In this document: positions 1 through 64,000 of the stretch, piece after piece
How the letters are laid out: the number at the start of each line of letters is the position of its first letter
Position numbering within the stretch: the stretch's first letter is position 1
Assembly: GCF_002332425.1 (NCBI RefSeq)
Contig: NZ_NRGS01000033.1
Coordinates: forward strand, 1 to 64,000
Origin: Brachybacterium alimentarium
Lineage (GTDB): Bacteria > Actinomycetota > Actinomycetes > Actinomycetales > Dermabacteraceae
Length of the DNA stretch: 64,000 nt
Reading direction: 5' to 3'
Notes under the pieces: model-generated
What the model saw: the letters and a program-made list of their open reading frames with translations, nothing else
Told to the model about the DNA's origin: nothing
Database searches by the model: none
Translations under genes and position numbers: made by a program

Positions 1-21
1 CAATCAGCCTGGCAAAGAGGG

Positions 22-57
22 TCCAGGACCGATGTCGTGGCTGACATCGGTCCTGGA
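22..57. terminator. Perfect 15-bp hairpin
   Basis: The arms at 22-36 and 43-57 are perfectly complementary (CCAGGACCGATGTC core) around a 6-nt loop. No T-run follows on either strand, so an intrinsic terminator of the T-poor actinobacterial type is the best guess. It lies about 200 bp past the stop of the dehydrogenase gene that ends the sugar operon. A protein-binding palindrome is the alternative. Confidence 0.5.
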
Positions 58-70
58 GGGACAAAACTCA

Positions 71-205
71 ACGCTGAGCTGAGCCGAGCTGGGCTGAGCT
101 GAGCCGGGCCGAGCCGAAGTGAGCTGGGCTGAGCCGGGCCGAGCCGAAGTGAGCTGGGCTGAGCCGGGCCGAGCCGAAGTGAGCTGAGCTGGCTGAGGTG
201 GGCTG
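71..205. repeat. 30-bp tandem repeat region
   Basis: Three near-perfect 30-bp units (GAGCCGGGCC GAGCCGAAGT followed by GAGCTGGGCT) cover roughly 101-190 and are flanked by degenerate GAGCT/GGCTGA copies. The array fills the non-coding space downstream of the dehydrogenase stop. It is not a CRISPR because there are no unique spacers. Confidence 0.8.
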
Positions 206-256
206 AGCCCAGCGAGCGCGGCGGGGCCTGCGGTGCGCTGCCCCGCCCGCGCAGGG

Positions 257-1372
257 TCAGAGGGTGGTGGCGAAGGGGTCGAAGTCGGCCGGCATGGGCT
301 CGACCTCGGCGAAGGTGGAGCTGATGTCCACGATCGAGCCCTCGGAGATCGCGGTCTCGATGGCCACCATGACGTCCAGGACATGCGCGGCGATCTCGCC
401 CTGGGCGCGATGCGGGACGCCGGCGCGGATCGCGCGGGCCATCTCCAGCACGCCCAGGCCGCGGCCGGTGGTGGCGCCGGTGGCGGGGACCGGCGTGGGC
501 TCTTCGCCGCGGTATGCGGTGAGGGCCGAGTCGCCGTCGAAGACGTTGGGATCCGGGAACGCGAGGGTGGCCTCGGTGCCGTAGACCTCGACGAAGCCGG
601 TGCGCGTGTGCGGGGAGTCGAAGCTCAGCAGCACGGTCGCGTTCTGGCCCGACTCGAAGCGCAGCAGCGCTGCGACCTGGGTGGGCACGGTGACGTCGAA
701 GACCTCGCCGGCCTTGGGGCCCGAGCCGATGGTGCGCTGCTCGCGAGCCTTGGAGCCCACGGCGCTGACCGCGCTGACCGGGCCGAGGGCGAGGACGAGC
801 GTGGTGGTGTAGTACGGCGCGATGTCGTACAGCGGCCCGGCACCCTCCTGGAACAGGAAGGCGGGGTTGGGGTGCCAGCTCTCGGGACCGGGGGACTGGA
901 ACAGGGTCAGGGCGCTGGCCGGCGTGCCGATCGAGCCGTCGCGCAGAGTGCGCAGACCGGTCTGGATGCCTGCACCGAGCACGGTGTCCGGGGCGCCGCC
1001 CACGCGCACGCCGGCTGCGTCGGCCGCGTCGAGCAGGGCCTTCGCGTCGGCCGGAGCGGTGGTGATCGGCTTCTCGGTCCACACGTGCTTGCCCGCGGCG
1101 ACGATGGCCTGGGAGACCTCGGCATGCGCAGTGGGGATCGTCAGGTTGATGACGATCTCGACGTCCGGGTGGTCCAGCACGTCCTGGGTGGTCCCGGAGT
1201 CGGGGATACCGAACTCCTCGGCGCGCTTCGCGGCGGCCTCGGGGTAGAGGTCGCCGATGATGTGCACCGTCACGTCCGGGAAGGAGGTGAGGTTCTCGAG
1301 GTACTGGCCGGAGATGGTGCCGGCACCGATGATGCCGACGCCGACGGGGCCGGTCGCGTTCTGAGCGGTCAT
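257..1372 (-). CDS. Gfo/Idh/MocA family sugar dehydrogenase
   Basis: A 371-residue cytoplasmic NAD(P)-dependent oxidoreductase. The N-terminal Rossmann fold shows GIIGAGTISG at about residues 13-22 and the family EKP motif (WTEKPI, about residue 100) that positions the nicotinamide. The C-terminal half is the alpha/beta substrate domain. Family members oxidise or reduce inositols, sugars and sugar acids; the exact substrate cannot be read from sequence. It is the last gene of the minus-strand LacI-ABC-isomerase cluster, separated from the isomerase by a heptamer repeat, so it probably acts on the imported sugar or its isomerised product. Confidence 0.9.
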   Translation of the reverse strand: MTAQNATGPVGVGIIGAGTISGQYLENLTSFPDVTVHIIGDLYPEAAAKRAEEFGIPDSGTTQDVLDHPDVEIVINLTIPTAHAEVSQAIVAAGKHVWTEKPITTAPADAKALLDAADAAGVRVGGAPDTVLGAGIQTGLRTLRDGSIGTPASALTLFQSPGPESWHPNPAFLFQEGAGPLYDIAPYYTTTLVLALGPVSAVSAVGSKAREQRTIGSGPKAGEVFDVTVPTQVAALLRFESGQNATVLLSFDSPHTRTGFVEVYGTEATLAFPDPNVFDGDSALTAYRGEEPTPVPATGATTGRGLGVLEMARAIRAGVPHRAQGEIAAHVLDVMVAIETAISEGSIVDISSTFAEVEPMPADFDPFATTL

Positions 1373-1389
1373 GAAGAAGATCCTTTGTC

Positions 1390-1511
1390 GTGCGGAGTGC
1401 GGAGTGCGGAGTGCGGAGTGCGGAGTACGGGGTACGGGGTGCGGGTACGGGTGCGGGGTACGAGTACTGGGTGCGGAATGCGGGTTCTGGGTTCTGGGTG
1501 CTGGGAGCTGC
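1390..1511. repeat. Heptamer tandem array (GTGCGGA type)
   Basis: Five exact GTGCGGA units (1390-1424) are followed by about twelve drifting copies (GTACGGG, GTGCGGG, GTTCTGG, GTGCTGG), mostly in 7-bp register. The array occupies the gap between the isomerase stop and the dehydrogenase start and leaves no room for a gene there. Confidence 0.85.
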
Positions 1512-1615
1512 GGAGTGCGTGGCGCGCGAGCCCGGGAGCGGACGCGCGTGCGGGAGCGGATGTCGAGCGAGCGTGGATGTCGTGCGGGTGGGACCGAGGA
1601 GATGGCCGCCGGGAG

Positions 1616-2362
1616 TCAGGCCGCCGTGTCGACCGTCCTGTTCAGATAGGCGAGCGAGGCAGCGATGCCCTCGAACATGTCTCCTGCGTACGCGTCGAAC
1701 TCGATCACGCCGAAGGCCGCCTTCGCAGAGGCATCCAGAGTCTGGGCGAGCGGCATCTTCCCCTCGCCCAGCGGCAGCTGCGCTGCAGGGTCCGCCGAGA
1801 GGTCGCCGTCCTTGAGGTGGACCAGCTGCACGCGGTCGCCGAGGGCGTCCAGCAGGGAGGGGACATCGGCGCCGCCCACGGCAGCCCAGTAGGTGTCGAC
1901 CTCGAGGATGACCTGCGGGTCCAGCTCGTCGGCGAACAGCTCCAGAGCGCTGCGGCCCTCCAGACGGGACTCCAGCTCGAACTGGTGGTTGTGATAGCCG
2001 ACGCGGAGGCCCGCCTCGGCGGCCGACGCGGCGCGCGCGTTCAGCGTCGCGGCCAGCTCGCGCACCGCCGCCGCATCGGTCCAGTCCTCGGGCTTCCAGT
2101 GCGGGTCCACGAGGTACTGCACGCCGACGGCCTGGGCGGCCTCGAGGATCTCGTCGAAGTCGACGTCGCCGAGGAAGGACTGGTGGGCGCTGGGGAAATC
2201 GATCGCGAACTGCTCGCGGGCACGCACCAGCTCCTCGCGGAACTCGACGAGGTGGTACGGCTCGGCGTGGGTGAGCCCGAGGTCGACCAGGCGCGACACG
2301 GTGCCCTGGAAGTCGGAGGCGAGCGTCTCGCGGACGCTGTACATCTGGACGGAGAACTGCAT
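1616..2362 (-). CDS. Sugar phosphate isomerase/epimerase family protein
   Basis: A 248-residue TIM-barrel protein of the xylose-isomerase-like family (AP endonuclease 2 fold). Typical features are the N-terminal SVQMYSVRE segment and metal-ligand regions ending in strands, such as GYHNHQFELE, LEVDTYWA and VHLKDGD. Such enzymes isomerise or epimerise keto-sugars or inosose using a divalent metal. It lies 32 bp after the permease gene stop in transcription order, so it is probably in the same operon. Pairing with the neighbouring Gfo/Idh/MocA dehydrogenase is common in inositol or rare-sugar pathways. The substrate is unknown. Confidence 0.85.
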   Translation of the reverse strand: MQFSVQMYSVRETLASDFQGTVSRLVDLGLTHAEPYHLVEFREELVRAREQFAIDFPSAHQSFLGDVDFDEILEAAQAVGVQYLVDPHWKPEDWTDAAAVRELAATLNARAASAAEAGLRVGYHNHQFELESRLEGRSALELFADELDPQVILEVDTYWAAVGGADVPSLLDALGDRVQLVHLKDGDLSADPAAQLPLGEGKMPLAQTLDASAKAAFGVIEFDAYAGDMFEGIAASLAYLNRTVDTAA

Positions 2363-2394
2363 GGGTGTCCTTCAGCGGGAGTGGTGGATCGAGG

Positions 2395-3234
2395 TCACTT
2401 CACGGCGCCGGCGGTGAGGCCCGCGACGAAGTTCTTCTGCATCATGAGGAAGCCGACGACCACCGGGATCGACACCGCCAGCGAGGCGGCGAGGACCTGG
2501 TTCCAGTAGACGTTGGTCTGCGTGGCGTACTGCCGCAGCCCGACGGCGAGGGTGCGGGTCTCCTCCGTGGTGAGCACGGAGGCGAACAGCACTTCGCCCC
2601 AGGCCGTCATGAACGCGTAGATCGCGACGGCGACGATGCCGGGCCGGGCCGCAGGCAGGATGATGCGCAGCAGGATGGTGAGGTTGCTGGCGCCGTCGAC
2701 CTTGCCGGCCTGGTCGAGCTCCCGGGGGATCCCGTCGAAGTAGCCCACCAGCATCCAGATCGCGAAGGGCAGCGAGAACGTCAGGTAGGTGATGATCAGG
2801 CCGATGCGCGTGCCCACCAGCGGCACCCCGAAGGTGGCGTCGATGTTCACGAAGATCAGGTACAGCGGCAGCAGGAACAGCACACCGGGGAACATCTGGG
2901 TGGACAGCACGGTGGTCATGAACGGACCACGGCCGCGGAAGCGCCAGCGCGAGACCGCATAGGCGGCGAGCGTCGCCACGCCCACGCTGAACAGCGTCGC
3001 GACGGTGGTGACGATCAGCGAGTTCATGAAGTACTTCGCCAGCGGCACCGTCGACCACATCTCGATGAACGGGGTGATGGTGAGTCTGCTGGGAATCCAG
3101 GAGAACCCGGCCTGCACGTCGCCCAGGGGCTTGAGCGAGGTGGTGACCATGACGTACAGCGGCACCGCGACGAACACGGTGAGGCCGGCCAGCACGATGA
3201 TGCGGAAGATCTTCTCCCCGACGGTCTCACGCAT
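2395..3234 (-). CDS. Carbohydrate ABC transporter permease (MalG type)
   Basis: A 279-residue inner-membrane permease with about six transmembrane segments. The cytoplasmic EAA loop reads RELDQAGKVDGASNL...ILPAARPG and contacts the ATPase. It overlaps the upstream permease gene by 8 bp, which implies coupled translation. Together with the partner permease and the lipoprotein it forms a CUT1-type sugar importer. No ATPase gene is present in the cluster, so a shared MsmK/MsiK-like ATPase encoded elsewhere is inferred. Confidence 0.95.
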   Translation of the reverse strand: MRETVGEKIFRIIVLAGLTVFVAVPLYVMVTTSLKPLGDVQAGFSWIPSRLTITPFIEMWSTVPLAKYFMNSLIVTTVATLFSVGVATLAAYAVSRWRFRGRGPFMTTVLSTQMFPGVLFLLPLYLIFVNIDATFGVPLVGTRIGLIITYLTFSLPFAIWMLVGYFDGIPRELDQAGKVDGASNLTILLRIILPAARPGIVAVAIYAFMTAWGEVLFASVLTTEETRTLAVGLRQYATQTNVYWNQVLAASLAVSIPVVVGFLMMQKNFVAGLTAGAVK

Positions 3235-4204
3235 TGTTCTTCTCCTTCTTCCACTGGGTGAAGTAGAGGTACACCAGCGACACGACCAGCAGGAACAGCA
3301 GCAGGAGCACGCTCATCGCGCTGCCCACTCCGAAGTCCCAGGACAGGAACGAGGCGTTGTAGATGTGGAAGCTGATCAGGTCGCCGGCCGGAGGCTGGGC
3401 GGTCCCGAACAGCACGTACGGGGTGTTGAAGTCGTTGAAGACCCACAGGAACATCACCAGCAGCAGGGTCTGGTTGACCGGGGCCAGCATCGGCAGGGTC
3501 ACCGAGCGCCACTGGCGCATCGGACTGGCGCCGTCCACCGCGGAGGCCTCGTAGAGCTCACCGGGGATCGACTGCAGGCCGGCCATGAACATGAGGAACG
3601 CGAACGGCCACATGCGCCAGATCGCGACGACGACCACCGAGATGAAGGCGTTGTCGCCGATCAGCCAGAACGGGGCGCCGTCGAGCAGGCCCAGCTGGTC
3701 CACGAGCACGTGGTTCACGGCGCCGGTGTCCCGCTGGAGCATGAAGTTCCAGGTGATCACCGCGGCGTACAGGGGCAGCGCGTAGGGGATCAGGAACAGG
3801 GTGCGGAAGATGCCACGGCCGGCGAAGGGACGCTGCAGCGCGACGGCTGCGGCCATGCCGAGCCCCCAGCTGAGGCCCACCACCAGCGCGGTGAACGCGA
3901 GCGTCACGACGAAGGAGTTCAGCAGCTCCTGGCCGACGGGAGTGTTCAGGTCGACCGCGATCCGGTAGTTCTCCAGGCCCGAGAAGGGTGCTTCCGTCCA
4001 GCGCCGGATGAAGAACTTGGTGAGCTCGATGAAGCTCATCCAGAACCCGGTGGCCATCGGGATGATGTGGATCAGCAGCTCGAGCAGCACCGCCGGCGCG
4101 ATGATCAAGTACGGGAACAGGTGATGGCGCGGGCGCCGCGGCGTCGGCCGATCGGGACGCTTCGGGGGCGTCGCGGTGCCCTCCGGGGCGGTCAGGCTGG
4201 TCAT
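3227..4204 (-). CDS. Carbohydrate ABC transporter permease (MalF type)
   Basis: A 325-residue permease with a charged Pro/Arg-rich N-terminus, then about six transmembrane helices and the EAA motif GELYEASAVDGASPMRQW...TLPML. It is the first permease after the binding-protein gene and overlaps the next permease by 8 bp. A strong hairpin lies in the 73-bp gap to the binding-protein gene, as often seen where the lipoprotein must be made in excess of the permeases. Confidence 0.95.
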   Translation of the reverse strand: MTSLTAPEGTATPPKRPDRPTPRRPRHHLFPYLIIAPAVLLELLIHIIPMATGFWMSFIELTKFFIRRWTEAPFSGLENYRIAVDLNTPVGQELLNSFVVTLAFTALVVGLSWGLGMAAAVALQRPFAGRGIFRTLFLIPYALPLYAAVITWNFMLQRDTGAVNHVLVDQLGLLDGAPFWLIGDNAFISVVVVAIWRMWPFAFLMFMAGLQSIPGELYEASAVDGASPMRQWRSVTLPMLAPVNQTLLLVMFLWVFNDFNTPYVLFGTAQPPAGDLISFHIYNASFLSWDFGVGSAMSVLLLLFLLVVSLVYLYFTQWKKEKNNA

Positions 4205-4238
4205 GTGGCTCTTCTCGTCGAAATGGCGGGCGCACGAG

Positions 4239-4267
4239 GGCCGACGGGGGCTGAGCCCCCGTCGGCC
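4239..4267 (-). terminator. Intra-operon hairpin between binding protein and permease genes
   Basis: A perfect 13-bp stem (GGCCGACGGGGGC, 4239-4251, paired with 4255-4267) encloses a 3-nt loop. It lies just after the binding-protein stop (4278) and before the permease start (4204). The position suits partial termination or 3' mRNA protection that raises lipoprotein over permease output. There is no U-tract. Confidence 0.6.
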
Positions 4268-4277
4268 GGACGCACCC

Positions 4278-5588
4278 TCAGGCGCGGATCGAGTCCTGCG
4301 CGGTCTGCATGGCGGTCATGACGTCGTCGCGGGTGACCTTGCCGCCGGTGGCGATGGTCGCGAACATGTTGTTCATGGCCTGGCCGACGGAGGTCTCGAA
4401 CTGGTCCTCCCACGGCACCAGCGGCAGCGGCTCGGCGCGCTCGCCGTAGACCTCCATGAACATCTCCGCCTGCTCGGTGTCATCGGTGAAGGTGGGCTTC
4501 CCGTCCACCAGCACGGGCAGCGAGGCGAAGGGCTTGCCCAGCTCCGACTGCGTCTCGTCGGAGGTCATGTAGTTCAGGAACTTCAGGGAGCCGTCGACGT
4601 TCTCGGTGTCCTTCATGATCGCGAGGTTGATGCCCGCGAGGTGCGAGGCGCAGTCGCTGACGGCATCGGCCGGGGCGGGGAAGGGGATCGCCGCGAACTG
4701 CTCCGGGTCCATGCCGTTGTCCTCGATCGTGGCGTTGGCGTTGTTCTGGTTGATGATCATCGCCGCCTCGCCGTTCGCGAAGGCCGTGACCGACTTGGTG
4801 CCGTTGTCGAACTGCGCGTTGGAGGGGTTGACGACCTTGTGCTCCTGCATGAGGTCGAGATAGCGCATGATGCCGTCGACCACGCCGTCCTCGGTGAAGG
4901 AGGGCTTGCCGTCCTCGGTGTTCAGCGCAGCACCGTTCTGCGTGGCGTTGATGAACGCGAAATGGTTGTTCTCCGTGTAGGAGCCGGCTGCCAGGGACAT
5001 GCCGTACACGCCCTCGTCCTCGTCGGTCAGCGCCTTGGCGGCCTCGACCATCTCCTCCCACGTGGTGGGCGGCTCGATGCCGGCGTCCTCGAACATCTGC
5101 ACGTTGTAGTACATGCCGTAGGCGAGCCCATACAGAGGGATCGAGGTGGGATCGGTGCCCTCCGCGCCGCCGGTGGCCAGCGCCGCGGGGACGTAGCGGT
5201 CGCGACCGCCGAGGGCTTCGAACTGCTCGTCGCCCAGCTCCAGGAGGCCACCGGTCGCCTGGAGGCTGACGCCCCAGGTGTTGCCGATGTTGACCACGTC
5301 GGGCCCCTGGCCGGAGGTGATGGCGGTCTGGATGCGGGTCTGCAGATCGGCCCAGCCGATGACCTCGAGATCCACCTCGATACCGGTGTCCTCGGTGAAC
5401 TTCTCCAGGACCGGGGTCAGCACCTCCTTGTCGTTCTCGAGGCTGGTGCCCTGGTTGGAGGCCCAGTAGGTGAGCTTGTCCGGGCTCTTGTTCGAGCCGC
5501 CGGAACCCGAATCGGAGCCGCAGGCGGCGAGGCCGGTCAGGCCCACAGCGGCGAGGGGGGCAGCGGTCAGAAGAGTGCGACGTCGCAT
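4278..5588 (-). CDS. Sugar-binding lipoprotein of ABC importer
   Basis: A 436-residue extracellular solute-binding protein (family 1). It begins with MRRRTLLTAAPLAAVGLTG, a Sec/Tat-like signal, and a lipobox ending LAAC with the lipidated cysteine at residue 23, followed by a Gly/Ser-rich linker. The mature part carries the usual family core (KLTYWASNQG near the start, GQGPDVVNIGNTWG in the middle). It heads the sugar operon, and operators for the adjacent LacI repressor lie about 100 bp upstream. The ligand is unknown. Confidence 0.95.
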   Translation of the reverse strand: MRRRTLLTAAPLAAVGLTGLAACGSDSGSGGSNKSPDKLTYWASNQGTSLENDKEVLTPVLEKFTEDTGIEVDLEVIGWADLQTRIQTAITSGQGPDVVNIGNTWGVSLQATGGLLELGDEQFEALGGRDRYVPAALATGGAEGTDPTSIPLYGLAYGMYYNVQMFEDAGIEPPTTWEEMVEAAKALTDEDEGVYGMSLAAGSYTENNHFAFINATQNGAALNTEDGKPSFTEDGVVDGIMRYLDLMQEHKVVNPSNAQFDNGTKSVTAFANGEAAMIINQNNANATIEDNGMDPEQFAAIPFPAPADAVSDCASHLAGINLAIMKDTENVDGSLKFLNYMTSDETQSELGKPFASLPVLVDGKPTFTDDTEQAEMFMEVYGERAEPLPLVPWEDQFETSVGQAMNNMFATIATGGKVTRDDVMTAMQTAQDSIRA

Positions 5589-5680
5589 CGGAAGACTCCT
5601 TGGCGCGCCATCATCGGTGCGCCGTCGAGGGAACGGGAGATGCGCGGGCTCCGCAGGGGAGCGACGCGCGGCAGAGCTGC

Positions 5681-5705
5681 TTAATCGATTCGAACTTAAT
5701 CGATT
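5681..5705. promoter_or_regulatory. Tandem LacI-type operators
   Basis: Two identical decamers TTAATCGATT sit at 5681-5690 and 5696-5705, each centred on the palindrome AATCGATT and 15 bp apart. They lie between the LacI gene and the binding-protein gene it presumably controls. LacI-family half-sites typically meet at a central CG, as here. Cooperative binding of two dimers upstream of the sugar operon is inferred. Confidence 0.65.
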
Positions 5706-5769
5706 CGGTGAGTATGGCTCGATGGAGAGCCGGGTGTCAACGGGATTGAGTCACGGAGCGGTCACGTTC

Positions 5770-6798
5770 TCAGAGGCCGCCGGTGGACTCCCGGATGATC
5801 AGCGAGGCCGGCTCCACCTGAAGCTCGGTGCGCGGGGTGCCGGCGTCCTCGATCTGGCGCACCAGGAGGTCCCCGGCGAGCCGTCCCATCTCGAACGGCC
5901 GGCGCGCCAGCGCGGTGACCGAGGGGACGGTGAGCTCGGCGATCAGCGAGTCGTCCCAGCTGACCAGCCCGAGCTGCTCCGGCACCGCGACGCCCCGACG
6001 CTGGGCCCCGCGCAGCGCGCCGATCGCGATCAGATCGCTCGAGGCGACCACGGCCGGCCGACTGCTGAGCAGCAGGTCAGAGGCCTCGAAGGCGGCGAGC
6101 CCGGAGTCGATCGTGTACGGGCCCGACGCTGTGGAATGGGGGATCCGGTACTCCTGGCACAGGCTGCGCAGCAGTTCGAGACGGCGGCGCTCGTGGGCGT
6201 ACTGCGCGGGTCCGGTGAGCTGGATGCAGCCGTCGTAACCGCGTTCGATGATGTGCTCGACCACGGTCCTGGCGTCGTCGGCCTCGGCGGTCATGACCTT
6301 CGCGAACGACTCCGGGCCGCTGTAGTGGCCGAGCACGGCGAAGTCCATGGTCAGCGCCTCGAGCACGGCGGGCCGGTGGTCGTCCTCGGCGAGGTCCAGG
6401 AGCACGACGCCGTCCACCCGACGCTGATGGGACCAGGTGCGGAAGACGTCGCTCTCCGCGTCGGCCCCGCCGCGCACGAAGCGGATCATCAGCTCGTAGC
6501 CGTGCACCGAGGTGGAGGACTCGATCCCGGCCGTCACGGCGGAGTAGAACGGCTCGCGGGAGACCTCCTCCGGGTCCCTGACCAGGACCAGCCCGATGTT
6601 CCCGCTGCGGCCGCGACGCAGTGCCTGCGCGCCGGAGTGCGGGGTCCAGCCCACCTCCTGAGCATGCCCGACCACTCGCTCGCGCATCGCCGCGCTCACG
6701 CCGGGCTTGTCGTTCAGGGCATAGCTCACCGTCGCGGGCGAGATGCCGAGATCGCGAGCGATCGTGGCCACGGTCGGTCGGGAGGGTTTCCGCGTCAT
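5770..6798 (-). CDS. LacI family transcriptional regulator
   Basis: A 342-residue repressor. The N-terminal helix-turn-helix reads TVATIARDLGISPATVSYALNDKPGVS (residues ~8-34), followed by a periplasmic-binding-protein-like effector domain. The ATG at 6798 is chosen because a GGAAG Shine-Dalgarno lies 6 nt upstream and the HTH then falls at the usual place; the open frame extends 31 codons further without similarity. It lies directly upstream of the sugar ABC operon on the same strand, with paired palindromes in between, so it is probably the local sugar-responsive repressor. Confidence 0.93.
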   Translation of the reverse strand: MTRKPSRPTVATIARDLGISPATVSYALNDKPGVSAAMRERVVGHAQEVGWTPHSGAQALRRGRSGNIGLVLVRDPEEVSREPFYSAVTAGIESSTSVHGYELMIRFVRGGADAESDVFRTWSHQRRVDGVVLLDLAEDDHRPAVLEALTMDFAVLGHYSGPESFAKVMTAEADDARTVVEHIIERGYDGCIQLTGPAQYAHERRRLELLRSLCQEYRIPHSTASGPYTIDSGLAAFEASDLLLSSRPAVVASSDLIAIGALRGAQRRGVAVPEQLGLVSWDDSLIAELTVPSVTALARRPFEMGRLAGDLLVRQIEDAGTPRTELQVEPASLIIRESTGGL

Positions 6799-6966
6799 GA
6801 GCTGCTTCCGGGTCTGGGTGGCGATGACGCCGGGGAAGGGGGCTCCACCGCCGCATCGCCGCGGGCGGGCGAGGCGGGTGGATGCGCACATGATAGGTCC
6901 CGGATCTGCGCAGCTTCGGGCACGGGTTCGTGCGCAGGTCCGCTCACGGGCTCTGCGAGCGCCGTG

Positions 6967-8409
6967 CTACGCGCGACGCCGAGGGAGTGCTGCGGGACGT
7001 CCCCGTACGGCCCAGCCCATGGCATACGCCCAGGCCAAGCGGTGTCGCAGCGGTGATCTCAAGACGGCACGGATCACGGCGTCCCGTCCGCGGGCGAGCG
7101 GTCCGGACCGGGGCCGGCCGAGCACCATGTTCAGCTCGGCGAGTCGGCTGGCGAGGCGTGCCGCACGAAGACGACGACGCGCGGCCTCCCGCAGCAGCGG
7201 CATGTCCTCCAGTCGATGGCGCAGGTCCCGGGTGATGACCTGCTCGAGCAGCGGCGCCAGGGCCAGTGCGTCGAGCCACCCCAGGGTGATGCCCTGACCG
7301 CCGATGGGGCTGATCTCGTGGGCGGCATCCCCGATCAGCACCAGGCGGCCGCTCAGCATCGTCCGGACGGTCCGTCGGCGGACGGTGAAGGCGCTGACCA
7401 TGGAACAGGTCAGGGGGTCGATCCGCTGCCCGGTCCGGGCTCTGACCAGGGCGGCGAGGTCCTCCGCGGAGGAGGCCGAGGGAGCGGTCCCGGTGTGCGC
7501 GACCCATCGCCGTCGCCCGTCGGGAAGGGGGAAGGACTCCACGACGCCGTCGGGGCCGAGGTGGATCGTGGCGGTGCTCGAGGTCCCGACGGGCGGTCCG
7601 GTGCCCGGCGGGTCCGCGGTGCGGGCACTGCCTTCGCTGCGTCCGTGGTCTTGGCTGCGTCCGTGGCCTTCGGAGCGTCCGGGAGGTGCGGGGTCGGCGA
7701 CGTCGCCCATGAGGTAGGTGTCCGGGTAGGTGCGCAGCGCGGTCTCCACACCCGCCAGGGCACGGACCGTGCTGTGGCTGCCGTCCGCCCCGACCAGCAC
7801 CGATGCGTGCCATCTCGTGACGCGGGCACGGGCCGCGGTCGCGTCCGTGCCGTCGCTCCGGCTCGAACGGGTCCACACTCGCATGCCGGTGGGCGCGTCC
7901 TCGAGGCCGACCACGTCCTCGCCGTGGCGCAGGGCATCGGGCGCCAGCTCCGCGAGCCGCGAGGCCAGCAGCTCCTCGGTGAGACTCTGCGGGAGCGAGA
8001 GCACGAAGGGGCGCGCAGGCCAGGAGCGCTCGAAGCTCAGCCAGCCCAGACTGTGCTCGTGCTCGTGCTCGTGCTCCCGACCCCGGTACTGGCCTCGGTC
8101 CTGGTCGTGCTCGCGGTGGTGGCTGGTGCTGCTGCCGTGGCGACGTGCGGTGCCGTGCGCGATCCGCGCGCCTCGGGCCAGAGCGATCTCCTCGAGGCCC
8201 ACGGCCTGCAGTGCGTCGAGCGCCGGGGGATGCAGGCCGATGGCGCGGGAATGGGCCCCGGGCCGTTGCCGGCGCTCCAGCACCACGGCCTCCACGCCCC
8301 GCTGCCGCAGCAGGATCGCCAGCAGGAGTCCGGTGGGGCCGCCGCCGACGATCAGGACCTCGCACGACCGGCCGAGGCTGTCAGCAGCATCGGTCAGCAT
8401 GCGGCTCAC
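6967..8409 (-). CDS. FAD-dependent aromatic monooxygenase (polyketide tailoring)
   Basis: A 480-residue flavoprotein hydroxylase of the PHBH/UbiH type. Near the N-terminus it has the dinucleotide-binding motif LIVGGGPTGLLLAILL. The DG motif is VGADGSHSTVR and the second FAD motif is LIGDAAHEISPIGGQG. The GTG start at 8409 is chosen because it overlaps the methyltransferase stop as GTGA; a longer frame upstream is only a shadow. Two low-complexity insertions stand out: a His/Glu-rich stretch with repeated EH (about residues 80-105) and a GRSxGHGRS-like stretch. It likely hydroxylates the product of the adjacent type III PKS, by analogy with SrsC of Streptomyces. Confidence 0.85.
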   Translation of the reverse strand: MSRMLTDAADSLGRSCEVLIVGGGPTGLLLAILLRQRGVEAVVLERRQRPGAHSRAIGLHPPALDALQAVGLEEIALARGARIAHGTARRHGSSTSHHREHDQDRGQYRGREHEHEHEHSLGWLSFERSWPARPFVLSLPQSLTEELLASRLAELAPDALRHGEDVVGLEDAPTGMRVWTRSSRSDGTDATAARARVTRWHASVLVGADGSHSTVRALAGVETALRTYPDTYLMGDVADPAPPGRSEGHGRSQDHGRSEGSARTADPPGTGPPVGTSSTATIHLGPDGVVESFPLPDGRRRWVAHTGTAPSASSAEDLAALVRARTGQRIDPLTCSMVSAFTVRRRTVRTMLSGRLVLIGDAAHEISPIGGQGITLGWLDALALAPLLEQVITRDLRHRLEDMPLLREAARRRLRAARLASRLAELNMVLGRPRSGPLARGRDAVIRAVLRSPLRHRLAWAYAMGWAVRGRPAALPRRRA

Positions 8410-9110
8410 CGTGGATCCGGATCGTGGATCAGCAGGGCTCGCGAGGGGCGCTGCGGTGCGACGCGCCAGGTGGGCGGGACGGCAGCCCGCAGCTCGGGAA
8501 CGGTGTAGCTGCGGCGGATCGAGATCAGCCCGTCCTCCCGGATGAACGAGCGGCGGAAGAACGGTCTGGTCCCGGCGGAGAAGAGCAGGTAGCCCCAGCG
8601 CTCGCGCCGGATGTCGCTGTGCACCGCACGGACCCTCGCGAGCTGCTGAGAGTCCGCCAGCAGCGCGGGGAACTGCTGCTCGTCGAGATGGTGGAGCAGG
8701 TGGTTGGAGAGCACGAGGTCGAAGGAGCGGCCTTCGTCGACCAGCTCGCGGCTCAGCGCGGGACGGAACGTGAGCTCGGGCACCGGCGGCCGACGTCGTG
8801 CCCAGGCGAGTGCCCGCGGGTCCGGATCGATGGCGGTGATCTGCAGGGAGAATCCGTCGCGCCGGGCCCAGCGGATCAGGTTCCGGGCCACGTCCCCGCC
8901 GCCGCACCCGATGTCGAGCACCGTGGCCGGTCGGTCACGGGGCAGCACCGGGCGCAGATGCCGTCGATAGGTCGCATGCCACCCGGCGACCAGGGCATTG
9001 ACCACCCGGAACTGGGAATAGGTGCGGTCCAGGGTCTCGCGATCACAGCCCGGGTCATCCATCCACTCTCGCGCGTCGCGGTCCCGATGGGCCAGGGACG
9101 GGAGGATCAC
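8406..9110 (-). CDS. Class I SAM-dependent methyltransferase
   Basis: A 234-residue methyltransferase with motif I VLDIGCGGGDVARNL and the acidic post-I loop ITAIDPDPRAL, followed by LVLSNHLLHHL, a UbiE/Methyltransf_25-like signature. It overlaps the PKS gene upstream and the monooxygenase downstream by 4 bp each, so the three are translated as a unit. It probably methylates the phenolic or pyrone product of the type III PKS. Methyl-acceptor position and substrate are not visible. Confidence 0.88.
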   Translation of the reverse strand: MILPSLAHRDRDAREWMDDPGCDRETLDRTYSQFRVVNALVAGWHATYRRHLRPVLPRDRPATVLDIGCGGGDVARNLIRWARRDGFSLQITAIDPDPRALAWARRRPPVPELTFRPALSRELVDEGRSFDLVLSNHLLHHLDEQQFPALLADSQQLARVRAVHSDIRRERWGYLLFSAGTRPFFRRSFIREDGLISIRRSYTVPELRAAVPPTWRVAPQRPSRALLIHDPDPR

Positions 9111-10333
9111 CGATCCGCCGCGGTGGCGGCGGCCGGCCCCACCGGGGCGATCCGCAGGGCCGCTGGCGAGACGGTGCGCCGACCGGCCCCGCGCGGGCTG
9201 CCGGGAACCCTGGTCATCAGGGCGGTCTCGACGGTCAGTCCCGGCCCGAAGGCCATCGCGCAGACGCGCTCATCGGCGTCGGCGTCGGCCGCACCGCCCT
9301 CGAGGATGTGCTTGAGCACGAACATCACGGTCGCACTGCTCATGTTCCCGTAATCGCGCAACGTGTCGCGGGCCGGCAGCAGCTGCTCGGTGCTCAGCCC
9401 CAGGCGCGCCTCGACCTTGTCCAGGATGCTGCGGCCGCCCGGGTGGATCGCCCACTGCTCGATCTCGGCGTGGGGTCGCGTGGCCAGGGACGGCTCGTGC
9501 GCGAGGAGGGGCTCCAGGGCGTCCGTGATGTGGTCATCGATGATGTGGGGCACGTAGGTGCCCAGCACCATCTCGAACCCGTGATCGCCGATGTTCCAGG
9601 CCATCGCTTCCTCGCCGACCGGGGTCAGGACGGTCTCGAAGTGGTCCAGCGTGAGCACCGGACGGTCCGAGGGGAGATCGCGGCCGGTGACCACGGCGGC
9701 CGCGGCGCCGTCGGCGAACAGGGACGAGCCGACGATGGTGTCCGGGTCGTTCGAGGTGCGCACGTGCAAAGTGCACAGCTCGACGGTCGCCACCAGTACC
9801 ACGGCGTCGGGGTCCGCCCGGCAGATGGTCTGGGCCTGGCGCAGGGCGGGAAGCGCCGCGTAGCAGCCCATGAAGCCCAGGTGGTAACGCTGCACCGAGG
9901 GGTTCAGACCCAGGGCCCGCACGATGCGGTAGTCGGGGCCGGGGGCGAAGAACCCGGTGCAGGAGACGGTGATGACGTGCGTGACGTCCGCCGCCTCGAG
10001 ACCCTCGCAGCCCTCCAGCGCGGCCTCCGCGGTGCGCACGTAGAGCTCGGTGGCCTCGCGGGCGAAGACCTCGTTGCGGGCACCGGTCGTCGGGTTCAGG
10101 AAGTCGTGGGTGCCGGCATCGAAGAACACCGGGTCCTCGTCGGCTGCTCCCTCTCCCCATTCGGTGAGTGCGGAGTAGCGGCGCTCGATCCCGGAGTTGT
10201 CGAAAGCGGAGGTGACCAGGCGGGACCCGAGCCGGCTCAGGTTCGGCTGGGCGAGGAAGACATCGCGCAGCTCCTGCTGGGCGAGTTCCGTGCTGGGTAC
10301 CGCGAGTTCCAAGGATCTCAGTGTGACCGTCAT
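9107..10333 (-). CDS. Type III polyketide synthase
   Basis: A 408-residue chalcone/stilbene-synthase-like homodimeric enzyme. The catalytic triad is visible: Cys157 in GFMGCYAALPA, His297 in AIHPGGRSILD and Asn330 in DYGNMSSATV. The VSCTGFFAPG segment near residue 125 is also family-typical. Such enzymes condense an acyl-CoA starter with malonyl-CoA units into alkylresorcinols or alkylpyrones. With its coupled methyltransferase and FAD hydroxylase the set resembles srsABC of Streptomyces griseus (methylated alkylresorcinol/quinone lipids). The product is inferred. No SD is conspicuous; the ATG at 10333 gives the normal family N-terminus. Confidence 0.92.
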   Translation of the reverse strand: MTVTLRSLELAVPSTELAQQELRDVFLAQPNLSRLGSRLVTSAFDNSGIERRYSALTEWGEGAADEDPVFFDAGTHDFLNPTTGARNEVFAREATELYVRTAEAALEGCEGLEAADVTHVITVSCTGFFAPGPDYRIVRALGLNPSVQRYHLGFMGCYAALPALRQAQTICRADPDAVVLVATVELCTLHVRTSNDPDTIVGSSLFADGAAAAVVTGRDLPSDRPVLTLDHFETVLTPVGEEAMAWNIGDHGFEMVLGTYVPHIIDDHITDALEPLLAHEPSLATRPHAEIEQWAIHPGGRSILDKVEARLGLSTEQLLPARDTLRDYGNMSSATVMFVLKHILEGGAADADADERVCAMAFGPGLTVETALMTRVPGSPRGAGRRTVSPAALRIAPVGPAAATAADR

Positions 10334-10475
10334 GCTTCATTGTCTCGACGTGCCATCCGGCGCACAACGGGTCGCGCCGAGGGGCGTGCGCCTGGGAGGG
10401 CGTGAACCAGTGCCCGGCCGGGCCACCTGCCTGCGGGACGCGTCGGGAGGGGACGGAGGCGGAAGGGGACCGATC

Positions 10476-10580
10476 GGTCGAGGGTCGAGGGTCGAGGGTC
10501 GAGGGTCGAGGTGCGAGGTGCGAGGTGCGAGGTGCGAGGTGCGACGGGTGACGGGCGACGTGCGACGTGCGACGTGCGAG
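10476..10580. repeat. Fifteen-unit heptamer array (GGTCGAG to GTGCGAG)
   Basis: The array is exactly 105 bp, 15 units of 7 bp without a gap: five GGTCGAG, four GTGCGAG, then GTGCGAC, GGGTGAC, GGGCGAC, two GTGCGAC and one GTGCGAG. It ends just 3' of the stop codon of the downstream-lying prenyltransferase gene (10583). The ordered drift of the unit suggests slippage followed by mutation spread. Confidence 0.9.
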
Positions 10581-10582
10581 GG

Positions 10583-11467
10583 TCAGCCGCGCAGGACGAT
10601 CCAGATCAGCAGCTGGGTGAGCAGGAAGCCGGTCAGCAGGTTCAGCACCAGGAAGCGCCGCCATCCGGGATGGGCCCGGTCGCCGTGCGCATCGGGCAGC
10701 GAGCGGTACCCCCAGATGCTCGCGACATACGGGATGACCAGCAGACCGGCCAGAGCGGCGGGCCATCCGGTGAGGAGCATGGTCAGTCCGGCGGCGAGGT
10801 ACAGCGCGATCGCGAGGCGGACCGTCGTGCGGGCTCCGAGCTCGGTCGCGATCGACCCGATCCTCGCCTCCCGGTCGGGCACGATGTCCTGCACGGCCCC
10901 GAAGGCGTGCGAGGCCATGCCCCAGAGGAAGAACGCCGCCAGCGCCGCGAACGCGGTGACGCCGAGCGGTGCGCCGGACAGGGCGAGGCCCACCGCAGCG
11001 GGGCCCACGAAGTGCGTCGACGAGGTGAGCGAATCCAGCACCGGCCGCTCCTTGAGGCGGATCCCCGGGGCGGAGTAGCCGACCACCGCGGCCAGCACCA
11101 CGGCGAGCACGAGGGTGGAGGCCACCGAGCCGAGCACCACGAGAGCGACCACGAAGGGCAGTGCGAGCAGGCCGGCGGACCACAGCGTGAGCGCGTGCCA
11201 GCGTCGGTCCAGCACGATCCCCTCGACGCCGCCCTTGCGCGCATTGCGCAGGTCCGATTCGTGATCGAAGACGTCGTTGATGCCGTACATGAGCAGGTTG
11301 TAGGGCACGAGGAAGAACACGGTGCCGAGCACCAGCGCGAGAGTGATCCCGCCGTCGGCCAGCAGGTACGCCGCCGCGAAGGGGTAGGCGGTGTTGATCC
11401 AGCTCAGCGGACGGGACGAGCCGACCAGTTGGCGCACGGCGCCGGGGGCATCAGTCACAGCGATCAT
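10583..11467 (-). CDS. crtEb: UbiA-family prenyltransferase, lycopene elongase type
   Basis: A 294-residue membrane prenyltransferase with about eight transmembrane helices. The first Asp-rich motif is NDVFDHESDLRNARKGG and the second is DIVPDREARIGS, matching UbiA enzymes. Its place as last gene of a crtE-B-I-Ye-Yf operon identifies it as the lycopene elongase that adds two DMAPP units to make flavuxanthin-like C50 carotenoids, as in Corynebacterium. The ATG at 11467 overlaps the crtYf stop by 4 bp, which decides the start over a much longer open frame. Confidence 0.9.
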   Translation of the reverse strand: MIAVTDAPGAVRQLVGSSRPLSWINTAYPFAAAYLLADGGITLALVLGTVFFLVPYNLLMYGINDVFDHESDLRNARKGGVEGIVLDRRWHALTLWSAGLLALPFVVALVVLGSVASTLVLAVVLAAVVGYSAPGIRLKERPVLDSLTSSTHFVGPAAVGLALSGAPLGVTAFAALAAFFLWGMASHAFGAVQDIVPDREARIGSIATELGARTTVRLAIALYLAAGLTMLLTGWPAALAGLLVIPYVASIWGYRSLPDAHGDRAHPGWRRFLVLNLLTGFLLTQLLIWIVLRG

Positions 11468-11772
11468 CGGTCCTCCGGAGAGTCGAGCAGCAGGGCGAGC
11501 GAGGGCAGCAGCAGTCCGGCGGCGACCGGCCAGGCGAGGTCCTCCAGGGGGACGATCCCGATGAGCACGCCGCTCAGCTGGTCCTCGTCGTAGCGGAACA
11601 GATCTGCCGCGATCATCGCGGTGTCGAACACGATCGTGAGGAGCAGGAGCCCCGTGATCGTGGCACCGGTGATCGCCCACCAGCGCGGTCCGGGCCGTCG
11701 CACCACGACGGCGAGCACCGTCACCAGTACCGGGGGCAGGAGGAAGAGGGCGGCGAGCAGGCCATAGGTCAT
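11464..11772 (-). CDS. crtYf: C50 carotenoid epsilon/gamma-cyclase subunit
   Basis: A 102-residue membrane protein with three transmembrane segments and the lycopene-cyclase domain core FDTAMIAADLFRYDEDQLSGV...PLEDLAWP. Small heterodimeric cyclases of this type (CrtYe/CrtYf in Corynebacterium and Micrococcus) close the ends of C50 carotenoids. The start at 11772 overlaps the preceding crtYe by 4 bp and its stop overlaps crtEb by 4 bp. Assignment as Yf rather than Ye rests on gene order. Confidence 0.88.
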   Translation of the reverse strand: MTYGLLAALFLLPPVLVTVLAVVVRRPGPRWWAITGATITGLLLLTIVFDTAMIAADLFRYDEDQLSGVLIGIVPLEDLAWPVAAGLLLPSLALLLDSPEDR

Positions 11773-12122
11773 GGTGCCCTCCGTCCGCCCCGGGGCCCGC
11801 CGTGCGTGCGCCGACGGCGTGCTGCGAGATCGAGCAGGCCCCACAGCACGAGCGTCGTATAGGCGAGGAAGCTGACGAACACGAGCTCCTCGAGAGGCAG
11901 CTCGGGGGCGAGATGGACGCCCGTCATCGCCGGGCTCTGTCCCATGCGGTAGTGGCCGGAGGCGATCGCCGCGAGATCCCAGAGCAGGAAGAACCCGATC
12001 CCGATCGCCAGGGCGAGGGCGGAGCGCCGCGGCGCCCTCCACAGCACGAGGTGGAAGCGACGGTCCAGCAGCGCCATGCATCCCGTCGGGACCAGCAGCG
12101 CGGCGAGGTAGAGCCCGGGCAT
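11769..12122 (-). CDS. crtYe: C50 carotenoid cyclase subunit
   Basis: A 117-residue protein with three hydrophobic segments and the related lycopene-cyclase motif HYRMGQSPAMTG...LPLEELVFV. It pairs with the following CrtYf-like protein to form the heteromeric C50 cyclase. Its ATG overlaps the crtI stop by one base (TGATG) and its stop overlaps crtYf by 4 bp. Which ring type (epsilon, gamma or beta) is made cannot be read from sequence. Confidence 0.87.
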   Translation of the reverse strand: MPGLYLAALLVPTGCMALLDRRFHLVLWRAPRRSALALAIGIGFFLLWDLAAIASGHYRMGQSPAMTGVHLAPELPLEELVFVSFLAYTTLVLWGLLDLAARRRRTHGGPRGGRRAP

Positions 12123-13840
12123 CAGGTCTCGTCCCCGACGCCAGCGGTCCGGGCCGCCGGTTCCGGCAGCGGCGCGGACGAGCGGTCGCCCCGCAGCCTC
12201 TTGGCGACCAGCTCCGCGCTGATCAGGCACATGGGCAGTCCGATTCCCGGGAGGGTGCTGGAGCCCGCGTAGAGCAGCCCGCGCACCCGGCGGGATGCGT
12301 TGCCGGCGCGGAAGAACGCGCTCTGCCGCAGCGTGTGGGCAGGGCCGAGCATGCTGCCCTGCCAGGCGCCGAGGTCCTCGGAGAACTCGGCGGGGCCCAC
12401 CGTGCGGCGCACGACGACGCGCTCGTCGAGATCGGGGATCCCGGCCTGCTCGGCGATCCGGGCGATGGCCTCGTCGGCGATGCGCTCGATGGCCGGGGTG
12501 CCGGCGCCGTCCACGCCGCCGTGACCCAGCGACGGGTCCGACGGCACCGGCACCAGCACGAACAGATTCTCGTGACCGGCAGGAGCGACCGAGGGATCGG
12601 TCGCCGAGGGCCGGCAGACATAGGTCGAGGCCGGCGACGGGACCCGGCCCGCGCGGATCGCCCCGAAGTTCTCGCGCCAGTCCTCGGTGAAGAACAGCGT
12701 GTGATGCTCCAGCTGCGGCAGCGGACCGCGCACGCCGAGCATCACCAGCACGGCGCCGGGGCCGCTGGTGCGCCTGCGCCACCACGACTCCGGATACGTC
12801 TGCAGCGTGCGCGGCAGCAGAGTGGTCTCCACGTGGTGGAGGTCCGCGGTGGCGACGACGACGTCGGCGCGGAGGGTGCGGTGGCCGCCGTCGGCGGTCC
12901 GCACCTCGACCCCCTGCACCTCGGCGTCGCGCGCCGGCAGGTCGGTGCCTCGAAGCGCCCCGGGTCCCGATCGGCGCCGCCGGTGCCCGGCCGTGTCCCG
13001 CTGCGTCGTGAGGATCTCGGTCGCGCGGGTGCCGGTGTGCAGGCGCACGCCCTCGCGCTCGGCGAGAGCGACGATGGCATCGATCAGTCGGGCGAACCCG
13101 CCCTGCGGGTACTGCACACCGCCCGTCAGATCCAGGGCGCTCATCAGGTGGTACATGCTCGGGGTGCGGTCCGGGGAGGAGCCCAGGAACACCGCCGGAT
13201 AGCCGAGCACCTGCCGCAGCCGTGGATCCTGGAAGCGTCGCGCGACGAATGTCTCGAGTGGCTGGAGGAGCAGGGTCAGCAGTCGGGGCGCTCGCGCGAT
13301 CACGGCGGGATCGAGGGACCCCCGCAGTGCGCTGAACGAGGTGTACAGGAAGTGCGCGAGTGCCAGATCGTAGGTGGTCGCGGCGGAATCGAGGTACTCC
13401 ACGAGCCGGTGCCCCGCGCCCGCTTCGATCCGCTCGAAGGCATCGGCGTTGCGGGCCGCGGAGGCGTGGACGTCGAGCGGTTCCTCGTAGCCGTCGTAGA
13501 GCACTCGGTATCCCGGGTCCAGGAGCCGCAGGTCCAGCTGCTCGGCGGAGGACGTGCCGAGCAGACGGAAGAAGTGGTCGAAGACCTCGGGCATCAGGTA
13601 CCAGGAGGGTCCGGTGTCGAAGCGGAACCCGTCCTGCTCCCAGGAGCCGGCGCGGCCCCCGAGCTCGTCGCGGGCCTCGACCAGGTCCACGCTCCATCCG
13701 TCGTGAGCCAGCAGCGCCGCCGTCGCGAGACCCGAGATGCCGCCGCCGATCACGACGACCGCGGAGGCATCGGCGGGAGCGTCGGCGGGGGAGGCGGTCG
13801 GGTCGGTCCCCGGGCGAGGCATGTGCGCGGATCCGCTCAT
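12122..13840 (-). CDS. crtI: Phytoene desaturase
   Basis: A 572-residue FAD-dependent desaturase. The N-terminal FAD site reads VVVIGGGISGLATAALLAHDG with the following acidic VDLVEARDELGGRAGSW. The C-terminal signature includes GLLYAGSSTLPGIGLPMCL. It converts phytoene to lycopene in four desaturation steps at the membrane. Compared with typical ~500-residue CrtI it has an extended Ala/Pro/Asp-rich N-terminus and an Arg-rich insertion (AGHRRRRSGPGALRG) in the central domain. It overlaps crtB by 4 bp. Confidence 0.95.
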   Translation of the reverse strand: MSGSAHMPRPGTDPTASPADAPADASAVVVIGGGISGLATAALLAHDGWSVDLVEARDELGGRAGSWEQDGFRFDTGPSWYLMPEVFDHFFRLLGTSSAEQLDLRLLDPGYRVLYDGYEEPLDVHASAARNADAFERIEAGAGHRLVEYLDSAATTYDLALAHFLYTSFSALRGSLDPAVIARAPRLLTLLLQPLETFVARRFQDPRLRQVLGYPAVFLGSSPDRTPSMYHLMSALDLTGGVQYPQGGFARLIDAIVALAEREGVRLHTGTRATEILTTQRDTAGHRRRRSGPGALRGTDLPARDAEVQGVEVRTADGGHRTLRADVVVATADLHHVETTLLPRTLQTYPESWWRRRTSGPGAVLVMLGVRGPLPQLEHHTLFFTEDWRENFGAIRAGRVPSPASTYVCRPSATDPSVAPAGHENLFVLVPVPSDPSLGHGGVDGAGTPAIERIADEAIARIAEQAGIPDLDERVVVRRTVGPAEFSEDLGAWQGSMLGPAHTLRQSAFFRAGNASRRVRGLLYAGSSTLPGIGLPMCLISAELVAKRLRGDRSSAPLPEPAARTAGVGDET

Positions 13841-14700
13841 GGCCGCCTGCCCAGCAGGACGCCCGCGAGGATCCGCGCCTTCTCACGATCCGGGACCCGC
13901 ACCCGGGTGCGGCGGATCTGCGCGGCGGGGGTCGCACGCAGCCTGCGGGACAGTGCGCTGTACAGCCCGTGCGCGGCGGCCACGGCCCGACGGCTGTCCG
14001 CGGGCAGGTGGGGGATCGCGGTGGCCGCTTGACGGAGCTCCGCATCGATGTCGTCGAGCAGCTGGTCGCGGTGCGCATCGGAGAAGTCCGAGGGGTCCAG
14101 GCCCGGGAAGTAGGTGCGCCCCAGCTGGTCGTGGTCCTCTGCGAGGTCACGCAGGAAGTTGACCTTCTGGAAGGCGGAACCCAGGCACTGGGCCGGTGCC
14201 CGCAGCCGGGAGTAGGCGGTCTCGTCCCCGGCGACGAAGACGCGCAGGCACATCAGCCCGACCACCTCGGCGGAGCCGTGCACGTACTCGTCCAGGCTGG
14301 CCTGATCGTGCTCGGCGACGGTGAGATCGGCGCGCATCGAGGCGAAGAACGGGTCGATCAGGTCGGCGCCGATCCCGTGGCGCCGCGCGGTGATCGCGAA
14401 GGCCTGCACCACGAGGTTGGTGGAGCGCCCTCGCTGCACGGCCCTCCCGGTCTCGGCGGCGAGGTCATCGAGCATCTGGGTGCGCACGGCGCGAGACAGC
14501 TGCGGGTCCGGATCGTCCACCGTCTCGTCGGCCACGCGCACCAGGGCGTAGATGCTGCGCACGTGGGTGCGCACCGGCTCCGCCAGGAGGCGTGCGGCCC
14601 AGCCGAACGAGGTCGAGTAGCCGGCGATCACAGTGCGGGCGCTGGCCTGGGCGACGTGGTCGTAGCGGGCATCGTCCGTCGCCGTTCCTCGCAGGATCAT
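13837..14700 (-). CDS. crtB: Phytoene synthase
   Basis: A 287-residue squalene/phytoene synthase that condenses two GGPP to phytoene. The first Asp-rich region is YALVRVADETVDD and the second is NFLRDLAEDHDQLGRTYFP, both Mg-diphosphate binding sites. It overlaps the TspO-like gene upstream and crtI downstream by 4 bp each, within the carotenoid operon. Confidence 0.95.
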   Translation of the reverse strand: MILRGTATDDARYDHVAQASARTVIAGYSTSFGWAARLLAEPVRTHVRSIYALVRVADETVDDPDPQLSRAVRTQMLDDLAAETGRAVQRGRSTNLVVQAFAITARRHGIGADLIDPFFASMRADLTVAEHDQASLDEYVHGSAEVVGLMCLRVFVAGDETAYSRLRAPAQCLGSAFQKVNFLRDLAEDHDQLGRTYFPGLDPSDFSDAHRDQLLDDIDAELRQAATAIPHLPADSRRAVAAAHGLYSALSRRLRATPAAQIRRTRVRVPDREKARILAGVLLGRRP

Positions 14701-15659
14701 CGGCCTGGTCCCTCCGGTGCCGCCCGGCCGGATCCCGGTGCTGCCCGGCGGGTTCCCGGTGCTGCCCGGTGGGTCCCCGGCGTCGGCACCGGGTCAGGGC
14801 GCGGCCGCGGGTCCGGGCCCGCGGGTGAGCGACGGCCCCGGACCGCACCGATCACCGCCGCCACCGCGATCACGAGGGCCGCGACGACGGCGGCGATCGC
14901 GACGACGGGGGAGTGCGGGGCATCGGTCGCCCGGCCGACGGCGATCCAGGCCAGCCCCCAGATCATCGCGGCCGGTGCGGCGAGCGGGCGGCGCCCCAGC
15001 ACCGTCAGCGCGATGCCGATGGCGGCGACCGCCGCGAGCACCACGACGGCGAACAGCTCGGGGACCCCGAGCCCCAGGAAACCGGAGCCCTTCAGTGCTG
15101 CGGCGATGTCTGCGCAGGTCGCCACGCTCACCCAGCCGAGGTACAGCCCGAAGGTGCCGTCGACCACGAGACATTCGACGAGGCTGCGGGGCGGATGCAC
15201 CGTGATCCGGCGGAACAGAAGCGCGAGCACCGCGAGGAGCAGGGCGATCACCGGCACGCTGACCCACACCCAGCCAGCCTGGATCACGAGGATCCAGGCG
15301 GCGTTGAGCAGCATGGAGGCGATGGCCGGCATGGCGATCCCGCGGTCGTCGCGAGGATCCCACCACTGCCACAGGGTGTAGGCGCCGAGGCCGGCGTAGA
15401 TCAGCGTCCAGATCGAGAACGCCGAGGAGGCAGGGGCGAGATGGGTGGAATCCGCGGCGAGGAGGCCGCCGGCGGCCTCCTCGATCGGGTCCCCGCCGAA
15501 GGCGCCCACGCCGACCGCGGTGCCGGCCATGGCGGCCAGGAACGCGATCGTCACCGCCGCGCGCCGCAGCAGGATGCGGGAGCGGCCGTCGGCGGCACGT
15601 CGGCGTCTCGCGGTGTCGGCTCCCCGAGGTGGGGCGGTCCGGCGGTGCGGGGTGGTCAT
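14697..15659 (-). CDS. TspO/MBR-like tryptophan-rich membrane protein
   Basis: A 320-residue membrane protein with an Arg-rich N-terminus, about seven hydrophobic segments and Trp-rich motifs (SSAFSIWTLIYAGLGAYTLW, AAWILVIQAGWVW) of the tryptophan-rich sensory/TspO family. The C-terminus is a low-complexity tail with an 8-residue repeat (GTHRAAPG, GTRRAAPG, GSGRAAPE). The start at 15659 overlaps the upstream gene by 4 bp. TspO-type proteins bind tetrapyrroles or isoprenoids and regulate carotenoid genes in Rhodobacter. A role in pigment trafficking or sensing is inferred from its place between crtE and crtB. Confidence 0.82.
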   Translation of the reverse strand: MTTPHRRTAPPRGADTARRRRAADGRSRILLRRAAVTIAFLAAMAGTAVGVGAFGGDPIEEAAGGLLAADSTHLAPASSAFSIWTLIYAGLGAYTLWQWWDPRDDRGIAMPAIASMLLNAAWILVIQAGWVWVSVPVIALLLAVLALLFRRITVHPPRSLVECLVVDGTFGLYLGWVSVATCADIAAALKGSGFLGLGVPELFAVVVLAAVAAIGIALTVLGRRPLAAPAAMIWGLAWIAVGRATDAPHSPVVAIAAVVAALVIAVAAVIGAVRGRRSPAGPDPRPRPDPVPTPGTHRAAPGTRRAAPGSGRAAPEGPGR

Positions 15660-17269
15660 GTGTCCGGCTCCTGGTCGTGTCGTCGCGTGGTGCCCTGCCC
15701 GGTGGGGCGGGTGGTGAACGGCGTGGGGGACGGTGAGGTGCGCCCGGGCGGGGGCTCGGCCGCGGCGCCGTCGGCGTTCTCGGCCGCGCGCGCGATATTG
15801 CGCTGCATGCCGCCGAAGACGATGCCGTGGAAGGGCCACACGGCCCACCAGTAGGCGTCCCCGAGCAGACCGCGAGGATGGTAGACGGCGCGCTGGTGCA
15901 GGATCGATCCGCCGTCGTCGGCGGACTCCACGCCGAGCTCGAGCCATGCCTCGCCGGGGACCCGCATCTCGGCGCGCAGGCGCAGCAGGCGGCCTGGTAC
16001 GAGGCGCTCGACCCGCCACCAATCCAGCGCGTCGCCCACGGCGAGACGTTGAGGATGGCGACGGCCACGACGGAGGCCGGGACCGCCGACGATCCGGTCC
16101 ATGAGTCCGCGGGCGACCCAGCCGAGCCGCCAGGAGTACCAGCCGTTCGTGCCCCCGATCCCCTCGATGACCGACCACAGCGTCTCGGGGGCGGCCGCGA
16201 CGTGCCGACTGCGCTCGTCCCCGCGGACGATGCCGCCGGTCCACTCCGGGTCCTCCGGCAGCGGGGCCGACGGGGCCCCGGCCGGGGCGGCGGAGTGCCA
16301 GGCGGTGCTTACGTCGAGATCCCGGATCCGGGTCAGGGCGAGGGAGATGGCACGGTCCACATCGGTGAGTCCGCCCTCGGGGTCGGGGACGAGATCGCGG
16401 AGGTCGGACTCCGCGGCGACCGATTCATGGATCAGCGACTCGACCAGGGGGCGGGCGATCCCCGTGGGGACCGGGGTGACCAGGCCGATCCAATGGCTCG
16501 CCAGGCGCGGGGTGAGCACGGGCACGGCCTGGATCCGCCGCGGGCGGAGACCGGCGACGCGGGCGTAGGCCCGCAGCAGACCGGAGTAGGTGAGCACGTC
16601 CGGGCCGCCGATGTCGAAGGTGCGGTTCGGTGCGCCCTCGAGCCGGGCGGCGCCGACGAGGTAGTGCAGCACGTCGCGCACGGCGATCGGCTGGATGCGG
16701 TTGTGGATCCAGCGCGGGGCGACCATGACCGGGAGTCGTTCGGCGAGGTGCCGCATCACCTCGAAGGACGCGCTGCCGGAGCCGAGGATCACCGCCGCGC
16801 GCAGGACGACGGCGGGGACCGGGCCCGCCAGCAGGATGTCGCCGACCTCCTTGCGGGAGGCCATGTGCGGCGAGAGCTCCTCGTCGTCGGGGTGGATGCC
16901 GCCGAGGTACACGATCCGTCGCACCCCGGCTCGGGCGGCGGCGTCGGCGAAGTTCTGCGCGCCGGCGCGGTCGTGCGCGGCGAACCCCTTCCCGCCGCCC
17001 ATCGCATGGATGAGGTAGTACGCGACGTCGACGCCGTCCAGGGCGTCCTCCAGCGTCGCGGGGTCCATGACGTCGGCCTCGACGACCTCGATGTCGCCCC
17101 GCCAGGGGCGTCCGTCGAGCCGGTCGGCGTGGCGGGCCATCGCCCGCACCCGCAGACCGGCGCGCAGCAGTTCGGGGACGACCCTGCCTCCGATGTACCC
17201 GGTGGCGCCGGTGACCAGGGCCAGCGGCGGGTCCGAGGGGTCGTCGGCGCGGATGTCGGGGGAGCTCAT
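15656..17269 (-). CDS. NAD(P)-binding SDR with C-terminal DUF2867
   Basis: A 537-residue protein in two parts. Residues ~15-330 are an atypical extended SDR (VTGATGYIGGRVVPELLRAGLRV, YLIHAMGGG, RIVYLGGIHP). Residues ~370-510 are a DUF2867/START-like domain (NGWYSWRLGWVARGLMDRIVGGPGLRRG...GDALDWWRVE). Such fusions occur beside carotenoid genes of many actinobacteria, but the reaction is not established. It overlaps crtE and the TspO-like gene by 4 bp each, so it is co-expressed with the pathway. A role in carotenoid modification or membrane delivery is inference. Confidence 0.85.
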   Translation of the reverse strand: MSSPDIRADDPSDPPLALVTGATGYIGGRVVPELLRAGLRVRAMARHADRLDGRPWRGDIEVVEADVMDPATLEDALDGVDVAYYLIHAMGGGKGFAAHDRAGAQNFADAAARAGVRRIVYLGGIHPDDEELSPHMASRKEVGDILLAGPVPAVVLRAAVILGSGSASFEVMRHLAERLPVMVAPRWIHNRIQPIAVRDVLHYLVGAARLEGAPNRTFDIGGPDVLTYSGLLRAYARVAGLRPRRIQAVPVLTPRLASHWIGLVTPVPTGIARPLVESLIHESVAAESDLRDLVPDPEGGLTDVDRAISLALTRIRDLDVSTAWHSAAPAGAPSAPLPEDPEWTGGIVRGDERSRHVAAAPETLWSVIEGIGGTNGWYSWRLGWVARGLMDRIVGGPGLRRGRRHPQRLAVGDALDWWRVERLVPGRLLRLRAEMRVPGEAWLELGVESADDGGSILHQRAVYHPRGLLGDAYWWAVWPFHGIVFGGMQRNIARAAENADGAAAEPPPGRTSPSPTPFTTRPTGQGTTRRHDQEPDT

Positions 17270-18579
17270 GAAGGGCGTCCTGTCGTCGCAGGGGTGCGGG
17301 CATCGGTCCGCTCGGCCGACGGGGCAGCCATGGAGTCATGGTTCGGGTTCGGGTTCGGGTTCGGGCTCGGGTTCGGGTCCGGTTTCGAGCGCGAGGCAGG
17401 GTTCGAGGTCGGGTCCGCGGTCGATCGGGACGCCGCGCTCGCCTTCTCCGTCGCCTTCTCCGTCGCCTCCGCCGTCACTCCGGCGTCCGTGTCCGTCGTC
17501 GCCGTCGACTCGGGTGGGAGCAGGAGGTCGGCGGTGCGGAGGATCTCGTCGGTCACCGTGCTCAGCGCATGCACCAGGGGGCTCGGCAGTCCGTGCTGGG
17601 ACGCGGAGGAGACGGCGCTGGTCAGGTGCCAGCGGGCGAGCTCCTCGGTCCAGGCACGGGATCCGCTGTCGGTGAGCAGGGCACGGGCGCGTCGGGCATC
17701 GGCGGCGTCGAGGTCCGGCTCGCCCAGCAATGGCCGCAGCTGGGGCCACTGGGCGGTGGTGGTCGCGTGCGCGATGAGTGCGGTGCGCTTGCCCTCGCGC
17801 AGGTCGCCGAGGGCGCTCTTGCCGGTGAGTCGTTCGTCGCCGAACATCCCCAGCAGGTCGTCGACCAGCTGGAAGCCGATGCCGAGCAGGCCGCCGATCT
17901 CGTCGAGGACGCCGAGGGTCTCGCTGTCGGCGTCGGCGAGCAGCGCGCCCGCGTGGAGGGGGAACTGGAAGGAGTAGACGGCGGTCTTGAACTCGGCGAC
18001 GGCCAGCGCCTCGCGGAGGGCACCAGGCTGCTCGGTCGGGCCCAGCTGCAGGCGCACATCGGCGAGCTCGCCGATCGCGGAGGAATGGACGGTGGTCTCG
18101 AAGAGGTCCAGGAGACGCTCGACCACGGGGGCGGGCGCGTCGCAGCGCGCGATCGCCCGGAACGCGGTGAGCAGGCCGAGATCCCCGGCGAGGATGCCCG
18201 CCGCATCTCCATAGCGGCGGGCCTCGGCGGCCGAGGTGCCGTGCTGCTGGACGTCCTGCGCGAAGCGGCCGGGCAGGCTCGGCACGCCGCGGCGCATCAG
18301 ATCGCCGTCGATCACGTCGTCCTGGACGACGAAAGCCGTGTGCAGCAGCTCCAGCGCTGCGGCGACCTGCACTGCGGCTTCGCCGCGGAGACCGCCGAGG
18401 GCGCGATGCGTCGCGGTCAGCAGCGCCGGACGGAACCGCTTGCCGTCGTCGGTGGCCTGCGCGAAGGCTGACCACAGGTCACGCCGACCCGTGCTCGGGG
18501 CGGTGCCGTGCGCGGAGACGGCGCCGGTGAGCAGCCGCGCGATCTCGCGATCCACGGCGCGGTGGTCCGGGGTGCTCAT
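17266..18579 (-). CDS. crtE: Polyprenyl (geranylgeranyl) diphosphate synthase
   Basis: A 437-residue trans-isoprenyl diphosphate synthase. The first Asp-rich motif is VQDDVIDGDLMRRG and the second is FQLVDDLLGMFGDERLTGK. KRFRPAL near residue 50 supplies the IPP-binding basic residues. It makes GGPP for phytoene synthesis. The C-terminal ~70 residues are a Thr/Glu/Asp then Pro-Asn repeat tail (PNPSPNPNPNPN), encoded by GTTCGG hexamers and absent from normal ~350-residue family members. The ATG at 18579 overlaps the stop of an Ala-Pro-rich leader ORF, so translation may depend on the leader. A divergent MarR gene lies upstream. Confidence 0.93.
   Translation of the reverse strand: MSTPDHRAVDREIARLLTGAVSAHGTAPSTGRRDLWSAFAQATDDGKRFRPALLTATHRALGGLRGEAAVQVAAALELLHTAFVVQDDVIDGDLMRRGVPSLPGRFAQDVQQHGTSAAEARRYGDAAGILAGDLGLLTAFRAIARCDAPAPVVERLLDLFETTVHSSAIGELADVRLQLGPTEQPGALREALAVAEFKTAVYSFQFPLHAGALLADADSETLGVLDEIGGLLGIGFQLVDDLLGMFGDERLTGKSALGDLREGKRTALIAHATTTAQWPQLRPLLGEPDLDAADARRARALLTDSGSRAWTEELARWHLTSAVSSASQHGLPSPLVHALSTVTDEILRTADLLLPPESTATTDTDAGVTAEATEKATEKASAASRSTADPTSNPASRSKPDPNPSPNPNPNPNHDSMAAPSAERTDARTPATTGRPS
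17341..17382. repeat. GTTCGG hexamer array inside crtE
   Basis: Seven 6-bp units (GTTCGG x4, GCTCGG, GTTCGG, GTCCGG) in tandem encode the Pro-Asn/Ser repeats of the CrtE C-terminal tail on the minus strand. Unit loss or gain would keep the reading frame. Confidence 0.85.
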
Positions 18580-18704
18580 GATCCGCTCGCAGGTGCAGGT
18601 GCAGGTGCAGGTGCAGGTGCAGGTGCAGCTGCGGGCGAGAGTGCGGGGGCGGACGCGGCGTCGGTGCCGCTCGCGGCGTGGGCGGCCGGTGCGGTCGCGG
18701 TCAT
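18576..18704 (-). CDS. Ala-Pro leader ORF upstream of crtE
   Basis: A 42-codon frame begins at ATG 18704, 4 nt after a strong GAGGAGG Shine-Dalgarno, while crtE itself lacks a clear one. The peptide starts MTATAPAAHAASGTDAAS and continues as an (Ala-Pro)n stretch encoded by a 6-bp repeat. Its TGA overlaps the crtE ATG as ATGA, the same coupling used between all genes of the operon. It may be a translated leader that controls crtE translation, since Pro-rich tracts slow ribosomes, or the N-terminus of CrtE separated by an old frameshift. No homologue is recognised. Confidence 0.55.
   Translation of the reverse strand: MTATAPAAHAASGTDAASAPALSPAAAPAPAPAPAPAPASGS
18591..18632. repeat. AGGTGC hexamer array in the crtE leader
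   Basis: Six exact AGGTGC units (18591-18626) and one AGCTGC variant lie inside the leader ORF, encoding Ala-Pro repeats on the minus strand. Copy-number change would alter the length of the Pro-rich stretch but not its frame. Confidence 0.85.
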
Positions 18705-18732
18705 GTCGCCTCCTCGAAGCTGCTTAGCCTAT

Positions 18733-18760
18733 CTACGTAGTTTGACTGTAGCATCGGAGG
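18733..18760. promoter_or_regulatory. Carotenoid operon/MarR control region
   Basis: The perfect palindrome CTACGTAG (18733-18740) lies between the divergent marR and crtE leader starts and is a candidate MarR-type operator. A TAGCAT -10 candidate (18749-18754) ends 7 nt before the marR ATG, which implies a leaderless mRNA; the GGAGG just before that ATG touches it and cannot serve as a normal SD. Corynebacterium CrtR acts from an equivalent position. Confidence 0.5.
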
Positions 18761-19279
18761 ATGGTCAAGAGCGCGGGGGAGCCGGGCGGTTCGTACTGGT
18801 ACGACGGTGAGGATTCCGCCGTCGATCTCCTGTCGGCCCTGAGCGGGTTCCGCGCGGCCGATCACGAGCTGCGTCGGCGCCTCAGCGCCGGCATGGAGAT
18901 GAACAGCACGGACCTCTCCGCGCTCCGCTATGTGATCGCCCATGAGGTCGGGGAGGACCCCGCGACGCCGCAGGCGCTCGCCCGCCACCTGGGGATCTCG
19001 GGCGCGTCGACCTCGAAGCTGCTGGACCGCCTCACCGCCTCCGGTCACCTCGAGCGCGTGCCCCACCCGCGCGATGGCCGCTCGCGCATCGTCGTGGCCA
19101 CGGACCACGCCCACGCCCAGGTGCGCGAGCGACTGGGCGGGATGCACGAGCGGATGCTCGCCATCGCCCGCGAGGTGCCTCCGGCGGCTCGGCCGGCGAT
19201 CATCGAATTCCTGCGCGCGATGGCCACTCACCTGGACACCGAGGCGCCGCCCGAGGAGCTCACCGCTCCGGAGGTGTGA
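18761..19279 (+). CDS. MarR family regulator (CrtR-like)
   Basis: A 172-residue winged-helix regulator. The DNA-binding region reads TPQALARHLGISGASTSKLLDRLTASGHLERVPHPRDGRSR with the MarR wing DGRSR. It is divergent from the carotenoid operon. In C. glutamicum a MarR-type repressor, CrtR, encoded divergently from crtE represses the crt operon and responds to GGPP. The same job is inferred here from gene arrangement and family. The FUSC-family gene follows 12 bp downstream and may be co-transcribed. Confidence 0.88.
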   Translation: MVKSAGEPGGSYWYDGEDSAVDLLSALSGFRAADHELRRRLSAGMEMNSTDLSALRYVIAHEVGEDPATPQALARHLGISGASTSKLLDRLTASGHLERVPHPRDGRSRIVVATDHAHAQVRERLGGMHERMLAIAREVPPAARPAIIEFLRAMATHLDTEAPPEELTAPEV

Positions 19280-19291
19280 GACCGTCAGGTC

Positions 19292-20422
19292 ATGGTGACC
19301 TCGGTGCAGCAGCGTGCGCGGACCCTCTGGAGCGCTGCGGTGCAGCCCGAATCGGTCACCGGATGGCTGCAGATCGCCAAGGCCGTGATCGCGGGGACCG
19401 TCGCCTGGTGGCTGTCGAGGGACGTGCTCGACTCCCAGATGCCCTTCCTCGCGCCGTGGACCGCGCTGCTCACGGTGCAGCTGACCGTGTACCGGTCCGT
19501 CTCCCACGGCCTGCAGACCCTCGTCGCCTCGATCCTCGGGGTCGCGCTGTCCTTCGTCATCGGCGTCGGGCTCGGGGTGAGCGTCGGGACCTTCGCGCTC
19601 GCCCTGGCCGTCGGGATGCTCGTGGCCCTGGTGCCGTGGATCCGTGATGAGGGGATCGCGATCGCGACCACCGCGATCTTCGTGCTGGGCGCGGGCTTCG
19701 GGGAGCAGCAGCCTCTCCTGCTGGACCGCATCGTGGAGATCGCCCTCGGCGTCGGGGTCGGCGTCGTCGTGAACCTCCTGATCGTCCCGCCGCTCCGGGA
19801 GAAGCAGGCGTCGCGATACGTCGACAGCATCAACCGCAGGATGGGCGGTGTGCTGGTCGACATGGCCGACGAGTTCGCCACCGCCTGGGACATGGAGCGG
19901 GCCGACGCCTGGGTCGAGGAGACCCGTGCGATGTCGGAGGAGCTCGGCGGCGCCTGGCAGATGGTGCGGTTCGCGCGCGAGAGCGAACGCGGGAATCCTC
20001 GTACCCGGCGTGCGACCGGCCGCTCCCGCCGTGGACAGGGGGCGACGGCCGACCATGCCGAGGAGGCCTCCTACGAGGACATCCTGGCGCGGGTGGAGGA
20101 GGGCATCTCCCACCTGCGGCATCTGTCCCGCACGCTGCGCGAGGGGGCCTACGCGGACGACGAGTGGGACGACCAGTTCCGAGAGCGATGGGTCGCGGTG
20201 GCCCGGGACGCCGGCCGCGCGATCGCCGATCCCGATGCCGAGGTGGAGCCGATCGCGGACCGCCTCTCCGCGCTCGCCGTCGACCTGGCGGATCACACCG
20301 AGCTGCCGCGCCGCTCGTGGCCGCTGTACGGCTCCTTGATCGCGAGCATGCAGCACATCGCCGTCATCGTGGACGACGTCGCCTCGGCGAGGGCCGCTCG
20401 GGAAGCGCCGACGGACGGGTGA
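19292..20422 (+). CDS. FUSC family membrane protein
   Basis: A 376-residue protein with about six N-terminal transmembrane segments (WLQIAKAVIAGTVAWWLS, FVIGVGLGVSVGTFALALAVGML) and a long soluble, partly coiled C-terminal half. This is the layout of the aromatic acid exporter/FUSC family (YeeA/AaeB-like). It follows the MarR gene by 12 bp, probably as an operon. Substrate is unknown; an efflux role linked to the MarR ligand or to phenolic lipids is only suggested by position. Confidence 0.82.
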   Translation: MVTSVQQRARTLWSAAVQPESVTGWLQIAKAVIAGTVAWWLSRDVLDSQMPFLAPWTALLTVQLTVYRSVSHGLQTLVASILGVALSFVIGVGLGVSVGTFALALAVGMLVALVPWIRDEGIAIATTAIFVLGAGFGEQQPLLLDRIVEIALGVGVGVVVNLLIVPPLREKQASRYVDSINRRMGGVLVDMADEFATAWDMERADAWVEETRAMSEELGGAWQMVRFARESERGNPRTRRATGRSRRGQGATADHAEEASYEDILARVEEGISHLRHLSRTLREGAYADDEWDDQFRERWVAVARDAGRAIADPDAEVEPIADRLSALAVDLADHTELPRRSWPLYGSLIASMQHIAVIVDDVASARAAREAPTDG

Positions 20423-20571
20423 GGCATGAGGCGCGGACATCCCGGCGGTCCCGAGGTCGAGGACGAGTCGCCCTGTCGGTCGTCCGAATCGTCGAGTGGA
20501 CCCGACTCCGACTGAACGCCCCATCACCCAGCCACCCACCGCGGGCGTCTGTCGCCCCGAAAGGACACACC

Positions 20572-21411
20572 ATGCCTCGCACGTACGTCATCACCGGAGC
20601 CGCCTCCGGAATCGGCCGCACGACCGCCCGGATCCTCATCGACCGCGGTGAGAGGGTCATCGGCGTCGACCTCCAGGGCACCGACGTCTCCGGAGATCTC
20701 TCGACGCCCGAAGGCAGGGCTGCAGCGGCCGAGGAAGCGGGACGTCTGGTCGACGGCGCCGTCGACGCGGTGATCGCCTGCGCCGGTCTGTCGATCCCTC
20801 AGCCGATCACCGCGTCGGTGAACTTCTTCGGGATGACGGAATTCCTCGAGGCCCTGCAACCGGCACTGACCCGGTCCGAGGCTCCGCGCGTCGCGCTGGT
20901 CTCCTCGATGGCCTCGATGCAGCCCGTCGTCCCTGCCTTGGTGGACGCCCTGCTCGCAGGAGACGAGGGGGTGGCCGGCGAGATCGCGACCCGCATGGCG
21001 GATGACCCCCGCACCGCGAACGTCATCTACCCCTCGTCCAAGCGCGCCATCTCCCGCTGGGTGCGACGCGAGGCCCCCACAGCTCGCTGGGCGGGAGCCG
21101 GCATCCCGCTGAACGCTGTGGCGCCCGGCACCGTGGTCACTCCGATGACGGAGGATCTTCTGGCCAGCGATGACGGACGCGCGATGACCGACGCGTACGT
21201 GCCGATGCCGCTGAACTCGCACCAGGGGCCGGAGAGCATCGCGCACCTGCTGATCTGGCTCACCTCGGTCGAGAACACCCACTGTGCGGGCCAGACGATC
21301 TACTGTGACGGCGGGGCGGATGTCGTGCTGCGGGGAGACGACGTGTGGTCCTGGAACGATGAGGCGATGCGCGAGACCTTCGCGGAGATCGGCGCCGGAC
21401 TGCAGGAGTGA
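20572..21411 (+). CDS. SDR family oxidoreductase, 3-alpha-HSD-like
   Basis: A 279-residue short-chain dehydrogenase. It has the cofactor motif VITGAASGIGRTTA and the catalytic YPSSK (Tyr and Lys) near residue 157. The segments DLSTPEGR and VNFFGMTEFLEALQPAL resemble 3-alpha-hydroxysteroid dehydrogenase/carbonyl reductase of Comamonas. The ATG at 20572 is preceded by GAAAGGA and places the Gly-rich motif normally at residues 6-14; the open frame runs far upstream without similarity. It is a single-gene unit ending in a strong terminator. Confidence 0.88.
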   Translation: MPRTYVITGAASGIGRTTARILIDRGERVIGVDLQGTDVSGDLSTPEGRAAAAEEAGRLVDGAVDAVIACAGLSIPQPITASVNFFGMTEFLEALQPALTRSEAPRVALVSSMASMQPVVPALVDALLAGDEGVAGEIATRMADDPRTANVIYPSSKRAISRWVRREAPTARWAGAGIPLNAVAPGTVVTPMTEDLLASDDGRAMTDAYVPMPLNSHQGPESIAHLLIWLTSVENTHCAGQTIYCDGGADVVLRGDDVWSWNDEAMRETFAEIGAGLQE

Positions 21412-21427
21412 GCGCTGCGCATACCGC

Positions 21428-21460
21428 AGGAGGGGCCCGATCGGTGATCGGGCCCCTCCT
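21428..21460. terminator. Bidirectional terminator
   Basis: A perfect 15-bp stem (AGGAGGGGCCCGATC, 21428-21442, with its complement at 21446-21460) has a 3-nt loop. It lies 16 bp after the SDR stop and 20 bp from the stop of the convergent DUF4282 gene, so it probably ends both transcripts. Confidence 0.85.
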
Positions 21461-21480
21461 CGTCTGATGCGCGACCGGCG

Positions 21481-22092
21481 TCAGCGGGTGGCGGTGGCCG
21501 CTTCGGCGATCGTCTTCGTGTTCTGCGCGGTGCGGACGGTCGCGACGCTGAACTCGAGGCCGAGACGCATCGCGATCAGCGAGATCACCGAGGGGATCCA
21601 GCCGAACACGATCGCGAGGACCAGGGGCACGGCGTTGAAGCTCGCCTCGTCGAAGTAGCTGTTCGCACTGCCCAGCGCGACGCCGAACAGGATGGCCATC
21701 AGGATCTGGCCCAGCCACATCAGGATCGCGACGAGGAACGCCACGATGTAGAGGAACGCTGAGAACTTCACCGTGATGAAGTGGGTGAACGTGAAGTCGA
21801 ACAGGGCGCGGAAGAATCCCGCCTCGCCCTGCGCCGTGGGTGCAGGGGCCCCGGGGGTCTCCTGCGGAATCTGCGGGCCGGAGGCCGGAGAGCCCTGCCC
21901 ATAAGCGGGGGAGCCCTGCCCGTAGGTCGGGGGCCCCTGTTCGTAGGGGGTGGAGCTCTGGTCGGCACCGGGCACCTGGGCATCCCCGTGCGGTGACTGG
22001 GGCTGCTCGGAAGCGGCCCAGGGCTGGTCGGCGGAGCTGTTCTGCTCCGGGTGCGGCGATGCGAACTGGTCCCCGTCGGATGGATGCGTCAT
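21481..22092 (-). CDS. DUF4282 domain membrane protein
   Basis: A 203-residue protein. The first ~95 residues are Gln/Pro/Ser/Gly-rich with repeated YGQGSPAYGQGSP. The DUF4282 domain follows (FFRALFDFTFTHFITVKFSAFLYIVAFLVAI) with two or three transmembrane segments. The function of DUF4282 is unknown. The ATG at 22092 has AAGGA 13 nt upstream; an ATG 21 nt upstream lacks an SD. It is a single gene convergent with the SDR. Confidence 0.85.
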   Translation of the reverse strand: MTHPSDGDQFASPHPEQNSSADQPWAASEQPQSPHGDAQVPGADQSSTPYEQGPPTYGQGSPAYGQGSPASGPQIPQETPGAPAPTAQGEAGFFRALFDFTFTHFITVKFSAFLYIVAFLVAILMWLGQILMAILFGVALGSANSYFDEASFNAVPLVLAIVFGWIPSVISLIAMRLGLEFSVATVRTAQNTKTIAEAATATR

Positions 22093-22294
22093 AGCGCGAT
22101 TCACGTCCTTCATGCGTTGATGGCTGGTGCGCGGTGCGCGCGACGAGGGCCCGGAACGGCTGCCGATCCCCTCGTACTGTCCCCACCGGAACCATAGTGC
22201 GGATCCGTGCCCGCAGGCGACGGAACTCCGCAAGCCGAGATCAGCGACGGCATGCGGCAGCTCGGTGCGCGGTGGGCCAGCATCCTGGGGTCGC

Positions 22295-23176
22295 TCAGGC
22301 CTCGGGGATGTCCATCCCGAACGACTCGAGCGTGAGGTCCGCGGGCTCGGGGCCGCCGCGGGTGCCCGTCTCCAGTGCATCGAGGCGGGCGAGCTCTTCG
22401 GTGCTGAGCTCGAACCCGAGCACGTCGAAGTTCTCCGCGATCCGCTGGGGCCGGACAGACTTGGGGATCACCTGTCGGCCCTCCTGGAGGTGCCAGCGCA
22501 AGATCACCTGGGCGGGTGTCTTCCCGTGTGCGTCGGCGATCTCGGTGATCGCAGGATCCTGGAGCGGGCTGGTGGCTTCGGTGCCGTAGGCGACGATCCC
22601 GCCGATCGGCGACCAGGCCTGAGCGAGAATGCTCCGCTCCGCGCCGAACGCGATGACGCCGCGCTGCTGGAAGTAGGGATGGATCTCGATCTGGTTCACG
22701 GCGGGAGCGACCTCCGTGGCTGCGAACAGGCGCTGCAGATCCTCCACCATGAAGTTGCTGACGCCGATCGCCCGGACCCTGCCGTCGGCGTACAGCGTCT
22801 CCAGCGCCTTGTACGCCTGGATCGTGCGCTCGAAATCGCTCGTGAGGGGCTGGTGCAGGATCAGCAGATCGATCGTGTCGAGCCCGAGCTTGCCGGCCGC
22901 CTTGTCGAAGGCATGCAGCGTCTCCTCGTACCCGTAGTCGGAGATCCAGATCTTCGTCTCGACGAAGATCTCGTCGCGCGGGATGCCGGAGCTCACGATC
23001 GCCTCGCCGACACCGCGCTCGTTGCCGTAGGCCGCGGCGGTGTCGATGTGCCGGTAGCCCACGCGCAGGGCTTCGCCGACGGCCTCCTTCGTCTGCTCCG
23101 CCGGGGTCTGGAAGACGCCGAAGCCGACGGACGGGATGACGACGTCGTTGTTCAGGGTGAGATCGGAAGTGGTCAT
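22295..23176 (-). CDS. Aldo/keto reductase
   Basis: A 293-residue NADPH-dependent TIM-barrel reductase. The catalytic tetrad is visible: Asp and Tyr in YRHIDTAAAYGNE, Lys in VETKIW and His in DLLILHQP. The C-terminal NADPH-binding segment is VIPKSVRPQRIAEN. Close to AKR5-type 2,5-diketo-gluconate or methylglyoxal reductases by general pattern; substrate not determinable. It appears to be monocistronic. Confidence 0.93.
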   Translation of the reverse strand: MTTSDLTLNNDVVIPSVGFGVFQTPAEQTKEAVGEALRVGYRHIDTAAAYGNERGVGEAIVSSGIPRDEIFVETKIWISDYGYEETLHAFDKAAGKLGLDTIDLLILHQPLTSDFERTIQAYKALETLYADGRVRAIGVSNFMVEDLQRLFAATEVAPAVNQIEIHPYFQQRGVIAFGAERSILAQAWSPIGGIVAYGTEATSPLQDPAITEIADAHGKTPAQVILRWHLQEGRQVIPKSVRPQRIAENFDVLGFELSTEELARLDALETGTRGGPEPADLTLESFGMDIPEA

Positions 23177-23393
23177 GCGGCCACGCTAGGCGCGGGACGG
23201 CGCATGAGGGAGGCACTGGGAGTACGTGGAATGACGGGACCTTCCGCTGCACGATCCGGCCCAGCACTATGAGGGCGTGGTCGGCGCTCTCGAGGAGTTG
23301 GACAACGCCCTGGTCGCGTTCTGGCCGCTCGCTCGACGCACTGCCCGAGCCGATGACGTCCGGCGGCTCGCTGGAGCCGACGGGGCCGCAGGC

Positions 23394-24134
23394 TCAGGCG
23401 TCGTCGACCGGACCCAGCACGTCGTACCGCAGCCAGACGCTGCCGTCGTCCAGGGCTTCGACGTTCTTCAGGGCGAACTGGATCGGCACGGGCGCGGAGT
23501 ACTTCTCATTGGCCTCGAACAGGGAGTTCGTAGGAGTCTCCCCGTCCGCGGTGGGCATGAGCACCAGGCTGATCTCGTCGCACAGCCCGTCCCGGACCAT
23601 CGACCAGTTCAGGGTCCCGCCACCGCCGAGGATGAGCTCATCCATCTCGAAGATCTCGCCGATCCTGCGTACGGCCTGCGCCATGTCCAGCTGCTCCTCG
23701 CCCGCGAGGATGTAGGACACCCCGACCGACCTCAGGTGCGCCTTGAAGGCATCGCTGACCGAGGCCGGGATCAGTTCGACGATGTGCGCCTCGACGTCGA
23801 AGTAGTTGAAGGAGCTCCGGTCCCATGCGAGCGTCCCCGAGCCGTCGACCGCGAAGTAGAACATCCGGGCATCGGGAGAGGCGAGGAAATCTCCGGCCGG
23901 CACGGGCTCGGTCGGCTCGGGAAGATCGGTGCCGGGTTCACTGCCCAGCAGCGCCCGGCTCGTGCCGCTCCCGCTGATCCACCCGCGGTGCTTCGTGTAG
24001 AACCGGTCCTTGCCGAGGAACAGATCGAAGTACAGCTTCTGGGAGCGCATCCCCACCGACGTGGGATTTGCGATCCCGTCGATCTTCCCGTTGAGCAGCG
24101 TGTGCATGTGGCAGATGATCCTGGGACGTGACAT
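23394..24134 (-). CDS. Dihydrofolate reductase/RibD C-terminal family reductase
   Basis: A 246-residue protein of the RibD C-terminal (DHFR-fold) family. It begins RPRIICHMHTLLNGKIDGI, the usual first strand, and has the NADPH-binding LILGGGGTLNWSMVRDGLCDEISLVL. These proteins are pyrimidine reductases or uncharacterised NADPH reductases; with no riboflavin genes nearby the substrate is unknown. A GGAAG SD sits 6 nt before the ATG at 24134. The MmyB-type regulator gene begins upstream on the same strand, 112 bp away, and may control it. Confidence 0.87.
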   Translation of the reverse strand: MSRPRIICHMHTLLNGKIDGIANPTSVGMRSQKLYFDLFLGKDRFYTKHRGWISGSGTSRALLGSEPGTDLPEPTEPVPAGDFLASPDARMFYFAVDGSGTLAWDRSSFNYFDVEAHIVELIPASVSDAFKAHLRSVGVSYILAGEEQLDMAQAVRRIGEIFEMDELILGGGGTLNWSMVRDGLCDEISLVLMPTADGETPTNSLFEANEKYSAPVPIQFALKNVEALDDGSVWLRYDVLGPVDDA

Positions 24135-24245
24135 GGCTCTTCCTTCTGGTCAGCGGTTCTCGAGGTGGGGTGGTTCTCTCGAGAGGGGGTGGTCTCCGAG
24201 ATCGCGCAGCCGGGCGGCATGCCGCTGCGCGGGGAGGACGGGGCG

Positions 24246-25145
24246 TCACTTCTCGCCGGGAGCCGTCCTGCTGCGCTCGGCGACCGTCGTCGCCTCCTCC
24301 TCGGTGGCGGCCCACGCGGCGAGCATCCGCAGGGCGTCCGCGCTCGGGGTGTGCGGATCGGCGGTGTAGACCAGCAGGGTCAGGTCCGGGTCCGACGAGA
24401 GCGCCATGGCCTCGAAGTTCAACGTCAGATCGCCGACGACCGGATGGTGCAGCCGCTTCACGCCGGTGCGATGGAATCGCACGTTGTGCGTGGCCCAGCG
24501 CCGCCGGAAGTCCTCGCTGCACGTGGAGAGCTCTCCGATGAGGTCCTGCAGGTTCTGGTCGTGTGGGTGGCGACCGGCCTCCGAGCGGAGCATGGCGGCG
24601 ATGTCGTCGGCGGCACGCTCCCAGTCGACGAAGAAGTTCTGCGCGGCAGGATCGAGATAGATGAAGCGCGCGGAGTTCGCAGGCCTGCGGGGATCGGTGA
24701 GGACCGGCGAGTACAGGGCCCGACCCAGCTGGTTGTGGGCCAGATGGTCGTGCCGGGCGTTGCGCACCCACGCGGGGGCGCCGGTGATCGAATCCAGCAC
24801 CTGCTGGACCACGGGGCGCACGGTGTCGGGCCGTGAGGGCTTGCGGCGCGCGGATCCGCTGGACGCCGAGCGGCGGGCCAGATCGAACAGATGGACCCGT
24901 TCCGCCTCGTCCAGCTGCAGGGCATCGGCGAGGGCTTCGAGGACGGAGTCGCTGGCCCCGGAGATCCTCCCGCGCTCGAGCCGGTTGTAGTAGTCCACGC
25001 TCACGCCCGCGAGCATCGCGACCTCCTCACGGCGCAGCCCGGGCACACGACGGTTGCCGCCATAGGCCGGCAGTCCGGCCTTGTCGGGGGTGAGTCGTGC
25101 TCTGCGCGAGGAGAGGAACTCGCGGATATCGCCCTGGGAGTCCAT
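24246..25145 (-). CDS. XRE-family regulator with MmyB-like ligand domain
   Basis: A 299-residue regulator. The N-terminal HTH_31/XRE domain includes VPGLRREEVAMLAGVSVDYYNRLERGRI. Residues ~110-280 form the MmyB-like ligand-binding domain (ARFIYLDPAAQNFFVDWERAADDIAAMLRSEAGRHP, NVRFHRTGVKRLHHPVVGDLTLNFEAM). Such regulators are very common in actinobacteria and usually control an adjacent oxidoreductase, here the RibD-like gene. The ligand is unknown. Confidence 0.92.
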   Translation of the reverse strand: MDSQGDIREFLSSRRARLTPDKAGLPAYGGNRRVPGLRREEVAMLAGVSVDYYNRLERGRISGASDSVLEALADALQLDEAERVHLFDLARRSASSGSARRKPSRPDTVRPVVQQVLDSITGAPAWVRNARHDHLAHNQLGRALYSPVLTDPRRPANSARFIYLDPAAQNFFVDWERAADDIAAMLRSEAGRHPHDQNLQDLIGELSTCSEDFRRRWATHNVRFHRTGVKRLHHPVVGDLTLNFEAMALSSDPDLTLLVYTADPHTPSADALRMLAAWAATEEEATTVAERSRTAPGEK

Positions 25146-25290
25146 GCCTCGAGCCTAGCCGCGGGCCCTCGAGCGAGACAGGTACTGGCAGTGCACGGCA
25201 TCGCAGGGCCTGCCGCCTGCGCCGGTGAGCGCGTGGACCGTCCTCATACCCTCGGCCGGGGACGAGGTGCGCCGGGCCCGCTGATGATCC

Positions 25291-25353
25291 CCGACGCCCG
25301 ACGCCCGACGCCCGACGCCCGACGCCCGACGCCCGACGCCCGACGCCCGACGT
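25291..25353. repeat. Nine-unit heptamer array (CCGACGC)
   Basis: Eight exact CCGACGC units and one CCGACGT run from 25291 to 25353 without interruption. Read on the minus strand the unit is GGGCGTC in circular register, the same heptamer as in the array at 38349. It lies between the MmyB regulator start and the stop of the carboxyethylornithine-synthase-like gene. Confidence 0.92.
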
Positions 25354-25401
25354 GACCGCGCGTGGCCCGGTGCCGGGCGACGCGCAGTCCGCGCACGACG
25401 G

Positions 25402-26541
25402 TCAGCGGTGCGGGTAGGCCGCCTCGCGGTCCTGGAACTCGAGGATGGCAGGGTTCCGGATCACGCCGTCCTGGATCTCGATCGCGCTGTCGATGGTCTC
25501 CTCGCTCGCCCAGGCAGACGGACCCGCCATCACGGTCTCCAGGAAGGGCAGGAGCGCGGAGCTGTTCTCCCAGCTCGCCGAGTTCCAGAGGTACGAGGGG
25601 CTGTGGTCGACCGCGTAATAGTACACGCCGTTGTCCAGGCGGAGCATCGGCTCGACGAAGGAGGTGGGCCGGGCGAAGGAGAAGCCCATCCCCTCGTCGC
25701 AGGAGACGTCGATGATCAGGCTTCCCGGCGTGAACTGCTCGAGGTCCCCCTCGTTGAGGTACAGCAGCGGGGCGTTGGGGTCCTGCAGGGTGCAGTTGAC
25801 CACGATGTCGCTCTCGGCGAGGAACGGCGCCAGCGGGACCCGGCCCTCGTCGGTGATGGCCTCGCTCATGTACGGCTCGTCCTCATGGGCGAACTGCACG
25901 ATGTCCACCGAATGGATCGGGGAGGCGACCGCGGCGACGGCGCGGTTGGTGAGCACGCGGATCTGGGTGATGCCGTGGGCGCCCAGTGCGGTGATCGCCC
26001 CGCGCGCGGTGGCGCCGAACCCGATGACGGTGGCGGTGAGGCGGCGGCCGTAGTTCCCCGTCGAGCCCAGCAGCTGCAGGGAGTGCAGCACCGAGCTGTA
26101 GCCGGCGAGCTCGTTGTTGGTGTGGAACACGTGCAGGTTGAAGGAGCCATCCGCGTTCCAGTGGTTCATCGCCTCGAACGCGATCAGCGTGAGGCGTTTG
26201 TCGATGGCCAGCTGGGTGAGGGTGCGGTCCTGCACGCAGTGCGGCCAGCCCCAGAGAGTCTGGCCCTCGCGCATGGAGCGGATGTCCTCGTGCTGAGGCT
26301 TCGGCAGCGTGAGGATGTCGGCCTGCTCGAACAGCTCGGCGCGGGTGCACACCCGGGCCACGTGCGGGGCGAGCTCGGAGTCGGGGACGCCGAAGCGCTC
26401 GCCGTAGCCCTCCTCGATCAGCACCCGGCCTTGCAGATCCGGGGGGATCCGCTCGAGATGCGCCGGATGCAGGGGCACCCGCCATTCATCCGTCTTCCGG
26501 GAGAACCCGAAAAGTCCGAGGGTGGGTGCGGGGCTGGTCAT
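25402..26541 (-). CDS. N5-(carboxyethyl)ornithine synthase-like dehydrogenase
   Basis: A 379-residue member of the alanine dehydrogenase/PNT superfamily. Segments match the lactococcal N5-(carboxyethyl)ornithine synthase pattern: RVPLHPAHLERIP, EEGYGERFG, MREGQTLWGWPH, the dinucleotide motif ATVIGFGATARGA, SLIIDVSCDEGMGF and YYYAVDHSPSYLW. That enzyme reductively couples pyruvate to ornithine using NADPH. The homology is recalled, not aligned, so the substrate may differ. The ATG at 26541 is chosen because similarity starts within ten residues; the longer frame encodes only a repeat region. Confidence 0.75.
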   Translation of the reverse strand: MTSPAPTLGLFGFSRKTDEWRVPLHPAHLERIPPDLQGRVLIEEGYGERFGVPDSELAPHVARVCTRAELFEQADILTLPKPQHEDIRSMREGQTLWGWPHCVQDRTLTQLAIDKRLTLIAFEAMNHWNADGSFNLHVFHTNNELAGYSSVLHSLQLLGSTGNYGRRLTATVIGFGATARGAITALGAHGITQIRVLTNRAVAAVASPIHSVDIVQFAHEDEPYMSEAITDEGRVPLAPFLAESDIVVNCTLQDPNAPLLYLNEGDLEQFTPGSLIIDVSCDEGMGFSFARPTSFVEPMLRLDNGVYYYAVDHSPSYLWNSASWENSSALLPFLETVMAGPSAWASEETIDSAIEIQDGVIRNPAILEFQDREAAYPHR

Positions 26542-26636
26542 CGACCCGCTCTGGTCGTGGTGGTGTGGCAGCACGTGCTTCCGTTCCTGGGTGCCCGGTG
26601 GCGCCCTGGCTCTTGACGATAGAGCATGGCGCTTCC

Positions 26637-26780
26637 CGGCCCCTGCCGCGGTGAGACGACGGGCCCTTACCGGCGTGAGACGACGGGCCCCTGCCGCGGT
26701 GACGCGATGGGTCCCCGCCGCAGTGAGGCGACGAGCTCTTGCCATGGCGAGGCTGTGGGCCCCTGCCACGGTGGAATTGG
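26637..26780. repeat. Six-unit 24-bp tandem repeat in intergenic region
   Basis: Six 24-bp units start at 26637, 26661, 26685, 26709, 26733 and 26757, each a variant of GGGCCCCTGCCGCGGTGAGA plus CGAC. The last unit supplies the left arm of a perfect terminator hairpin. The array lies in the 328-bp gap between the CEOS-like gene and ridA; nothing else is recognisable in that gap. Confidence 0.85.
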
Positions 26781-26789
26781 CAGGGGCCC
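26757..26789 (-). terminator. Terminator of the D-aminoacylase operon
   Basis: A perfect 12-bp stem (GGGCCCCTGCCA at 26757-26768 with its complement at 26778-26789) and a 9-nt loop lie about 80 bp beyond the ridA stop. There is no strong U-tract. Confidence 0.75.
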
Positions 26790-26869
26790 GCAGGCGGTCG
26801 GCGTTCCGGATGCCGAAGCGGTCAGCCGATCGCGGGCTCAGCCGAGCCCGGGCTCGGCTGCTGACGCGC

Positions 26870-27250
26870 TCAGGCGCGGAGGCGGGCCACCAGGTCGATC
26901 TCGACCCGGATGTTCGCCAGCTGCGAGCCGACGGTGGTGCGCACCGGGAACGGTTCGGAGAAGAACTCGCGGTAGGCCTCGTTGAACTCCTGGAAGTCGG
27001 CGAGGTCGGCGAGGTGAACGGTGGTCTTCAGAGCGTCGTCCAGGGTGGCGCCGCGCTCGGCGAGCACCGCCTGGATGTTCCGCAGCACCTGGCGTGTCTG
27101 CTCGCCGACGTTCTCGGAGACCTCCCCGGTGGCCGGATCCTGCGGCCCGAAGCCGGCCGTGAACAGCAGGTCTCCGCTGACGATCGCCTGGCTGTAGGGG
27201 CCTGCGGGCTGCGGGGCGCTGGTGGTGTGGAGGGCTTCCTTGTGGCTCAT
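26870..27250 (-). CDS. RidA family enamine/imine deaminase
   Basis: A 126-residue YjgF/YER057c/RidA protein with the family motif VRTTVGSQLANIRVEIDLVA near the C-terminus; the Arg-105-equivalent substrate residue is the VRTT arginine. RidA hydrolyses reactive enamines/imines such as 2-aminoacrylate released by PLP-dependent deaminases. It overlaps the D-aminoacylase gene by 4 bp, which suggests that D-amino acids freed by that enzyme pass through an imine intermediate. It is the last gene of the transporter-aminoacylase-RidA operon. Confidence 0.93.
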   Translation of the reverse strand: MSHKEALHTTSAPQPAGPYSQAIVSGDLLFTAGFGPQDPATGEVSENVGEQTRQVLRNIQAVLAERGATLDDALKTTVHLADLADFQEFNEAYREFFSEPFPVRTTVGSQLANIRVEIDLVARLRA

Positions 27251-28995
27251 CGTTCTCCCTGATGGGTTGTGCTGATAACTGCAGGTGCAGGGGCTGCGCC
27301 CTGCGGGGCCGACGGAGCGGGGACATGCCCGCCGTCGGAGCTGGGGTCGCGCCCGCCACCGGGTGCGTGAGGGGCCGCAGCGCTGTCGGGGCTGGGGGCG
27401 GACGCGGCGCGCAGGCCGCGGCCGGGATGCTCGCCGGTGAGGCGGCCTCCGGCGAGGACGGGTCTGCCGGCGACGAGCACGTCGTCGATGCCACGTGCGA
27501 GCGCGGTCGGGTCATCGTAGGTGGCGCACGCACCCACAGCGTCCTCATCGACCAGGACGATGTCGGCGAGGTGACCGGGACGGAGGCGGCCTCGGGCGCC
27601 GAGCCGGAACCGCTCTGCCACTCCGGTGGAGAGATGCTGGGCGGCCTCTGGCCAGGTGAGGAAGCCGTGGTCGCGCACATAGGTCGCGAGATAGGTCGCG
27701 AACGTGCCGCGGGAGCGCGGATGGGGGTGGGCGCCGACGAAGATCCCGTCGGACCCCCCGAGGTGTCCCGGATGGGCGATGAGGCGGCCGAGGTCCTCGA
27801 CGGGGCGCTGGTCGCGCACCGCCATCACCACGTTGACCTCGAGCGCGGAGGCGGCCAGCAGATCCAGTGCCGCATCGATCGGATCGGTGCCGTGGCGCGC
27901 GGCGACCTGGGCGAGGGTCAGGCCGTGCGTCCAGGCGAACTCCGGGGCGACGGTATGGGCGATGGTGATCAGCTCCGGCCACTCCGGCCCGAGGCTCGGG
28001 TTGTGGGCGACCTGCGGGAACCACTCTCGGCGCAGCTGCTCGCGCCGGGTCGGATCGCGCAGCAGCACGGTCGCCTCGGCGGGATCCATGGCGTTGACCG
28101 CCGGGGGCAGCAGCGTCATCCCCAGGATCGAGCAGCCTCGCGTGTACGGATAGGCGTCGAAGCTGGCGTCCAGCCCCTGCTCCTGGAGCCAGGCCATCAG
28201 CCGTGCGGCCTCGTCGGCCCGGGTGTGGAAGTGGGAGATGTGCACGGGCACGCCGGCGTCGAGGCCGATCCGGGCCGCTTCCTCGATCCCCACCTGCGAG
28301 TTCTCCTCGTAGCCGCCGCGCATGTGCGTCACGTACGGCAGGCGGGCCGCCGAGAGCGGGCGGCACAGGGCCGCGATCTCGTCGGCCGCGGCGTAGATGC
28401 CGGGGGTGTAGTCCAGCCCGGTGGAGAGGCCGACGGCCCCGTCGGCCACCGCCTCCGCCACCAGCGCCGTCATCTCCTCGATCTCCGCCGACGTCGCAGG
28501 GCGGTCCGCGCTGCCCATCACCTGGTGGCGCACGGTGCCGGCGGGCACCAGGTAGGCGACGTTCAGGGGAGAGGCGGCGTCGTAGGTCGCCAGGAGATCG
28601 GCCACCGAACCGCCGCGGAAGGTGGGGTGCGGGCCGTTGATCGCCGCGAAGTACCTGCTGCCGTGGGCACCGTCGCCGGGGGCGTAGGAGACGCCGTCCT
28701 GCCCGCCGATCACGCTGGTCACGCCCTGGCGCAGCAGCGCGAGCTGCACGTCCTCGTCGAACACGGCGCCCTCGGCATGGGAGTGGGCGTCCACGAAGCC
28801 GGGCATGACCAGGCGACCGTCGGCCTCGAGCACCTGCGCGCCCGCGGCACGCTGCGGGGCGATCCGGCCGACGGTGGTGATCTGCTCGCCCTCGACGAGC
28901 ACGTCGGCCGGTGTGACCATGCCCCCCTCGACGACGCGGCCCCCGCGGATCAGCAGGGCGGTGGGACGGAGGGGATCGGGAACGGCCATGGTCAT
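27247..28995 (-). CDS. N-acyl-D-amino-acid deacylase (D-aminoacylase)
   Basis: A 582-residue amidohydrolase. The zinc-site motif is MPGFVDAHSHAEG; further family features are VGLSTGLDYTPG, THMRGGYEE, VHISHFHT, SFDAYPYTRGCS and GGSDGIFVGAHPHPRSRGTF. It releases D-amino acids from N-acyl-D-amino acids in the cytoplasm. The C-terminal ~55 residues are an Ala/Pro/Gly-rich tail beyond the usual length. The ATG at 28995 overlaps the transporter stop by 4 bp and its stop overlaps ridA by 4 bp; a much longer open frame upstream is a shadow of the transporter. Confidence 0.93.
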   Translation of the reverse strand: MTMAVPDPLRPTALLIRGGRVVEGGMVTPADVLVEGEQITTVGRIAPQRAAGAQVLEADGRLVMPGFVDAHSHAEGAVFDEDVQLALLRQGVTSVIGGQDGVSYAPGDGAHGSRYFAAINGPHPTFRGGSVADLLATYDAASPLNVAYLVPAGTVRHQVMGSADRPATSAEIEEMTALVAEAVADGAVGLSTGLDYTPGIYAAADEIAALCRPLSAARLPYVTHMRGGYEENSQVGIEEAARIGLDAGVPVHISHFHTRADEAARLMAWLQEQGLDASFDAYPYTRGCSILGMTLLPPAVNAMDPAEATVLLRDPTRREQLRREWFPQVAHNPSLGPEWPELITIAHTVAPEFAWTHGLTLAQVAARHGTDPIDAALDLLAASALEVNVVMAVRDQRPVEDLGRLIAHPGHLGGSDGIFVGAHPHPRSRGTFATYLATYVRDHGFLTWPEAAQHLSTGVAERFRLGARGRLRPGHLADIVLVDEDAVGACATYDDPTALARGIDDVLVAGRPVLAGGRLTGEHPGRGLRAASAPSPDSAAAPHAPGGGRDPSSDGGHVPAPSAPQGAAPAPAVISTTHQGER

Positions 28996-30368
28996 GATCC
29001 TTGCAGAGCGTTCAGCCGGCCGGGGTTCGCGACATCGGGTCGCAGGCTCGCCGCGGCGGTCGCGATCGCGCCGACCGCGCAGATCACGGCCACGTAGACG
29101 ATCACCGGCCAGATCGATCCGCTCGCCCAGCCCACCAGCGCGGTGGCGATCAGCGGGGCGAAGCCGCCGCCGAAGGTGTTGGAGAGCTGGTAGCCGATGT
29201 TCACGCCGGTGGTGCGCTGTTCGACGTCGAACATCTCGGTGAGCATGGTCTGCAGCGTGCCCTGCATGGCGATGCCGGGGATCACGAAGCCGACGATCAT
29301 GCCCAGCCAGATCAGCACGGGGACGTGCGTGCCGAACAGGGCGAAGGCCGGCCAGACCAGCAGAGCGAAGCCGATGCAGCCCGCGATGTACACGCGGCGT
29401 CGGCCGATGCGGTCCGAGAGCATCCCGTAGGCGGGCGCCATGACGATCTGCAGGGCGCCGACGATCATGGTGCCGATGAACCCGACCTGCGGCGGGACCC
29501 CGCCGGAGACCATGAAGGCGAGGCCGAAGGTGAGCACCACGTAGCCGGCGATCGACTGGGGCAGCCCGATGAGGATCCCGAGGATCGCGTTCTTGGGATG
29601 GCGGATCACCTCGCGCAGCGGCGACGGGGAGGCGATCTTGTCGTCGGCGATGTCCTGGCTGTGCTGGGTGAACTCCTCGGATTCTTCGAGGTGGCGGCGC
29701 AGGAACACCGCGATGATCGCGAGCACCAGGGCGAACAGGAACGGGATGCGCCAGCCCCAGGTCATGAAGAACGACTCCGGCCCCAGGCCCAGGCCCGCCA
29801 TCATCCCGGCCGAGACGACGTTCGCGACGCCGGCACCGCTGATGAGGAGCGCTCCGTACAGGCCGCGGCGGCCGACGGGGGCGTGCTCGACGACCATGGT
29901 CGCCGCGCCGCCCATCTCGCCGCCGACGAACAGTCCCTGGAACATGCGCGCGATGACCAGCAGGATCGGGGCGGCCAGACCGATCGCGGCGTCCGACGGG
30001 ATGAGGCCGATCGCGGCGGTGGTCAGACCCATGCCGATCACGGTGATCAGCAGGGTGAGCTTGCGGCCGAAGCGGTCGCCGATGTACCCGAACACCAGCC
30101 CGCCGATGGGGCGCAGCAGGAAGCCGACGGCGAAGGTCGCGAAGCTCGACAGCTGCGCGACGAAGGCGGAGTCCGACGAGAAGAAGACGGCGGGGAACAC
30201 CGCCGCCGAGGCGAGCCCGTAGAGGTAGTAGTCGAAGTACTCCATGAGCGTGCCGATGGCGCCGCCCGCGATGGTGCGCTTCTGGGTGCTGCTGAGCGTG
30301 GCGGCGGGGCCCTGATCTCCGGGGATCGGGGCGTCCGGCTGCACGGTGACGCCTGGTATCGACGACAT
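28992..30368 (-). CDS. MFS transporter, metabolite:H+ symporter family
   Basis: A 458-residue twelve-helix MFS protein. It has the MHS-type motif GYIGDRFGRKLTLLITV after helix 2 and GGEMGGAATMVVEHAP in helix 5, as in ProP/ShiA/KgtP-like symporters. It probably imports the N-acyl-D-amino acid or related substrate for the coupled D-aminoacylase. The ATG at 30368 is preceded by GAGGAGGA with 4-nt spacing; an upstream ATG lacks an SD. The divergent YheO-like regulator starts within 90 bp. Confidence 0.92.
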   Translation of the reverse strand: MSSIPGVTVQPDAPIPGDQGPAATLSSTQKRTIAGGAIGTLMEYFDYYLYGLASAAVFPAVFFSSDSAFVAQLSSFATFAVGFLLRPIGGLVFGYIGDRFGRKLTLLITVIGMGLTTAAIGLIPSDAAIGLAAPILLVIARMFQGLFVGGEMGGAATMVVEHAPVGRRGLYGALLISGAGVANVVSAGMMAGLGLGPESFFMTWGWRIPFLFALVLAIIAVFLRRHLEESEEFTQHSQDIADDKIASPSPLREVIRHPKNAILGILIGLPQSIAGYVVLTFGLAFMVSGGVPPQVGFIGTMIVGALQIVMAPAYGMLSDRIGRRRVYIAGCIGFALLVWPAFALFGTHVPVLIWLGMIVGFVIPGIAMQGTLQTMLTEMFDVEQRTTGVNIGYQLSNTFGGGFAPLIATALVGWASGSIWPVIVYVAVICAVGAIATAAASLRPDVANPGRLNALQGS

Positions 30369-30401
30369 GCTGTCCTCCTCGACGCGCATTGATTGACTGA
30401 C

Positions 30402-30409
30402 TGTATACA
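30402..30409. promoter_or_regulatory. Palindrome in the transporter/regulator divergent region
   Basis: The perfect palindrome TGTATACA lies between the divergent MFS and YheO-like genes and is the only clear symmetric site there. It is a candidate operator for the adjacent regulator. A TTGACA hexamer follows at 30413-30418 but no matching -10 is convincing. Confidence 0.4.
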
Positions 30410-30453
30410 TGGTTGACAGAGATTATGTCTACTCCGGGTGTCATGATGTGGAG

Positions 30454-31275
30454 ATGACGGCCGAGCGCACCAGACCGAGCACCCCCGCACGCACCACGTC
30501 GAGCGCCGGGCCGAGCACCGGTGCCGCTGCCGAGTCGGGGACGGGGGCGGGGGCGGGCATGGCTCCGAGCGCCGGGCCGGGCGCGGCGGCGAGCACGGCT
30601 GCCGGCGGGCTGCCCCGGGCCCGTTTCGCGACCTTCGAGGATGCCTACCGCGCGCTGACCCCGCTGATGGGGGCGATCACGTCGGTGGTGGGCTCGCACT
30701 GCGAGGTGGTGCTGCACGACCTGAGCCGGGGCGACCTCGACCATTCCGTCGCCGCAATCGTCAACGGGCACCTCAGCGGTCGCACCGTCGGCGGGCCATC
30801 GACGAACCTCGGTGTCGAGGTGCTGCGTGACCAGAGCACCGACCACGACGCCCACGGCTACCGCGGCCGCACCGCCGACGGTCGCGAGCTGATCAGCTCC
30901 TCGACCTACTACCGCGACCACGACGGAAACGTCATCGCCGCCTTCTGCATCAACGTCGATCTCACGCCGGTCCAGACCGCGATGACCGCTCTGGACGCCC
31001 TGCTGCCCACGGCCCGCGAGGACGTCGCCGAACGGCCGAAGGAGCTGGTGGGGCCCGATATCTCGAGTGTGCTCGAGGAGATGGTCGACGAGTCCATCGC
31101 GCATGTCGGCAAGCCCGTGCCGGCGCTGACCAAGCCCGAGCGGATCGAGGTGCTGCGCCTGCTCGAGGAGCGCGGCGCCTTCCGCATCAAACGCGCCGCC
31201 GATCTCGTCTCCGCCCGGCTCGGGGTCTCCCGCGTGACCGTGTACGGCTACCTCGACGAGATCCGCCGCGGCTGA
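30454..31275 (+). CDS. YheO/DauR-type PAS-HTH transcriptional regulator
   Basis: A 273-residue regulator. A Ser/Ala/Gly-rich N-terminus is followed by the PAS_6/YheO-like domain (~60-170; TPLMGAITSVVGSHCEVVLHDLS...SSSTYYRDHDGNVIAAFCINVDLT) and a C-terminal HTH_22 (RIEVLRLLEERGAFRIKRAADLVSARLGVSRVTVYGYLDEI). DauR of this family represses D-arginine utilisation genes and YheO relatives often lie beside RidA and amino-acid deaminase genes. Control of the divergent D-aminoacylase operon is inferred. The ATG at 30454 is chosen after GGAG, though spacing is very short; an in-frame ATG at 30409 is possible. Confidence 0.88.
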   Translation: MTAERTRPSTPARTTSSAGPSTGAAAESGTGAGAGMAPSAGPGAAASTAAGGLPRARFATFEDAYRALTPLMGAITSVVGSHCEVVLHDLSRGDLDHSVAAIVNGHLSGRTVGGPSTNLGVEVLRDQSTDHDAHGYRGRTADGRELISSSTYYRDHDGNVIAAFCINVDLTPVQTAMTALDALLPTAREDVAERPKELVGPDISSVLEEMVDESIAHVGKPVPALTKPERIEVLRLLEERGAFRIKRAADLVSARLGVSRVTVYGYLDEIRRG

Positions 31276-31361
31276 TCCCGGGGGAGTGGGGCGGGCATGA
31301 CGGGGTGTGCCGTCCGTACGTCCCGGTCCGTGCACTGCCGGCTCGACCATCCGATCAGCTG

Positions 31362-31808
31362 ATGCACGAGCAGCTGCGAACCCGCCACGCGGCCGATGCT
31401 GAGCAGGGAGCGCCCCGAGGGGCCGGTTCGCCGACCGAGTCTCCCGATGGCCGCCGACGGGCCCCGATCTGGATGGCGATCATCGTGGGTCTCGTCGCCG
31501 GGCTCGTTCCGGATCTCATGCCGCCGACGTGGCTCGGGACCGCTCTGTCGATCGCTGTCACTGCGGCGCTCGGCACCGGGGTGCTCGTGGCCTCCCGACG
31601 GCCCTGGTGGACGGGGCGGCAGATGGCGGCCGTCGCGTTCGGACTTCTCCTCGAGCGCGGGCTGCTGGCCTTCACCTACTACCCGCTGGCGGGCGAGGTG
31701 ACGGCAGCGGCGAAATACGGCCACAACCTCGTCATGCTCCTCGCAGTGCTGCTCGCCGGCGTGCTCGCACTCCTCCCACGAGGCCACGAGCAGGAACGCT
31801 CACGCTGA
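31362..31808 (+). CDS. Small membrane protein, function unknown
   Basis: A 148-residue protein with a polar, charged N-terminus of ~35 residues and four hydrophobic segments (MAIIVGLVAGLVPDLMPP, ALSIAVTAALGTGVLV, an amphipathic stretch, NLVMLLAVLLAGVLALL). No family is recognised. It lies 86 bp after the YheO-like regulator on the same strand. The start is uncertain because no good SD is visible before the ATG at 31362. Confidence 0.6.
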   Translation: MHEQLRTRHAADAEQGAPRGAGSPTESPDGRRRAPIWMAIIVGLVAGLVPDLMPPTWLGTALSIAVTAALGTGVLVASRRPWWTGRQMAAVAFGLLLERGLLAFTYYPLAGEVTAAAKYGHNLVMLLAVLLAGVLALLPRGHEQERSR

Positions 31809-31958
31809 CCGCCTGTCCGTCGGCGGTGTTCAGGTGCGGAGCGCGCAGGATCGCGCAAAGGTCATCGCATGAGGCTCTGGTCGTCGTACCAGATCGGTCT
31901 CCACGGCGACGTGCTCGCGGGACTGGTCGGCGGGCCGGCACGCCATTCCACGGCCGGC

Positions 31959-33203
31959 TCAGAAGAAGGTCTCGACCGCCTCGAGCACGGTGCTGCCGTC
32001 GGCGTCGACGACGGGGATCAGACGCCACTTGTCGAAGGCTGTGCAGGGGTGGGACAGCCCCAGGGTCACCACGTCACCGATCGCGATGCCCGGATCGCCC
32101 GTGTAGCGCAGGAAGGTGTGCTGGTCGTTCAGCGCGGTGATCTCCGCGGAGGCCTCGGGTGCGAACGGGCGCTCCGCGCCGCCGAGCCGGCTTACGACGG
32201 CGACCGGCGTGGGCAGGCCTTCGTCGAAGGGGACGTCGCGCTTGCCGGCGTCGAGCAGGGCGAGTCCCGGCTCGGGCATCGAGACCACCCGGGCATAGGC
32301 GCGCATCGCGGGCAGCAGGGCCTGCTCCGTCGCGACCTCGCGCGTCGTGTCCAGCGGGGAGATGCCCCGGTAGAAACCGGAGTCGTGCACGATGTAGGCG
32401 CCCGAGCGCAGGATCGCCCGCACGTCGGTCAGCGGCTCGAAGCTCGCGGCGACCAGATCGAAGTAGGCACTGCCACCGGCGGTCACCCACGGGATCCCGT
32501 CGATCAGCGGGCGCAGGCGCTCCACCAGCGCGGCGAGAGCGTCGCAGTAGGCGCCGACCACCCGCAGGGACTCCTCGGCCCGGTCATGGGCGAGCGCGCC
32601 CTCGTATCCCGCGGCCCCGTACAGGGTCAGCCTGGTGGAGGCGGCGATGCGCTCGGCGATCGCGACGGCCGTGGCCTCGTCCCGGGTACCGGTGCGGCCT
32701 CCGTCGGCCCCGAGCTCGACCAGCACGCCGAGGCGGGAGCCATCGGGCAGCTCACGCTCCAGCAGGTCGACGGTGGCGAGCGAATCCGCCCAGCACACGA
32801 GCTCCTGCTCGGGATGCTCGGCCAGGTGCGCGGCGAGCCGGCGCAGCAGTGCCGGATCCGTGCAGGCGTTCGCGAGCTGCACGGTGGGGATGCCCTCGCG
32901 CAGCGCCACATCGGCCTGCCAGCCGGTGGCCACGGTGATCCCGGTGCAGCCGGCGTCGAGCTGACGACGCCACAGCACGGGGGCCATCGTCGTCTTGCCA
33001 TGGGGCATCAGCTCGAGCCCACGCTCGCTGGTCCACGCGGCCATCACCTGAAGGTTGTGCGCCATCGCCTGCTCGTCGAGCACCAGCAGCGGGGTGGAAA
33101 AATCCGCCAGCGGCGCCTCCAGCGCGGTGATCGGGCGGCCGACGAGGCCCGCCGGGAACGACTTGTCGAGCAGTTCGACCGTGCGCTGGACCTGCTGGGA
33201 CAT
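31959..33203 (-). CDS. D-serine dehydratase-like PLP deaminase (fold III)
   Basis: A 414-residue alanine-racemase-fold PLP enzyme of the DSD1/D-threonine aldolase family. The PLP lysine is in LMPHGKTTMAP (about residue 69) and the C-terminal metal site in LSHPCTAFDKW (His and Cys). Eukaryotic-type D-serine dehydratases use this His/Cys zinc site to eliminate water from D-Ser or D-Thr, giving an enamine. It lies about 4 kb from the RidA/D-aminoacylase genes and probably acts on the same D-amino acid pool. A CATAAT -10 candidate lies at 33259-33264 on the minus strand. Confidence 0.87.
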   Translation of the reverse strand: MSQQVQRTVELLDKSFPAGLVGRPITALEAPLADFSTPLLVLDEQAMAHNLQVMAAWTSERGLELMPHGKTTMAPVLWRRQLDAGCTGITVATGWQADVALREGIPTVQLANACTDPALLRRLAAHLAEHPEQELVCWADSLATVDLLERELPDGSRLGVLVELGADGGRTGTRDEATAVAIAERIAASTRLTLYGAAGYEGALAHDRAEESLRVVGAYCDALAALVERLRPLIDGIPWVTAGGSAYFDLVAASFEPLTDVRAILRSGAYIVHDSGFYRGISPLDTTREVATEQALLPAMRAYARVVSMPEPGLALLDAGKRDVPFDEGLPTPVAVVSRLGGAERPFAPEASAEITALNDQHTFLRYTGDPGIAIGDVVTLGLSHPCTAFDKWRLIPVVDADGSTVLEAVETFF

Positions 33204-33347
33204 GGGGACCTCGTTCGGCTCGACAGTGATGAACTGCGAGTCTCCGAGCTTGGCCAGGATTATGCAAGGCGAGGCAGGCCGTCCGGATGGCGGGGCCCGA
33301 TCGGGACAGGGACCGGGCTGCCGGGCAGGACCGGCAGCCGTCGTCCG

Positions 33348-34010
33348 TCAGCGCCCGATGTCCAGGCGTCCCACCGAGGTGATCGGGGCGACGCGGCCCT
33401 CCTCGAGCTGGTACTGGCAGCCCACGATGCCGAGCTCGCCGGCGGCGACGGCGTCGCTGATCACGCGCGAGGAGCGCATGAGGGCGTGGATGGTCTCGTC
33501 GAGGTGGCGGCGGCCCACGGCGTCGGCGTCGATCTTCGTGATGTCGACGTACGGGGTGTCCTGGTGGCTGGCGAGCCACTCGCGCTGCACGGCGGGCTGG
33601 ATCAGCTCGAGCTCGCGCAGGATCGCGGGGGTGACCGTGCTCGGGTGGGCGGTGGTCTGGTCGATCGCGGCCTTCACCGCGCCGCACGAGCCGTGCGCGA
33701 GCACCACGATCACGGCGACACCGAGCTCGGCGACGGCGAACTCCATGGTGGCGACGGTGTTCTCGTTGGCGATCTGGCCGATGTTGCGCACCACGAAGAG
33801 ATCGCCGAGACCGCAGTCGAAGAGGATCTCGGCGGCGACACGGGAGTCCGAACAGCCCAGGAACGCCGCATCAGGGGCCTGGTAGCCGGTCAGCTGACTG
33901 CGTCGCGCCGCGTCCTGCTCGGGGTGCCGCAGCTCGCCCTGCATGAACCGCTCGTTGCCTTCGGCGAGGGCATCCCACGCCTCCTGCACGCTGACGCGGG
34001 CTGTACCCAT
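33348..34010 (-). CDS. Beta-class carbonic anhydrase
   Basis: A 220-residue cytoplasmic enzyme that interconverts CO2 and bicarbonate. Zinc ligands are Cys53 in FLGCSDSR, His106 and Cys109 in LAHGSCGAV; the Asp-Arg dyad is in the CSDSR motif. The ATG at 34010 is chosen because GGAAGG lies 9 nt before it; an ATG three codons upstream abuts the SD. A 12-bp hairpin or palindrome lies 31 bp upstream of this start. Confidence 0.94.
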   Translation of the reverse strand: MGTARVSVQEAWDALAEGNERFMQGELRHPEQDAARRSQLTGYQAPDAAFLGCSDSRVAAEILFDCGLGDLFVVRNIGQIANENTVATMEFAVAELGVAVIVVLAHGSCGAVKAAIDQTTAHPSTVTPAILRELELIQPAVQREWLASHQDTPYVDITKIDADAVGRRHLDETIHALMRSSRVISDAVAAGELGIVGCQYQLEEGRVAPITSVGRLDIGR

Positions 34011-34040
34011 GGTCGACATCCTTCCGGGTGGTCATCGGAC

Positions 34041-34066
34041 GATCGGCGAGGCACGCCTCGTCGATC
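34041..34066. promoter_or_regulatory. Hairpin/palindrome upstream of carbonic anhydrase
   Basis: GATCGGCGAGGC (34041-34052) pairs with GCCTCGTCGATC (34055-34066) across a 2-nt centre with a single G-T wobble. It sits in the 5' region of the carbonic anhydrase gene and could be an operator for a dimeric regulator or a 5'UTR hairpin. Confidence 0.4.
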
Positions 34067-34212
34067 GAAATCTCGCTGCACACTACTCCGCGCCGCGCGG
34101 TGGGCCCGCGCCGAACACCGCTCGTGAGATGGCCGCGACACGGCCACGGAGGGCGTGAAGAGGTGCTTCGCACGCGGCCGGGTCCCCTCGGAACGACCCC
34201 CGGGAATCTGTC

Positions 34213-36546
34213 TCAGTGAGCAGCATCGGCCCAGGTCAGGAACTCTTCTGCGTCCAGCACGGGCTTGCCCCATTTCGCCGCGTTCTTCGACTTGTTGGAC
34301 TGGGTTCCGCGCTCGGCGACGACCAGCACATCGGTCTTCGTCTTGGTGACGTTCGCGACGGGATGCAGGCCGCGCTGCTCCGCCAAGCGCTCCATCGTCG
34401 ACCTGTCGAGATAGCCGTGCTCGGGGTGGACCACCTCTCCCGTGAAGCACACGCGCACGCCGGGCCGGAGCACGTCGGCGGCGGTCGGCGGGCCCTCGAG
34501 CACGAGGTCCTCCGGGAGGACGCGCACACCGAAGTGCTCCTCGGCGCCGCGCAGCCTCTCCACCACCGCGTCGTCCCGATCGATGACCCGCTCCCAGGCG
34601 GTGCGCAGGGCATCGGCCAGCACCTGCGCGGGGTCGTCGTCGGCCGAGAGATTCCCGCCGACGACGAAGCCCTCGGGGCCGGCGGTCCCGCTCTCCCCGT
34701 GCGTGCGGGCCAGCAGATAGCCGGTGCCGTGGGTGAACGGCGGGAACGCGGTGCCGGCCGGCGGCTGCCACGCGGAGGGGCCGGTGGCCCCTGCGCGGAG
34801 CCGCTGCACCGCGTCCCGCACGGCCCGGGCCCGCTCCAGGGCCGACGGGGCATTCAGCGCGGAGCGCTCGTCGGCCGTGAGCTGGGCGGTGGGCAGGTCG
34901 ATGCCCAGCGGCATCGGGTCCACCACGCCGTTGCGCTTGAGCTCGAAGTCGATCCAGGCCAGCTGCTCGTCGACGCGGGGGCCCACGGGCACACGCCCGG
35001 CCAGCAGGGGAGCGAGGGCGGGCCAGGCCTCGGCGAGCACCGGGGCGAGCTGCACGTCGCGGGTGGTCAGCCCGAACTCGGTGCGTGCCGCATAGAGGTC
35101 GCTGGTGGGGTTCACGACGGTGGTGGCCTCATCGCCGTCGTCCGTCACCACCGCGAGCTCCACCGGTCGCGGGCGGTATTTGTCGCCCATCGTGCCCACC
35201 GTCAGCGCCGCCAGGTACACCTCGCCGAGCGCCTCGGCCGGCGCGCTGGGATCCGTGGGGGAGGCGAGGAAGCGCCGCACCCGGGTATCGGATTTGAGGT
35301 CGCGCGGCAGCACGTCCCGTCGCAGCACCAGGCCCTCCAGGCTCGTGCACCGTGACAGCGCCACGTACAGCTGCCCGTTGGCGAAGGTGCCGCCGGTGAG
35401 GTCCACGACCACACGATCGAGGGTCTGCCCCTGGGACTTGTGGATGGTGATCGCCCAGGCGAGCTTCATCGGCAGCTGGGTGAAGGTGCCGATGACCTCG
35501 TGGATCAGATGCCCGCCGTCGACCGAGGGGCGCGTGACGTCCCACGTGTGCGGGCGCACCTGTTCGCTGCGCCCGTCCCGCAGGAGCACCTCGACGAGCG
35601 GCCCGTCGGAGTCCGTGCCCAGAGCGGTGATCCGACCCAGGGTGCCGTTCACCCAGCGGTCCCACGGATCGTTGTTCAGCATCATCACCTGCGCGCCGAC
35701 CTTCAGCTGCAGCTGCACGTCCGTGGGGTGCTCGAAGCCGTCGGTCTCGCCGCTGATCTGGGCGGTGAGGGTGTGCACCGGATCGGGGAGGCGCTCGAGC
35801 ATCTGGCGATTGCGGGAGGTGACGATGCGATTCGTGGTCGCCAGCGTCAGCCAGAACTCCTCCATCGGTGGCTCGAAGTCCTTGTCGGTCCGGGCGTTCA
35901 GCTCCGCTCGCGCGTCCTCCAGCAGCGCGCCCTCGCGCACCGCGTTCAGCAGGTCCACCAGGCGGTCATCGCCCTGCTGGCGGAAGACGGTGGTCAGCTC
36001 GACCACTTCGACTGCGGAACGGTCGAAGGCGTCGGCGGAGAAGAAGAACGGGGTGCCGTAGCGCTGCTCGAGATGCGCGGCCTCGCTGTCGTGCACCACC
36101 GGCGGCAGCTGGTACAGATCGCCCACGAGCACCAGCTGCACCCCGCCGAACGGCTCGCCCGGCTGCGGCCCGAAGCGCTCGAGCGCGGCGGCGAGAGCAT
36201 CGAAGAGGTCCGCCCGCACCATCGAGGCCTCGTCGATGATCAGCACATCCAGCGCGGCCAGGGTCGCCGCGAAGCGCCCGGGGTAGTAGCGCGGGGAGCG
36301 CACGAACTCCTCGTTCGCCCCGATCGGGAAGGAGAACAGACGATGGATCGTGTAGCCGTCGACGTTCAGTGCGGCGATGCCTGTGGGAGCCACCGTGATC
36401 GCAGCGCTGTCGGTGGTCTCCAGGAAGTGCCTGATCAGCGTGGACTTACCCGTGCCTGCGCGGCCCGTGAGGAAGAGGTGGCGGCCGGAGCTGAGGGCGT
36501 CCAGGGCGCGCTGGAAATCCTCGGTGATCGTGAGCGGAGCAGGCAT
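34213..36546 (-). CDS. Pif1-like DNA helicase with C-terminal BRCT domain
   Basis: A 777-residue SF1B helicase. Walker A is LFLTGRAGTGKSTLIRHF (residues 25-42), Walker B LDVLIIDEASM, motif III LVLVGDLYQLPPV and the late motif AWAITIHKSQGQTLDRVVVDL with ALSRC, as in Pif1/RecD-like enzymes. The last ~85 residues form a BRCT domain (VRVCFTGEVV...RGLHPVANVTKTKTDVLVVAERGTQSNK), like that of bacterial DNA ligase. A role in replication-fork or DNA-nick processing is inferred. The ATG at 36546 follows GGGAG by 8 nt. It is divergent from the DUF2277 gene. Confidence 0.92.
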   Translation of the reverse strand: MPAPLTITEDFQRALDALSSGRHLFLTGRAGTGKSTLIRHFLETTDSAAITVAPTGIAALNVDGYTIHRLFSFPIGANEEFVRSPRYYPGRFAATLAALDVLIIDEASMVRADLFDALAAALERFGPQPGEPFGGVQLVLVGDLYQLPPVVHDSEAAHLEQRYGTPFFFSADAFDRSAVEVVELTTVFRQQGDDRLVDLLNAVREGALLEDARAELNARTDKDFEPPMEEFWLTLATTNRIVTSRNRQMLERLPDPVHTLTAQISGETDGFEHPTDVQLQLKVGAQVMMLNNDPWDRWVNGTLGRITALGTDSDGPLVEVLLRDGRSEQVRPHTWDVTRPSVDGGHLIHEVIGTFTQLPMKLAWAITIHKSQGQTLDRVVVDLTGGTFANGQLYVALSRCTSLEGLVLRRDVLPRDLKSDTRVRRFLASPTDPSAPAEALGEVYLAALTVGTMGDKYRPRPVELAVVTDDGDEATTVVNPTSDLYAARTEFGLTTRDVQLAPVLAEAWPALAPLLAGRVPVGPRVDEQLAWIDFELKRNGVVDPMPLGIDLPTAQLTADERSALNAPSALERARAVRDAVQRLRAGATGPSAWQPPAGTAFPPFTHGTGYLLARTHGESGTAGPEGFVVGGNLSADDDPAQVLADALRTAWERVIDRDDAVVERLRGAEEHFGVRVLPEDLVLEGPPTAADVLRPGVRVCFTGEVVHPEHGYLDRSTMERLAEQRGLHPVANVTKTKTDVLVVAERGTQSNKSKNAAKWGKPVLDAEEFLTWADAAH

Positions 36547-36627
36547 GGGGAGATTCTCCCGCATGGCGCTGAGGATCGCCGACGCCGACCCGTTGCCGCC
36601 CGTTACGGCCCGTGGGAGTCTTCTGGC

Positions 36628-36909
36628 ATGTGCAGGAACATCAGGCCGCTTCACAACTTCGCGCCCGAGGCCACTTCGCAGGAGGTGCATGATGCAGCGC
36701 TGCAGTACGTGCGCAAGGTCAGCGGGATGACGAAGCCGTCGCAGGCGAACACCGAGGTCTTCGACCGGGCCGTCGCCGAGATCGCCCACGCCACCGAGCA
36801 TCTGCTGGCGGATCTGGTGACCTCCGCCCCGCCGAAGGACCGTGACGTCGAACGGGAGAAGGCCCGAGCCCGCAGCGCCAGGCGGTTCCCGGCGGCCGAC
36901 GCGTCCTGA
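36628..36909 (+). CDS. DUF2277 family protein
   Basis: A 93-residue protein starting MCRNIRPLHNFAPEATSQE and containing ALQYVRKVSGMTKPSQANTEVFDRAV...TSAPPKDRDVE, the conserved DUF2277 pattern. Length and start match the family. Function is unknown. It lies between the divergent helicase and the fucosidase and appears to be its own unit. Confidence 0.88.
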   Translation: MCRNIRPLHNFAPEATSQEVHDAALQYVRKVSGMTKPSQANTEVFDRAVAEIAHATEHLLADLVTSAPPKDRDVEREKARARSARRFPAADAS

Positions 36910-37035
36910 GATCCCAGGGGGCCGGCCCCACGGGAGGTCGGCTGACTCTCGGCGGGGGAGCACGGCTCCGTATGACCCCGCACTGATCTGGCGTACCGCA
37001 CTGTCACCATTCCCTCACGGAAGAGAGAACCCTCC

Positions 37036-38343
37036 ATGCGCGACTCCTCACGGTTCGACGCCCTCCCGCAGCGACTGCCCGACTGGTTCCGCGATGCCCC
37101 GCTGGGCATCTTCATCCACTGGGGCGCCTACTCGGTCCCCGCCTGGGCGGAGCCCACCGCCGAGCTCGGAGCGGTCGAGAGCGACCTCGGCTGGTTCGCG
37201 CACAACCCCTATGCCGAGTGGTACTTCAACACCATCCGCATCGAGGGCTCGCCCGCCGCCGAGCATCATCAGGAGGTCCACGGCGGCGCCCCCTACGACG
37301 ACTTCCTGGACCAGTGGGTGCCCACCGAGTTCGACCCTGCCGCGTGGGCGGATCTGTTCCGCCGGGCCGGTGCCGACTACGTCGTGCCCACCACCAAGCA
37401 CCACGACGGGATCACCCTGTGGGATGCGCCGGGCACGGGGGACCGCAACACCGTGCAGCGCGGCCCGCGCCGGGACCTCGTGGGCGAGATCGCACGCGCC
37501 ACCACGGATGCCGGGCTGCGCTTCGGCGTGTACTACTCCGGCGGTCTGGACTGGCACGTGCGGCCGACGGATCCGCTGGTGAGCGGGGACGATGTGGGCG
37601 ACAGGCTGCGACCGCGCGATGACGAGTACGGGACGTACTGCAGCGCGCACGTGCGGGACCTCATCGACCGCTATCAGCCTGACGTGTTCTGGAACGACAT
37701 CGGCTGGCCCGACGAGAACTTCCACTTCGACGAGGGTGGGCTCGGGGAGCTGCTCGAGCACTTCTACGCCCAGCGGCCCGAGGGTCTGATCAACGATCGG
37801 TTCGCCGGCGCCCACCAGGACTTCGTCACCACCGAGTATCAGGCCGGGGAGATCCCGGAGGGTCAGCCGTGGGAGAACTGCCGCGGCATCGGGCTGTCCT
37901 TCGGCTACAACCAGGTCGAGGACGCCTCCCAGTACATGTCCGGTGCGCAGGCCGTTCGCCACGTGGTCGACGCCGTGTCCAAGGGCGGCCGCGTGCTGCT
38001 GAACGTCGGCCCGCGGGCCGACGGCACCCTGCCGGAGCTGCAGGTGAAGGCGCTCGAAGCGCTCGGCGAGTTCATGGCCGAGCACAAGGCGCACCTCGCC
38101 GGATCGCGAGGTCTCGGCGAGCTGGAGATCCCCGGCGTGAGCTGGGCTCGCGCGGTCGAGCAGGAGGGCACGTGCTACGTGTTCCTCTCCGGGCCGCAGG
38201 GACGAGTATCGCTCAGCGGCGCTGACCTTCCCGTCGGCTACGACTGGCCGGCCGAGGGCGTCGAGGTGGACCTGGCCGGCGAGGAGTCCGCTCCGATCGC
38301 GGTCAGCGCGCCGCGCACGGCGGGAGCTGCTGCGCAGGGATGA
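37036..38343 (+). CDS. Alpha-L-fucosidase (GH29)
   Basis: A 435-residue glycoside hydrolase with the N-terminal GH29 barrel. Signature segments are FRDAPLGIFIHWGAYSVPAW, TTKHHDGITLWD (residues 119-130) and VFWNDIGWP, in which Asp221 is the likely nucleophile. VDAVSKGGRVLLNVGPRADGTLP is also family-typical. No signal peptide is present, so it would act on imported fuco-oligosaccharides in the cytoplasm. An SD-like GGAAGAGAG precedes the ATG at 37036. It is the only gene of its unit and ends against a heptamer array. Confidence 0.94.
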   Translation: MRDSSRFDALPQRLPDWFRDAPLGIFIHWGAYSVPAWAEPTAELGAVESDLGWFAHNPYAEWYFNTIRIEGSPAAEHHQEVHGGAPYDDFLDQWVPTEFDPAAWADLFRRAGADYVVPTTKHHDGITLWDAPGTGDRNTVQRGPRRDLVGEIARATTDAGLRFGVYYSGGLDWHVRPTDPLVSGDDVGDRLRPRDDEYGTYCSAHVRDLIDRYQPDVFWNDIGWPDENFHFDEGGLGELLEHFYAQRPEGLINDRFAGAHQDFVTTEYQAGEIPEGQPWENCRGIGLSFGYNQVEDASQYMSGAQAVRHVVDAVSKGGRVLLNVGPRADGTLPELQVKALEALGEFMAEHKAHLAGSRGLGELEIPGVSWARAVEQEGTCYVFLSGPQGRVSLSGADLPVGYDWPAEGVEVDLAGEESAPIAVSAPRTAGAAAQG

Positions 38344-38348
38344 TCCTC

Positions 38349-38404
38349 GGGCGTCGGGCGTCGGGCGTCGGGCGTCGGGCGTCGGGCGTCGGGCGTCGGG
38401 CGTC
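38349..38404. repeat. Eight-unit heptamer array (GGGCGTC)
   Basis: Eight exact GGGCGTC units fill the space between the stop codons of the convergent fucosidase and TetR genes and run into the TetR stop codon. The unit equals the heptamer of the array at 25291 read on the opposite strand. Confidence 0.92.
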
Positions 38405-39041
38405 AGGCGCGCGGCTCGGCGTTCCGCGTCACGGAGACGTCGAGACCGTCGGCGATCATCGTGAGCGCCTTGGCGAAGCTGTCCCCGTCGCTCGTGGCGG
38501 CGACCGCATCCTCGGGGTTCAGGGAGTCCGGTGCGTCCAGGAGTCCGAGGGAGTCCGCGGTGCGGCGCTGCTGCTCGTGGAAGACGTAGCCGACGGTGAA
38601 GTGCACGAGCACCTCGGCAGCCACCTCGGACAGCGCATCGGGCACGCCGTGGCGTCGTGCGACCTCCAGCAGCTGGGGTCGCACCGGTGACCCGACCAGC
38701 CCGAGGGACAGGGAGCTGGAGACCAGCTCCGAGGCATCCCGGTAGGTGAGCAGGCAGTCGCGCAGCCGTGCACCGAGCACGCGCACCGCCTCATGCACAC
38801 CCAGGGCACCCAGGTCCTCGATCGGGAGCTCCGCGAGCGGTGCGAGGATCCGCGCGCTGACGGCGGCGAGCAGCGCCTGCTTGTTCGGGAAGTGCCAGTA
38901 CAGGGCGCTGGGCTGCACGCCGAGCGCCGTCGCCAGGTTCCGCATCGTCAGGTCGGGGAGCCCGTACTCGTCCAGGAGCTGCAGGGCCATCTCGGCGACG
39001 TCCTCACGGCTCCGTCTGCGGGGAGTTCCTGAAGTCGCCAT
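38403..39041 (-). CDS. bioQ: TetR family regulator, BioQ-like
   Basis: A 212-residue repressor with N-terminal HTH REDVAEMALQLLDEYGLPDLTMRNLATALGVQPSALYWHFPNKQALLAAV and a TetR-type C-terminal domain. It is divergent from bioY. The intergenic region holds two TGAAC-N3-GTTCA sites, nearly identical to the TGAAC-N3-GTTAC operator reported for C. glutamicum BioQ. A TATAGT -10 ends 7 nt before the ATG, which implies a leaderless mRNA. Repression of the biotin transport operon is inferred from site, position and family. Confidence 0.88.
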   Translation of the reverse strand: MATSGTPRRRSREDVAEMALQLLDEYGLPDLTMRNLATALGVQPSALYWHFPNKQALLAAVSARILAPLAELPIEDLGALGVHEAVRVLGARLRDCLLTYRDASELVSSSLSLGLVGSPVRPQLLEVARRHGVPDALSEVAAEVLVHFTVGYVFHEQQRRTADSLGLLDAPDSLNPEDAVAATSDGDSFAKALTMIADGLDVSVTRNAEPRA

Positions 39042-39047
39042 CTCTTC

Positions 39048-39085
39048 ACTATAGTGATGAACGGCGTTCAGGTGAACGCTGTTCA
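39048..39085. promoter_or_regulatory. Overlapping divergent -10 elements and twin BioQ operators
   Basis: The palindrome ACTATAGT (39048-39055) supplies a TATAGT -10 hexamer on both strands, one for the leaderless tetR and one for bioY. Immediately beside it are TGAACGGCGTTCA (39058-39070) and TGAACGCTGTTCA (39073-39085), two perfect 13-bp palindromes 15 bp apart. Repressor bound there would block both promoters, giving autoregulation and control of bioY. Confidence 0.8.
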
Positions 39086-39101
39086 GGAGAGAGGTGGTCA
39101 G

Positions 39102-39767
39102 ATGGCCGACAGGACCCAGAAGCAGGACAGCACCGACGGGACCGACGGGTGGCGGTGGTCGCTGGACGCGCAGGACATCGCGCGGGTGGCGGTGTTCGCC
39201 GCGCTCGTGGCCGCGCTGGGCCTGCCCGGGAGCTTCAACGTGTTCGGCGGTGTGCCGATCACCGCACAGACCTTCGGCGTGATGCTCGCGGGCGCCGTGC
39301 TCGGTCCGCGCCTGGGCGCGCTGTCGATGATCGTGCTCCTGGCCCTCGCCGCCGCGGGCCTGCCGCTGCTGGCCGGTGGGCGTGGTGGGCTCAGCGCGTT
39401 CGTCGGACCGTCGGCCGGATACATGTTCGGGTGGATCCTGGGCGCGTTCGCGGTCGGTCTGATCGTGCACGCCTCGACCCGCAAGCCCTCCGCGCTCCGG
39501 GTCGCGCTCGCCGCGATCATCGGCGGCATCCTCGTGATCTACGCCGTCGGCATCCCCGTGCAGAGCCTCGTGACCCGCCTGCCGCTTGAGCAGACCGTCC
39601 TGGCGAGCCTCGTGTTCCTGCCCGGGGACCTGCTGAAGGCCGCTCTGGCCACCGCCGTCGTCGCCACGCTGCTGCGCGCCTACCCGCGCGCCTTCCGCCG
39701 CACGTGGCAGCCCGCCCGGCGCTCGATCCGCCGGGCCGACGCCGCGCCCGCGCAGAGGCCGCGGTGA
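39102..39767 (+). CDS. bioY: Biotin ECF transporter S component BioY
   Basis: A 221-residue membrane protein with about six transmembrane helices. BioY motifs are VPITAQTFGVMLAGAVLGPRLG and GRGGLSAFVGPSAGYMFGWILGAF, with the typical C-terminal VFLPGDLLKAALA. It binds biotin at the membrane and pairs with BioM/BioN encoded downstream. The ATG at 39102 follows GAGAGG by 7 nt; an earlier ATG would overlap the operators. It heads a five- or six-gene overlapping operon. Confidence 0.95.
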   Translation: MADRTQKQDSTDGTDGWRWSLDAQDIARVAVFAALVAALGLPGSFNVFGGVPITAQTFGVMLAGAVLGPRLGALSMIVLLALAAAGLPLLAGGRGGLSAFVGPSAGYMFGWILGAFAVGLIVHASTRKPSALRVALAAIIGGILVIYAVGIPVQSLVTRLPLEQTVLASLVFLPGDLLKAALATAVVATLLRAYPRAFRRTWQPARRSIRRADAAPAQRPR

Positions 39768-40888
39768 GTTCGCAGATCGTGGTGCTGGGCGGCTCGGGGG
39801 AGGGCCTGCTGGACCGTCTCCGGGCGGTGCGCGCCGACGGCGACGTGCCCCTGGTGGGCAACGACCGCTGGCCGGCGGCGCACTGGGACGCGGTGCGCGA
39901 GCTCGCCGCGTCCCGGCCCGTCCCGGCGGAAGCCGGCTGGGCAACGCTGACCTCCGGGACCAGTGGGACACCACGGATCGTGCTGCGCAGCGCCGCCTCC
40001 TGGGAGCGCTCCTTCGAGGCCGTCTCCGCGCTCCTCGCGAGCCCCGGGGGAGCGGACGCCGAGCAGCGGATCCTGCTGCCCTCGCCGCCCGCCTCCTCGC
40101 TCACGCTGTTCTCGCTCGCGCATGCGCTCGGGGGCGGCCCGCGACCGGTCCTGCCCGACAGCGCGGACCGCGCCGAGGCGACCGTGCTCCACGGCACGCC
40201 GCAGGCCCTGAGCGCCGTCCTCGCGGCCGGCGATCTCCCGCACCTGCGCACGGCGCTCATCGGCGGCTCGCACCTCCCGGCCGGTCTGCGCGCCGAGGCC
40301 GAGTACCGCGGTGTCCGCGTGGTCTCCTACTACGGCGCGGCCGAGCTCTCCTTCGTCGCGCTCGACACCGGTGACGGGCACCGTGCCTTCCCCGGTGCCG
40401 AGCTCGAGATCCGTCAGGGCGAGCTGTGGGTCCGCTCGCCGTACCTGGCGCTGGGATACCTCGGCGGCCCGGGCCCGGTGCGCACCGCCGGAGACTGGAT
40501 GAGCGTCGGCGACCTCGCGACCCTCGAGGACGGCGTGCTCACCGTGCACGGCCGCAGGGACGCGGCGATCCTCACCGCCTCGGCCACCGTGATCCCGGAC
40601 GAGGTCGAGGCCGGCCTTCGCACGCTCCCCGGGATCGCCGACGCCGTCGTGCTCGGGCTGCCCACGGACGGTATCGGCGCGCTCGTCGCCGCGATGATCG
40701 AGCCGGAGCCCGGCGCCGCCGTCCCCACGGCCCGCGCGCTGCGCTCCCTGGCGGCCACCCGCTTCACCTCGTCCCACCGTCCCCGGATCTGGTTCGAGGG
40801 CCCGGTGCCCCGCACCGAGTCGGGCAAGCCGGCTCGCGCCGAGGCGCTGCGCCGCGTGCAGGCGGGGGAGGTGAGGCGCTGTGCGTGA
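39764..40888 (+). CDS. AMP-dependent acyl-CoA ligase-like protein in biotin operon
   Basis: A 374-residue adenylate-forming enzyme. The P-loop is LTSGTSGTPRIV (the usual Lys is Arg), the A5 motif is VSYYGAAELSFVAL, the hinge region GDLATLEDGVLTVHGRRDAAI and the catalytic lysine lies in RTESGKPARAEAL. It lacks roughly the first 100 residues of ordinary acyl-CoA synthetases. The GTG at 39764 overlaps the bioY stop (GTGA). In B. subtilis yhfT, a similar ligase gene, sits beside yhfS (thiolase) and yhfU (bioY), so the linkage is conserved between phyla. Its substrate is unknown; a biotin precursor acid such as pimelate is only a hypothesis. Confidence 0.85.
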   Translation: MSSQIVVLGGSGEGLLDRLRAVRADGDVPLVGNDRWPAAHWDAVRELAASRPVPAEAGWATLTSGTSGTPRIVLRSAASWERSFEAVSALLASPGGADAEQRILLPSPPASSLTLFSLAHALGGGPRPVLPDSADRAEATVLHGTPQALSAVLAAGDLPHLRTALIGGSHLPAGLRAEAEYRGVRVVSYYGAAELSFVALDTGDGHRAFPGAELEIRQGELWVRSPYLALGYLGGPGPVRTAGDWMSVGDLATLEDGVLTVHGRRDAAILTASATVIPDEVEAGLRTLPGIADAVVLGLPTDGIGALVAAMIEPEPGAAVPTARALRSLAATRFTSSHRPRIWFEGPVPRTESGKPARAEALRRVQAGEVRRCA

Positions 40889-42008
40889 TCACGCCGTCGT
40901 CGTCGCTGCGCGGCGCACCCCGATCGGCACCCGCAGCCGCGCCCTCGCCGCCCACGGCGTCGAGCAGCTGGCCGCGCCGGTCCTGCGCGCCGCCGTGCAT
41001 GAGGCGTCGGCCGCCCTCGGGACCGAGCCCGTCATCGCGGACGTGGTGCTCGGCAACTGCCTGGGCCCGGGCGGGAATCCCGCCCGGGTCGCCGCCCTCG
41101 CCGCGGGACTCGGTGTGAACGTGCCGGGGGAGACCGTGGACCGCCAGTGCGGCAGCGGCCTCGCCGCCGTGATCGACGCGGCGCGCGCGATCGAGGCCGG
41201 GGACGAGCGCGTCTTCCTCGCCGGCGGCGTCGAGAGTGCCTCGACCGCGCCGCGACGCTCCCGGGACGGCGTGCCCTACGACCGCGCACCGTTCACCCCG
41301 GACGGCTGGCCCGACCCGGACATGCCGCGCGCCGCGGACGCCCTCGCTGCCGCCGACGGGATCGGCAGGTCCCGCCAGGACGCGCACGCCGCCCGCAGCC
41401 ACCGACGTGCACGCGCCGCCCAGGGCACAGGCCGGTTCGACGCAGAGCTCGTCCCCGTCGGCGGAGTGACCGCCGACGACTCCCTGCGCGCCTCCGCGCC
41501 GTCGTTCGGACGGCTGCCGCCGCTGTTCCCCGGCGGCACCCTCACGGCAGGGACCTCGACCCGGATCAGCGACGGCGCCGCAGCCCTGCTGCTCGTCCCG
41601 CAGCGCGCGCGGGGCCGTGCCCCGGGACTCGCGATCCGTTCTCACGCCGTCGTCGGCTGCGACCCCGCGCTGCCGGGCATCGGCGCCGCTCCCGCCGTCG
41701 AAGCCGCTCTCGTCTTCGCAGGCCTCGGTCTCGAGGACCTCACCGCGATCGAGATCGTCGAGGCCTTCGCCGCGCAGTCGCTCGCGGTGCTGGACCGCGT
41801 GGGCCTGGCCGAGGACGATCCTCGGGTCTGCGCCGACGGCGGGGCTCTGGCCCTCGGTCATCCCTGGGGCGCGAGCGGGGCGGTCGCCATGGTGCGGCTG
41901 TTCAGCCGGCTGATCAGGGGAGCCGCCCCGGCAGGGTCCCTCGGGGTCGCCGCTGCCTCGATCGGCGGGGGCATGGGCATCGCCGCCGTCGTGGAGGTGA
42001 TCCGATGA
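40881..42008 (+). CDS. Thiolase-like protein in biotin operon
   Basis: A 375-residue thiolase-fold protein. The acyl-accepting cysteine is Cys90 in DRQCGSG, and His327 in ALALGHPWGASGA matches the thiolase histidine. Two usual catalytic positions differ: the NEAFA motif reads VEAFA, and the second cysteine of the CxGxG motif is Ser360 in AASIGGGMGIA. The protein may therefore not be an ordinary acetyl-CoA acetyltransferase. It overlaps the ligase by 8 bp and bioM by 4 bp. It corresponds by position to B. subtilis yhfS. Confidence 0.87.
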   Translation: MRDHAVVVAARRTPIGTRSRALAAHGVEQLAAPVLRAAVHEASAALGTEPVIADVVLGNCLGPGGNPARVAALAAGLGVNVPGETVDRQCGSGLAAVIDAARAIEAGDERVFLAGGVESASTAPRRSRDGVPYDRAPFTPDGWPDPDMPRAADALAAADGIGRSRQDAHAARSHRRARAAQGTGRFDAELVPVGGVTADDSLRASAPSFGRLPPLFPGGTLTAGTSTRISDGAAALLLVPQRARGRAPGLAIRSHAVVGCDPALPGIGAAPAVEAALVFAGLGLEDLTAIEIVEAFAAQSLAVLDRVGLAEDDPRVCADGGALALGHPWGASGAVAMVRLFSRLIRGAAPAGSLGVAAASIGGGMGIAAVVEVIR

Positions 42009-42691
42009 GCGTCCTGGACCTCGAGAACGTGGGCGTGCGCCTGGGCGATACCGACGTGCTGCACGGCGTGACCTGCTCGCTGGATGCCCGCACGATCGCC
42101 GTGGTGGGGGAGAACGGTTCGGGCAAGTCCACGCTCGCGCGGCTCGCGGGCGGGCTGGTCACCGCCACCAGCGGCAGGATCCGCGTGCTCGGCCTCGATC
42201 CGGAGCGTGAGGCCTCACGGCTGCGGCGGGGCGTCTCGGTCGTCTTCAGCAACCCGGATGCGCAGATCATCATGCCCACCGTCGCGGAGGACGTCGCCTT
42301 CTCCCTGCGCTCGGAGAAGCTGCCGTGTGTCGAGAAAGCCCGTCGCGTGCAGGCTGCCCTGGAGCGCTTCGGTCTCGTCGAGCTCGCGGACCGCTCCGCG
42401 CACGACCTCTCCGGCGGCCAGAAGCAGCTGCTCGCCCTGTGCGGGGCATTCGTGCGGCGCCCCGGACTGGTGATCGCCGACGAGCCGACGGCCTATCTCG
42501 ACGCCCGCAACGCCCGCCGGATCGCCGATCACCTCTTCGCCGATGCCGGGCACCGGCTGCTCCTGGTCACGCACGATCTCGAGCTCGCCCGGCACTGCGA
42601 GACCGTGGTGCTCGTCCGCGACGGCACGATCATCGCCACGGGCGCGCCCGACGCGATCATCGCGACCTACGAGGAGGCCCTGAGATGCTGA
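42005..42691 (+). CDS. bioM: Biotin ECF transporter ATPase
   Basis: A 228-residue ABC ATPase. Walker A is VGENGSGKSTLARL, the Q-loop lies in VVFSNPDAQIIMPTVAEDVAF, the signature is HDLSGGQKQLLALCGAF, Walker B LVIADEPTAYLD and the H-loop LLVTHDLEL, the usual ECF-type arrangement. It energises biotin uptake with BioN and BioY. It overlaps the thiolase gene by 4 bp and bioN by 7 bp. Confidence 0.94.
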   Translation: MSVLDLENVGVRLGDTDVLHGVTCSLDARTIAVVGENGSGKSTLARLAGGLVTATSGRIRVLGLDPEREASRLRRGVSVVFSNPDAQIIMPTVAEDVAFSLRSEKLPCVEKARRVQAALERFGLVELADRSAHDLSGGQKQLLALCGAFVRRPGLVIADEPTAYLDARNARRIADHLFADAGHRLLLVTHDLELARHCETVVLVRDGTIIATGAPDAIIATYEEALRC

Positions 42692-43281
42692 CCCTGTACC
42701 GACCCGGCACCGGGCTCTGGCACCGCCTGCCGGCCGGCCCGAAGGCCGCGGTGCTCATGATGATCGTGCTCGGCGTGTGCCTGCTGCCCGTGAGCTACAC
42801 CAGCGCTGCGATCGCCGCGGCGGTGTGCGTGGTCTGCTACGCGGTGCCGGGCACCGGGCCGCGGGAGCTCGTGCGGCAGCTGTACATCACCCGCTGGATC
42901 CTCGTGGTGACCGTCGCCGGGCAGCTGCTGTTCCTCGGGCCGGAGGAGGCGGCCGCGAACACCATGCGGGTCGCGGCGGCCGTGGTGCTGAGCGGTCTGC
43001 TGGCCCTGACCACCCCGGTCAGCGAACTGCTGGACGCGCTCGAGCGGGCGCTGGGCCCGCTCGCCCTGCTGCGCATCGACCCCCAGCGCGCGGCGCTCGT
43101 CCTCGCCGTCACGCTGAACACCCTGCCCGTGCTGGCAGGGCTGGCACGGGACGTGCGCGAGGCGCAGCGGGCACGTGGCGGAGGGCAGAGCCTGCGCCAC
43201 TTCGCCATGCCCTTCCTCGTCCTCGCGCTCAAGCACGCGGACGCGCTCGGGGATGCGCTGACCGCGAGGGGCGTGCGATGA
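42685..43281 (+). CDS. bioN: Biotin ECF transporter T component
   Basis: A 198-residue membrane protein with about five helices (CbiQ family). The cytoplasmic coupling region includes RIDPQRAALVLAVTLNTLPVLAGLARDVREAQRARG, with ARD and ARG of the T-component signature. It joins BioM to BioY. Its start overlaps bioM by 7 bp and its stop overlaps the CHY zinc-finger gene by 4 bp. Confidence 0.92.
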   Translation: MLTLYRPGTGLWHRLPAGPKAAVLMMIVLGVCLLPVSYTSAAIAAAVCVVCYAVPGTGPRELVRQLYITRWILVVTVAGQLLFLGPEEAAANTMRVAAAVVLSGLLALTTPVSELLDALERALGPLALLRIDPQRAALVLAVTLNTLPVLAGLARDVREAQRARGGGQSLRHFAMPFLVLALKHADALGDALTARGVR

Positions 43282-43709
43282 CCCGGCGGGGCCCGGTCGA
43301 CCCGGTCGACCCGGTCGAACCGGTCGGCCCTGTCGGCCCGGCGGGGCCGGTGGACCCGCCGGCGTCCGGAGATCGGGCGGATCCGGCAGAGGGCGAGGTG
43401 CCGGTGGTGCACGGGCCGACGGTCGATGCGCAGACGCGGTGCATCCACTATCGGACGCCGCTGGACGTGATCGCGCTCCGCTTCGCCTGCTGCGGCGAGT
43501 ACTACCCGTGTCACCTGTGCCACGAGGAGACTGCCGGCCATGCTTCGCGCCCATGGCCCGCTTCGTCGCGGCACGAGCCCGCGGTGCTGTGCGGGGTGTG
43601 CTGGAGCGAGCTGACCATCGCGCAGTACCTCCAGGCGGAGGACTGCCCGTACTGCGCGGCCGCCTTCAACCCCGGGTGCGCACTGCACCACGAGCTGTAT
43701 TTCGAGTAG
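43278..43709 (+). CDS. CHY zinc finger family protein
   Basis: A 143-residue protein. A repetitive N-terminus (PVDPVDPVEPVGPVGP, from 9-bp DNA repeats) is followed by a CHY zinc-finger domain rich in Cys/His pairs: TRCIHYRTPLDVIALRFACCGEYYPCHLCHEE...VLCGVCW...CPYCAAAFNPGCALHHELYF. CHY fingers bind several zinc ions; the role in bacteria is unclear. It overlaps bioN by 4 bp and so is the last gene of the biotin operon. Confidence 0.85.
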   Translation: MTRRGPVDPVDPVEPVGPVGPAGPVDPPASGDRADPAEGEVPVVHGPTVDAQTRCIHYRTPLDVIALRFACCGEYYPCHLCHEETAGHASRPWPASSRHEPAVLCGVCWSELTIAQYLQAEDCPYCAAAFNPGCALHHELYFE

Positions 43710-43713
43710 GCCG

Positions 43714-43753
43714 GTCGTCAGCCGTCGTCAGCCGTCGTCAGCCGTCGTCAGCC
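43714..43753. repeat. Decamer tandem repeat between convergent genes
   Basis: Four exact GTCGTCAGCC units (43714-43753) span the gap between the CHY gene stop and the 3' end of the SRPBCC gene and include the SRPBCC stop codon. Confidence 0.88.
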
Positions 43754-44271
43754 TGATCAGGCCTCGTCTGCGAACTGCCCTCGAAGTCGGCCTGGAGGGC
43801 GGCGAGGGTCCGCGCGATGTTGCCGCGCTGGAAGTCGGAGAACAGCTGGCCCGACGTCACGAACCGGTCGAACCGTGCGGCCAGGACATCTGGCCAGCGC
43901 CTGCGCCCGTCGGTCCACGTCTCGGTGACCCGGGTGCCGCCCTCGACCGGTTCGAAGGTGTATGCCCAGGTCGCGATGCTGCCCTTCAGGAGGGGCTTGG
44001 TCGGCCCGATCGCGGTGACGTCGAAGGCGAACCTCTTCCCGGGGTCTGCCTCGGTGACGGTGCAGGACGTCACCCAGCGGGCCTTTCCACGGTGGTTCGA
44101 GCCGACGAACGTCATGCCCACGGTCGCCGGACGGCCGGGGGAGGGCACGCTGGCTCCGGTGTTCTCGGGGCTCCAGCGGCCCATCTGCGAGGGATCGGCG
44201 ATCTGCTCGTAGAGCTCCATCGCCTCGGCGGCGACGACGATGCTGTCCTGGACCTGCATGATTCTGGCCAT
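43738..44271 (-). CDS. SRPBCC family protein
   Basis: A 177-residue START/Bet v1-fold protein of the polyketide cyclase/dehydrase type. It shows SIVVAAEAMELYEQIADPSQMGRWSPENTG near the N-terminus and WAYTFEPVEGGTRVTETWTDGRR in the C-terminal strands. It is likely a small hydrophobic-ligand binding protein; ligand unknown. The ATG at 44271 is preferred to one at 44313, which would lie in the promoter of the divergent SDR. Its 3' end is built from the decamer repeat. Confidence 0.83.
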   Translation of the reverse strand: MARIMQVQDSIVVAAEAMELYEQIADPSQMGRWSPENTGASVPSPGRPATVGMTFVGSNHRGKARWVTSCTVTEADPGKRFAFDVTAIGPTKPLLKGSIATWAYTFEPVEGGTRVTETWTDGRRRWPDVLAARFDRFVTSGQLFSDFQRGNIARTLAALQADFEGSSQTRPDQADDG

Positions 44272-44312
44272 CTGCGGGATGCTACAGCGCGGGGTTGTGA
44301 GGCTTTCGGTCA

Positions 44313-44318
44313 TACACT
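44313..44318 (+). promoter_or_regulatory. -10 element of a leaderless zinc-ribbon SDR mRNA
   Basis: TACACT (44313-44318) ends exactly 7 nt before the GTG start at 44325, and no Shine-Dalgarno is present. The spacing fits transcription starting at the first base of the GTG codon. The -35 region is not recognisable. Confidence 0.45.
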
Positions 44319-44324
44319 CGCCCG

Positions 44325-45854
44325 GTGCCAGACCACGATCCTTCCGCGTCGCCCGCAGGCGCCAGCGCGCCTGCCGAGTTCACCCCCGAGGAGCTCGCCA
44401 CCGCCCTGCGCGTGCTGCAGGCCGCGCCCACCCTGGCCGACGGCAGCGAGGACCTCGTCGCCCTCAAGCGCGCCTCGCGCACCTTCGAGAAGCGCCTGGC
44501 GAAGTCGCGCCGCGGCACCAAGACGTGGGCGCAGCGCAAGGCCGACCGCGCCGTGGTGGAGGCGACCGCGACCGGTTCCCCGCTGCGGATCGACGACGAG
44601 ACCAAGGGGATCCCGCTGGTCTCCACGGCGAAGGGTGCCTACGCCGGGGAGCTGAACAAGGCGCGCGGCTGCTACATCTGCAAGCAGGACTACACCCTGG
44701 TGGACGCCTTCTACCACTGGCTGTGCCCGCAGTGCGCGGCGATGTCCCACGCCAAGCGGGACCAGCACACCGACCTCACCGGCAAGCGCGCGCTGCTCAC
44801 GGGCGGGCGTTCCAAGATCGGGATGTACATCGCGCTGCGCCTGCTGCGCGACGGCGCGCACACCACGATCACCACCCGGTTCCCCAAGGACGCCGCGAGG
44901 CGCTTCGCCCAGATGGAGGACGCGGCGGACTGGATCGACCGGCTGAAGATCGTCGGCATCGACCTGCGCGATCCCACCCAGGTGATGGCGCTGGCCGATG
45001 ACGTCGCCGCCGCCGGCCCGCTGGACATCCTCATCAACAACGCCGCCCAGACGGTGCGCCGCTCACCCAGCGCCTATTCGGGCCTGGTCGAGCTCGAGGA
45101 CGCTCCGCTGCCCACCGACCTCGCGCTGCCGGAGATGACGGCTTTCGACCGCATCTCCCAGGCGCATCCTGCGGCGATCGCCGGGGTGCTGGAGTCGACG
45201 TCGGTGTCCCAGCACGACGGGGAATCTCTCGAGCATGCTCGGGCGGCGCAGTCCGCGGCCTCGATGACGGCGCTCGCGCTGCGCGCCGGGAACGCGAGCC
45301 TCGAGCAGCATCGCGCCGGGACCGCGGTCGACGCGGGCGGCCTGCTGCCGGACCTGCAGACCACCAACTCGTGGACGCAGACGGTGGACCAGGTCGAGGC
45401 CCTCGAGATGCTCGAGGTGCAGCTGTGCAACGAGACCGCGCCGTTCCTGCTGATCAGCAGGCTGCGGGCTTCGATGCGCGCTGCCGTGCAGGCCGGGGCG
45501 AGGCGCGCGTACATCGTGAACGTCTCGGCGATGGAGGGGCAGTTCTCGCGCCGCTACAAGGGCGCCGGCCACCCGCACACCAACATGGCCAAGGCCGCCC
45601 TGAACATGCTCACCCGCACCAGCGCCGGCGAGGCCTTCGAGACCGACCGCATCCTGATGACTGCCGTGGACACCGGTTGGATCACCGACGAACGCCCTCA
45701 TCAGGACAAGCTGCGCATTGCGGCGGAGGGGTGGCACGCCCCGCTGGATCTCGTGGACGGCGCCGCCCGCGTGTACGACCCGATCGTGCGCGGCGAGGCC
45801 GGCGAGGACCTCTACGGCTGCTTCGTGAAGGATTACAAGCCCAGCCCGTGGTGA
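44325..45854 (+). CDS. SDR oxidoreductase with N-terminal zinc ribbon
   Basis: A 509-residue protein. Residues ~114-140 form a zinc ribbon (GCYICKQDY...LCPQCAAMS). An SDR-like domain starts near residue 152 (KRALLTGGRSKIGMYIALRLL, DILINNAAQTVRR). In the catalytic motif region the sequence is HTNMAKAALNML, so the usual Tyr of YxxxK is replaced by Thr while Lys is kept. An insertion of ~100 residues separates the nucleotide and catalytic parts. Function is unknown. The GTG at 44325 is supported by a -10 element 7 nt upstream. Confidence 0.82.
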   Translation: MPDHDPSASPAGASAPAEFTPEELATALRVLQAAPTLADGSEDLVALKRASRTFEKRLAKSRRGTKTWAQRKADRAVVEATATGSPLRIDDETKGIPLVSTAKGAYAGELNKARGCYICKQDYTLVDAFYHWLCPQCAAMSHAKRDQHTDLTGKRALLTGGRSKIGMYIALRLLRDGAHTTITTRFPKDAARRFAQMEDAADWIDRLKIVGIDLRDPTQVMALADDVAAAGPLDILINNAAQTVRRSPSAYSGLVELEDAPLPTDLALPEMTAFDRISQAHPAAIAGVLESTSVSQHDGESLEHARAAQSAASMTALALRAGNASLEQHRAGTAVDAGGLLPDLQTTNSWTQTVDQVEALEMLEVQLCNETAPFLLISRLRASMRAAVQAGARRAYIVNVSAMEGQFSRRYKGAGHPHTNMAKAALNMLTRTSAGEAFETDRILMTAVDTGWITDERPHQDKLRIAAEGWHAPLDLVDGAARVYDPIVRGEAGEDLYGCFVKDYKPSPW

Positions 45855-45927
45855 CCTGCCAGCGCACGGCCACCCGCTGAGCCACCGTTGGCCGCGCGCC
45901 GACGAGCCGGCACCGTGGGCGTCTGCC

Positions 45928-47526
45928 TCAGCCGTCCGAGCGCGAGAACCGGTTGGTCATGAGGTTGCTCGTCGTGTGCAGCACGGCAGCGAGCACCTGA
46001 TCGGTCTCGGCCCGGATCTGCTCGGCGATCGTGGTGTTCGCCTGGGCCAGCCGTGCTGAGACGGAGGACGTCGAGTCGCCGTCGGCCGATTCCCGGGCAG
46101 AGGTTCCGATGGCCTCGTCCGTCGCGTGCACGGCGGCGCGGCCGAGTGCGAGGGTGGTGCGCTGGTACCGCTCGATGTCCGCGATGGTCTCGGCGTAGTG
46201 GCCGTCGGCGAGGGTCGCGAGCAGACGCGAGGTCCAGTAGAAGCTGTCCGTGCTGACCTGCCCGGTCGTCGTCGTGAGGTACTCGGGGGCTTCGTCGACG
46301 TTGGTGAACATCGGGATCAGCGTGGTGAACGGGTTCGAGGCGTAGGCGATCCACTGGAGTGCGCGCGAGCTCTCCGGCCGGTCGGGCCGGATCTGGAGGA
46401 TCGCCAGCGCGTTGTGCCGGTTGATGCCGATCGGGCGGAACGCTCGACGCTCCGCCCGGGTGCCGTGCGGGGAGTACGGATCGAACGGGGTGCCCTGGTA
46501 GTGCGAGCTGAGCACGTCCTTGACGTCCTCGACCGTCAGCTTCCGCTCCGGCCGACGGCTCCAGGGAAGGTCATCCGAATCCGGCCGGCTGCCCGGCCCC
46601 GGACCGTCCCAGTCCTCGCTCGTGGGGTTCAGGGTGCGCTGCATGTACCAGGCGCGGGGCGTGTTGTAGCGGTGGTCGGAGTCCGAACGGGAGCCGAAGG
46701 CGTCGCGCGGGTTGAACACGTGCGTGCTCGGCGCGCCGGTGGCTGGATCGGCGGAGGGACCGGGTGACGGGGTGGCCGACGGGTCAGCCGACTCATCGCG
46801 CAGCGTGAGGTCGAGATGATGAGTCTGCACGAAGGCGCGCAGGTCCGGGCTCGCGAGATGATCGCGCCCCTCGCCCTCGGCGTCCTCGAGGTCGAAGGAA
46901 TCGATGCTCAGCTGATTGGGGATCGCCGCGTAATGGTCTTCGGGCACGCGACGCGCGATCCAGTGGTGGCCGCCCACGGTCTCGAGCCACCAGATGTCCT
47001 CGACGTCGGAGAACGCGATCCCGTTCATCTCATAGGTGCCGTGCTCGGCGAGCAGCTCGCCCAGGCGCAGCACCCCTTCGCGAGCGCTGCGGATGTAGGG
47101 CAGGACGAGGGTCAGCATGTCCTCCTCGCTGATCCCGCCGGGCACCTCCGGCCGGTGGTCCGGCGACCCGGGGGTGCCGCTCTCGGGCACGTACTCCACC
47201 AGTGGATCCGCGCCGAGCACCCGGGGATTGCTGGTCAGGGTCTCGGTCGCGCTCATCGCGACATTCGCGGAGTTGATGCCGGCGCAGCCCCAGATCCCCT
47301 CATCGGGCAGGGCGTTGGGCACGGCGGTGTAGCGCAGCGGGTTCTGCGGCAGCTCGACCCGTCGGTGCGCGAGCACGCTGGTGTGGGTGCGGGGCTGATC
47401 CTCGGGACGGACCACGATGACCCGCTTGGGGTCGAAGGACCCGTTCGAGGAATCCTCCGTGCGCGCCACGAGCGGGGACCCGTCGGCGCTGGCCTTCCTG
47501 CCCACCAGAAGCGTTGTGCATCCCAC
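45928..47526 (-). CDS. C69 family dipeptidase
   Basis: A 532-residue Ntn-hydrolase of peptidase family C69 (PepD type). The N-terminal nucleophile is the Cys of V-G-CTTLLVGRKASADGSPLVARTED, expected after removal of the first two residues. Other family features are RTHTSVLAHRRVELPQNPLRYTAVP and WGCAGINSANVAMSATETL. The GTG at 47526, with GGAGG 6 nt upstream, puts the Cys at position 3; a longer frame is not plausible. It has no signal peptide and is probably cytoplasmic. It is divergent from the ROK regulator. Confidence 0.9.
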   Translation of the reverse strand: MGCTTLLVGRKASADGSPLVARTEDSSNGSFDPKRVIVVRPEDQPRTHTSVLAHRRVELPQNPLRYTAVPNALPDEGIWGCAGINSANVAMSATETLTSNPRVLGADPLVEYVPESGTPGSPDHRPEVPGGISEEDMLTLVLPYIRSAREGVLRLGELLAEHGTYEMNGIAFSDVEDIWWLETVGGHHWIARRVPEDHYAAIPNQLSIDSFDLEDAEGEGRDHLASPDLRAFVQTHHLDLTLRDESADPSATPSPGPSADPATGAPSTHVFNPRDAFGSRSDSDHRYNTPRAWYMQRTLNPTSEDWDGPGPGSRPDSDDLPWSRRPERKLTVEDVKDVLSSHYQGTPFDPYSPHGTRAERRAFRPIGINRHNALAILQIRPDRPESSRALQWIAYASNPFTTLIPMFTNVDEAPEYLTTTTGQVSTDSFYWTSRLLATLADGHYAETIADIERYQRTTLALGRAAVHATDEAIGTSARESADGDSTSSVSARLAQANTTIAEQIRAETDQVLAAVLHTTSNLMTNRFSRSDG

Positions 47527-47733
47527 CTGTGACCTCCTTGCGTCGTCCCACTCTCTGAGCGGTCCCGAGAATCCTGAGTCGCCTCGTCGTTCCACGGTAG
47601 TCGCTGGGCAGAGCATCCGAGTTCTTGCGAGCTGCTGCTAGTGATCCGGCCATCCGAAAATGCTCGTCGCCCATTTAGTCTGGTGGTCCGTCAGAAAGTG
47701 GCCGTCGCAGTCCAACGAACAGCAGGAGAGATG

Positions 47734-48963
47734 ATGCGTGACTCGGAATCGCTCGCTAAGGGGGACGAGGCGCGGGGGAGTCAGCAGTCCAGTGGACCGC
47801 AGGGGCTCGCTGACGTCCGCCGCCTCAATCTGCAGCGCGTCCTCGCCGAGATTCGCGACCGACGCGCGGTGACCAGGAAGGATCTGGTGGCTGCGACCGC
47901 TCTGAATCGAGTCACCGTCCTGGATCTGGTCGCGGAGCTGCACGGACGACATCTCATCAGCGAGCACCCTTCAGTCTCTACGGGACGTTCGGGACGACCT
48001 GCTATGACGCTCGAGCTCGATGACGACCATCTTGCGGTCGCTGCACTGGAGATCAATGTCGACCGGATCAGGATCCTGTGCTCGACTCTGCAGCTGCGCG
48101 TCGTGCACGAGGAAGCCATCGACATGGTGGGGGAGGGCCTCTCACCCGACCATGTCCTGGAGCTCGCTGCCATGTGTGTGAACCGTGCCCACCGGGCGCT
48201 GCTGAGGAAGGGGCTGCTCCTGAAGCGTGTCTGTATCGGCCTGCCTGCATTCATTGATCACCGGAACGGGACCGTGCTGACCTCTTTGAGCTTCGGTTGG
48301 AACGGCGTGCCGGCGGTGGACATCCTCCAGCGGTCGGTTGACGCGGATCTCGAGTTCACTCTTGACCGACTGGCGAATCTCGCCATCCGAGAGGAGCGCG
48401 CACGGGCGGGGCTCATGCCCGATAGCGGCATAGTCCTGCTCTATGGAGACATGGGGGTCGGAGGTGCGTTCCAGAAGGGGGGAGTGATCCTCCGTGGCGA
48501 CTCGGGTTCCGGTGCCGAGTTCGGGCATATCTCCGTAGATCCCGGTGGCCCGCACTGCTATTGCGGCAACCGCGGATGCCTGGAGATGTACGTGGGCATC
48601 CGCCCGCTCGCAGCAGCGCTCGGCATCGTCGACGACCAGGAGGGCGGTGTCATGCAGCGAGTGCTGGATCTTCTTGAATCGGGGGATCGGGCCGTAGCTG
48701 CTGCGGCCCGCGAGCAGGCGCCATGGCTCATGATGGCGCTACGGACGCTGCAGACGGTCTTCGACCCCAGGGCTCTCATTCTTGGGGGGCACCTCGGCTC
48801 GCTCGCGCGCCTGATGGGCTCCGCGCTGGAGGAAGGGGTTTCCGAGGTGGAGAACGGTCGGGCGACCGAGCTGAGAATCTCGATCACGGGAGCGAACGCC
48901 GTGCTCGCGGGTGGGGTGCGCGCTGCGCGTGATGACCTTCTTGCTGCGCCCTGGAGCGCTTGA
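47734..48963 (+). CDS. ROK family transcriptional regulator
   Basis: A 409-residue NagC/XylR-like repressor. The winged-helix region is NLQRVLAEIRDRRAVTRKDLVAATALNRVTVLDLVAEL and the ROK domain contains GDMGVGGAFQKGGVILRG and the zinc motif GHISVDPGGPHCYCGNRGCLEMYVG. The ATG at 47734 is chosen because GGAG lies 5 nt upstream; the ATG directly before it is too close. It precedes the lipoprotein-permease-sulfatase genes on the same strand and probably responds to the imported glycan. Confidence 0.92.
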   Translation: MRDSESLAKGDEARGSQQSSGPQGLADVRRLNLQRVLAEIRDRRAVTRKDLVAATALNRVTVLDLVAELHGRHLISEHPSVSTGRSGRPAMTLELDDDHLAVAALEINVDRIRILCSTLQLRVVHEEAIDMVGEGLSPDHVLELAAMCVNRAHRALLRKGLLLKRVCIGLPAFIDHRNGTVLTSLSFGWNGVPAVDILQRSVDADLEFTLDRLANLAIREERARAGLMPDSGIVLLYGDMGVGGAFQKGGVILRGDSGSGAEFGHISVDPGGPHCYCGNRGCLEMYVGIRPLAAALGIVDDQEGGVMQRVLDLLESGDRAVAAAAREQAPWLMMALRTLQTVFDPRALILGGHLGSLARLMGSALEEGVSEVENGRATELRISITGANAVLAGGVRAARDDLLAAPWSA

Positions 48964-48992
48964 CGACCCTCGTGCCTCGGTCGTGTGAACCC

Positions 48993-49045
48993 TTGACAGG
49001 GTCCCACGGGGTCCATACGGTTTAATATTACGTTCGGTAAGCCGA
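48993..49045 (+). promoter_or_regulatory. Promoter and palindrome upstream of sulfated-glycan ABC operon
   Basis: A consensus -35 TTGACA (48993-48998) and a TACGGT -10 (49016-49021) are separated by 17 bp. Just downstream TCGG-TAAG-CCGA (49034-49045) forms an inverted repeat, flanked by TTAA on both sides. This is a good candidate operator for the adjacent ROK repressor. Confidence 0.6.
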
Positions 49046-49118
49046 CTTAATCTATGCGGGCAGAGCGATCCGCCTTGTCGGAGTCCGAGGTAGACCCACG
49101 TTCGATGAGGAGCGAGGA

Positions 49119-50486
49119 ATGACGATGACAACACTGAGCAGACGGCGACTCCTGGAAGCGTTGCCTCTCGGCGGGGTGACGCTCGCCGCGTCATTGACTG
49201 CCTGTGCTTCAGGAGGTACCGGGGCGCTCGGCGGGGGAGGCGGTTCGGGGAAGGTGAAGGAACTGATCGTCCCGACGGCGCGCACTCCGTGGCTGGACGC
49301 CTACAGGCGACTGGCGGCGGCGTACGAGGATGTCAGTGGGATCAGAATCGTGCTACGTGAATTCCCTTATGACGGGCTTTACACCCAGCAGGTCAATGCT
49401 ATACAGAGCAATGCCCTGCCTTTCGATGTGTTTCAGATCGACGAGGCGGGGCTGTGGAACTTTTTTGAGAACGAATGGGTCGTGCCGTTCGGTGAGATCG
49501 ACGAGAAGTTCGCCGTCGACGACGGAATTCTGACGTACGCGGGTCTCCCCTTCTGGAACTCTGCAACGAAGACGTCCAATAGTCAGGGTGAAGTTATGGG
49601 CTACCCGATCAACGGCAACATGGACCTTTTCGTCTATCGGAAAGACGTGTACGACGAACTCGGCCTGGGTGTCCCGACCACCTGGGACGAAGCCCTCCAT
49701 AATGCGCAGGCTGCGAAGAAATCAGGCAAAGTTCAGTACGGTCACGTGCCCCGAGCACAGGCCACTCAGAACGGCCTGTCTATCACCTACGAGTTTATGC
49801 CGGTCTTCTACAGCTATGGGGGGTCGTGGTTCGCGGACGAGGGGAAAGACTGGACCCCGACGATCAACAGTGATGGAGGCATCGCCGCTGCGACGATGTT
49901 CCGCGACCTCGCGCTGACAGGCCCAGAAGAGACTATGACGATCGGGCAGGCCGAGGTGATCTCTTTGATGCAGGGCGGGCGGGCCATGCAGACGCACGCC
50001 GTCGCGGCGGCCGCCAACCAGTTCTTAGACCCAGACAAGTCGCAGATCGCTGAAGTCGTCGGATTCCAGGAGGTGCCAGCCGCGACGCCGAAAGGCAGGT
50101 CGGCGCCAACGAGCGGCACGTGGTCACTGTGCGTCCCTCGCGGGCTCGCCCCCGAGCGTGCGGAAGCCGCACTCGACTACATCAAATGGGTTCTATCGCA
50201 GGACGCCCAAAGCATGTTCATGGAGTCCGGAGGCATCCCCACGCGGCGCAGTGTCCTCGATCTGGGAGCGGAGAACGGGGAAGCGAGCCCTTATCTCGAA
50301 CCGCTTGCGCGGTCCATGGACGATGTCCGGGCGCCGATCCGGTACTCCTTCGGTCCTGCCATGGCGAGTCAGACGGAGAAACATCTGAGTCGGATCGCTG
50401 CCGGAGAGGTGGAGCCGCGACGAGGAATGGGTGAGCTCCAGGACGCCGTCGTCCGTGTCGTGAGGGAAGCGGGATTCTTGTCATGA
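49119..50486 (+). CDS. Sugar-binding lipoprotein of ABC importer (sulfatase locus)
   Basis: A 455-residue extracellular solute-binding protein. The N-terminus MTMTTLSRRRLLEALPLGG has a twin-arginine-like RRR and a lipobox LTAC with Cys29, then a Gly/Ser linker. GAGGAG lies 6 nt before the ATG at 49119. A TTA leucine codon (50025-50027) and lower local GC differ from most of the window. With the two following permeases it forms a CUT1 importer, again without its own ATPase. The ligand is probably a (sulfated) oligosaccharide, judging from the adjacent sulfatase. Confidence 0.93.
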   Translation: MTMTTLSRRRLLEALPLGGVTLAASLTACASGGTGALGGGGGSGKVKELIVPTARTPWLDAYRRLAAAYEDVSGIRIVLREFPYDGLYTQQVNAIQSNALPFDVFQIDEAGLWNFFENEWVVPFGEIDEKFAVDDGILTYAGLPFWNSATKTSNSQGEVMGYPINGNMDLFVYRKDVYDELGLGVPTTWDEALHNAQAAKKSGKVQYGHVPRAQATQNGLSITYEFMPVFYSYGGSWFADEGKDWTPTINSDGGIAAATMFRDLALTGPEETMTIGQAEVISLMQGGRAMQTHAVAAAANQFLDPDKSQIAEVVGFQEVPAATPKGRSAPTSGTWSLCVPRGLAPERAEAALDYIKWVLSQDAQSMFMESGGIPTRRSVLDLGAENGEASPYLEPLARSMDDVRAPIRYSFGPAMASQTEKHLSRIAAGEVEPRRGMGELQDAVVRVVREAGFLS

Positions 50487-51439
50487 ACGCATTGCAGGAG
50501 CAGACCGAGCGAGCAACGCAGATGGTCTCCGCCCCCCACCGTCGGAGGAGAGCTCGCCTTCCTTCTCTTTTCGGGGTCCTGGCCATCGCGCCGTTTGCGC
50601 TTTTCATGGCGGTGTTCGGCATCTACCCGGTCGTCCAGCTGATCCGCATGGCCTTCTCGGACGTCGGCCTTGTGCAGGGAGGGTTCACCTTCGACTTCAC
50701 CGGCGGGCGGAACCTGCTGCGGATCCTCGACGACGAGAACACCCTGCCAGTGGTTACCGCAACGCTCATCTTCGTCGTCGGTGCGGTTGCCCTGACCGTC
50801 GTCCTCGGGACGGCGATGGCCGTACTTTTGGACCGGGCGAGATTCTTTCAGGCCTTCGCGCGCCGCGTGCTGATCTGGCCGACGGTCGTCGCGCCCGTGG
50901 TGGTCAGTGTGATCTGGCTGCTGATCCTGTCGCCGACGATCGGAGTGCTCAACACGGTCCTGACCGCTGTGGGGCTGCCAGCTCAGGGCTGGCTGGGTCA
51001 GCCTGTCGGTGCGATGGCCTCGATTCTCCTGGTAGACGTCTGGCACTGGACGCCGTTGGTGTTCCTGCTGGTGTACACATCGATTCAGTCCATGGACCGA
51101 GAGGTGCTCGAGGCTGCCAGTGTCGATGGTGCGGGCGAGGGGCAAACCATCTGGCGAATCATCCTGCCGATGAGCCTCCCCTCGATCCTCGCTGCAGCGG
51201 CCGTCAGGCTTGTCTTGTCCGTCAAGTCGTTTGACGAGATGTATCTGCTGACTCACGGGGGTCCGGGGAACGCCACGAATCTCATCAGCCTGCACATCCG
51301 GACCATTTTCTTCGACCAGCTGGAGCTCGGGTACGGGGCCGCTCTCGGTTTCTCCGTCATCCTCATCTACGCCGCCGTAGGAATCGCCTACGCATTCGTG
51401 CGGATTCTTGCCCGGAGAAAGGAGAGTACCCATGTCTGA
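50483..51439 (+). CDS. Sugar ABC transporter permease (MalF type)
   Basis: A 318-residue permease with about six transmembrane helices and the EAA motif REVLEAASVDGAGEGQTIWRIILPMSLPSI. Its ATG overlaps the lipoprotein stop by 4 bp (ATGA), and it overlaps the next permease by 8 bp. It forms the first half of the transport channel of the sulfatase locus. Confidence 0.94.
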   Translation: MNALQEQTERATQMVSAPHRRRRARLPSLFGVLAIAPFALFMAVFGIYPVVQLIRMAFSDVGLVQGGFTFDFTGGRNLLRILDDENTLPVVTATLIFVVGAVALTVVLGTAMAVLLDRARFFQAFARRVLIWPTVVAPVVVSVIWLLILSPTIGVLNTVLTAVGLPAQGWLGQPVGAMASILLVDVWHWTPLVFLLVYTSIQSMDREVLEAASVDGAGEGQTIWRIILPMSLPSILAAAAVRLVLSVKSFDEMYLLTHGGPGNATNLISLHIRTIFFDQLELGYGAALGFSVILIYAAVGIAYAFVRILARRKESTHV

Positions 51440-52280
51440 CATGGCCACCGGCGTACGCCGCAGTCCCGTGGGGACCGTCGCCGGCATCTTCCTCGTCGCG
51501 GCCGTCGCAGCGACGATCGCGCCGATCATCTGGATGGTTGTTCTCAGCTTCCAGCCTTTGAAGAACATCATCGGCACGGGATTGCAGCTCGACTTCTCGC
51601 TCAGCAATTATCGAGATCTGTTCGCGCCGGGCAATCCGTTATTGCAGCAGCTCGGCAACAGCCTGGTCATTGTGATCGGGACAGTGGTCCTCTGCCTCGT
51701 CTTCGGGTCACTCGCGGGATACGCGCTCTCGCAGCTCACGATCCCGCGGCCGGTCCTGTTCCCTCTGCTCGCGCTGACGGCTTTCATCCCGCTGGTGCCG
51801 CCGATGGTGGTCGTTCCTGGGCTCTACGCGCTCATGAACTCGCTGGGCATCATTGGCGGGTCGACTGGGCTCATCGTCCTCAATACCGTCTTCCAGCTGC
51901 CATTCGCCGCTCTTCTGATGCGCGTCTACTTCGACGCTCTGCCTGGGACGCTCCGGGAGGCTGCGCATATCGATGGCGCCACGGAGTTCGTAGTGTTCCG
52001 CTCCGTGATGCTCCCTCTGGTGACCCCGGGGCTCGCCGCCGTAGGCACATTCACCGGAATCATGGCTTGGAACGAGTTCCTGTTCGGACTAACGATGACC
52101 TCCGGTGGCGTGACCGCTCCGCTGACCGTGGGCATCGCCTCGCTCGTTCAGCCGTACGAAGTGGCCTGGGGCGAGATGGCGGCGGCGGGAACGCTCGCGG
52201 CGGTCCCGATCATCCTGCTCACCATCGTCGCCAATCGCTATATCGTCTCCGGCCTCACCTCGGGGGCCGTTAAGGGCTGA
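51432..52280 (+). CDS. Sugar ABC transporter permease (MalG type)
   Basis: A 282-residue permease with about six helices and EAA motif GTLREAAHIDGATEFVVFRSVMLPLVTPG. The ATG at 51432 is preceded by AAAGGAGAG, which decides the start within the 8-bp overlap. It ends with SGLTSGAVKG, the same ending type as the MalG-like permease at 2395. TTA-TTG codons near 51640 again mark atypical codon use. Confidence 0.94.
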   Translation: MSDMATGVRRSPVGTVAGIFLVAAVAATIAPIIWMVVLSFQPLKNIIGTGLQLDFSLSNYRDLFAPGNPLLQQLGNSLVIVIGTVVLCLVFGSLAGYALSQLTIPRPVLFPLLALTAFIPLVPPMVVVPGLYALMNSLGIIGGSTGLIVLNTVFQLPFAALLMRVYFDALPGTLREAAHIDGATEFVVFRSVMLPLVTPGLAAVGTFTGIMAWNEFLFGLTMTSGGVTAPLTVGIASLVQPYEVAWGEMAAAGTLAAVPIILLTIVANRYIVSGLTSGAVKG

Positions 52281-52301
52281 CGCCCGCGAAAGGACCTATC
52301 C

Positions 52302-53909
52302 ATGACCCGTCCTGACATCGTGCTGATACTCGCTGATGACCTCGGATACTCCGATCTCGGCTGCTACGGCGGTGAGATCGACACTCCCCACCTGGACTCG
52401 CTGGCGGCAGGTGGCGTGCGACTCACGCAGTTCTACAACACCGCGCGATGCAGCCCGTCGCGGGCTTCGCTGCTCACCGGGATGCACCCGCACCAGACTG
52501 GGATTGGGGTTCTCACCGGGGATGATTCTCCGACCGGGTATCCCGGAAACCTGCAGCCGGATGTGCCCACCGTCGCCGAAATGCTCTCGGCCGGCGGGTA
52601 CCAAACGGCCGCGGTCGGCAAGTGGCACCTTGCTTCCGATGTTCGGACACCGAACGATTCCTGGCCGACACGGCGCGGTTTCGACAGCTTCTTCGGAACG
52701 CTCACCGGATGCGGCAGCTACTACGCCCCGCCGACGCTCGTGCGGGACGAGACAAACGTCGAGCACGAGTCGAACGATCCGTGCTTCTTCTACACCGACG
52801 CGATCTCGGATGAGGCCGTGCGCAATATCGAGGACTCGACGGGCTCCGAGCACCCCCTGTTCCTGTATGTCGCGTACACCGCACCGCATTGGCCCCTGCA
52901 CGCCCCGGAGGAGGACGTAGCTGCATGTGCGGGACGCTATGACGTGGGGTGGGACCAGGTGCGCGAGGAGCGACTGCAGCGGCAGCGTGAGCTGGGGATC
53001 CTGCCGGAACAGACTGCGCTGAGCCCACGTGCTCCCGGGGAGCTGGCCTGGGACGAGACCCCGGACAAACCCTGGCAGGCACAGCGGATGGAGACCTACG
53101 CGGCCATGGTGGAGCGCATGGACCGAGGTGTCGGGCGGATCATCCAAGCGCTCGAGGCGAAAGGGACGCTACAGAACACCGTGCTGGTATTCCTCTCCGA
53201 TAACGGTGCCTCCCCGGAGGAGCTCCCGCACTTCGAACGCGAGATGTTCGTCCAGCGACGCGACATCTTCTGTCCGACGACCCGTGACGGCACCGCGGTG
53301 CGTCTCGGCAATGAGCCTTCGATCCGGCCCGGCCCGGAGGCTAGCTACACCAGCTATGGCAGACCCTGGGCAAACGTATCCAACACCCCGTTCCGGATGT
53401 ACAAGAAGTGGGCACACGAAGGGGGGATTGCGGCGCCCTTCATCCTGCATTGGCCGGAGCGACGACTCCCCGAAGGGACGCTGTGCCGGACACCTTTGCA
53501 ATTGGTCCACGTGCTGCCAACCCTGTTGGAAGCCGCAGGCCTCGACGCTCATGACGTGCGCGCTGGAGGAGCCCCGGCGCTCGAGGGGGAGAGCTTCTTG
53601 GAGGATGTCGCCGAGGAGAAGGTCGCAGTCGGATCGGACCGCGATCTGTTCTGGGAACACTGCGGGAATGCGGCCATCCGTCACGGGGCGTGGAAGTTGG
53701 TGCGTGAACATGGGTCCCGGTGGGAGCTCTACGACCTTTCCGTCGATCCCACAGAGCTGCATGACGTGAGCGCGCAGAACACCGAACTCGCGCAGAATTT
53801 GCTTGCTGCCTGGTGCAGCTGGGCGGACCGTGTTGGCGTGCTCCCGTTCGGAAGGATCGAGGACCTCTACGAGCTCAAAGGACGCCCGGCCAGCGAAGCC
53901 GCAGGGTGA
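52302..53909 (+). CDS. Sulfatase (formylglycine-dependent)
   Basis: A 535-residue type I sulfatase. The maturation motif is ARCSPSRASLLTG, with Cys50 the residue oxidised to formylglycine by a separate enzyme not seen here. Asp12 and Asp13 (LILADDLGYSD) and VLVFLSDNGAS supply metal ligands; GKWHL is the second signature. No signal peptide is present, so it would desulfate imported glycans in the cytoplasm. It starts 22 bp after the permease stop and closes the ROK-ABC operon. Confidence 0.94.
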   Translation: MTRPDIVLILADDLGYSDLGCYGGEIDTPHLDSLAAGGVRLTQFYNTARCSPSRASLLTGMHPHQTGIGVLTGDDSPTGYPGNLQPDVPTVAEMLSAGGYQTAAVGKWHLASDVRTPNDSWPTRRGFDSFFGTLTGCGSYYAPPTLVRDETNVEHESNDPCFFYTDAISDEAVRNIEDSTGSEHPLFLYVAYTAPHWPLHAPEEDVAACAGRYDVGWDQVREERLQRQRELGILPEQTALSPRAPGELAWDETPDKPWQAQRMETYAAMVERMDRGVGRIIQALEAKGTLQNTVLVFLSDNGASPEELPHFEREMFVQRRDIFCPTTRDGTAVRLGNEPSIRPGPEASYTSYGRPWANVSNTPFRMYKKWAHEGGIAAPFILHWPERRLPEGTLCRTPLQLVHVLPTLLEAAGLDAHDVRAGGAPALEGESFLEDVAEEKVAVGSDRDLFWEHCGNAAIRHGAWKLVREHGSRWELYDLSVDPTELHDVSAQNTELAQNLLAAWCSWADRVGVLPFGRIEDLYELKGRPASEAAG

Positions 53910-54272
53910 GGCATCAGGCTCGTCGCAAGCGGCAGGGCCTTGGTCTTGAGGCGATTCGCAGGTGCGGCCTGAGAGTCCAGCGACGAAACGGGGTACGCCG
54001 CGGTGGCAGGTCAGGTTAACGAGCTGCCGTTTCTCCAGACAGCTCACCGGCCTCTGGGCCTCGTAGTGCTGTCGATTCAGCGAACAGGGCAGCCTGTTCC
54101 TGGCCGACCGTCGGAAGAGTGAGCGCCTTGAATTCCGATCGGATGTGGGCGCCGACCGACGTCAGCTCGCTTCGAGGCTCGCATTGTCCAGGAACGCTCG
54201 CGTCCTCACACTGATCGACCGATTCCTCGATGCCTGGGTACTGAGCACGTGGCCCCGCTCGCCAGATGCTGA
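53910..54272. other. Gene-poor gap after the sulfatase
   Basis: This 363-bp stretch separates the sulfatase from the convergent MFS gene. No complete gene, tandem repeat or strong hairpin is visible. A minus-strand frame over about 54016-54280 continues out of the MFS region with protein-like but unrecognised composition (GAHIRSEFKALTLPTV). It could be a decayed gene end marking the border of the lower-GC insert. Confidence 0.4.
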
Positions 54273-55520
54273 TCAGCAGATGGCCTGCACGTTTGTCTCG
54301 GCCACGGCCGCCCCGGCCCGCGCCTGCTGACGCAGGTGCACGCGATAGGACCACGTCACGACGCCGAGCCCCAGCACCGCGAGCGCCACGCCGGTCCAGG
54401 CCGGGGCGAGCAGGCCCCAGCCCGCGGCGAGCACTCCGGCGCCGAGGGCGGCCCCCAGCGAGTTGCCGATGTTCAGCGCCGAGTGATGCAGTGCGGCGGA
54501 CAGCGAGGGCGCCTCGGGGGAGGCGTCCAGCAGGAACACCTGGAGCGAGGGGCCCATGAACTGCGAGGTGACGGCGATCGCGAACAGCAGGAGCAGGCCG
54601 GCCCAGGCCTGGTGGGCGACGAGCGCGAACACGGCGAGGCTGATCGCCATGCCGATCAGGCCGAGGAAGATCGTCCCGTAGATGCTGCGGTCGGTGAGGC
54701 GCCCGGCCACGATGTTCCCGATCGTCATGCCCACGCCGAACATGAACAGCGCGACGGGCACCGCTCGCTCGCCCAGCCCCATGACGCCCGGGACGATCTC
54801 GCCGATGTAGCTGTAGACGGCGAACATGCCGCCGAAGCCGATCGAGCCGATGCCGAGGCCGAACCACACCTGGGCACGGCGCAGGCCGCGGAGCTCACCG
54901 CGGATCGAGCTCGCGATGCCGGTGCCCTCGGGTTCGGGGACCAGGCGCCAGATCGCGATAGTGGTGGCCGCGGCGAGCACCACCACGATCACGTAGGCGG
55001 AGCGCCAGCCCACGTGCTGCCCGAGCGCGGTCGAGGCGGGCACGCCGACCATCGTCGCGATGGTGAGACCCAGCATGACCAGGGAGACGGAGCGGGCGCG
55101 TCGGCCGGGCGGTGAGAGCCGGGAGACCACGAGAGCGGAGACGCCGAAGAACGCCCCGTGGGGGAGACCGGCGAAGAGGCGGGCGGAGGCCAGCACCGCG
55201 AAGCTCGGCGCGATCGCCGAGAGCAGGTTCCCCAGCCCGATCAGGGCGATCAGCAGCACCAGCAGTCGTGCGCGCGGCATCCTCACGGCGGCGATCGTCA
55301 CCAGCGGCGCACCGATCACCACCCCCAGGGCGTAGAGGGTGATGAGCATGCCGGCCTGGGGGATCGACACCTCGAGGTCGCGGGCGATCTGCGGCAGCAG
55401 ACCCATGCTGGCGAATTCGGTGGTCCCGATCGCGAAGGCGCCCAGTGCCATGGCCAGGATGACCAGCCGCAGGCGGCCGGGACTCAGCGGGGCGGACGGC
55501 GAGGTGGGATGCGAGGTCAC
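54273..55520 (-). CDS. MFS transporter, DHA1/AraJ-like efflux family
   Basis: A 415-residue twelve-helix transporter. The N-terminal signature ALGAFAIGTTEFASMGLLPQIARDL is typical of arabinose-efflux/Cmr-type DHA1 proteins, and GLPHGAFFGVSALVVSRLSPPGRR follows helix 4. Substrate unknown; efflux of sugars or drugs is the family norm. It is monocistronic, with the hypothetical gene at 55763 divergent. Confidence 0.9.
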   Translation of the reverse strand: MTSHPTSPSAPLSPGRLRLVILAMALGAFAIGTTEFASMGLLPQIARDLEVSIPQAGMLITLYALGVVIGAPLVTIAAVRMPRARLLVLLIALIGLGNLLSAIAPSFAVLASARLFAGLPHGAFFGVSALVVSRLSPPGRRARSVSLVMLGLTIATMVGVPASTALGQHVGWRSAYVIVVVLAAATTIAIWRLVPEPEGTGIASSIRGELRGLRRAQVWFGLGIGSIGFGGMFAVYSYIGEIVPGVMGLGERAVPVALFMFGVGMTIGNIVAGRLTDRSIYGTIFLGLIGMAISLAVFALVAHQAWAGLLLLFAIAVTSQFMGPSLQVFLLDASPEAPSLSAALHHSALNIGNSLGAALGAGVLAAGWGLLAPAWTGVALAVLGLGVVTWSYRVHLRQQARAGAAVAETNVQAIC

Positions 55521-55762
55521 AACAGCTCCAGCACAGATCGGGCGGGGAACGCTGCCGACGCTGGTAGCGGTGAGTACGCCTCGATCCTATAGGCGGGCTC
55601 GTGCCGGGGCCAGGGTGGGGTGAGGGATCTGCGGCGGCCGCCCGTGGATGGTCCGCGGTCGCGCTGGACGATCCCGGTACTGTGCTGTGGAGCCGGTCGC
55701 AGCAGCCCGGCAGGCGCGCAGGGACGTATCGCGCGCCGATCCTCGATACGTTGGGACGCACC

Positions 55763-56080
55763 ATGGAACACATCACCGTCGCCGGCCACTCTGAGCCCAT
55801 CCCTGCTTCCGCCGTCGCCGCCTCCCTGCTGGAGCAGCGCCTCCAGAGCGTTCGCGAGAAGCGGGGCACCGAGGCGGCCGAGACCCTCGAAGTCCTCGTC
55901 GGCGAGCGGATCGGGACCCTGCTCGAGGACGGCATGCCCAGCGTCGACTTCGCGACCATGCGCGCCGTCGTCGACTACGTGGAGCTGCCCGAGGAGGAGG
56001 ACAACGCCTCAGGACTCGGTCGCGCACTGCGCGGGGTCAAGGAGAAGCTCGCCCAGCGGGGAGGGCCCGCGGGCGGCTGA
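55763..56080 (+). CDS. Hypothetical 105-residue acidic protein
   Basis: A soluble, helix-rich protein (MEHITVAGHSEPIPASAVA, then SLLEQRLQSVREKRGTEAAETLEVLVGERIGTLLEDG). No family is recognised. Codon use is normal for the window and the frame fills most of the gap between the MFS and CvpA genes. It is convergent with cvpA. Confidence 0.6.
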   Translation: MEHITVAGHSEPIPASAVAASLLEQRLQSVREKRGTEAAETLEVLVGERIGTLLEDGMPSVDFATMRAVVDYVELPEEEDNASGLGRALRGVKEKLAQRGGPAGG

Positions 56081-56193
56081 GCGCGGACGGAGCACGCCTG
56101 CACGTCGCCGCCGACGGCTGCTCCGGCGCGAGACCGCCGACGGTGGCTTCTTCGCGTCTCCGCGTCACCCGTGTCAGCCCGGGCGGGTGCTCG

Positions 56194-56667
56194 TCACCGC
56201 AGCCGCTCGAGCACCCCGTCGAGGGCTGCGGGCGTCGTCTCCACCACGATCTGCAGCGCGCGGGAGGAGTCCACGGCCGAGGAGAGGGCGGGGATGCCCG
56301 ATCCGGTGAGGACTGACCCGGCCAGGTAGACGACGGCCGCGCCGATCACGAGGCCGAGCGCGCCGCCGAGAAGACGGTCGATGATCCCCAGGTGCAGGCG
56401 GTCCGCGCCACGGCGCACCATGTGCCCGATCCGGCCGCCGATGCCGCTGCCGATCAGGAGCAGCGCCAGGAGCGAGCCGACCGCGGCCAGAGTGCGCCAG
56501 TCAGGATCGACGGCGTCGGTGATGTGCGGGATCGCCCAGACGGCGGCGCCGATCCCGGCGGCCAGGCCCAGCAGTGCCCCCAGGGTCGCGGCGAATCCTG
56601 AGCGCAGCCCGGAGGCGGTGGTGCCGAGCAGGATCAGCACGATCACGACGTCGACGATCCAGTCCAT
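56194..56667 (-). CDS. CvpA family membrane protein
   Basis: A 157-residue protein with four transmembrane segments, beginning MDWIVDVVIVLILLGTTASGLRSG, the usual CvpA start, with LLGGALGLVIGAAVVYLAGSVL in the third. CvpA/MarP-type domains occur in colicin V production and acid-resistance proteins; here the protease part is absent. AGAGGTGG lies 4 nt before the ATG at 56667. A heptamer array lies upstream. Confidence 0.85.
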   Translation of the reverse strand: MDWIVDVVIVLILLGTTASGLRSGFAATLGALLGLAAGIGAAVWAIPHITDAVDPDWRTLAAVGSLLALLLIGSGIGGRIGHMVRRGADRLHLGIIDRLLGGALGLVIGAAVVYLAGSVLTGSGIPALSSAVDSSRALQIVVETTPAALDGVLERLR

Positions 56668-56734
56668 GGTCCACCTCTTCTGCTCTTCTGCGTTCAGGGC
56701 GTGCGATGGAGGCATCGTGCCACGGCGAGCCTGG

Positions 56735-56797
56735 GTGAGTGGTGAGTGGTGAGTGGTGAGTGGTGAGTGGTGAGTGACGAGTGGTGAGTGGTGAGCG
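56735..56797. repeat. Nine-unit heptamer array (GTGAGTG)
   Basis: Six exact GTGAGTG units (56735-56776) are followed by ACGAGTG, GTGAGTG and GTGAGCG in strict 7-bp register. The array lies in the divergent region between cvpA and the alcohol dehydrogenase, about 70 bp before the cvpA start. Confidence 0.92.
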
Positions 56798-56919
56798 CGC
56801 GGCGCGCCACGCGCGGCGCCGTCGGCCCTCCCTATGGACCGGGACCGCTCCGAGGTGGAATCCTCGATGGGAACCGCGCGACTGCATGGTCGGGCGTTCC
56901 GAGCAGGGGAGGCACCCCG

Positions 56920-58095
56920 ATGATGTCGACGACCTCGAACCCAGAGAAGACCTCGACCCCCGAGACGATGAGCGCGGTCCAGCTGGTGGGCCATGGCGGT
57001 CTCGAGCAGCTGATCCACACTCGCGAGGCGCCCACGCCGAGCCCGATGGCGGGGGAGGTGCTGATCGACGTCCACGCCTGCGGAATGAACAACACCGATG
57101 TGTGGGTGCGCGAGGGCGCGTATGGCAGCGACACCGATCCCACCGAGGTGTCCTCCTGGCGGCGCGGCCGCTCCACGCTCGAGTTCCCGCGCATCCAGGG
57201 CACGGACATCGTCGGCCGCATCGTGGCCGTCGGGGACGGGGTTCCCGAGGCGCGCCTCGGACAGCGGGTGATGGTGGACTTCAGCATCTACCACCGGCCC
57301 GAGGGCGACGACAGCCTGGCGGACATCGACTACATCGGCCACGGCCGCGACGGCGGGTACGCCGAGTACGTCGCGGTGCCCTCGGAGAACGCCTACGAGA
57401 TGACCACCGGTATCAGCGACGCCGAGCTCGCCACCTTCTGCTGCGCCTATCTCACCGCCGAGCAGATGCTGGTGCGCAGCCGTCTGGCCGCGGGGGAGCG
57501 GGTGCTGGTGACCGGGGCCTCCGGGGGCGTCGGCTCGGCGATCATCCAGCTGGCGCGGGCGCGCGGGGCGATCCCCTACGCCGTCACCAGCGCCGGCAAG
57601 GAGGAGGCGCTGCGGGAGATCGGCGCCGAGGGCATCATCCTCCGCGACGCCCCGGACCTGGTTGCCGAGGTCGCACGCGTGGTCGACGCACCCGTGGACG
57701 TGGTGGCCGATCTGGTCGCCGGGCCGATGTTCAACGATCTGCTGCGGATCCTGCGCCCGGAGGGCCGCTACAGCACGGCTGGCGCCATCGGCGGCCCGGT
57801 GGTCGATCTGGACCTGCGCACGATGTACCTCAAGCAGCTCGAGCTGCACGGCTCCTCCCAGGGGACCCGCACCGCGTTCCGGCGCCTGGTGCGTTACATC
57901 GAGGACGGCACGATCCGTCCACTGCTGGACCGCACCTTCCGCCTCTCCGATTTCCACCAGGCGCAGCGCACGTTCCTGGGCAAGAGCTACATCGGCAAGC
58001 TGGTCGTCGTGCCGGACCGCCACTGGGACGAGGTCGGCGCGCCCTTCGCAGCGGCCGGCGTGACGTCGACGGGCGGTGATCCCGATGCGCGATGA
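56920..58095 (+). CDS. Medium-chain dehydrogenase/quinone oxidoreductase family
   Basis: A 391-residue MDR enzyme. The GroES-like N-terminal domain has VLIDVHACGMNNTDVWVREGAYG and the Rossmann domain starts VLVTGASGGVGSAIIQLA. The catalytic zinc Cys/His of alcohol dehydrogenases is replaced (GMNNTD), so it fits zinc-free quinone-oxidoreductase-like reductases. GGGGAGG lies 7 nt before the ATG at 56920. It overlaps the atypical proline-racemase-family gene by 11 bp, and the two presumably act in one pathway. Confidence 0.88.
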   Translation: MMSTTSNPEKTSTPETMSAVQLVGHGGLEQLIHTREAPTPSPMAGEVLIDVHACGMNNTDVWVREGAYGSDTDPTEVSSWRRGRSTLEFPRIQGTDIVGRIVAVGDGVPEARLGQRVMVDFSIYHRPEGDDSLADIDYIGHGRDGGYAEYVAVPSENAYEMTTGISDAELATFCCAYLTAEQMLVRSRLAAGERVLVTGASGGVGSAIIQLARARGAIPYAVTSAGKEEALREIGAEGIILRDAPDLVAEVARVVDAPVDVVADLVAGPMFNDLLRILRPEGRYSTAGAIGGPVVDLDLRTMYLKQLELHGSSQGTRTAFRRLVRYIEDGTIRPLLDRTFRLSDFHQAQRTFLGKSYIGKLVVVPDRHWDEVGAPFAAAGVTSTGGDPDAR

Positions 58096-59116
58096 ACGCA
58101 CGATCGAGCTGATCGACACCCAGGCCGGCGGCGACGTGAGCCGCATCGTCACCGCCGGCATCGAGCCGCTGCCGGGGAGCACCGCGCTGGAGAAGGCCCG
58201 CTACCTCCAACGGGAGGGCGACGGGCTGCGCCGACTGCTGCTGTCCGAGCCGTACGGGGACCCGGCGATGTCGGTGGACCTCATCGTCGAGCCGGGGCAT
58301 CCGGAGGCGCAGGCCGGATACATCATCATGGAGGCGATGGGATACCCGATGTACTCCGGGTCCAACACGCTCTGCGCCGCCACCGCCCTGCTGGAGAGCG
58401 GCATGATCGAGATGACCGAGGGCCTGCAGGAGGTGGTCCTGGAATCCCCGGCCGGGCTGGCCCGGATCACCGCCCGCAATCGCGACGGGCGGGTCGAGTC
58501 GATCACCACCCAGGGCGAACCAGCCTATGTCGCCGAACGTGGACTGTCCGTCGAGGTGCCCTCCTACGGACGGGTCCGCTTCGACCTGGTGTGGAGCGGG
58601 GCCTACTACGCCATGATCACCGCCGCCGACCACGGCTTCGAGCTCACGGCCGACGAGCAGATCGCGCTGACCGCCTTCGGGGACGCCTTCGTGCGCACGG
58701 CCCGCCCGGGGCTGCGCCAGGAGCATCCGACCCTGGGCGACGTGGGCCCGCTCCCGTTCGTCCACTTCATGGGGCGGGTGCGCACGCTCGAGAACGGCAC
58801 GGTCGAGTCGCGGTCCGCGACCTACGTGCATCCCGGCGTCATCTGCCGCAGCCCGACGGGGACCGGCACCTCCGCGCGGCTGGCGCTCCTGGCCGGCACC
58901 GGCGACCTCGCGACCGGGGACACGCTGGAGACCATCTCCCCGCGGGGCAATCGCTTCGTGGGCACCGTCGGCGAGGAGGCCACGGTGGGCGATTTCCCCG
59001 CCTGGCAATCCACGATCACGGGCCGGGCGCGCCTGATGGCCCGCTCGAGGATCACCGTGGACCTCGATGACCCGCTGGTGGACTCCTCCGACCTGGAGAA
59101 GCTGCTGAGTCCGTGA
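58085..59116 (+). CDS. Proline racemase family protein with Ser/Thr catalytic pair
   Basis: A 343-residue protein of the proline racemase superfamily. The N-terminus IELIDTQAGGDVSRIVTAG matches the family. The first catalytic Cys motif (MCGHG in racemases) reads MYSGSNT and the second (SPCGTG) reads CRSPTGTGTSARLA, giving Ser and Thr at the two positions. Characterised members are Cys-Cys racemases/epimerases, Ser-Cys epimerases or Cys-Thr dehydratases. The reaction here is therefore unclear. It overlaps the upstream dehydrogenase by 11 bp. A GTG three codons upstream is an alternative start. Confidence 0.85.
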   Translation: MRDERTIELIDTQAGGDVSRIVTAGIEPLPGSTALEKARYLQREGDGLRRLLLSEPYGDPAMSVDLIVEPGHPEAQAGYIIMEAMGYPMYSGSNTLCAATALLESGMIEMTEGLQEVVLESPAGLARITARNRDGRVESITTQGEPAYVAERGLSVEVPSYGRVRFDLVWSGAYYAMITAADHGFELTADEQIALTAFGDAFVRTARPGLRQEHPTLGDVGPLPFVHFMGRVRTLENGTVESRSATYVHPGVICRSPTGTGTSARLALLAGTGDLATGDTLETISPRGNRFVGTVGEEATVGDFPAWQSTITGRARLMARSRITVDLDDPLVDSSDLEKLLSP

Positions 59117-59130
59117 GTCCGTGAGTCCGT
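59107..59130. repeat. Octamer repeat at proline racemase-like gene end
   Basis: Three exact GAGTCCGT units span the stop codon of the racemase-like gene (59107-59130). Confidence 0.75.
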
Positions 59131-59179
59131 GATCGCGGTGCTGCACTCTTCCTGAGCGTCTGCGGCTGGAAGGCGTCGC

Positions 59180-59944
59180 TCAGCGACCTCGTGCGGCGAG
59201 TCTGGACATGAGCCCGGTCGGTGCGAAGCGCGCCACGGTATAGATCGCGCGGTAGCGACGGCTCGGCACGGAGAGGGCCTTTCCACGGCCGACGTCCCGC
59301 AGGGATTCCTCGACGACCCTCGGAGCGTCCAGCCACAGCCAGTCCGGGATGCCCTCCTCGCCCTTGGCGAGGCCCAGCCGGGCATGGAAGTCGGTGTGGG
59401 TGTAGCCGGGACACACGGCGGTGACGGTCACGCCCCGCGTCGAGTACCGGCCGTTGGCCCACTGGGAGAAGGACACCAGCCAGGCCTTGCAGGCCGCGTA
59501 GGTGGAACGTGGCATCACGGCAGCGGCCGAGGAGATGTTGATGATCGTGCCGGAACGCCGCGCCAGCATGCCCGGCAGTACGGCGTGCATCAGGCGCATC
59601 GGCACCTCGTCGTGCAGTCGGAGGTGACGCACCTCGTCCTCGATGTCGTTCTTCTCGAAGGCGAGGGGAAGGCCGAATCCGGCGCTGTTGATCAGGGTGT
59701 CGACCGGTCGTCTCGCGTCGGCGAGGCGGTCGGTGACGGCGGCGACACCGCTCGGCGAGGACAGGTCCGCGACAAGGACCTCGACCTCCGCCGCTCCCTC
59801 CTGCTCCAGGTCGAGGGCGAGTGCTGCGAGGCGGACGCTGTCGCGCGCGACCAGCACGAGGCGGCCGCCGCGACGGGCGAGCTGGCGGGCGTATTCGGTG
59901 CCGAGGCCGGAGCTGGCGCCGGTGATCAGGGACGTCGTCGTCAT
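59180..59944 (-). CDS. SDR family oxidoreductase
   Basis: A 254-residue classical short-chain dehydrogenase (DltE/SadH-like). The cofactor motif is SLITGASSGLGTEYA, NSAGFG follows and the active-site motif is STYAACKAWLVSFS (Tyr and Lys). FAPTGLMSRLAARGR near the C-terminus is amphipathic. Substrate unknown. It is convergent with the racemase-like gene and appears monocistronic. Confidence 0.9.
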   Translation of the reverse strand: MTTTSLITGASSGLGTEYARQLARRGGRLVLVARDSVRLAALALDLEQEGAAEVEVLVADLSSPSGVAAVTDRLADARRPVDTLINSAGFGLPLAFEKNDIEDEVRHLRLHDEVPMRLMHAVLPGMLARRSGTIINISSAAAVMPRSTYAACKAWLVSFSQWANGRYSTRGVTVTAVCPGYTHTDFHARLGLAKGEEGIPDWLWLDAPRVVEESLRDVGRGKALSVPSRRYRAIYTVARFAPTGLMSRLAARGR

Positions 59945-60070
59945 GGGGCGAGCCTAAGGGCTGCCGGTCCCCGGACCGGACGACCTCGCGATCGCCCTGA
60001 TCGGCCTGGCGCTGACCGCCGGTGACGATGCCGGGTGAGCTCGGGACGCCCCAGATCAGATATCGAGCCC

Positions 60071-62176
60071 TCAGACCTCTATCGAGGCCGTGTCGGACCG
60101 GCTGCCATCGGCGGAGGTCGCCACCAGCTCCACGCTGCCGCCGGACGGGACGGCGTGCACGTACAGCCGATCGCGACGCGTGCGACCGAGCCATGTCCGC
60201 GTCGTGGCGCCGATGTGGAAGAGGTCCCAGAACTCTGCGGCCTCCTGCTGCTCCCAGCCGAACTGCATGGCTCGGGCATCGCCCTGCGAGGAGGCGACCT
60301 CGGCGGTGAACCCGGCCGGGGTCGTCGGCTGAATGATCTCCGGGGCCTCGACCAGCAGGACCTCGCCGACGTTCACGGACAACGGCGCTGTCGATGAGAG
60401 CGACAGGCTCACCCGGGTGATCGGGCGCCTGGCGGCGCGGGCAGGGATGGGCCCGCGGTGCTGCGCCCAATCGCCCTCGTCCGGCCGGCCGCGGTGCAGG
60501 ACGACCTCCGAACGCGAACCGTCGTCATGGGTGAGGACCATGGTCGCCGTCACGGCCTCCGAGGAGCGGATCCTGGCGCTTGCGAAGGACTGCCGAGGCA
60601 GGGACAGCGCCGTCTTGAACAGGTGCAGCTCGACGTCGGTCGCGTCCGAGTCGACACCGAGGGAATGGGAGCCCTCCCAGGCGATCGTCTCGTCGAGGTG
60701 CACCTCGCCCAGGGGCAGCTCCGGCTCGGTCCAGTACTGCCAGGTCGGGTTCAGCTGACCGATGCCCGCGTTGTTCCACGGCCGTGTGGAGACCACCCGG
60801 CCGTGGATCCGGAAGTGACTGCCGACGCCGACGCCGAAAGTGGTGCGGATCGGCAGGGAATCCAGCGTCGACTTCTCGACGATCATGTGGGCGACGCCGT
60901 CGTAGCGCTCGGGGTTCAGCACGTCGGTGCGACCGTCGGGCGTGGGGTCGATGACCCGGCCACTGGTGGCAGGGTTGCCCGACGGGCCGGAGAAGAACTG
61001 CTGCTCGAGGGTGCGGAACCTCCGTCGGCCCTCGACGGTGAGCGCGTCGTCGCCCGCATCGGACCAGAAGGACTGCGAGACGAAATTGCCCATGCTCAGC
61101 GGAGCCTCGGTACCGGGATGGGCCAGATCGCCGAACCGCTCTCGTGGGTCGAAGCCGCCCTTCTGATGCTCGACGCCGGCGAAGCCCACCTGCAGCGGAT
61201 CGAACCCGGCGGCGCGCACGGCGTCCGCGCTGCCGGCCAGACCCGGGTCTGCCTTCGGCCAGTCGTAGTTGAGGAAGATCGAGTCCGCCAGACGGTCCTC
61301 GGGGGTCCCCAGCCACGGGAGGTTCTTCTCGTTGAGACGGTTCTGGTAGTCCAGCTCGCCGTCGGGCAGCACCGCGTCGTAGTAGCACAGGTAGTGCTCG
61401 GGATCCTCGGCGCGGATGTACCGGAGCATCGCGGCGAGCTGCTCGGCCTCCCGTGCGGTGATCTCCTTCTCCTGGTTGATGAAGAAGCCGTCGAACCCGA
61501 AGTAGCGCCGCATCGCGATCATCGCGTCCGCCACCGGGAACGAACCGTCCTCCCGCTGCTCGACATAGGGGCCGAAATCTCCCTCGCGCGGCCAGAACCA
61601 GCCACCGATGACCTTCGCACCGTGGAGGTGCCCCATCTCGACGAACCCGGGGTTGGGCAGGTCGATCAGACCGGCGGGGCCGTCGTCGTAGGAGCCGCCG
61701 TCGACCACCTGCCCGTGCCAGCTGCCCCACACGTCGTAGTACGGCCAGAACCGTTGTGTCCACACGTACCCCTCCGCGCCGTCGATCTGCGCTCGCGGCT
61801 GATACGAGGAGCCGTCGTAGTCGATCTCGAGCGCCAGGTACTGGGTGTCCGCGCTGAGGTCGCGGTGCGCTTGGGACTCCGGGTCGTGCGGGATGCGGTC
61901 GCGCAGCGGTACGGCGCTGCGGAAGTTCTCCGCGTACTCGACGGTCTCCGGGGTCCAATCAGCGAGGTCGTCGATGAGGAAGCCACGGCTGAGGGGCCCC
62001 TCGGGGAAGCCCGGCTCGGCCGGCGTCATCGTCGGGGCGGTGAACGGGCCGCTGCTCCCCAGGTCGGAGTCGGTCTCGGCATGGGCAGGGGAGAGAGAGG
62101 CGTGCGCGCCGAGGGCGGCGGCGCCGGCTCCGGCGGCACCGACGCGGAGCAGCGTGCGGCGGGAGAGGGACGTCAT
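60071..62176 (-). CDS. Secreted endo-beta-N-acetylglucosaminidase (GH85)
   Basis: A 701-residue exported glycosidase. The N-terminus has a Tat-type signal (SLSRRTLLRVGAAGAG, likely cleavage after AHA at ~33). The GH85 barrel contains RFWPYYDVWGSWHGQ and FDGFFINQEKE, where Asn234 and Glu236 form the Asn-x-Glu catalytic pair. The C-terminal ~300 residues are beta-rich, probably carbohydrate-binding and Ig-like. It cleaves the chitobiose core of N-glycans. AGAGG lies 7 nt before the ATG at 62176. Host-glycoprotein scavenging fits the fucosidase and sulfatase elsewhere in the window. Confidence 0.9.
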   Translation of the reverse strand: MTSLSRRTLLRVGAAGAGAAALGAHASLSPAHAETDSDLGSSGPFTAPTMTPAEPGFPEGPLSRGFLIDDLADWTPETVEYAENFRSAVPLRDRIPHDPESQAHRDLSADTQYLALEIDYDGSSYQPRAQIDGAEGYVWTQRFWPYYDVWGSWHGQVVDGGSYDDGPAGLIDLPNPGFVEMGHLHGAKVIGGWFWPREGDFGPYVEQREDGSFPVADAMIAMRRYFGFDGFFINQEKEITAREAEQLAAMLRYIRAEDPEHYLCYYDAVLPDGELDYQNRLNEKNLPWLGTPEDRLADSIFLNYDWPKADPGLAGSADAVRAAGFDPLQVGFAGVEHQKGGFDPRERFGDLAHPGTEAPLSMGNFVSQSFWSDAGDDALTVEGRRRFRTLEQQFFSGPSGNPATSGRVIDPTPDGRTDVLNPERYDGVAHMIVEKSTLDSLPIRTTFGVGVGSHFRIHGRVVSTRPWNNAGIGQLNPTWQYWTEPELPLGEVHLDETIAWEGSHSLGVDSDATDVELHLFKTALSLPRQSFASARIRSSEAVTATMVLTHDDGSRSEVVLHRGRPDEGDWAQHRGPIPARAARRPITRVSLSLSSTAPLSVNVGEVLLVEAPEIIQPTTPAGFTAEVASSQGDARAMQFGWEQQEAAEFWDLFHIGATTRTWLGRTRRDRLYVHAVPSGGSVELVATSADGSRSDTASIEV

Positions 62177-62216
62177 GGGGATCCTCTTCATCGAGTGGTC
62201 AGCGGCAAAGCAACCG

Positions 62217-62249
62217 GTGCCTATCGGCACTTAAGCGGTATAGCAACCG
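62217..62249. promoter_or_regulatory. Inverted repeats upstream of GH85
   Basis: GTGCC-TATC-GGCAC (62217-62230) and CGGT-N6-ACCG (62236-62249) lie 40-75 bp before the GH85 start, and AGCAACCG occurs twice (62209 and 62242). They are candidate operator sites in an otherwise unremarkable upstream region. Confidence 0.4.
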
Positions 62250-62379
62250 TAGCCATCCTATGCCGGTCGGGCAAGAAGCGATGCAGTCCCGCGGATACTT
62301 TTCCACCGGATACCTTCCATGTCGCGCCACGGATCGGCCACCGCGGAACCCCGATTCCGGGACCGAGCAGGTTCAGTCC

Positions 62380-62646
62380 TCAGGCCCGCTCCACGGCATG
62401 CATCGTCCCTGCCAGATCACCGAACACGATGTGGTCGCCGAAGACGGCGCCGGGGGCGAGCACGGGAGCGATGCCGAGCCGGGTGAGCTGCTCGACGTCC
62501 CCGGTGTCGAGGTGCACGGCAGTGATGAGCATCCGGTCGGGTGCGTTCACGCTAATGTTGGGTCCCAACAGGTTGCACACGCCCGCCAGGGCCCCGACGA
62601 TCATCCCCGCGACCTCGGCTCGGTCCCCGTACCCGGTGCGGTCATG
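62380..62646 (-). pseudogene. Possible ROK-family C-terminal remnant
   Basis: A minus-strand frame of about 88 codons reads RAEVAGMIVGALAGVCNLLGPNIS...GDHIVFGDLAGTMHAVERA. This resembles the C-terminal third of ROK proteins (helix plus V-N-LL-P and the closing GxxAxxxGA segment). No start codon with SD and no upstream ROK sequence is present in frame. A truncated regulator of the downstream GH85 gene is the best reading, with low certainty; it could also be noncoding GC-rich sequence. Confidence 0.35.
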
Positions 62647-62681
62647 GGGCGGCGTCGTCGCCGTCCCCGTGCTCTCTGCGT

Positions 62682-63326
62682 TCAAGTGCTGCGCGGCTGG
62701 ATCTTCAGCGCGGGGCCTCCTGGGTGAACGGGAATCCGTGCTCCCGAAAAGGCGCGGAGGGCGTGCTCGTCGGCCGTGTCTATCTCGAACGACACCACCT
62801 CGCGTGTCGGGTGGTGGGTCACCCGTTCGATGCGTCCGGCGAGCGTCACGAATCCCGCGAGGGAAGCGACGAAAGGACGACCTATCCATTCCTCGGTCCG
62901 CTTGAAGTACCACCATTCCGTGGCTGCGTCGTAGCGCTCCTGCGCGGTGAAGGCACGGTGGAAGCCGAGATAGCGGCGAGGGTCCTCGGGTCTGTCGGTC
63001 AGCGTTCCGGGTCCGAGGCGCACATTGATGTAAGGGCCCGGGTCCTCGTTCGCCAACGGGACCCTTGTCAGGAGGTCCAGTCCGTGGCGAGGCATCAGGA
63101 GCTTGCGCCCCGCCCGGATGACCCACTTCTGTTCGGGGGCATCTGCGGCGGGCTCCCGAGCGGCCAGATCGCCAGCCAGCTCGGAGACCATGAGCTGGGT
63201 CGCCAGGGACTGGGTGAGGCCGAGCCGTTCCATGACCAGCCCTGTCGAGACCCAGTCATCCGGCAGGGGGACGGCGAGCTGGCGCCCTGCAAACGTGGAC
63301 AGGTCAGCGGAGAGCACCGACCGCAT
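62682..63326 (-). CDS. Hypothetical 214-residue protein
   Basis: A soluble protein with no recognised family. The N-terminus MRSVLSADLSTFAGRQLAVPLPDDWV is followed by a segment resembling a helix-turn-helix (MERLGLTQSLATQLMVSELAGDLAA) and a beta-rich C-terminal half with ATEWWYFKRTEEWIGRPFVASLAGFVTL. Codon bias and third-position GC support it as a real gene. It is divergent from the membrane protein at 63523, with an inverted repeat between them. Confidence 0.6.
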   Translation of the reverse strand: MRSVLSADLSTFAGRQLAVPLPDDWVSTGLVMERLGLTQSLATQLMVSELAGDLAAREPAADAPEQKWVIRAGRKLLMPRHGLDLLTRVPLANEDPGPYINVRLGPGTLTDRPEDPRRYLGFHRAFTAQERYDAATEWWYFKRTEEWIGRPFVASLAGFVTLAGRIERVTHHPTREVVSFEIDTADEHALRAFSGARIPVHPGGPALKIQPRST

Positions 63327-63393
63327 ACTGCGCTCCTAGGTCGACGAATGGGGTACGGGTGTTCGTGCTGCGGCCTACGGCGGCCCCCGCAAT

Positions 63394-63431
63394 ACCGACC
63401 CATGTTAGCGTTTACTGACATAGGGGTCGGT
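63394..63431. promoter_or_regulatory. Imperfect inverted repeat in divergent region
   Basis: ACCGACCCATGT (63394-63405) and ACATAGGGGTCGGT (63418-63431) form a dyad with a 2-nt bulge around TTAGCGTTTACT, a LacI-like half-site sequence. It lies between the divergent genes at 63326 and 63523 and may control both. Confidence 0.4.
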
Positions 63432-63522
63432 GTGGGTGACCGGTGGCTGACGTCGCGTACGGGGTTGAGGGACCCACGCCCGGACAGCATGCCCCTCGAC
63501 CATCCCCATACCAGGAGTGCTC

Positions 63523-64000
63523 ATGACACCATTCTCGGACACTGCGGAACAGCCGACCCCCGGGCCCGTGCTGGTGGGGGTCGCGATGCTGGGACTCACC
63601 ACCCTCCTCAGCCTTCCTTCCCCGTTCTTCACCGGCCTGCTCCTCGCCCCCGTCTTCGGGGCGACTGCCGTCCTGGGGTATCGCCGTGTGCGATGGGCGG
63701 GCTTTGTGGGCCTCGGCGCATCAGCGTTCGCCCTCCTCACCGCCCTGATCGCTGCGATCGTGTCGACCTCTCAGGCCACCGCCGGGTCCACATTGTTCGC
63801 TGCCTTGGGTGCTCTCCTGGTCGGCCTGTGTGCGCTGGCGGGTGGTGTCGGCTCCGGAGTGCTGGTGATCTACCGAAACCATCTCGCCGGGAGTCGGCGC
63901 CGCACGTCGTTCTCTCCGCAGCAGCCACCCTCGACCTACGAATCCGCTTCGGCCTCCGAGCGGGAGTTCCCTCCGTCCCCGGTCGACGGCGCTGCGCAGA
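63523..64000 (+). CDS. Membrane protein, truncated by window end
   Basis: The frame starts at ATG 63523, 5 nt after AGGAG, and stays open for 159 codons to the window end. The product begins MTPFSDTAEQPTPGPVLVG and has four hydrophobic segments up to about residue 120, then a Ser/Pro/Gln-rich polar tail. No family is recognised. The stop codon lies outside the window. Confidence 0.7.
   Translation, partial: MTPFSDTAEQPTPGPVLVGVAMLGLTTLLSLPSPFFTGLLLAPVFGATAVLGYRRVRWAGFVGLGASAFALLTALIAAIVSTSQATAGSTLFAALGALLVGLCALAGGVGSGVLVIYRNHLAGSRRRTSFSPQQPPSTYESASASEREFPPSPVDGAAQ

Follow-up and report, generated by a model that had tools for sequence, protein, structure and literature searches.

The window analysed here is a stretch of 64,000 nucleotides from Brachybacterium alimentarium (contig NZ_NRGS01000033.1), in which the genes of a biotin transporter enclose two further genes, encoding an acyl-CoA ligase and a thiolase-fold enzyme. 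The following features were assigned:

38403..39041, minus strand: TetR-family regulator, 212 aa, BioQ-like by position and operator (TetR_N, TetR_C_1)
39058..39070, no strand: BioQ-type operator 1, TGAACGGCGTTCA, match to the consensus TGAAC-N3-GTTCA (PMC3398298)
39073..39085, no strand: BioQ-type operator 2, TGAACGCTGTTCA, match to the same consensus
39102..39767, plus strand: bioY, S component of the biotin ECF transporter, 221 aa (PF02632, 124 bits; BioY of PDB 4dve, 3.5e-25)
39764..40888, plus strand: short AMP-forming acyl-CoA ligase, YhfT-like, 374 aa (Pfam domains; structure model with pLDDT 87.4)
40881..42008, plus strand: thiolase-fold enzyme of the DRQC family, YhfS/VraB-like, without the base Cys, 375 aa (Pfam, alignments)
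42005..42691, plus strand: bioM, ECF transporter ATPase (ABC_tran)
42685..43281, plus strand: bioN, ECF transporter T component, CbiQ family (CbiQ)
43278..43709, plus strand: CHY zinc-finger protein

The gene calls bore out the order bioY-ligase-thiolase-bioM-bioN and the overlaps of 4-8 bp put forward in the original prediction, with successive genes joined by 4, 8, 4 and 7 bp. All the Pfam assignments within the operon (BioY, AMP-binding and AMP-binding_C, Thiolase_N and Thiolase_C, ABC_tran, CbiQ) were above cut-off, and the ECF biotin transporter BioYMN is complete in the window (PF02632, PF00005, PF02361). The CHY zinc-finger gene overlaps bioN by another 4 bp and is probably co-transcribed with it. 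A relative of this gene was also located 3' of bioN in six related loci (L044, L045, L046, L048, L049, L105).

The pattern TGAACNNNGTTCA occurred only twice in the whole genome, both times in the 60-bp spacer that separates tetR from bioY, and the reversed pattern, used as a control, did not occur in the genome. The predicted BioQ-like switch is therefore represented by two exact upstream copies of TGAAC-N3-GTTCA, the BioQ operator consensus given in the available text of PMC3398298. The divergent arrangement of tetR and bioY was found in seven loci of the same family (L044-L050), as well as in L105, and BioQ operators were present in 12 of the 62 loci scanned. BirA-like operators were identified upstream of the pair genes of Fictibacillus and S. 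aureus, and a single BioR pattern gave no boxes in eight alphaproteobacterial loci. Both S. aureus and B. subtilis are reported to have the ligase-thiolase pair in their BirA regulons, and the yhfS-yhfT promoter is bound and repressed by S. aureus BirA (PMC6391492). Judged from their sequences, the operators imply that the operon would be expressed when biotin is scarce.

The ligase is short, as predicted, and matched only profile positions 161-384 of the 384 in the AMP-binding domain, although both PF00501 (53.3 bits) and PF13193 (28.7 bits) were above cut-off. Its P-loop reads TSGTSGTPR, with the predicted arginine (Arg71) in place of lysine; among 49 relatives with a recognisable motif, this residue was Arg in 41 and Lys in 8. 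The C-terminal catalytic lysine (Lys355) is kept and was invariant in 13 aligned rows. The best-scoring models for the window ligase were NF005877 (105.7 bits, cut-off 345) and NF004837 (94.3 bits, cut-off 476), followed in third place by NF005797 (PRK07638), which we take to be the model of YhfT (87.6 bits, cut-off 518). The Fictibacillus ligase exceeded the latter cut-off, with 537.6 bits.

The window protein encoded by the next gene was assigned to the thiolase fold, and its active site was as originally predicted: it retains the nucleophile Cys90 (motif QCGSG) and His327 of the GHP motif, carries VEAFA at 293-297, with VEAF (293-296) replacing NEAF, and has Ser360 instead of the base cysteine. 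The alignments placed Val and Ser exactly at the canonical Asn and Cys positions, with no canonical residue nearby, the alignment outcome that would have spoken against the original prediction. Thiolases are described by five fingerprints, CXS, VMG, NEAF, GHP and CXG, with Cys378 of the last acting as base, in the available text of PMC3406046. We compared 67 thiolases of the family marked by the DRQC motif with 75 ordinary ones. The nucleophilic Cys was present in 67/67 family members (the Ser of CXS in 61/67), and the His of GHP (His348) was kept in 67/67 and 75/75, respectively; among the catalytic residues, only these two, the nucleophile and the GHP His, were invariant across the family. 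In contrast, the base Cys378 was found in none of the 67 and in all 75 ordinary enzymes, Asn316 of NEAF in 14/67 (replaced in 53) versus 74/75, and Met288 of VMG in 0/67 versus 73/75, the window protein having LPG at 264-266. Other, non-canonical residues were conserved in the family (R126, R135, R339 and, mostly, Pro for Met288), which suggests that it may act on a specific acyl group.

In a quick tree, the 67 thiolases were separated from the 75 others by one branch (SH-aLRT 100), and the same clade held the window, Fictibacillus and S. aureus members. By sequence, these thiolases are thus a single clade marked by DRQC, a finding that is new here. The 67 include near-copies kept separate (L066 with L180, L036 with L146, and three from Rhizobium) and leave out L047, whose thiolase is cut by a contig end. 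A looser match in L135, DRQCSNGI, does not lie at the nucleophile of its thiolase, since Asp is absent at that site from all 75 ordinary thiolases; L135 was counted as ordinary. The best equivalog for the window thiolase, second only to the subfamily TIGR01930, was NF005212 (PRK06690), presumably the model of YhfS; its cut-off of 498 bits was not reached by the window protein (264.9) and was exceeded by the Fictibacillus one (509.2).

The predicted association with bioY across phyla proved not to be a chance neighbourhood. A DRQC thiolase was found in 44 of 394 sampled genomes of one class, and BioY adjoined it in 44/44, at a search threshold of 1e-85 that would miss weaker family members. Among all the collected thiolase loci, BioY was adjacent in 62/67, the five others including L054, where the contig ends at the position expected for BioY. 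In a contig scan, which is a sample rather than a census and used a single pattern common to ordinary thiolases, the strict motif occurred in 5 of 80 loci among the matches listed, and BioY was present at 5/5 of these versus 0/75 of the others. At least three bacterial phyla contain the ligase-thiolase pair next to genes for biotin transport. The Bacillota evidence comprises a bioY-ligase-thiolase cluster in Fictibacillus and a ligase-thiolase pair in S. aureus; the S. aureus copy, like those of Rhizobium, is located away from bioY. The association with bioY is already in print, with no function found in the portions available. The ligase-linked BioY proteins fell among those of plain bioYMN operons in a tree. 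A BioY dedicated to another vitamer had been considered, as Arg94 of the GGRGG loop was present in 62/62 linked and 3/19 unlinked proteins, but it was dropped because of this mixing.

Some of the loci contain additional enzymes. A MaoC pair follows the thiolase in Fictibacillus, and two small ORFs occupy the same place in S. aureus. An MDR reductase and a 4HBT thioesterase occur together in six loci from two phyla. The reductase is related to 2-enoyl thioester reductases (PDB 1zsy, 2vcy; approximately 5e-28), which rank second to 3gms, its closest solved relative (8e-50), labelled a putative NADPH:quinone reductase. Each partner type was limited to one thiolase subclade, and these genes may be local additions. 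No partner reductase, dehydratase or thioesterase was found in the window's own operon, and the loci searched showed no conserved ketoreductase next to the pair. A nitroreductase (three Rhodobacterales loci) and an MFS gene (two Azospirillum loci) were rejected as pathway parts, being too local.

The window's genome lacks BioB and BioD, as do 10 others of the 13 genomes collected first (11/13 in total, one of the 11 being only 81% complete). Of the 44 sampled genomes containing the pair, 35 had no BioB, which means that in these the substrate would be expected to have its rings in place. The presence of BioB in 9/44 pair genomes differed from that in 186/350 others (p 4e-5) and less clearly from that in BioY genomes without the pair (77/214, p 0.054); with the large family f91 set aside, the difference from the latter vanished (9/25 versus 77/214, p 1.0). 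The notion that the pair is special to auxotrophs was therefore rejected.

Alongside the gene order, operators, family, base-Cys loss and partner genes, which were computed here, we infer a substrate, a direction, an extender and every enzymatic step of a salvage route. The ligase and thiolase would catalyse the opening steps of a biotin-repressed pathway that lengthens the side chain by two carbons, a role that we consider plausible, if somewhat short of probable. When biotin is scarce, the repressor would leave its operators, and BioYMN would take up biotin, probably along with vitamers whose rings are complete. The ligase would convert a short-side-chain carboxylate, most simply bisnorbiotin and perhaps tetranorbiotin, into its CoA thioester, and Cys90 of the thiolase would take over the acyl group for condensation with a two-carbon unit. 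With no Cys left to abstract the proton, malonyl-CoA would probably be the donor instead of acetyl-CoA, used decarboxylatively as in ketoacyl synthases. Ketoreduction, dehydration, enoyl reduction and thioester release would then yield biotin, with some of these steps encoded beside the pair in some lineages (MaoC dehydratases, MECR-like reductase, 4HBT thioesterase) and borrowed from fatty-acid synthesis in others. The broader proposal, in which bisnorbiotin and tetranorbiotin are built up again to biotin by a widespread, biotin-repressed salvage route, is possible but rather doubtful; its CoA-based two-carbon elongation would rely on a thiolase-fold condensing enzyme of a new catalytic class, without the proton-abstracting Cys.

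Elongation is favoured by the bond between the thiolase and biotin uptake, by the control of the pair by biotin through different regulators (BioQ-type and BirA-type), by an active site suited to acyl-enzyme chemistry but lacking the base for acetyl-CoA, and by the synthesis-type parts added in subclades. It is also favoured by the abundance of bisnorbiotin, which makes up 13-23% of total biotin in human 24-h urine in the available text of PMC9106636. Several observations weigh against it: even the oxyanion site is altered, as Asn316 is mostly replaced; the BioY is of the ordinary type, with nothing to mark another vitamer as its cargo; the Rhizobium and S. aureus copies lie away from bioY; and genomes lacking BioB are no more frequent among those with the pair than among other genomes with BioY. 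The confinement of each partner type to one subclade, the rank of 3gms above the enoyl reductases, and the missing ketoreductase and window partners weaken it as well. Moreover, making malonyl-CoA itself requires biotin. Among the literature matches listed, there was no microbial route from bisnorbiotin to biotin and no function for the YhfT-YhfS pair, and a report elsewhere is possible.

The ordinary BioY, the adjoining transporter and the invariance of the nucleophile and GHP His alone would also suit an acyl hand-off, in which the ligase makes biotinyl-CoA (or biotinyl-AMP) from imported biotin and the thiolase-like protein, left with a Cys-His pair, serves for biotinyl transfer or storage, either trapping the scarce vitamin or delivering it to an acceptor. 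We regard this as unlikely, since plain transfer leaves no role for the MaoC, reductase and thioesterase partners, and a biotin protein ligase was present anyway in 7/7 genomes searched (above the curated cut-off in 4/7, including the window's). Expression under biotin scarcity could instead serve fatty acids: when acetyl-CoA carboxylase fails, the operon would activate and elongate them without malonyl-CoA by reverse beta-oxidation. Several fatty-acyl ligase models matched the ligase, all below cut-off, and the MDR partner is related to the mitochondrial 2-enoyl thioester reductase; nevertheless, malonyl-free condensation requires the very Cys missing in 67/67, several non-canonical residues are conserved, and the bond to BioY (44/44) is closer than co-regulation would require, which makes this option still less likely.

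The original prediction had placed the pair on a biotin acyl chain, in making a precursor, recycling or degradation; action on a biotin-linked chain is retained here, with recycling preferred. Degradation, i.e., trimming of the side chain by beta-oxidation, suits the domain names ligase and thiolase alone and appears very improbable. The operators imply expression under scarcity, the parts added in subclades are of the synthesis type, and none of the eight annotated pair loci has an annotated acyl-CoA dehydrogenase, crotonase, hydroxyacyl-CoA dehydrogenase or other beta-oxidation enzyme; the missing Cys also serves as the acid in thiolytic cleavage. The assembly of a seven-carbon precursor (e.g., from glutarate) for BioW-type pathways would suit a condensing enzyme with a dehydratase, and the biotin-making S. 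aureus and B. subtilis possess the pair according to the sources available. This option is the least probable of all, and as a general role it is excluded by the 35/44 pair genomes without BioB, in line with the absence of both BioB and BioD from most of the first-collected genomes, including the window's.

Several known systems resemble parts of the one in the window. Bacillus and Staphylococcus encode, as YhfT-YhfS (NF005797, NF005212), the two enzymes of the window in an unchanged order, co-regulated with bioY by biotin; judging by gene order, the S. aureus version is probably VraA-VraB. The window proteins differ in scoring below both curated cut-offs, in the short ligase with its P-loop Arg, in their position between bioY and bioM, in BioQ-type rather than BirA-type operators, and in having no MaoC genes. 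Compared with the biosynthetic and degradative thiolases of Zoogloea ramigera and E. coli, the window thiolase replaces the Cys of CXG, the Asn of NEAF and the Met of VMG, and DRQ precedes its nucleophile. In alphaproteobacterial biotin synthesis, BioZ is likewise a condensing enzyme that has been drawn into the metabolism of this vitamin (PMC7645780, PMC8024396). BioZ is of the ketoacyl-ACP synthase III type and makes a pimelate precursor, whereas the window enzyme has the thiolase fold and its family also occurs in genomes without BioB. The operon of Corynebacterium glutamicum shares BioY, BioM, BioN and the BioQ operator motif; bioY, bioM and bioN are described, with no mention of a ligase or thiolase, in the accessible portion of PMC3398298. 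The pair suggests an undescribed step in bacterial biotin salvage or repair. If it repairs shortened biotin, bacteria would have a vitamin source uncounted in current models, and genome-based predictions of auxotrophy would need revision. The DRQC thiolase also represents a natural test of the thiolase fold without its base Cys.

The gene order and coordinates given in the original prediction proved correct, with bioY, the ligase gene, the thiolase gene, bioM and bioN running in one direction at 39102-43281. Successive genes from bioY to bioN overlap by 4, 8, 4 and 7 bp. The following features flank them:

38403-39041, opposite direction to the bioY operon: TetR-family gene
39058-39070, between tetR and bioY: palindrome 1, TGAACGGCGTTCA
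39073-39085, between tetR and bioY: palindrome 2, TGAACGCTGTTCA
43278-43709: CHY zinc-finger gene, overlapping bioN by 4 bp

The predicted site of the biotin regulator BioQ is TGAAC-N3-GTTCA (PMC3398298), and a whole-genome pattern scan located it in the window's genome at 39058-39070 and 39073-39085 only. A near-palindrome (TCTTCACTA/TAGTGATGA, 39043-39060) lies between tetR and the BioQ sites, and the TATAGT inside it could be a -10 element. The CHY zinc-finger protein starts with a proline-rich PVDPV/PVGP repeat, and six related loci (L044, L045, L046, L048, L049 and L105) have a relative of it 3' of bioN.

The association of the pair with biotin uptake was evaluated in a class sample of 394 genomes at a thiolase threshold of E <= 1e-85. 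The thiolase was present in 44 genomes, and BioY adjoined it in every neighbourhood inspected (44/44). The ligase was detected ahead of the thiolase in 39 of 40 loci from these carriers; the remaining locus, L211, has a ligase after bioN only. A second AMP-forming ligase is encoded 3' of bioN in two Actinomycetes loci (L053 and L068). In one large actinomycete family (f91), 18 loci (L184-L197, L199-L201, L204) showed the order bioY-ligase-thiolase-bioN with no bioM detected, and a different ATPase may serve there; the L198 locus stops short of bioN. Outside the phylum, the following arrangements were found:

Azospirillum: bioM-bioN-bioY-ligase-thiolase
Paracoccus: bioY-ligase-thiolase
Alloyangia: ligase-thiolase facing nitroreductase-bioY-bioN-bioM
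Fictibacillus: bioY-ligase-thiolase-MaoC pair

Overall, BioY was adjacent to 62 of the 67 collected thiolases, the other five being those of three Rhizobium plasmids, S. aureus and a locus at a contig end (L054). The Fictibacillus pair scored above the NCBIfam cut-offs for PRK07638 and PRK06690, models that we take to represent YhfT and YhfS. The S. aureus ligase (L144) is probably the product of vraA; the main text of one S. aureus vraA paper never uses the word biotin.

The window ligase is a two-domain AMP-forming enzyme according to Pfam, with the C-terminal catalytic Lys present and a good structure model (pLDDT 87.4). It is indeed short, as had been predicted: the P-loop starts at residue 63, some 85 residues ahead of its position in the Fictibacillus ligase, which leaves the window enzyme without the N-terminal portion of the usual domain. 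The Fictibacillus ligase, with 490 aa, and the Azospirillum ligase, with 499 aa, are full length. Among 49 relatives with a recognisable P-loop, 41 end the motif with Arg and 8 with Lys. As judged from these sequences, the Lys-to-Arg change is not a mark of decay, because most actinobacterial ligases carry Arg (exceptions: L040, L055, L210 and L216). A full ligase of the window type was present in 8/47 genomes of the window genome's family, with a fragment in one more.

All seven other family genomes with the pair that were examined contained one or two BioQ-pattern sites upstream of bioY; G037 and G042 each had one extra site elsewhere in the genome. Six genus members without the pair had a single site in total, distant from bioY. 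The reversed control pattern occurred once each in 2 of 14 genomes and was absent from the window's genome. Exact BioQ sites lay near bioY in 12 of the 62 loci scanned. Fictibacillus carries AATGTTAAC-N16-GTTAACATT upstream of bioY and S. aureus carries AATGTTAAC-N15-GTTTACATT upstream of the ligase gene, both of which, in our reading, resemble operators of the biotin repressor BirA. Since BioQ sites occur in some loci and BirA-like sites in these two, the pair appears to be controlled by at least two unrelated biotin repressors. BirA is reported to repress both bioY and yhfS-yhfT, in B. subtilis and S. aureus according to PMC11089781 and in S. aureus according to PMC6391492 and PMC7235819; PMC6391492 also mentions that the yhfS-yhfT site of S. 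aureus contains a mismatch. The portions of the literature searched already describe the genes of the pair, the fact that they are linked to bioY in Firmicutes, and their control by BirA. They yielded no mention of the partner enzymes, of a thiolase clade defined by a base Cys lost in every member, of the 44/44 association with BioY, or of an insertion of the pair between bioY and bioM in an operon with BioQ-type operators.

Six loci (three Rhizobium, Streptantibioticus and two class genomes), which form a single thiolase subclade (tree support 99), encode an MDR reductase as well as a thioesterase of 4HBT type near the pair. The Rhizobium thioesterase was typed as 4HBT by Pfam. The Rhizobium reductase matched mitochondrial 2-enoyl thioester reductases (1zsy, 5e-28; 2vcy, 5e-28), its best match being 3gms (8e-50), a structure annotated as a putative NADPH:quinone reductase. 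Where Fictibacillus has the MaoC pair, S. aureus has two small ORFs; one contains a DDNPIH stretch resembling the MaoC motif, and there was no Pfam hit. A nitroreductase-family gene adjoins the thiolase in three Rhodobacterales loci (L038, L043 and L122).

We tentatively favour, at somewhat below even chances, a synthesis-direction two-carbon extension of biotin with a shortened side chain. The ligase would act with a condensing enzyme that lacks the base for acetyl-CoA, joined in some lineages by a thioesterase, a dehydratase of MaoC type and an enzyme resembling enoyl reductases, and the extension would end in a free acid. Shortened-side-chain biotin would be the simplest substrate because the pair is bound up with biotin uptake and biotin represses it. 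Such a compound exists, since bisnorbiotin makes up 13-23% of total biotin in human urine (PMC9106636). The BioY is of the ordinary type, so entry of this substrate into the cell is putative. An acyl hand-off ranks below the two-carbon extension and is unlikely, and a fatty-acid bypass is more doubtful still. Degradation is improbable; the eight loci with the pair that carry annotation list no acyl-CoA dehydrogenase, no crotonase and no hydroxyacyl-CoA dehydrogenase. Pimelate synthesis is the least probable reading; a ring-less biotin precursor is excluded as the product in most carriers. The biotin synthesis enzymes BioB and BioD were both missing in the same 11 of the 13 first-collected system genomes (one of the 11, G015, is 81% complete).

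A tie between the pair and biotin auxotrophy was considered and rejected. BioB was found in 9/44 system genomes of the class sample versus 186/350 of all others, an apparently significant difference, but it shrank against BioY-bearing genomes without the pair (77/214, p 0.054) and vanished when the dominant family f91 was removed (9/25 versus 77/214, p 1.0). The pair thus appears indifferent to biotin prototrophy.

The window genome's family also has a second, divergent BioY type, beside which bioM, bioN and the pair were not detected (G025:C18:287576, G036:C15:77907 and eight other unlinked BioYs, L219-L226). Both types occur in two genomes, G025 and G036. The window's genome has one BioY and so depends on the linked type alone.
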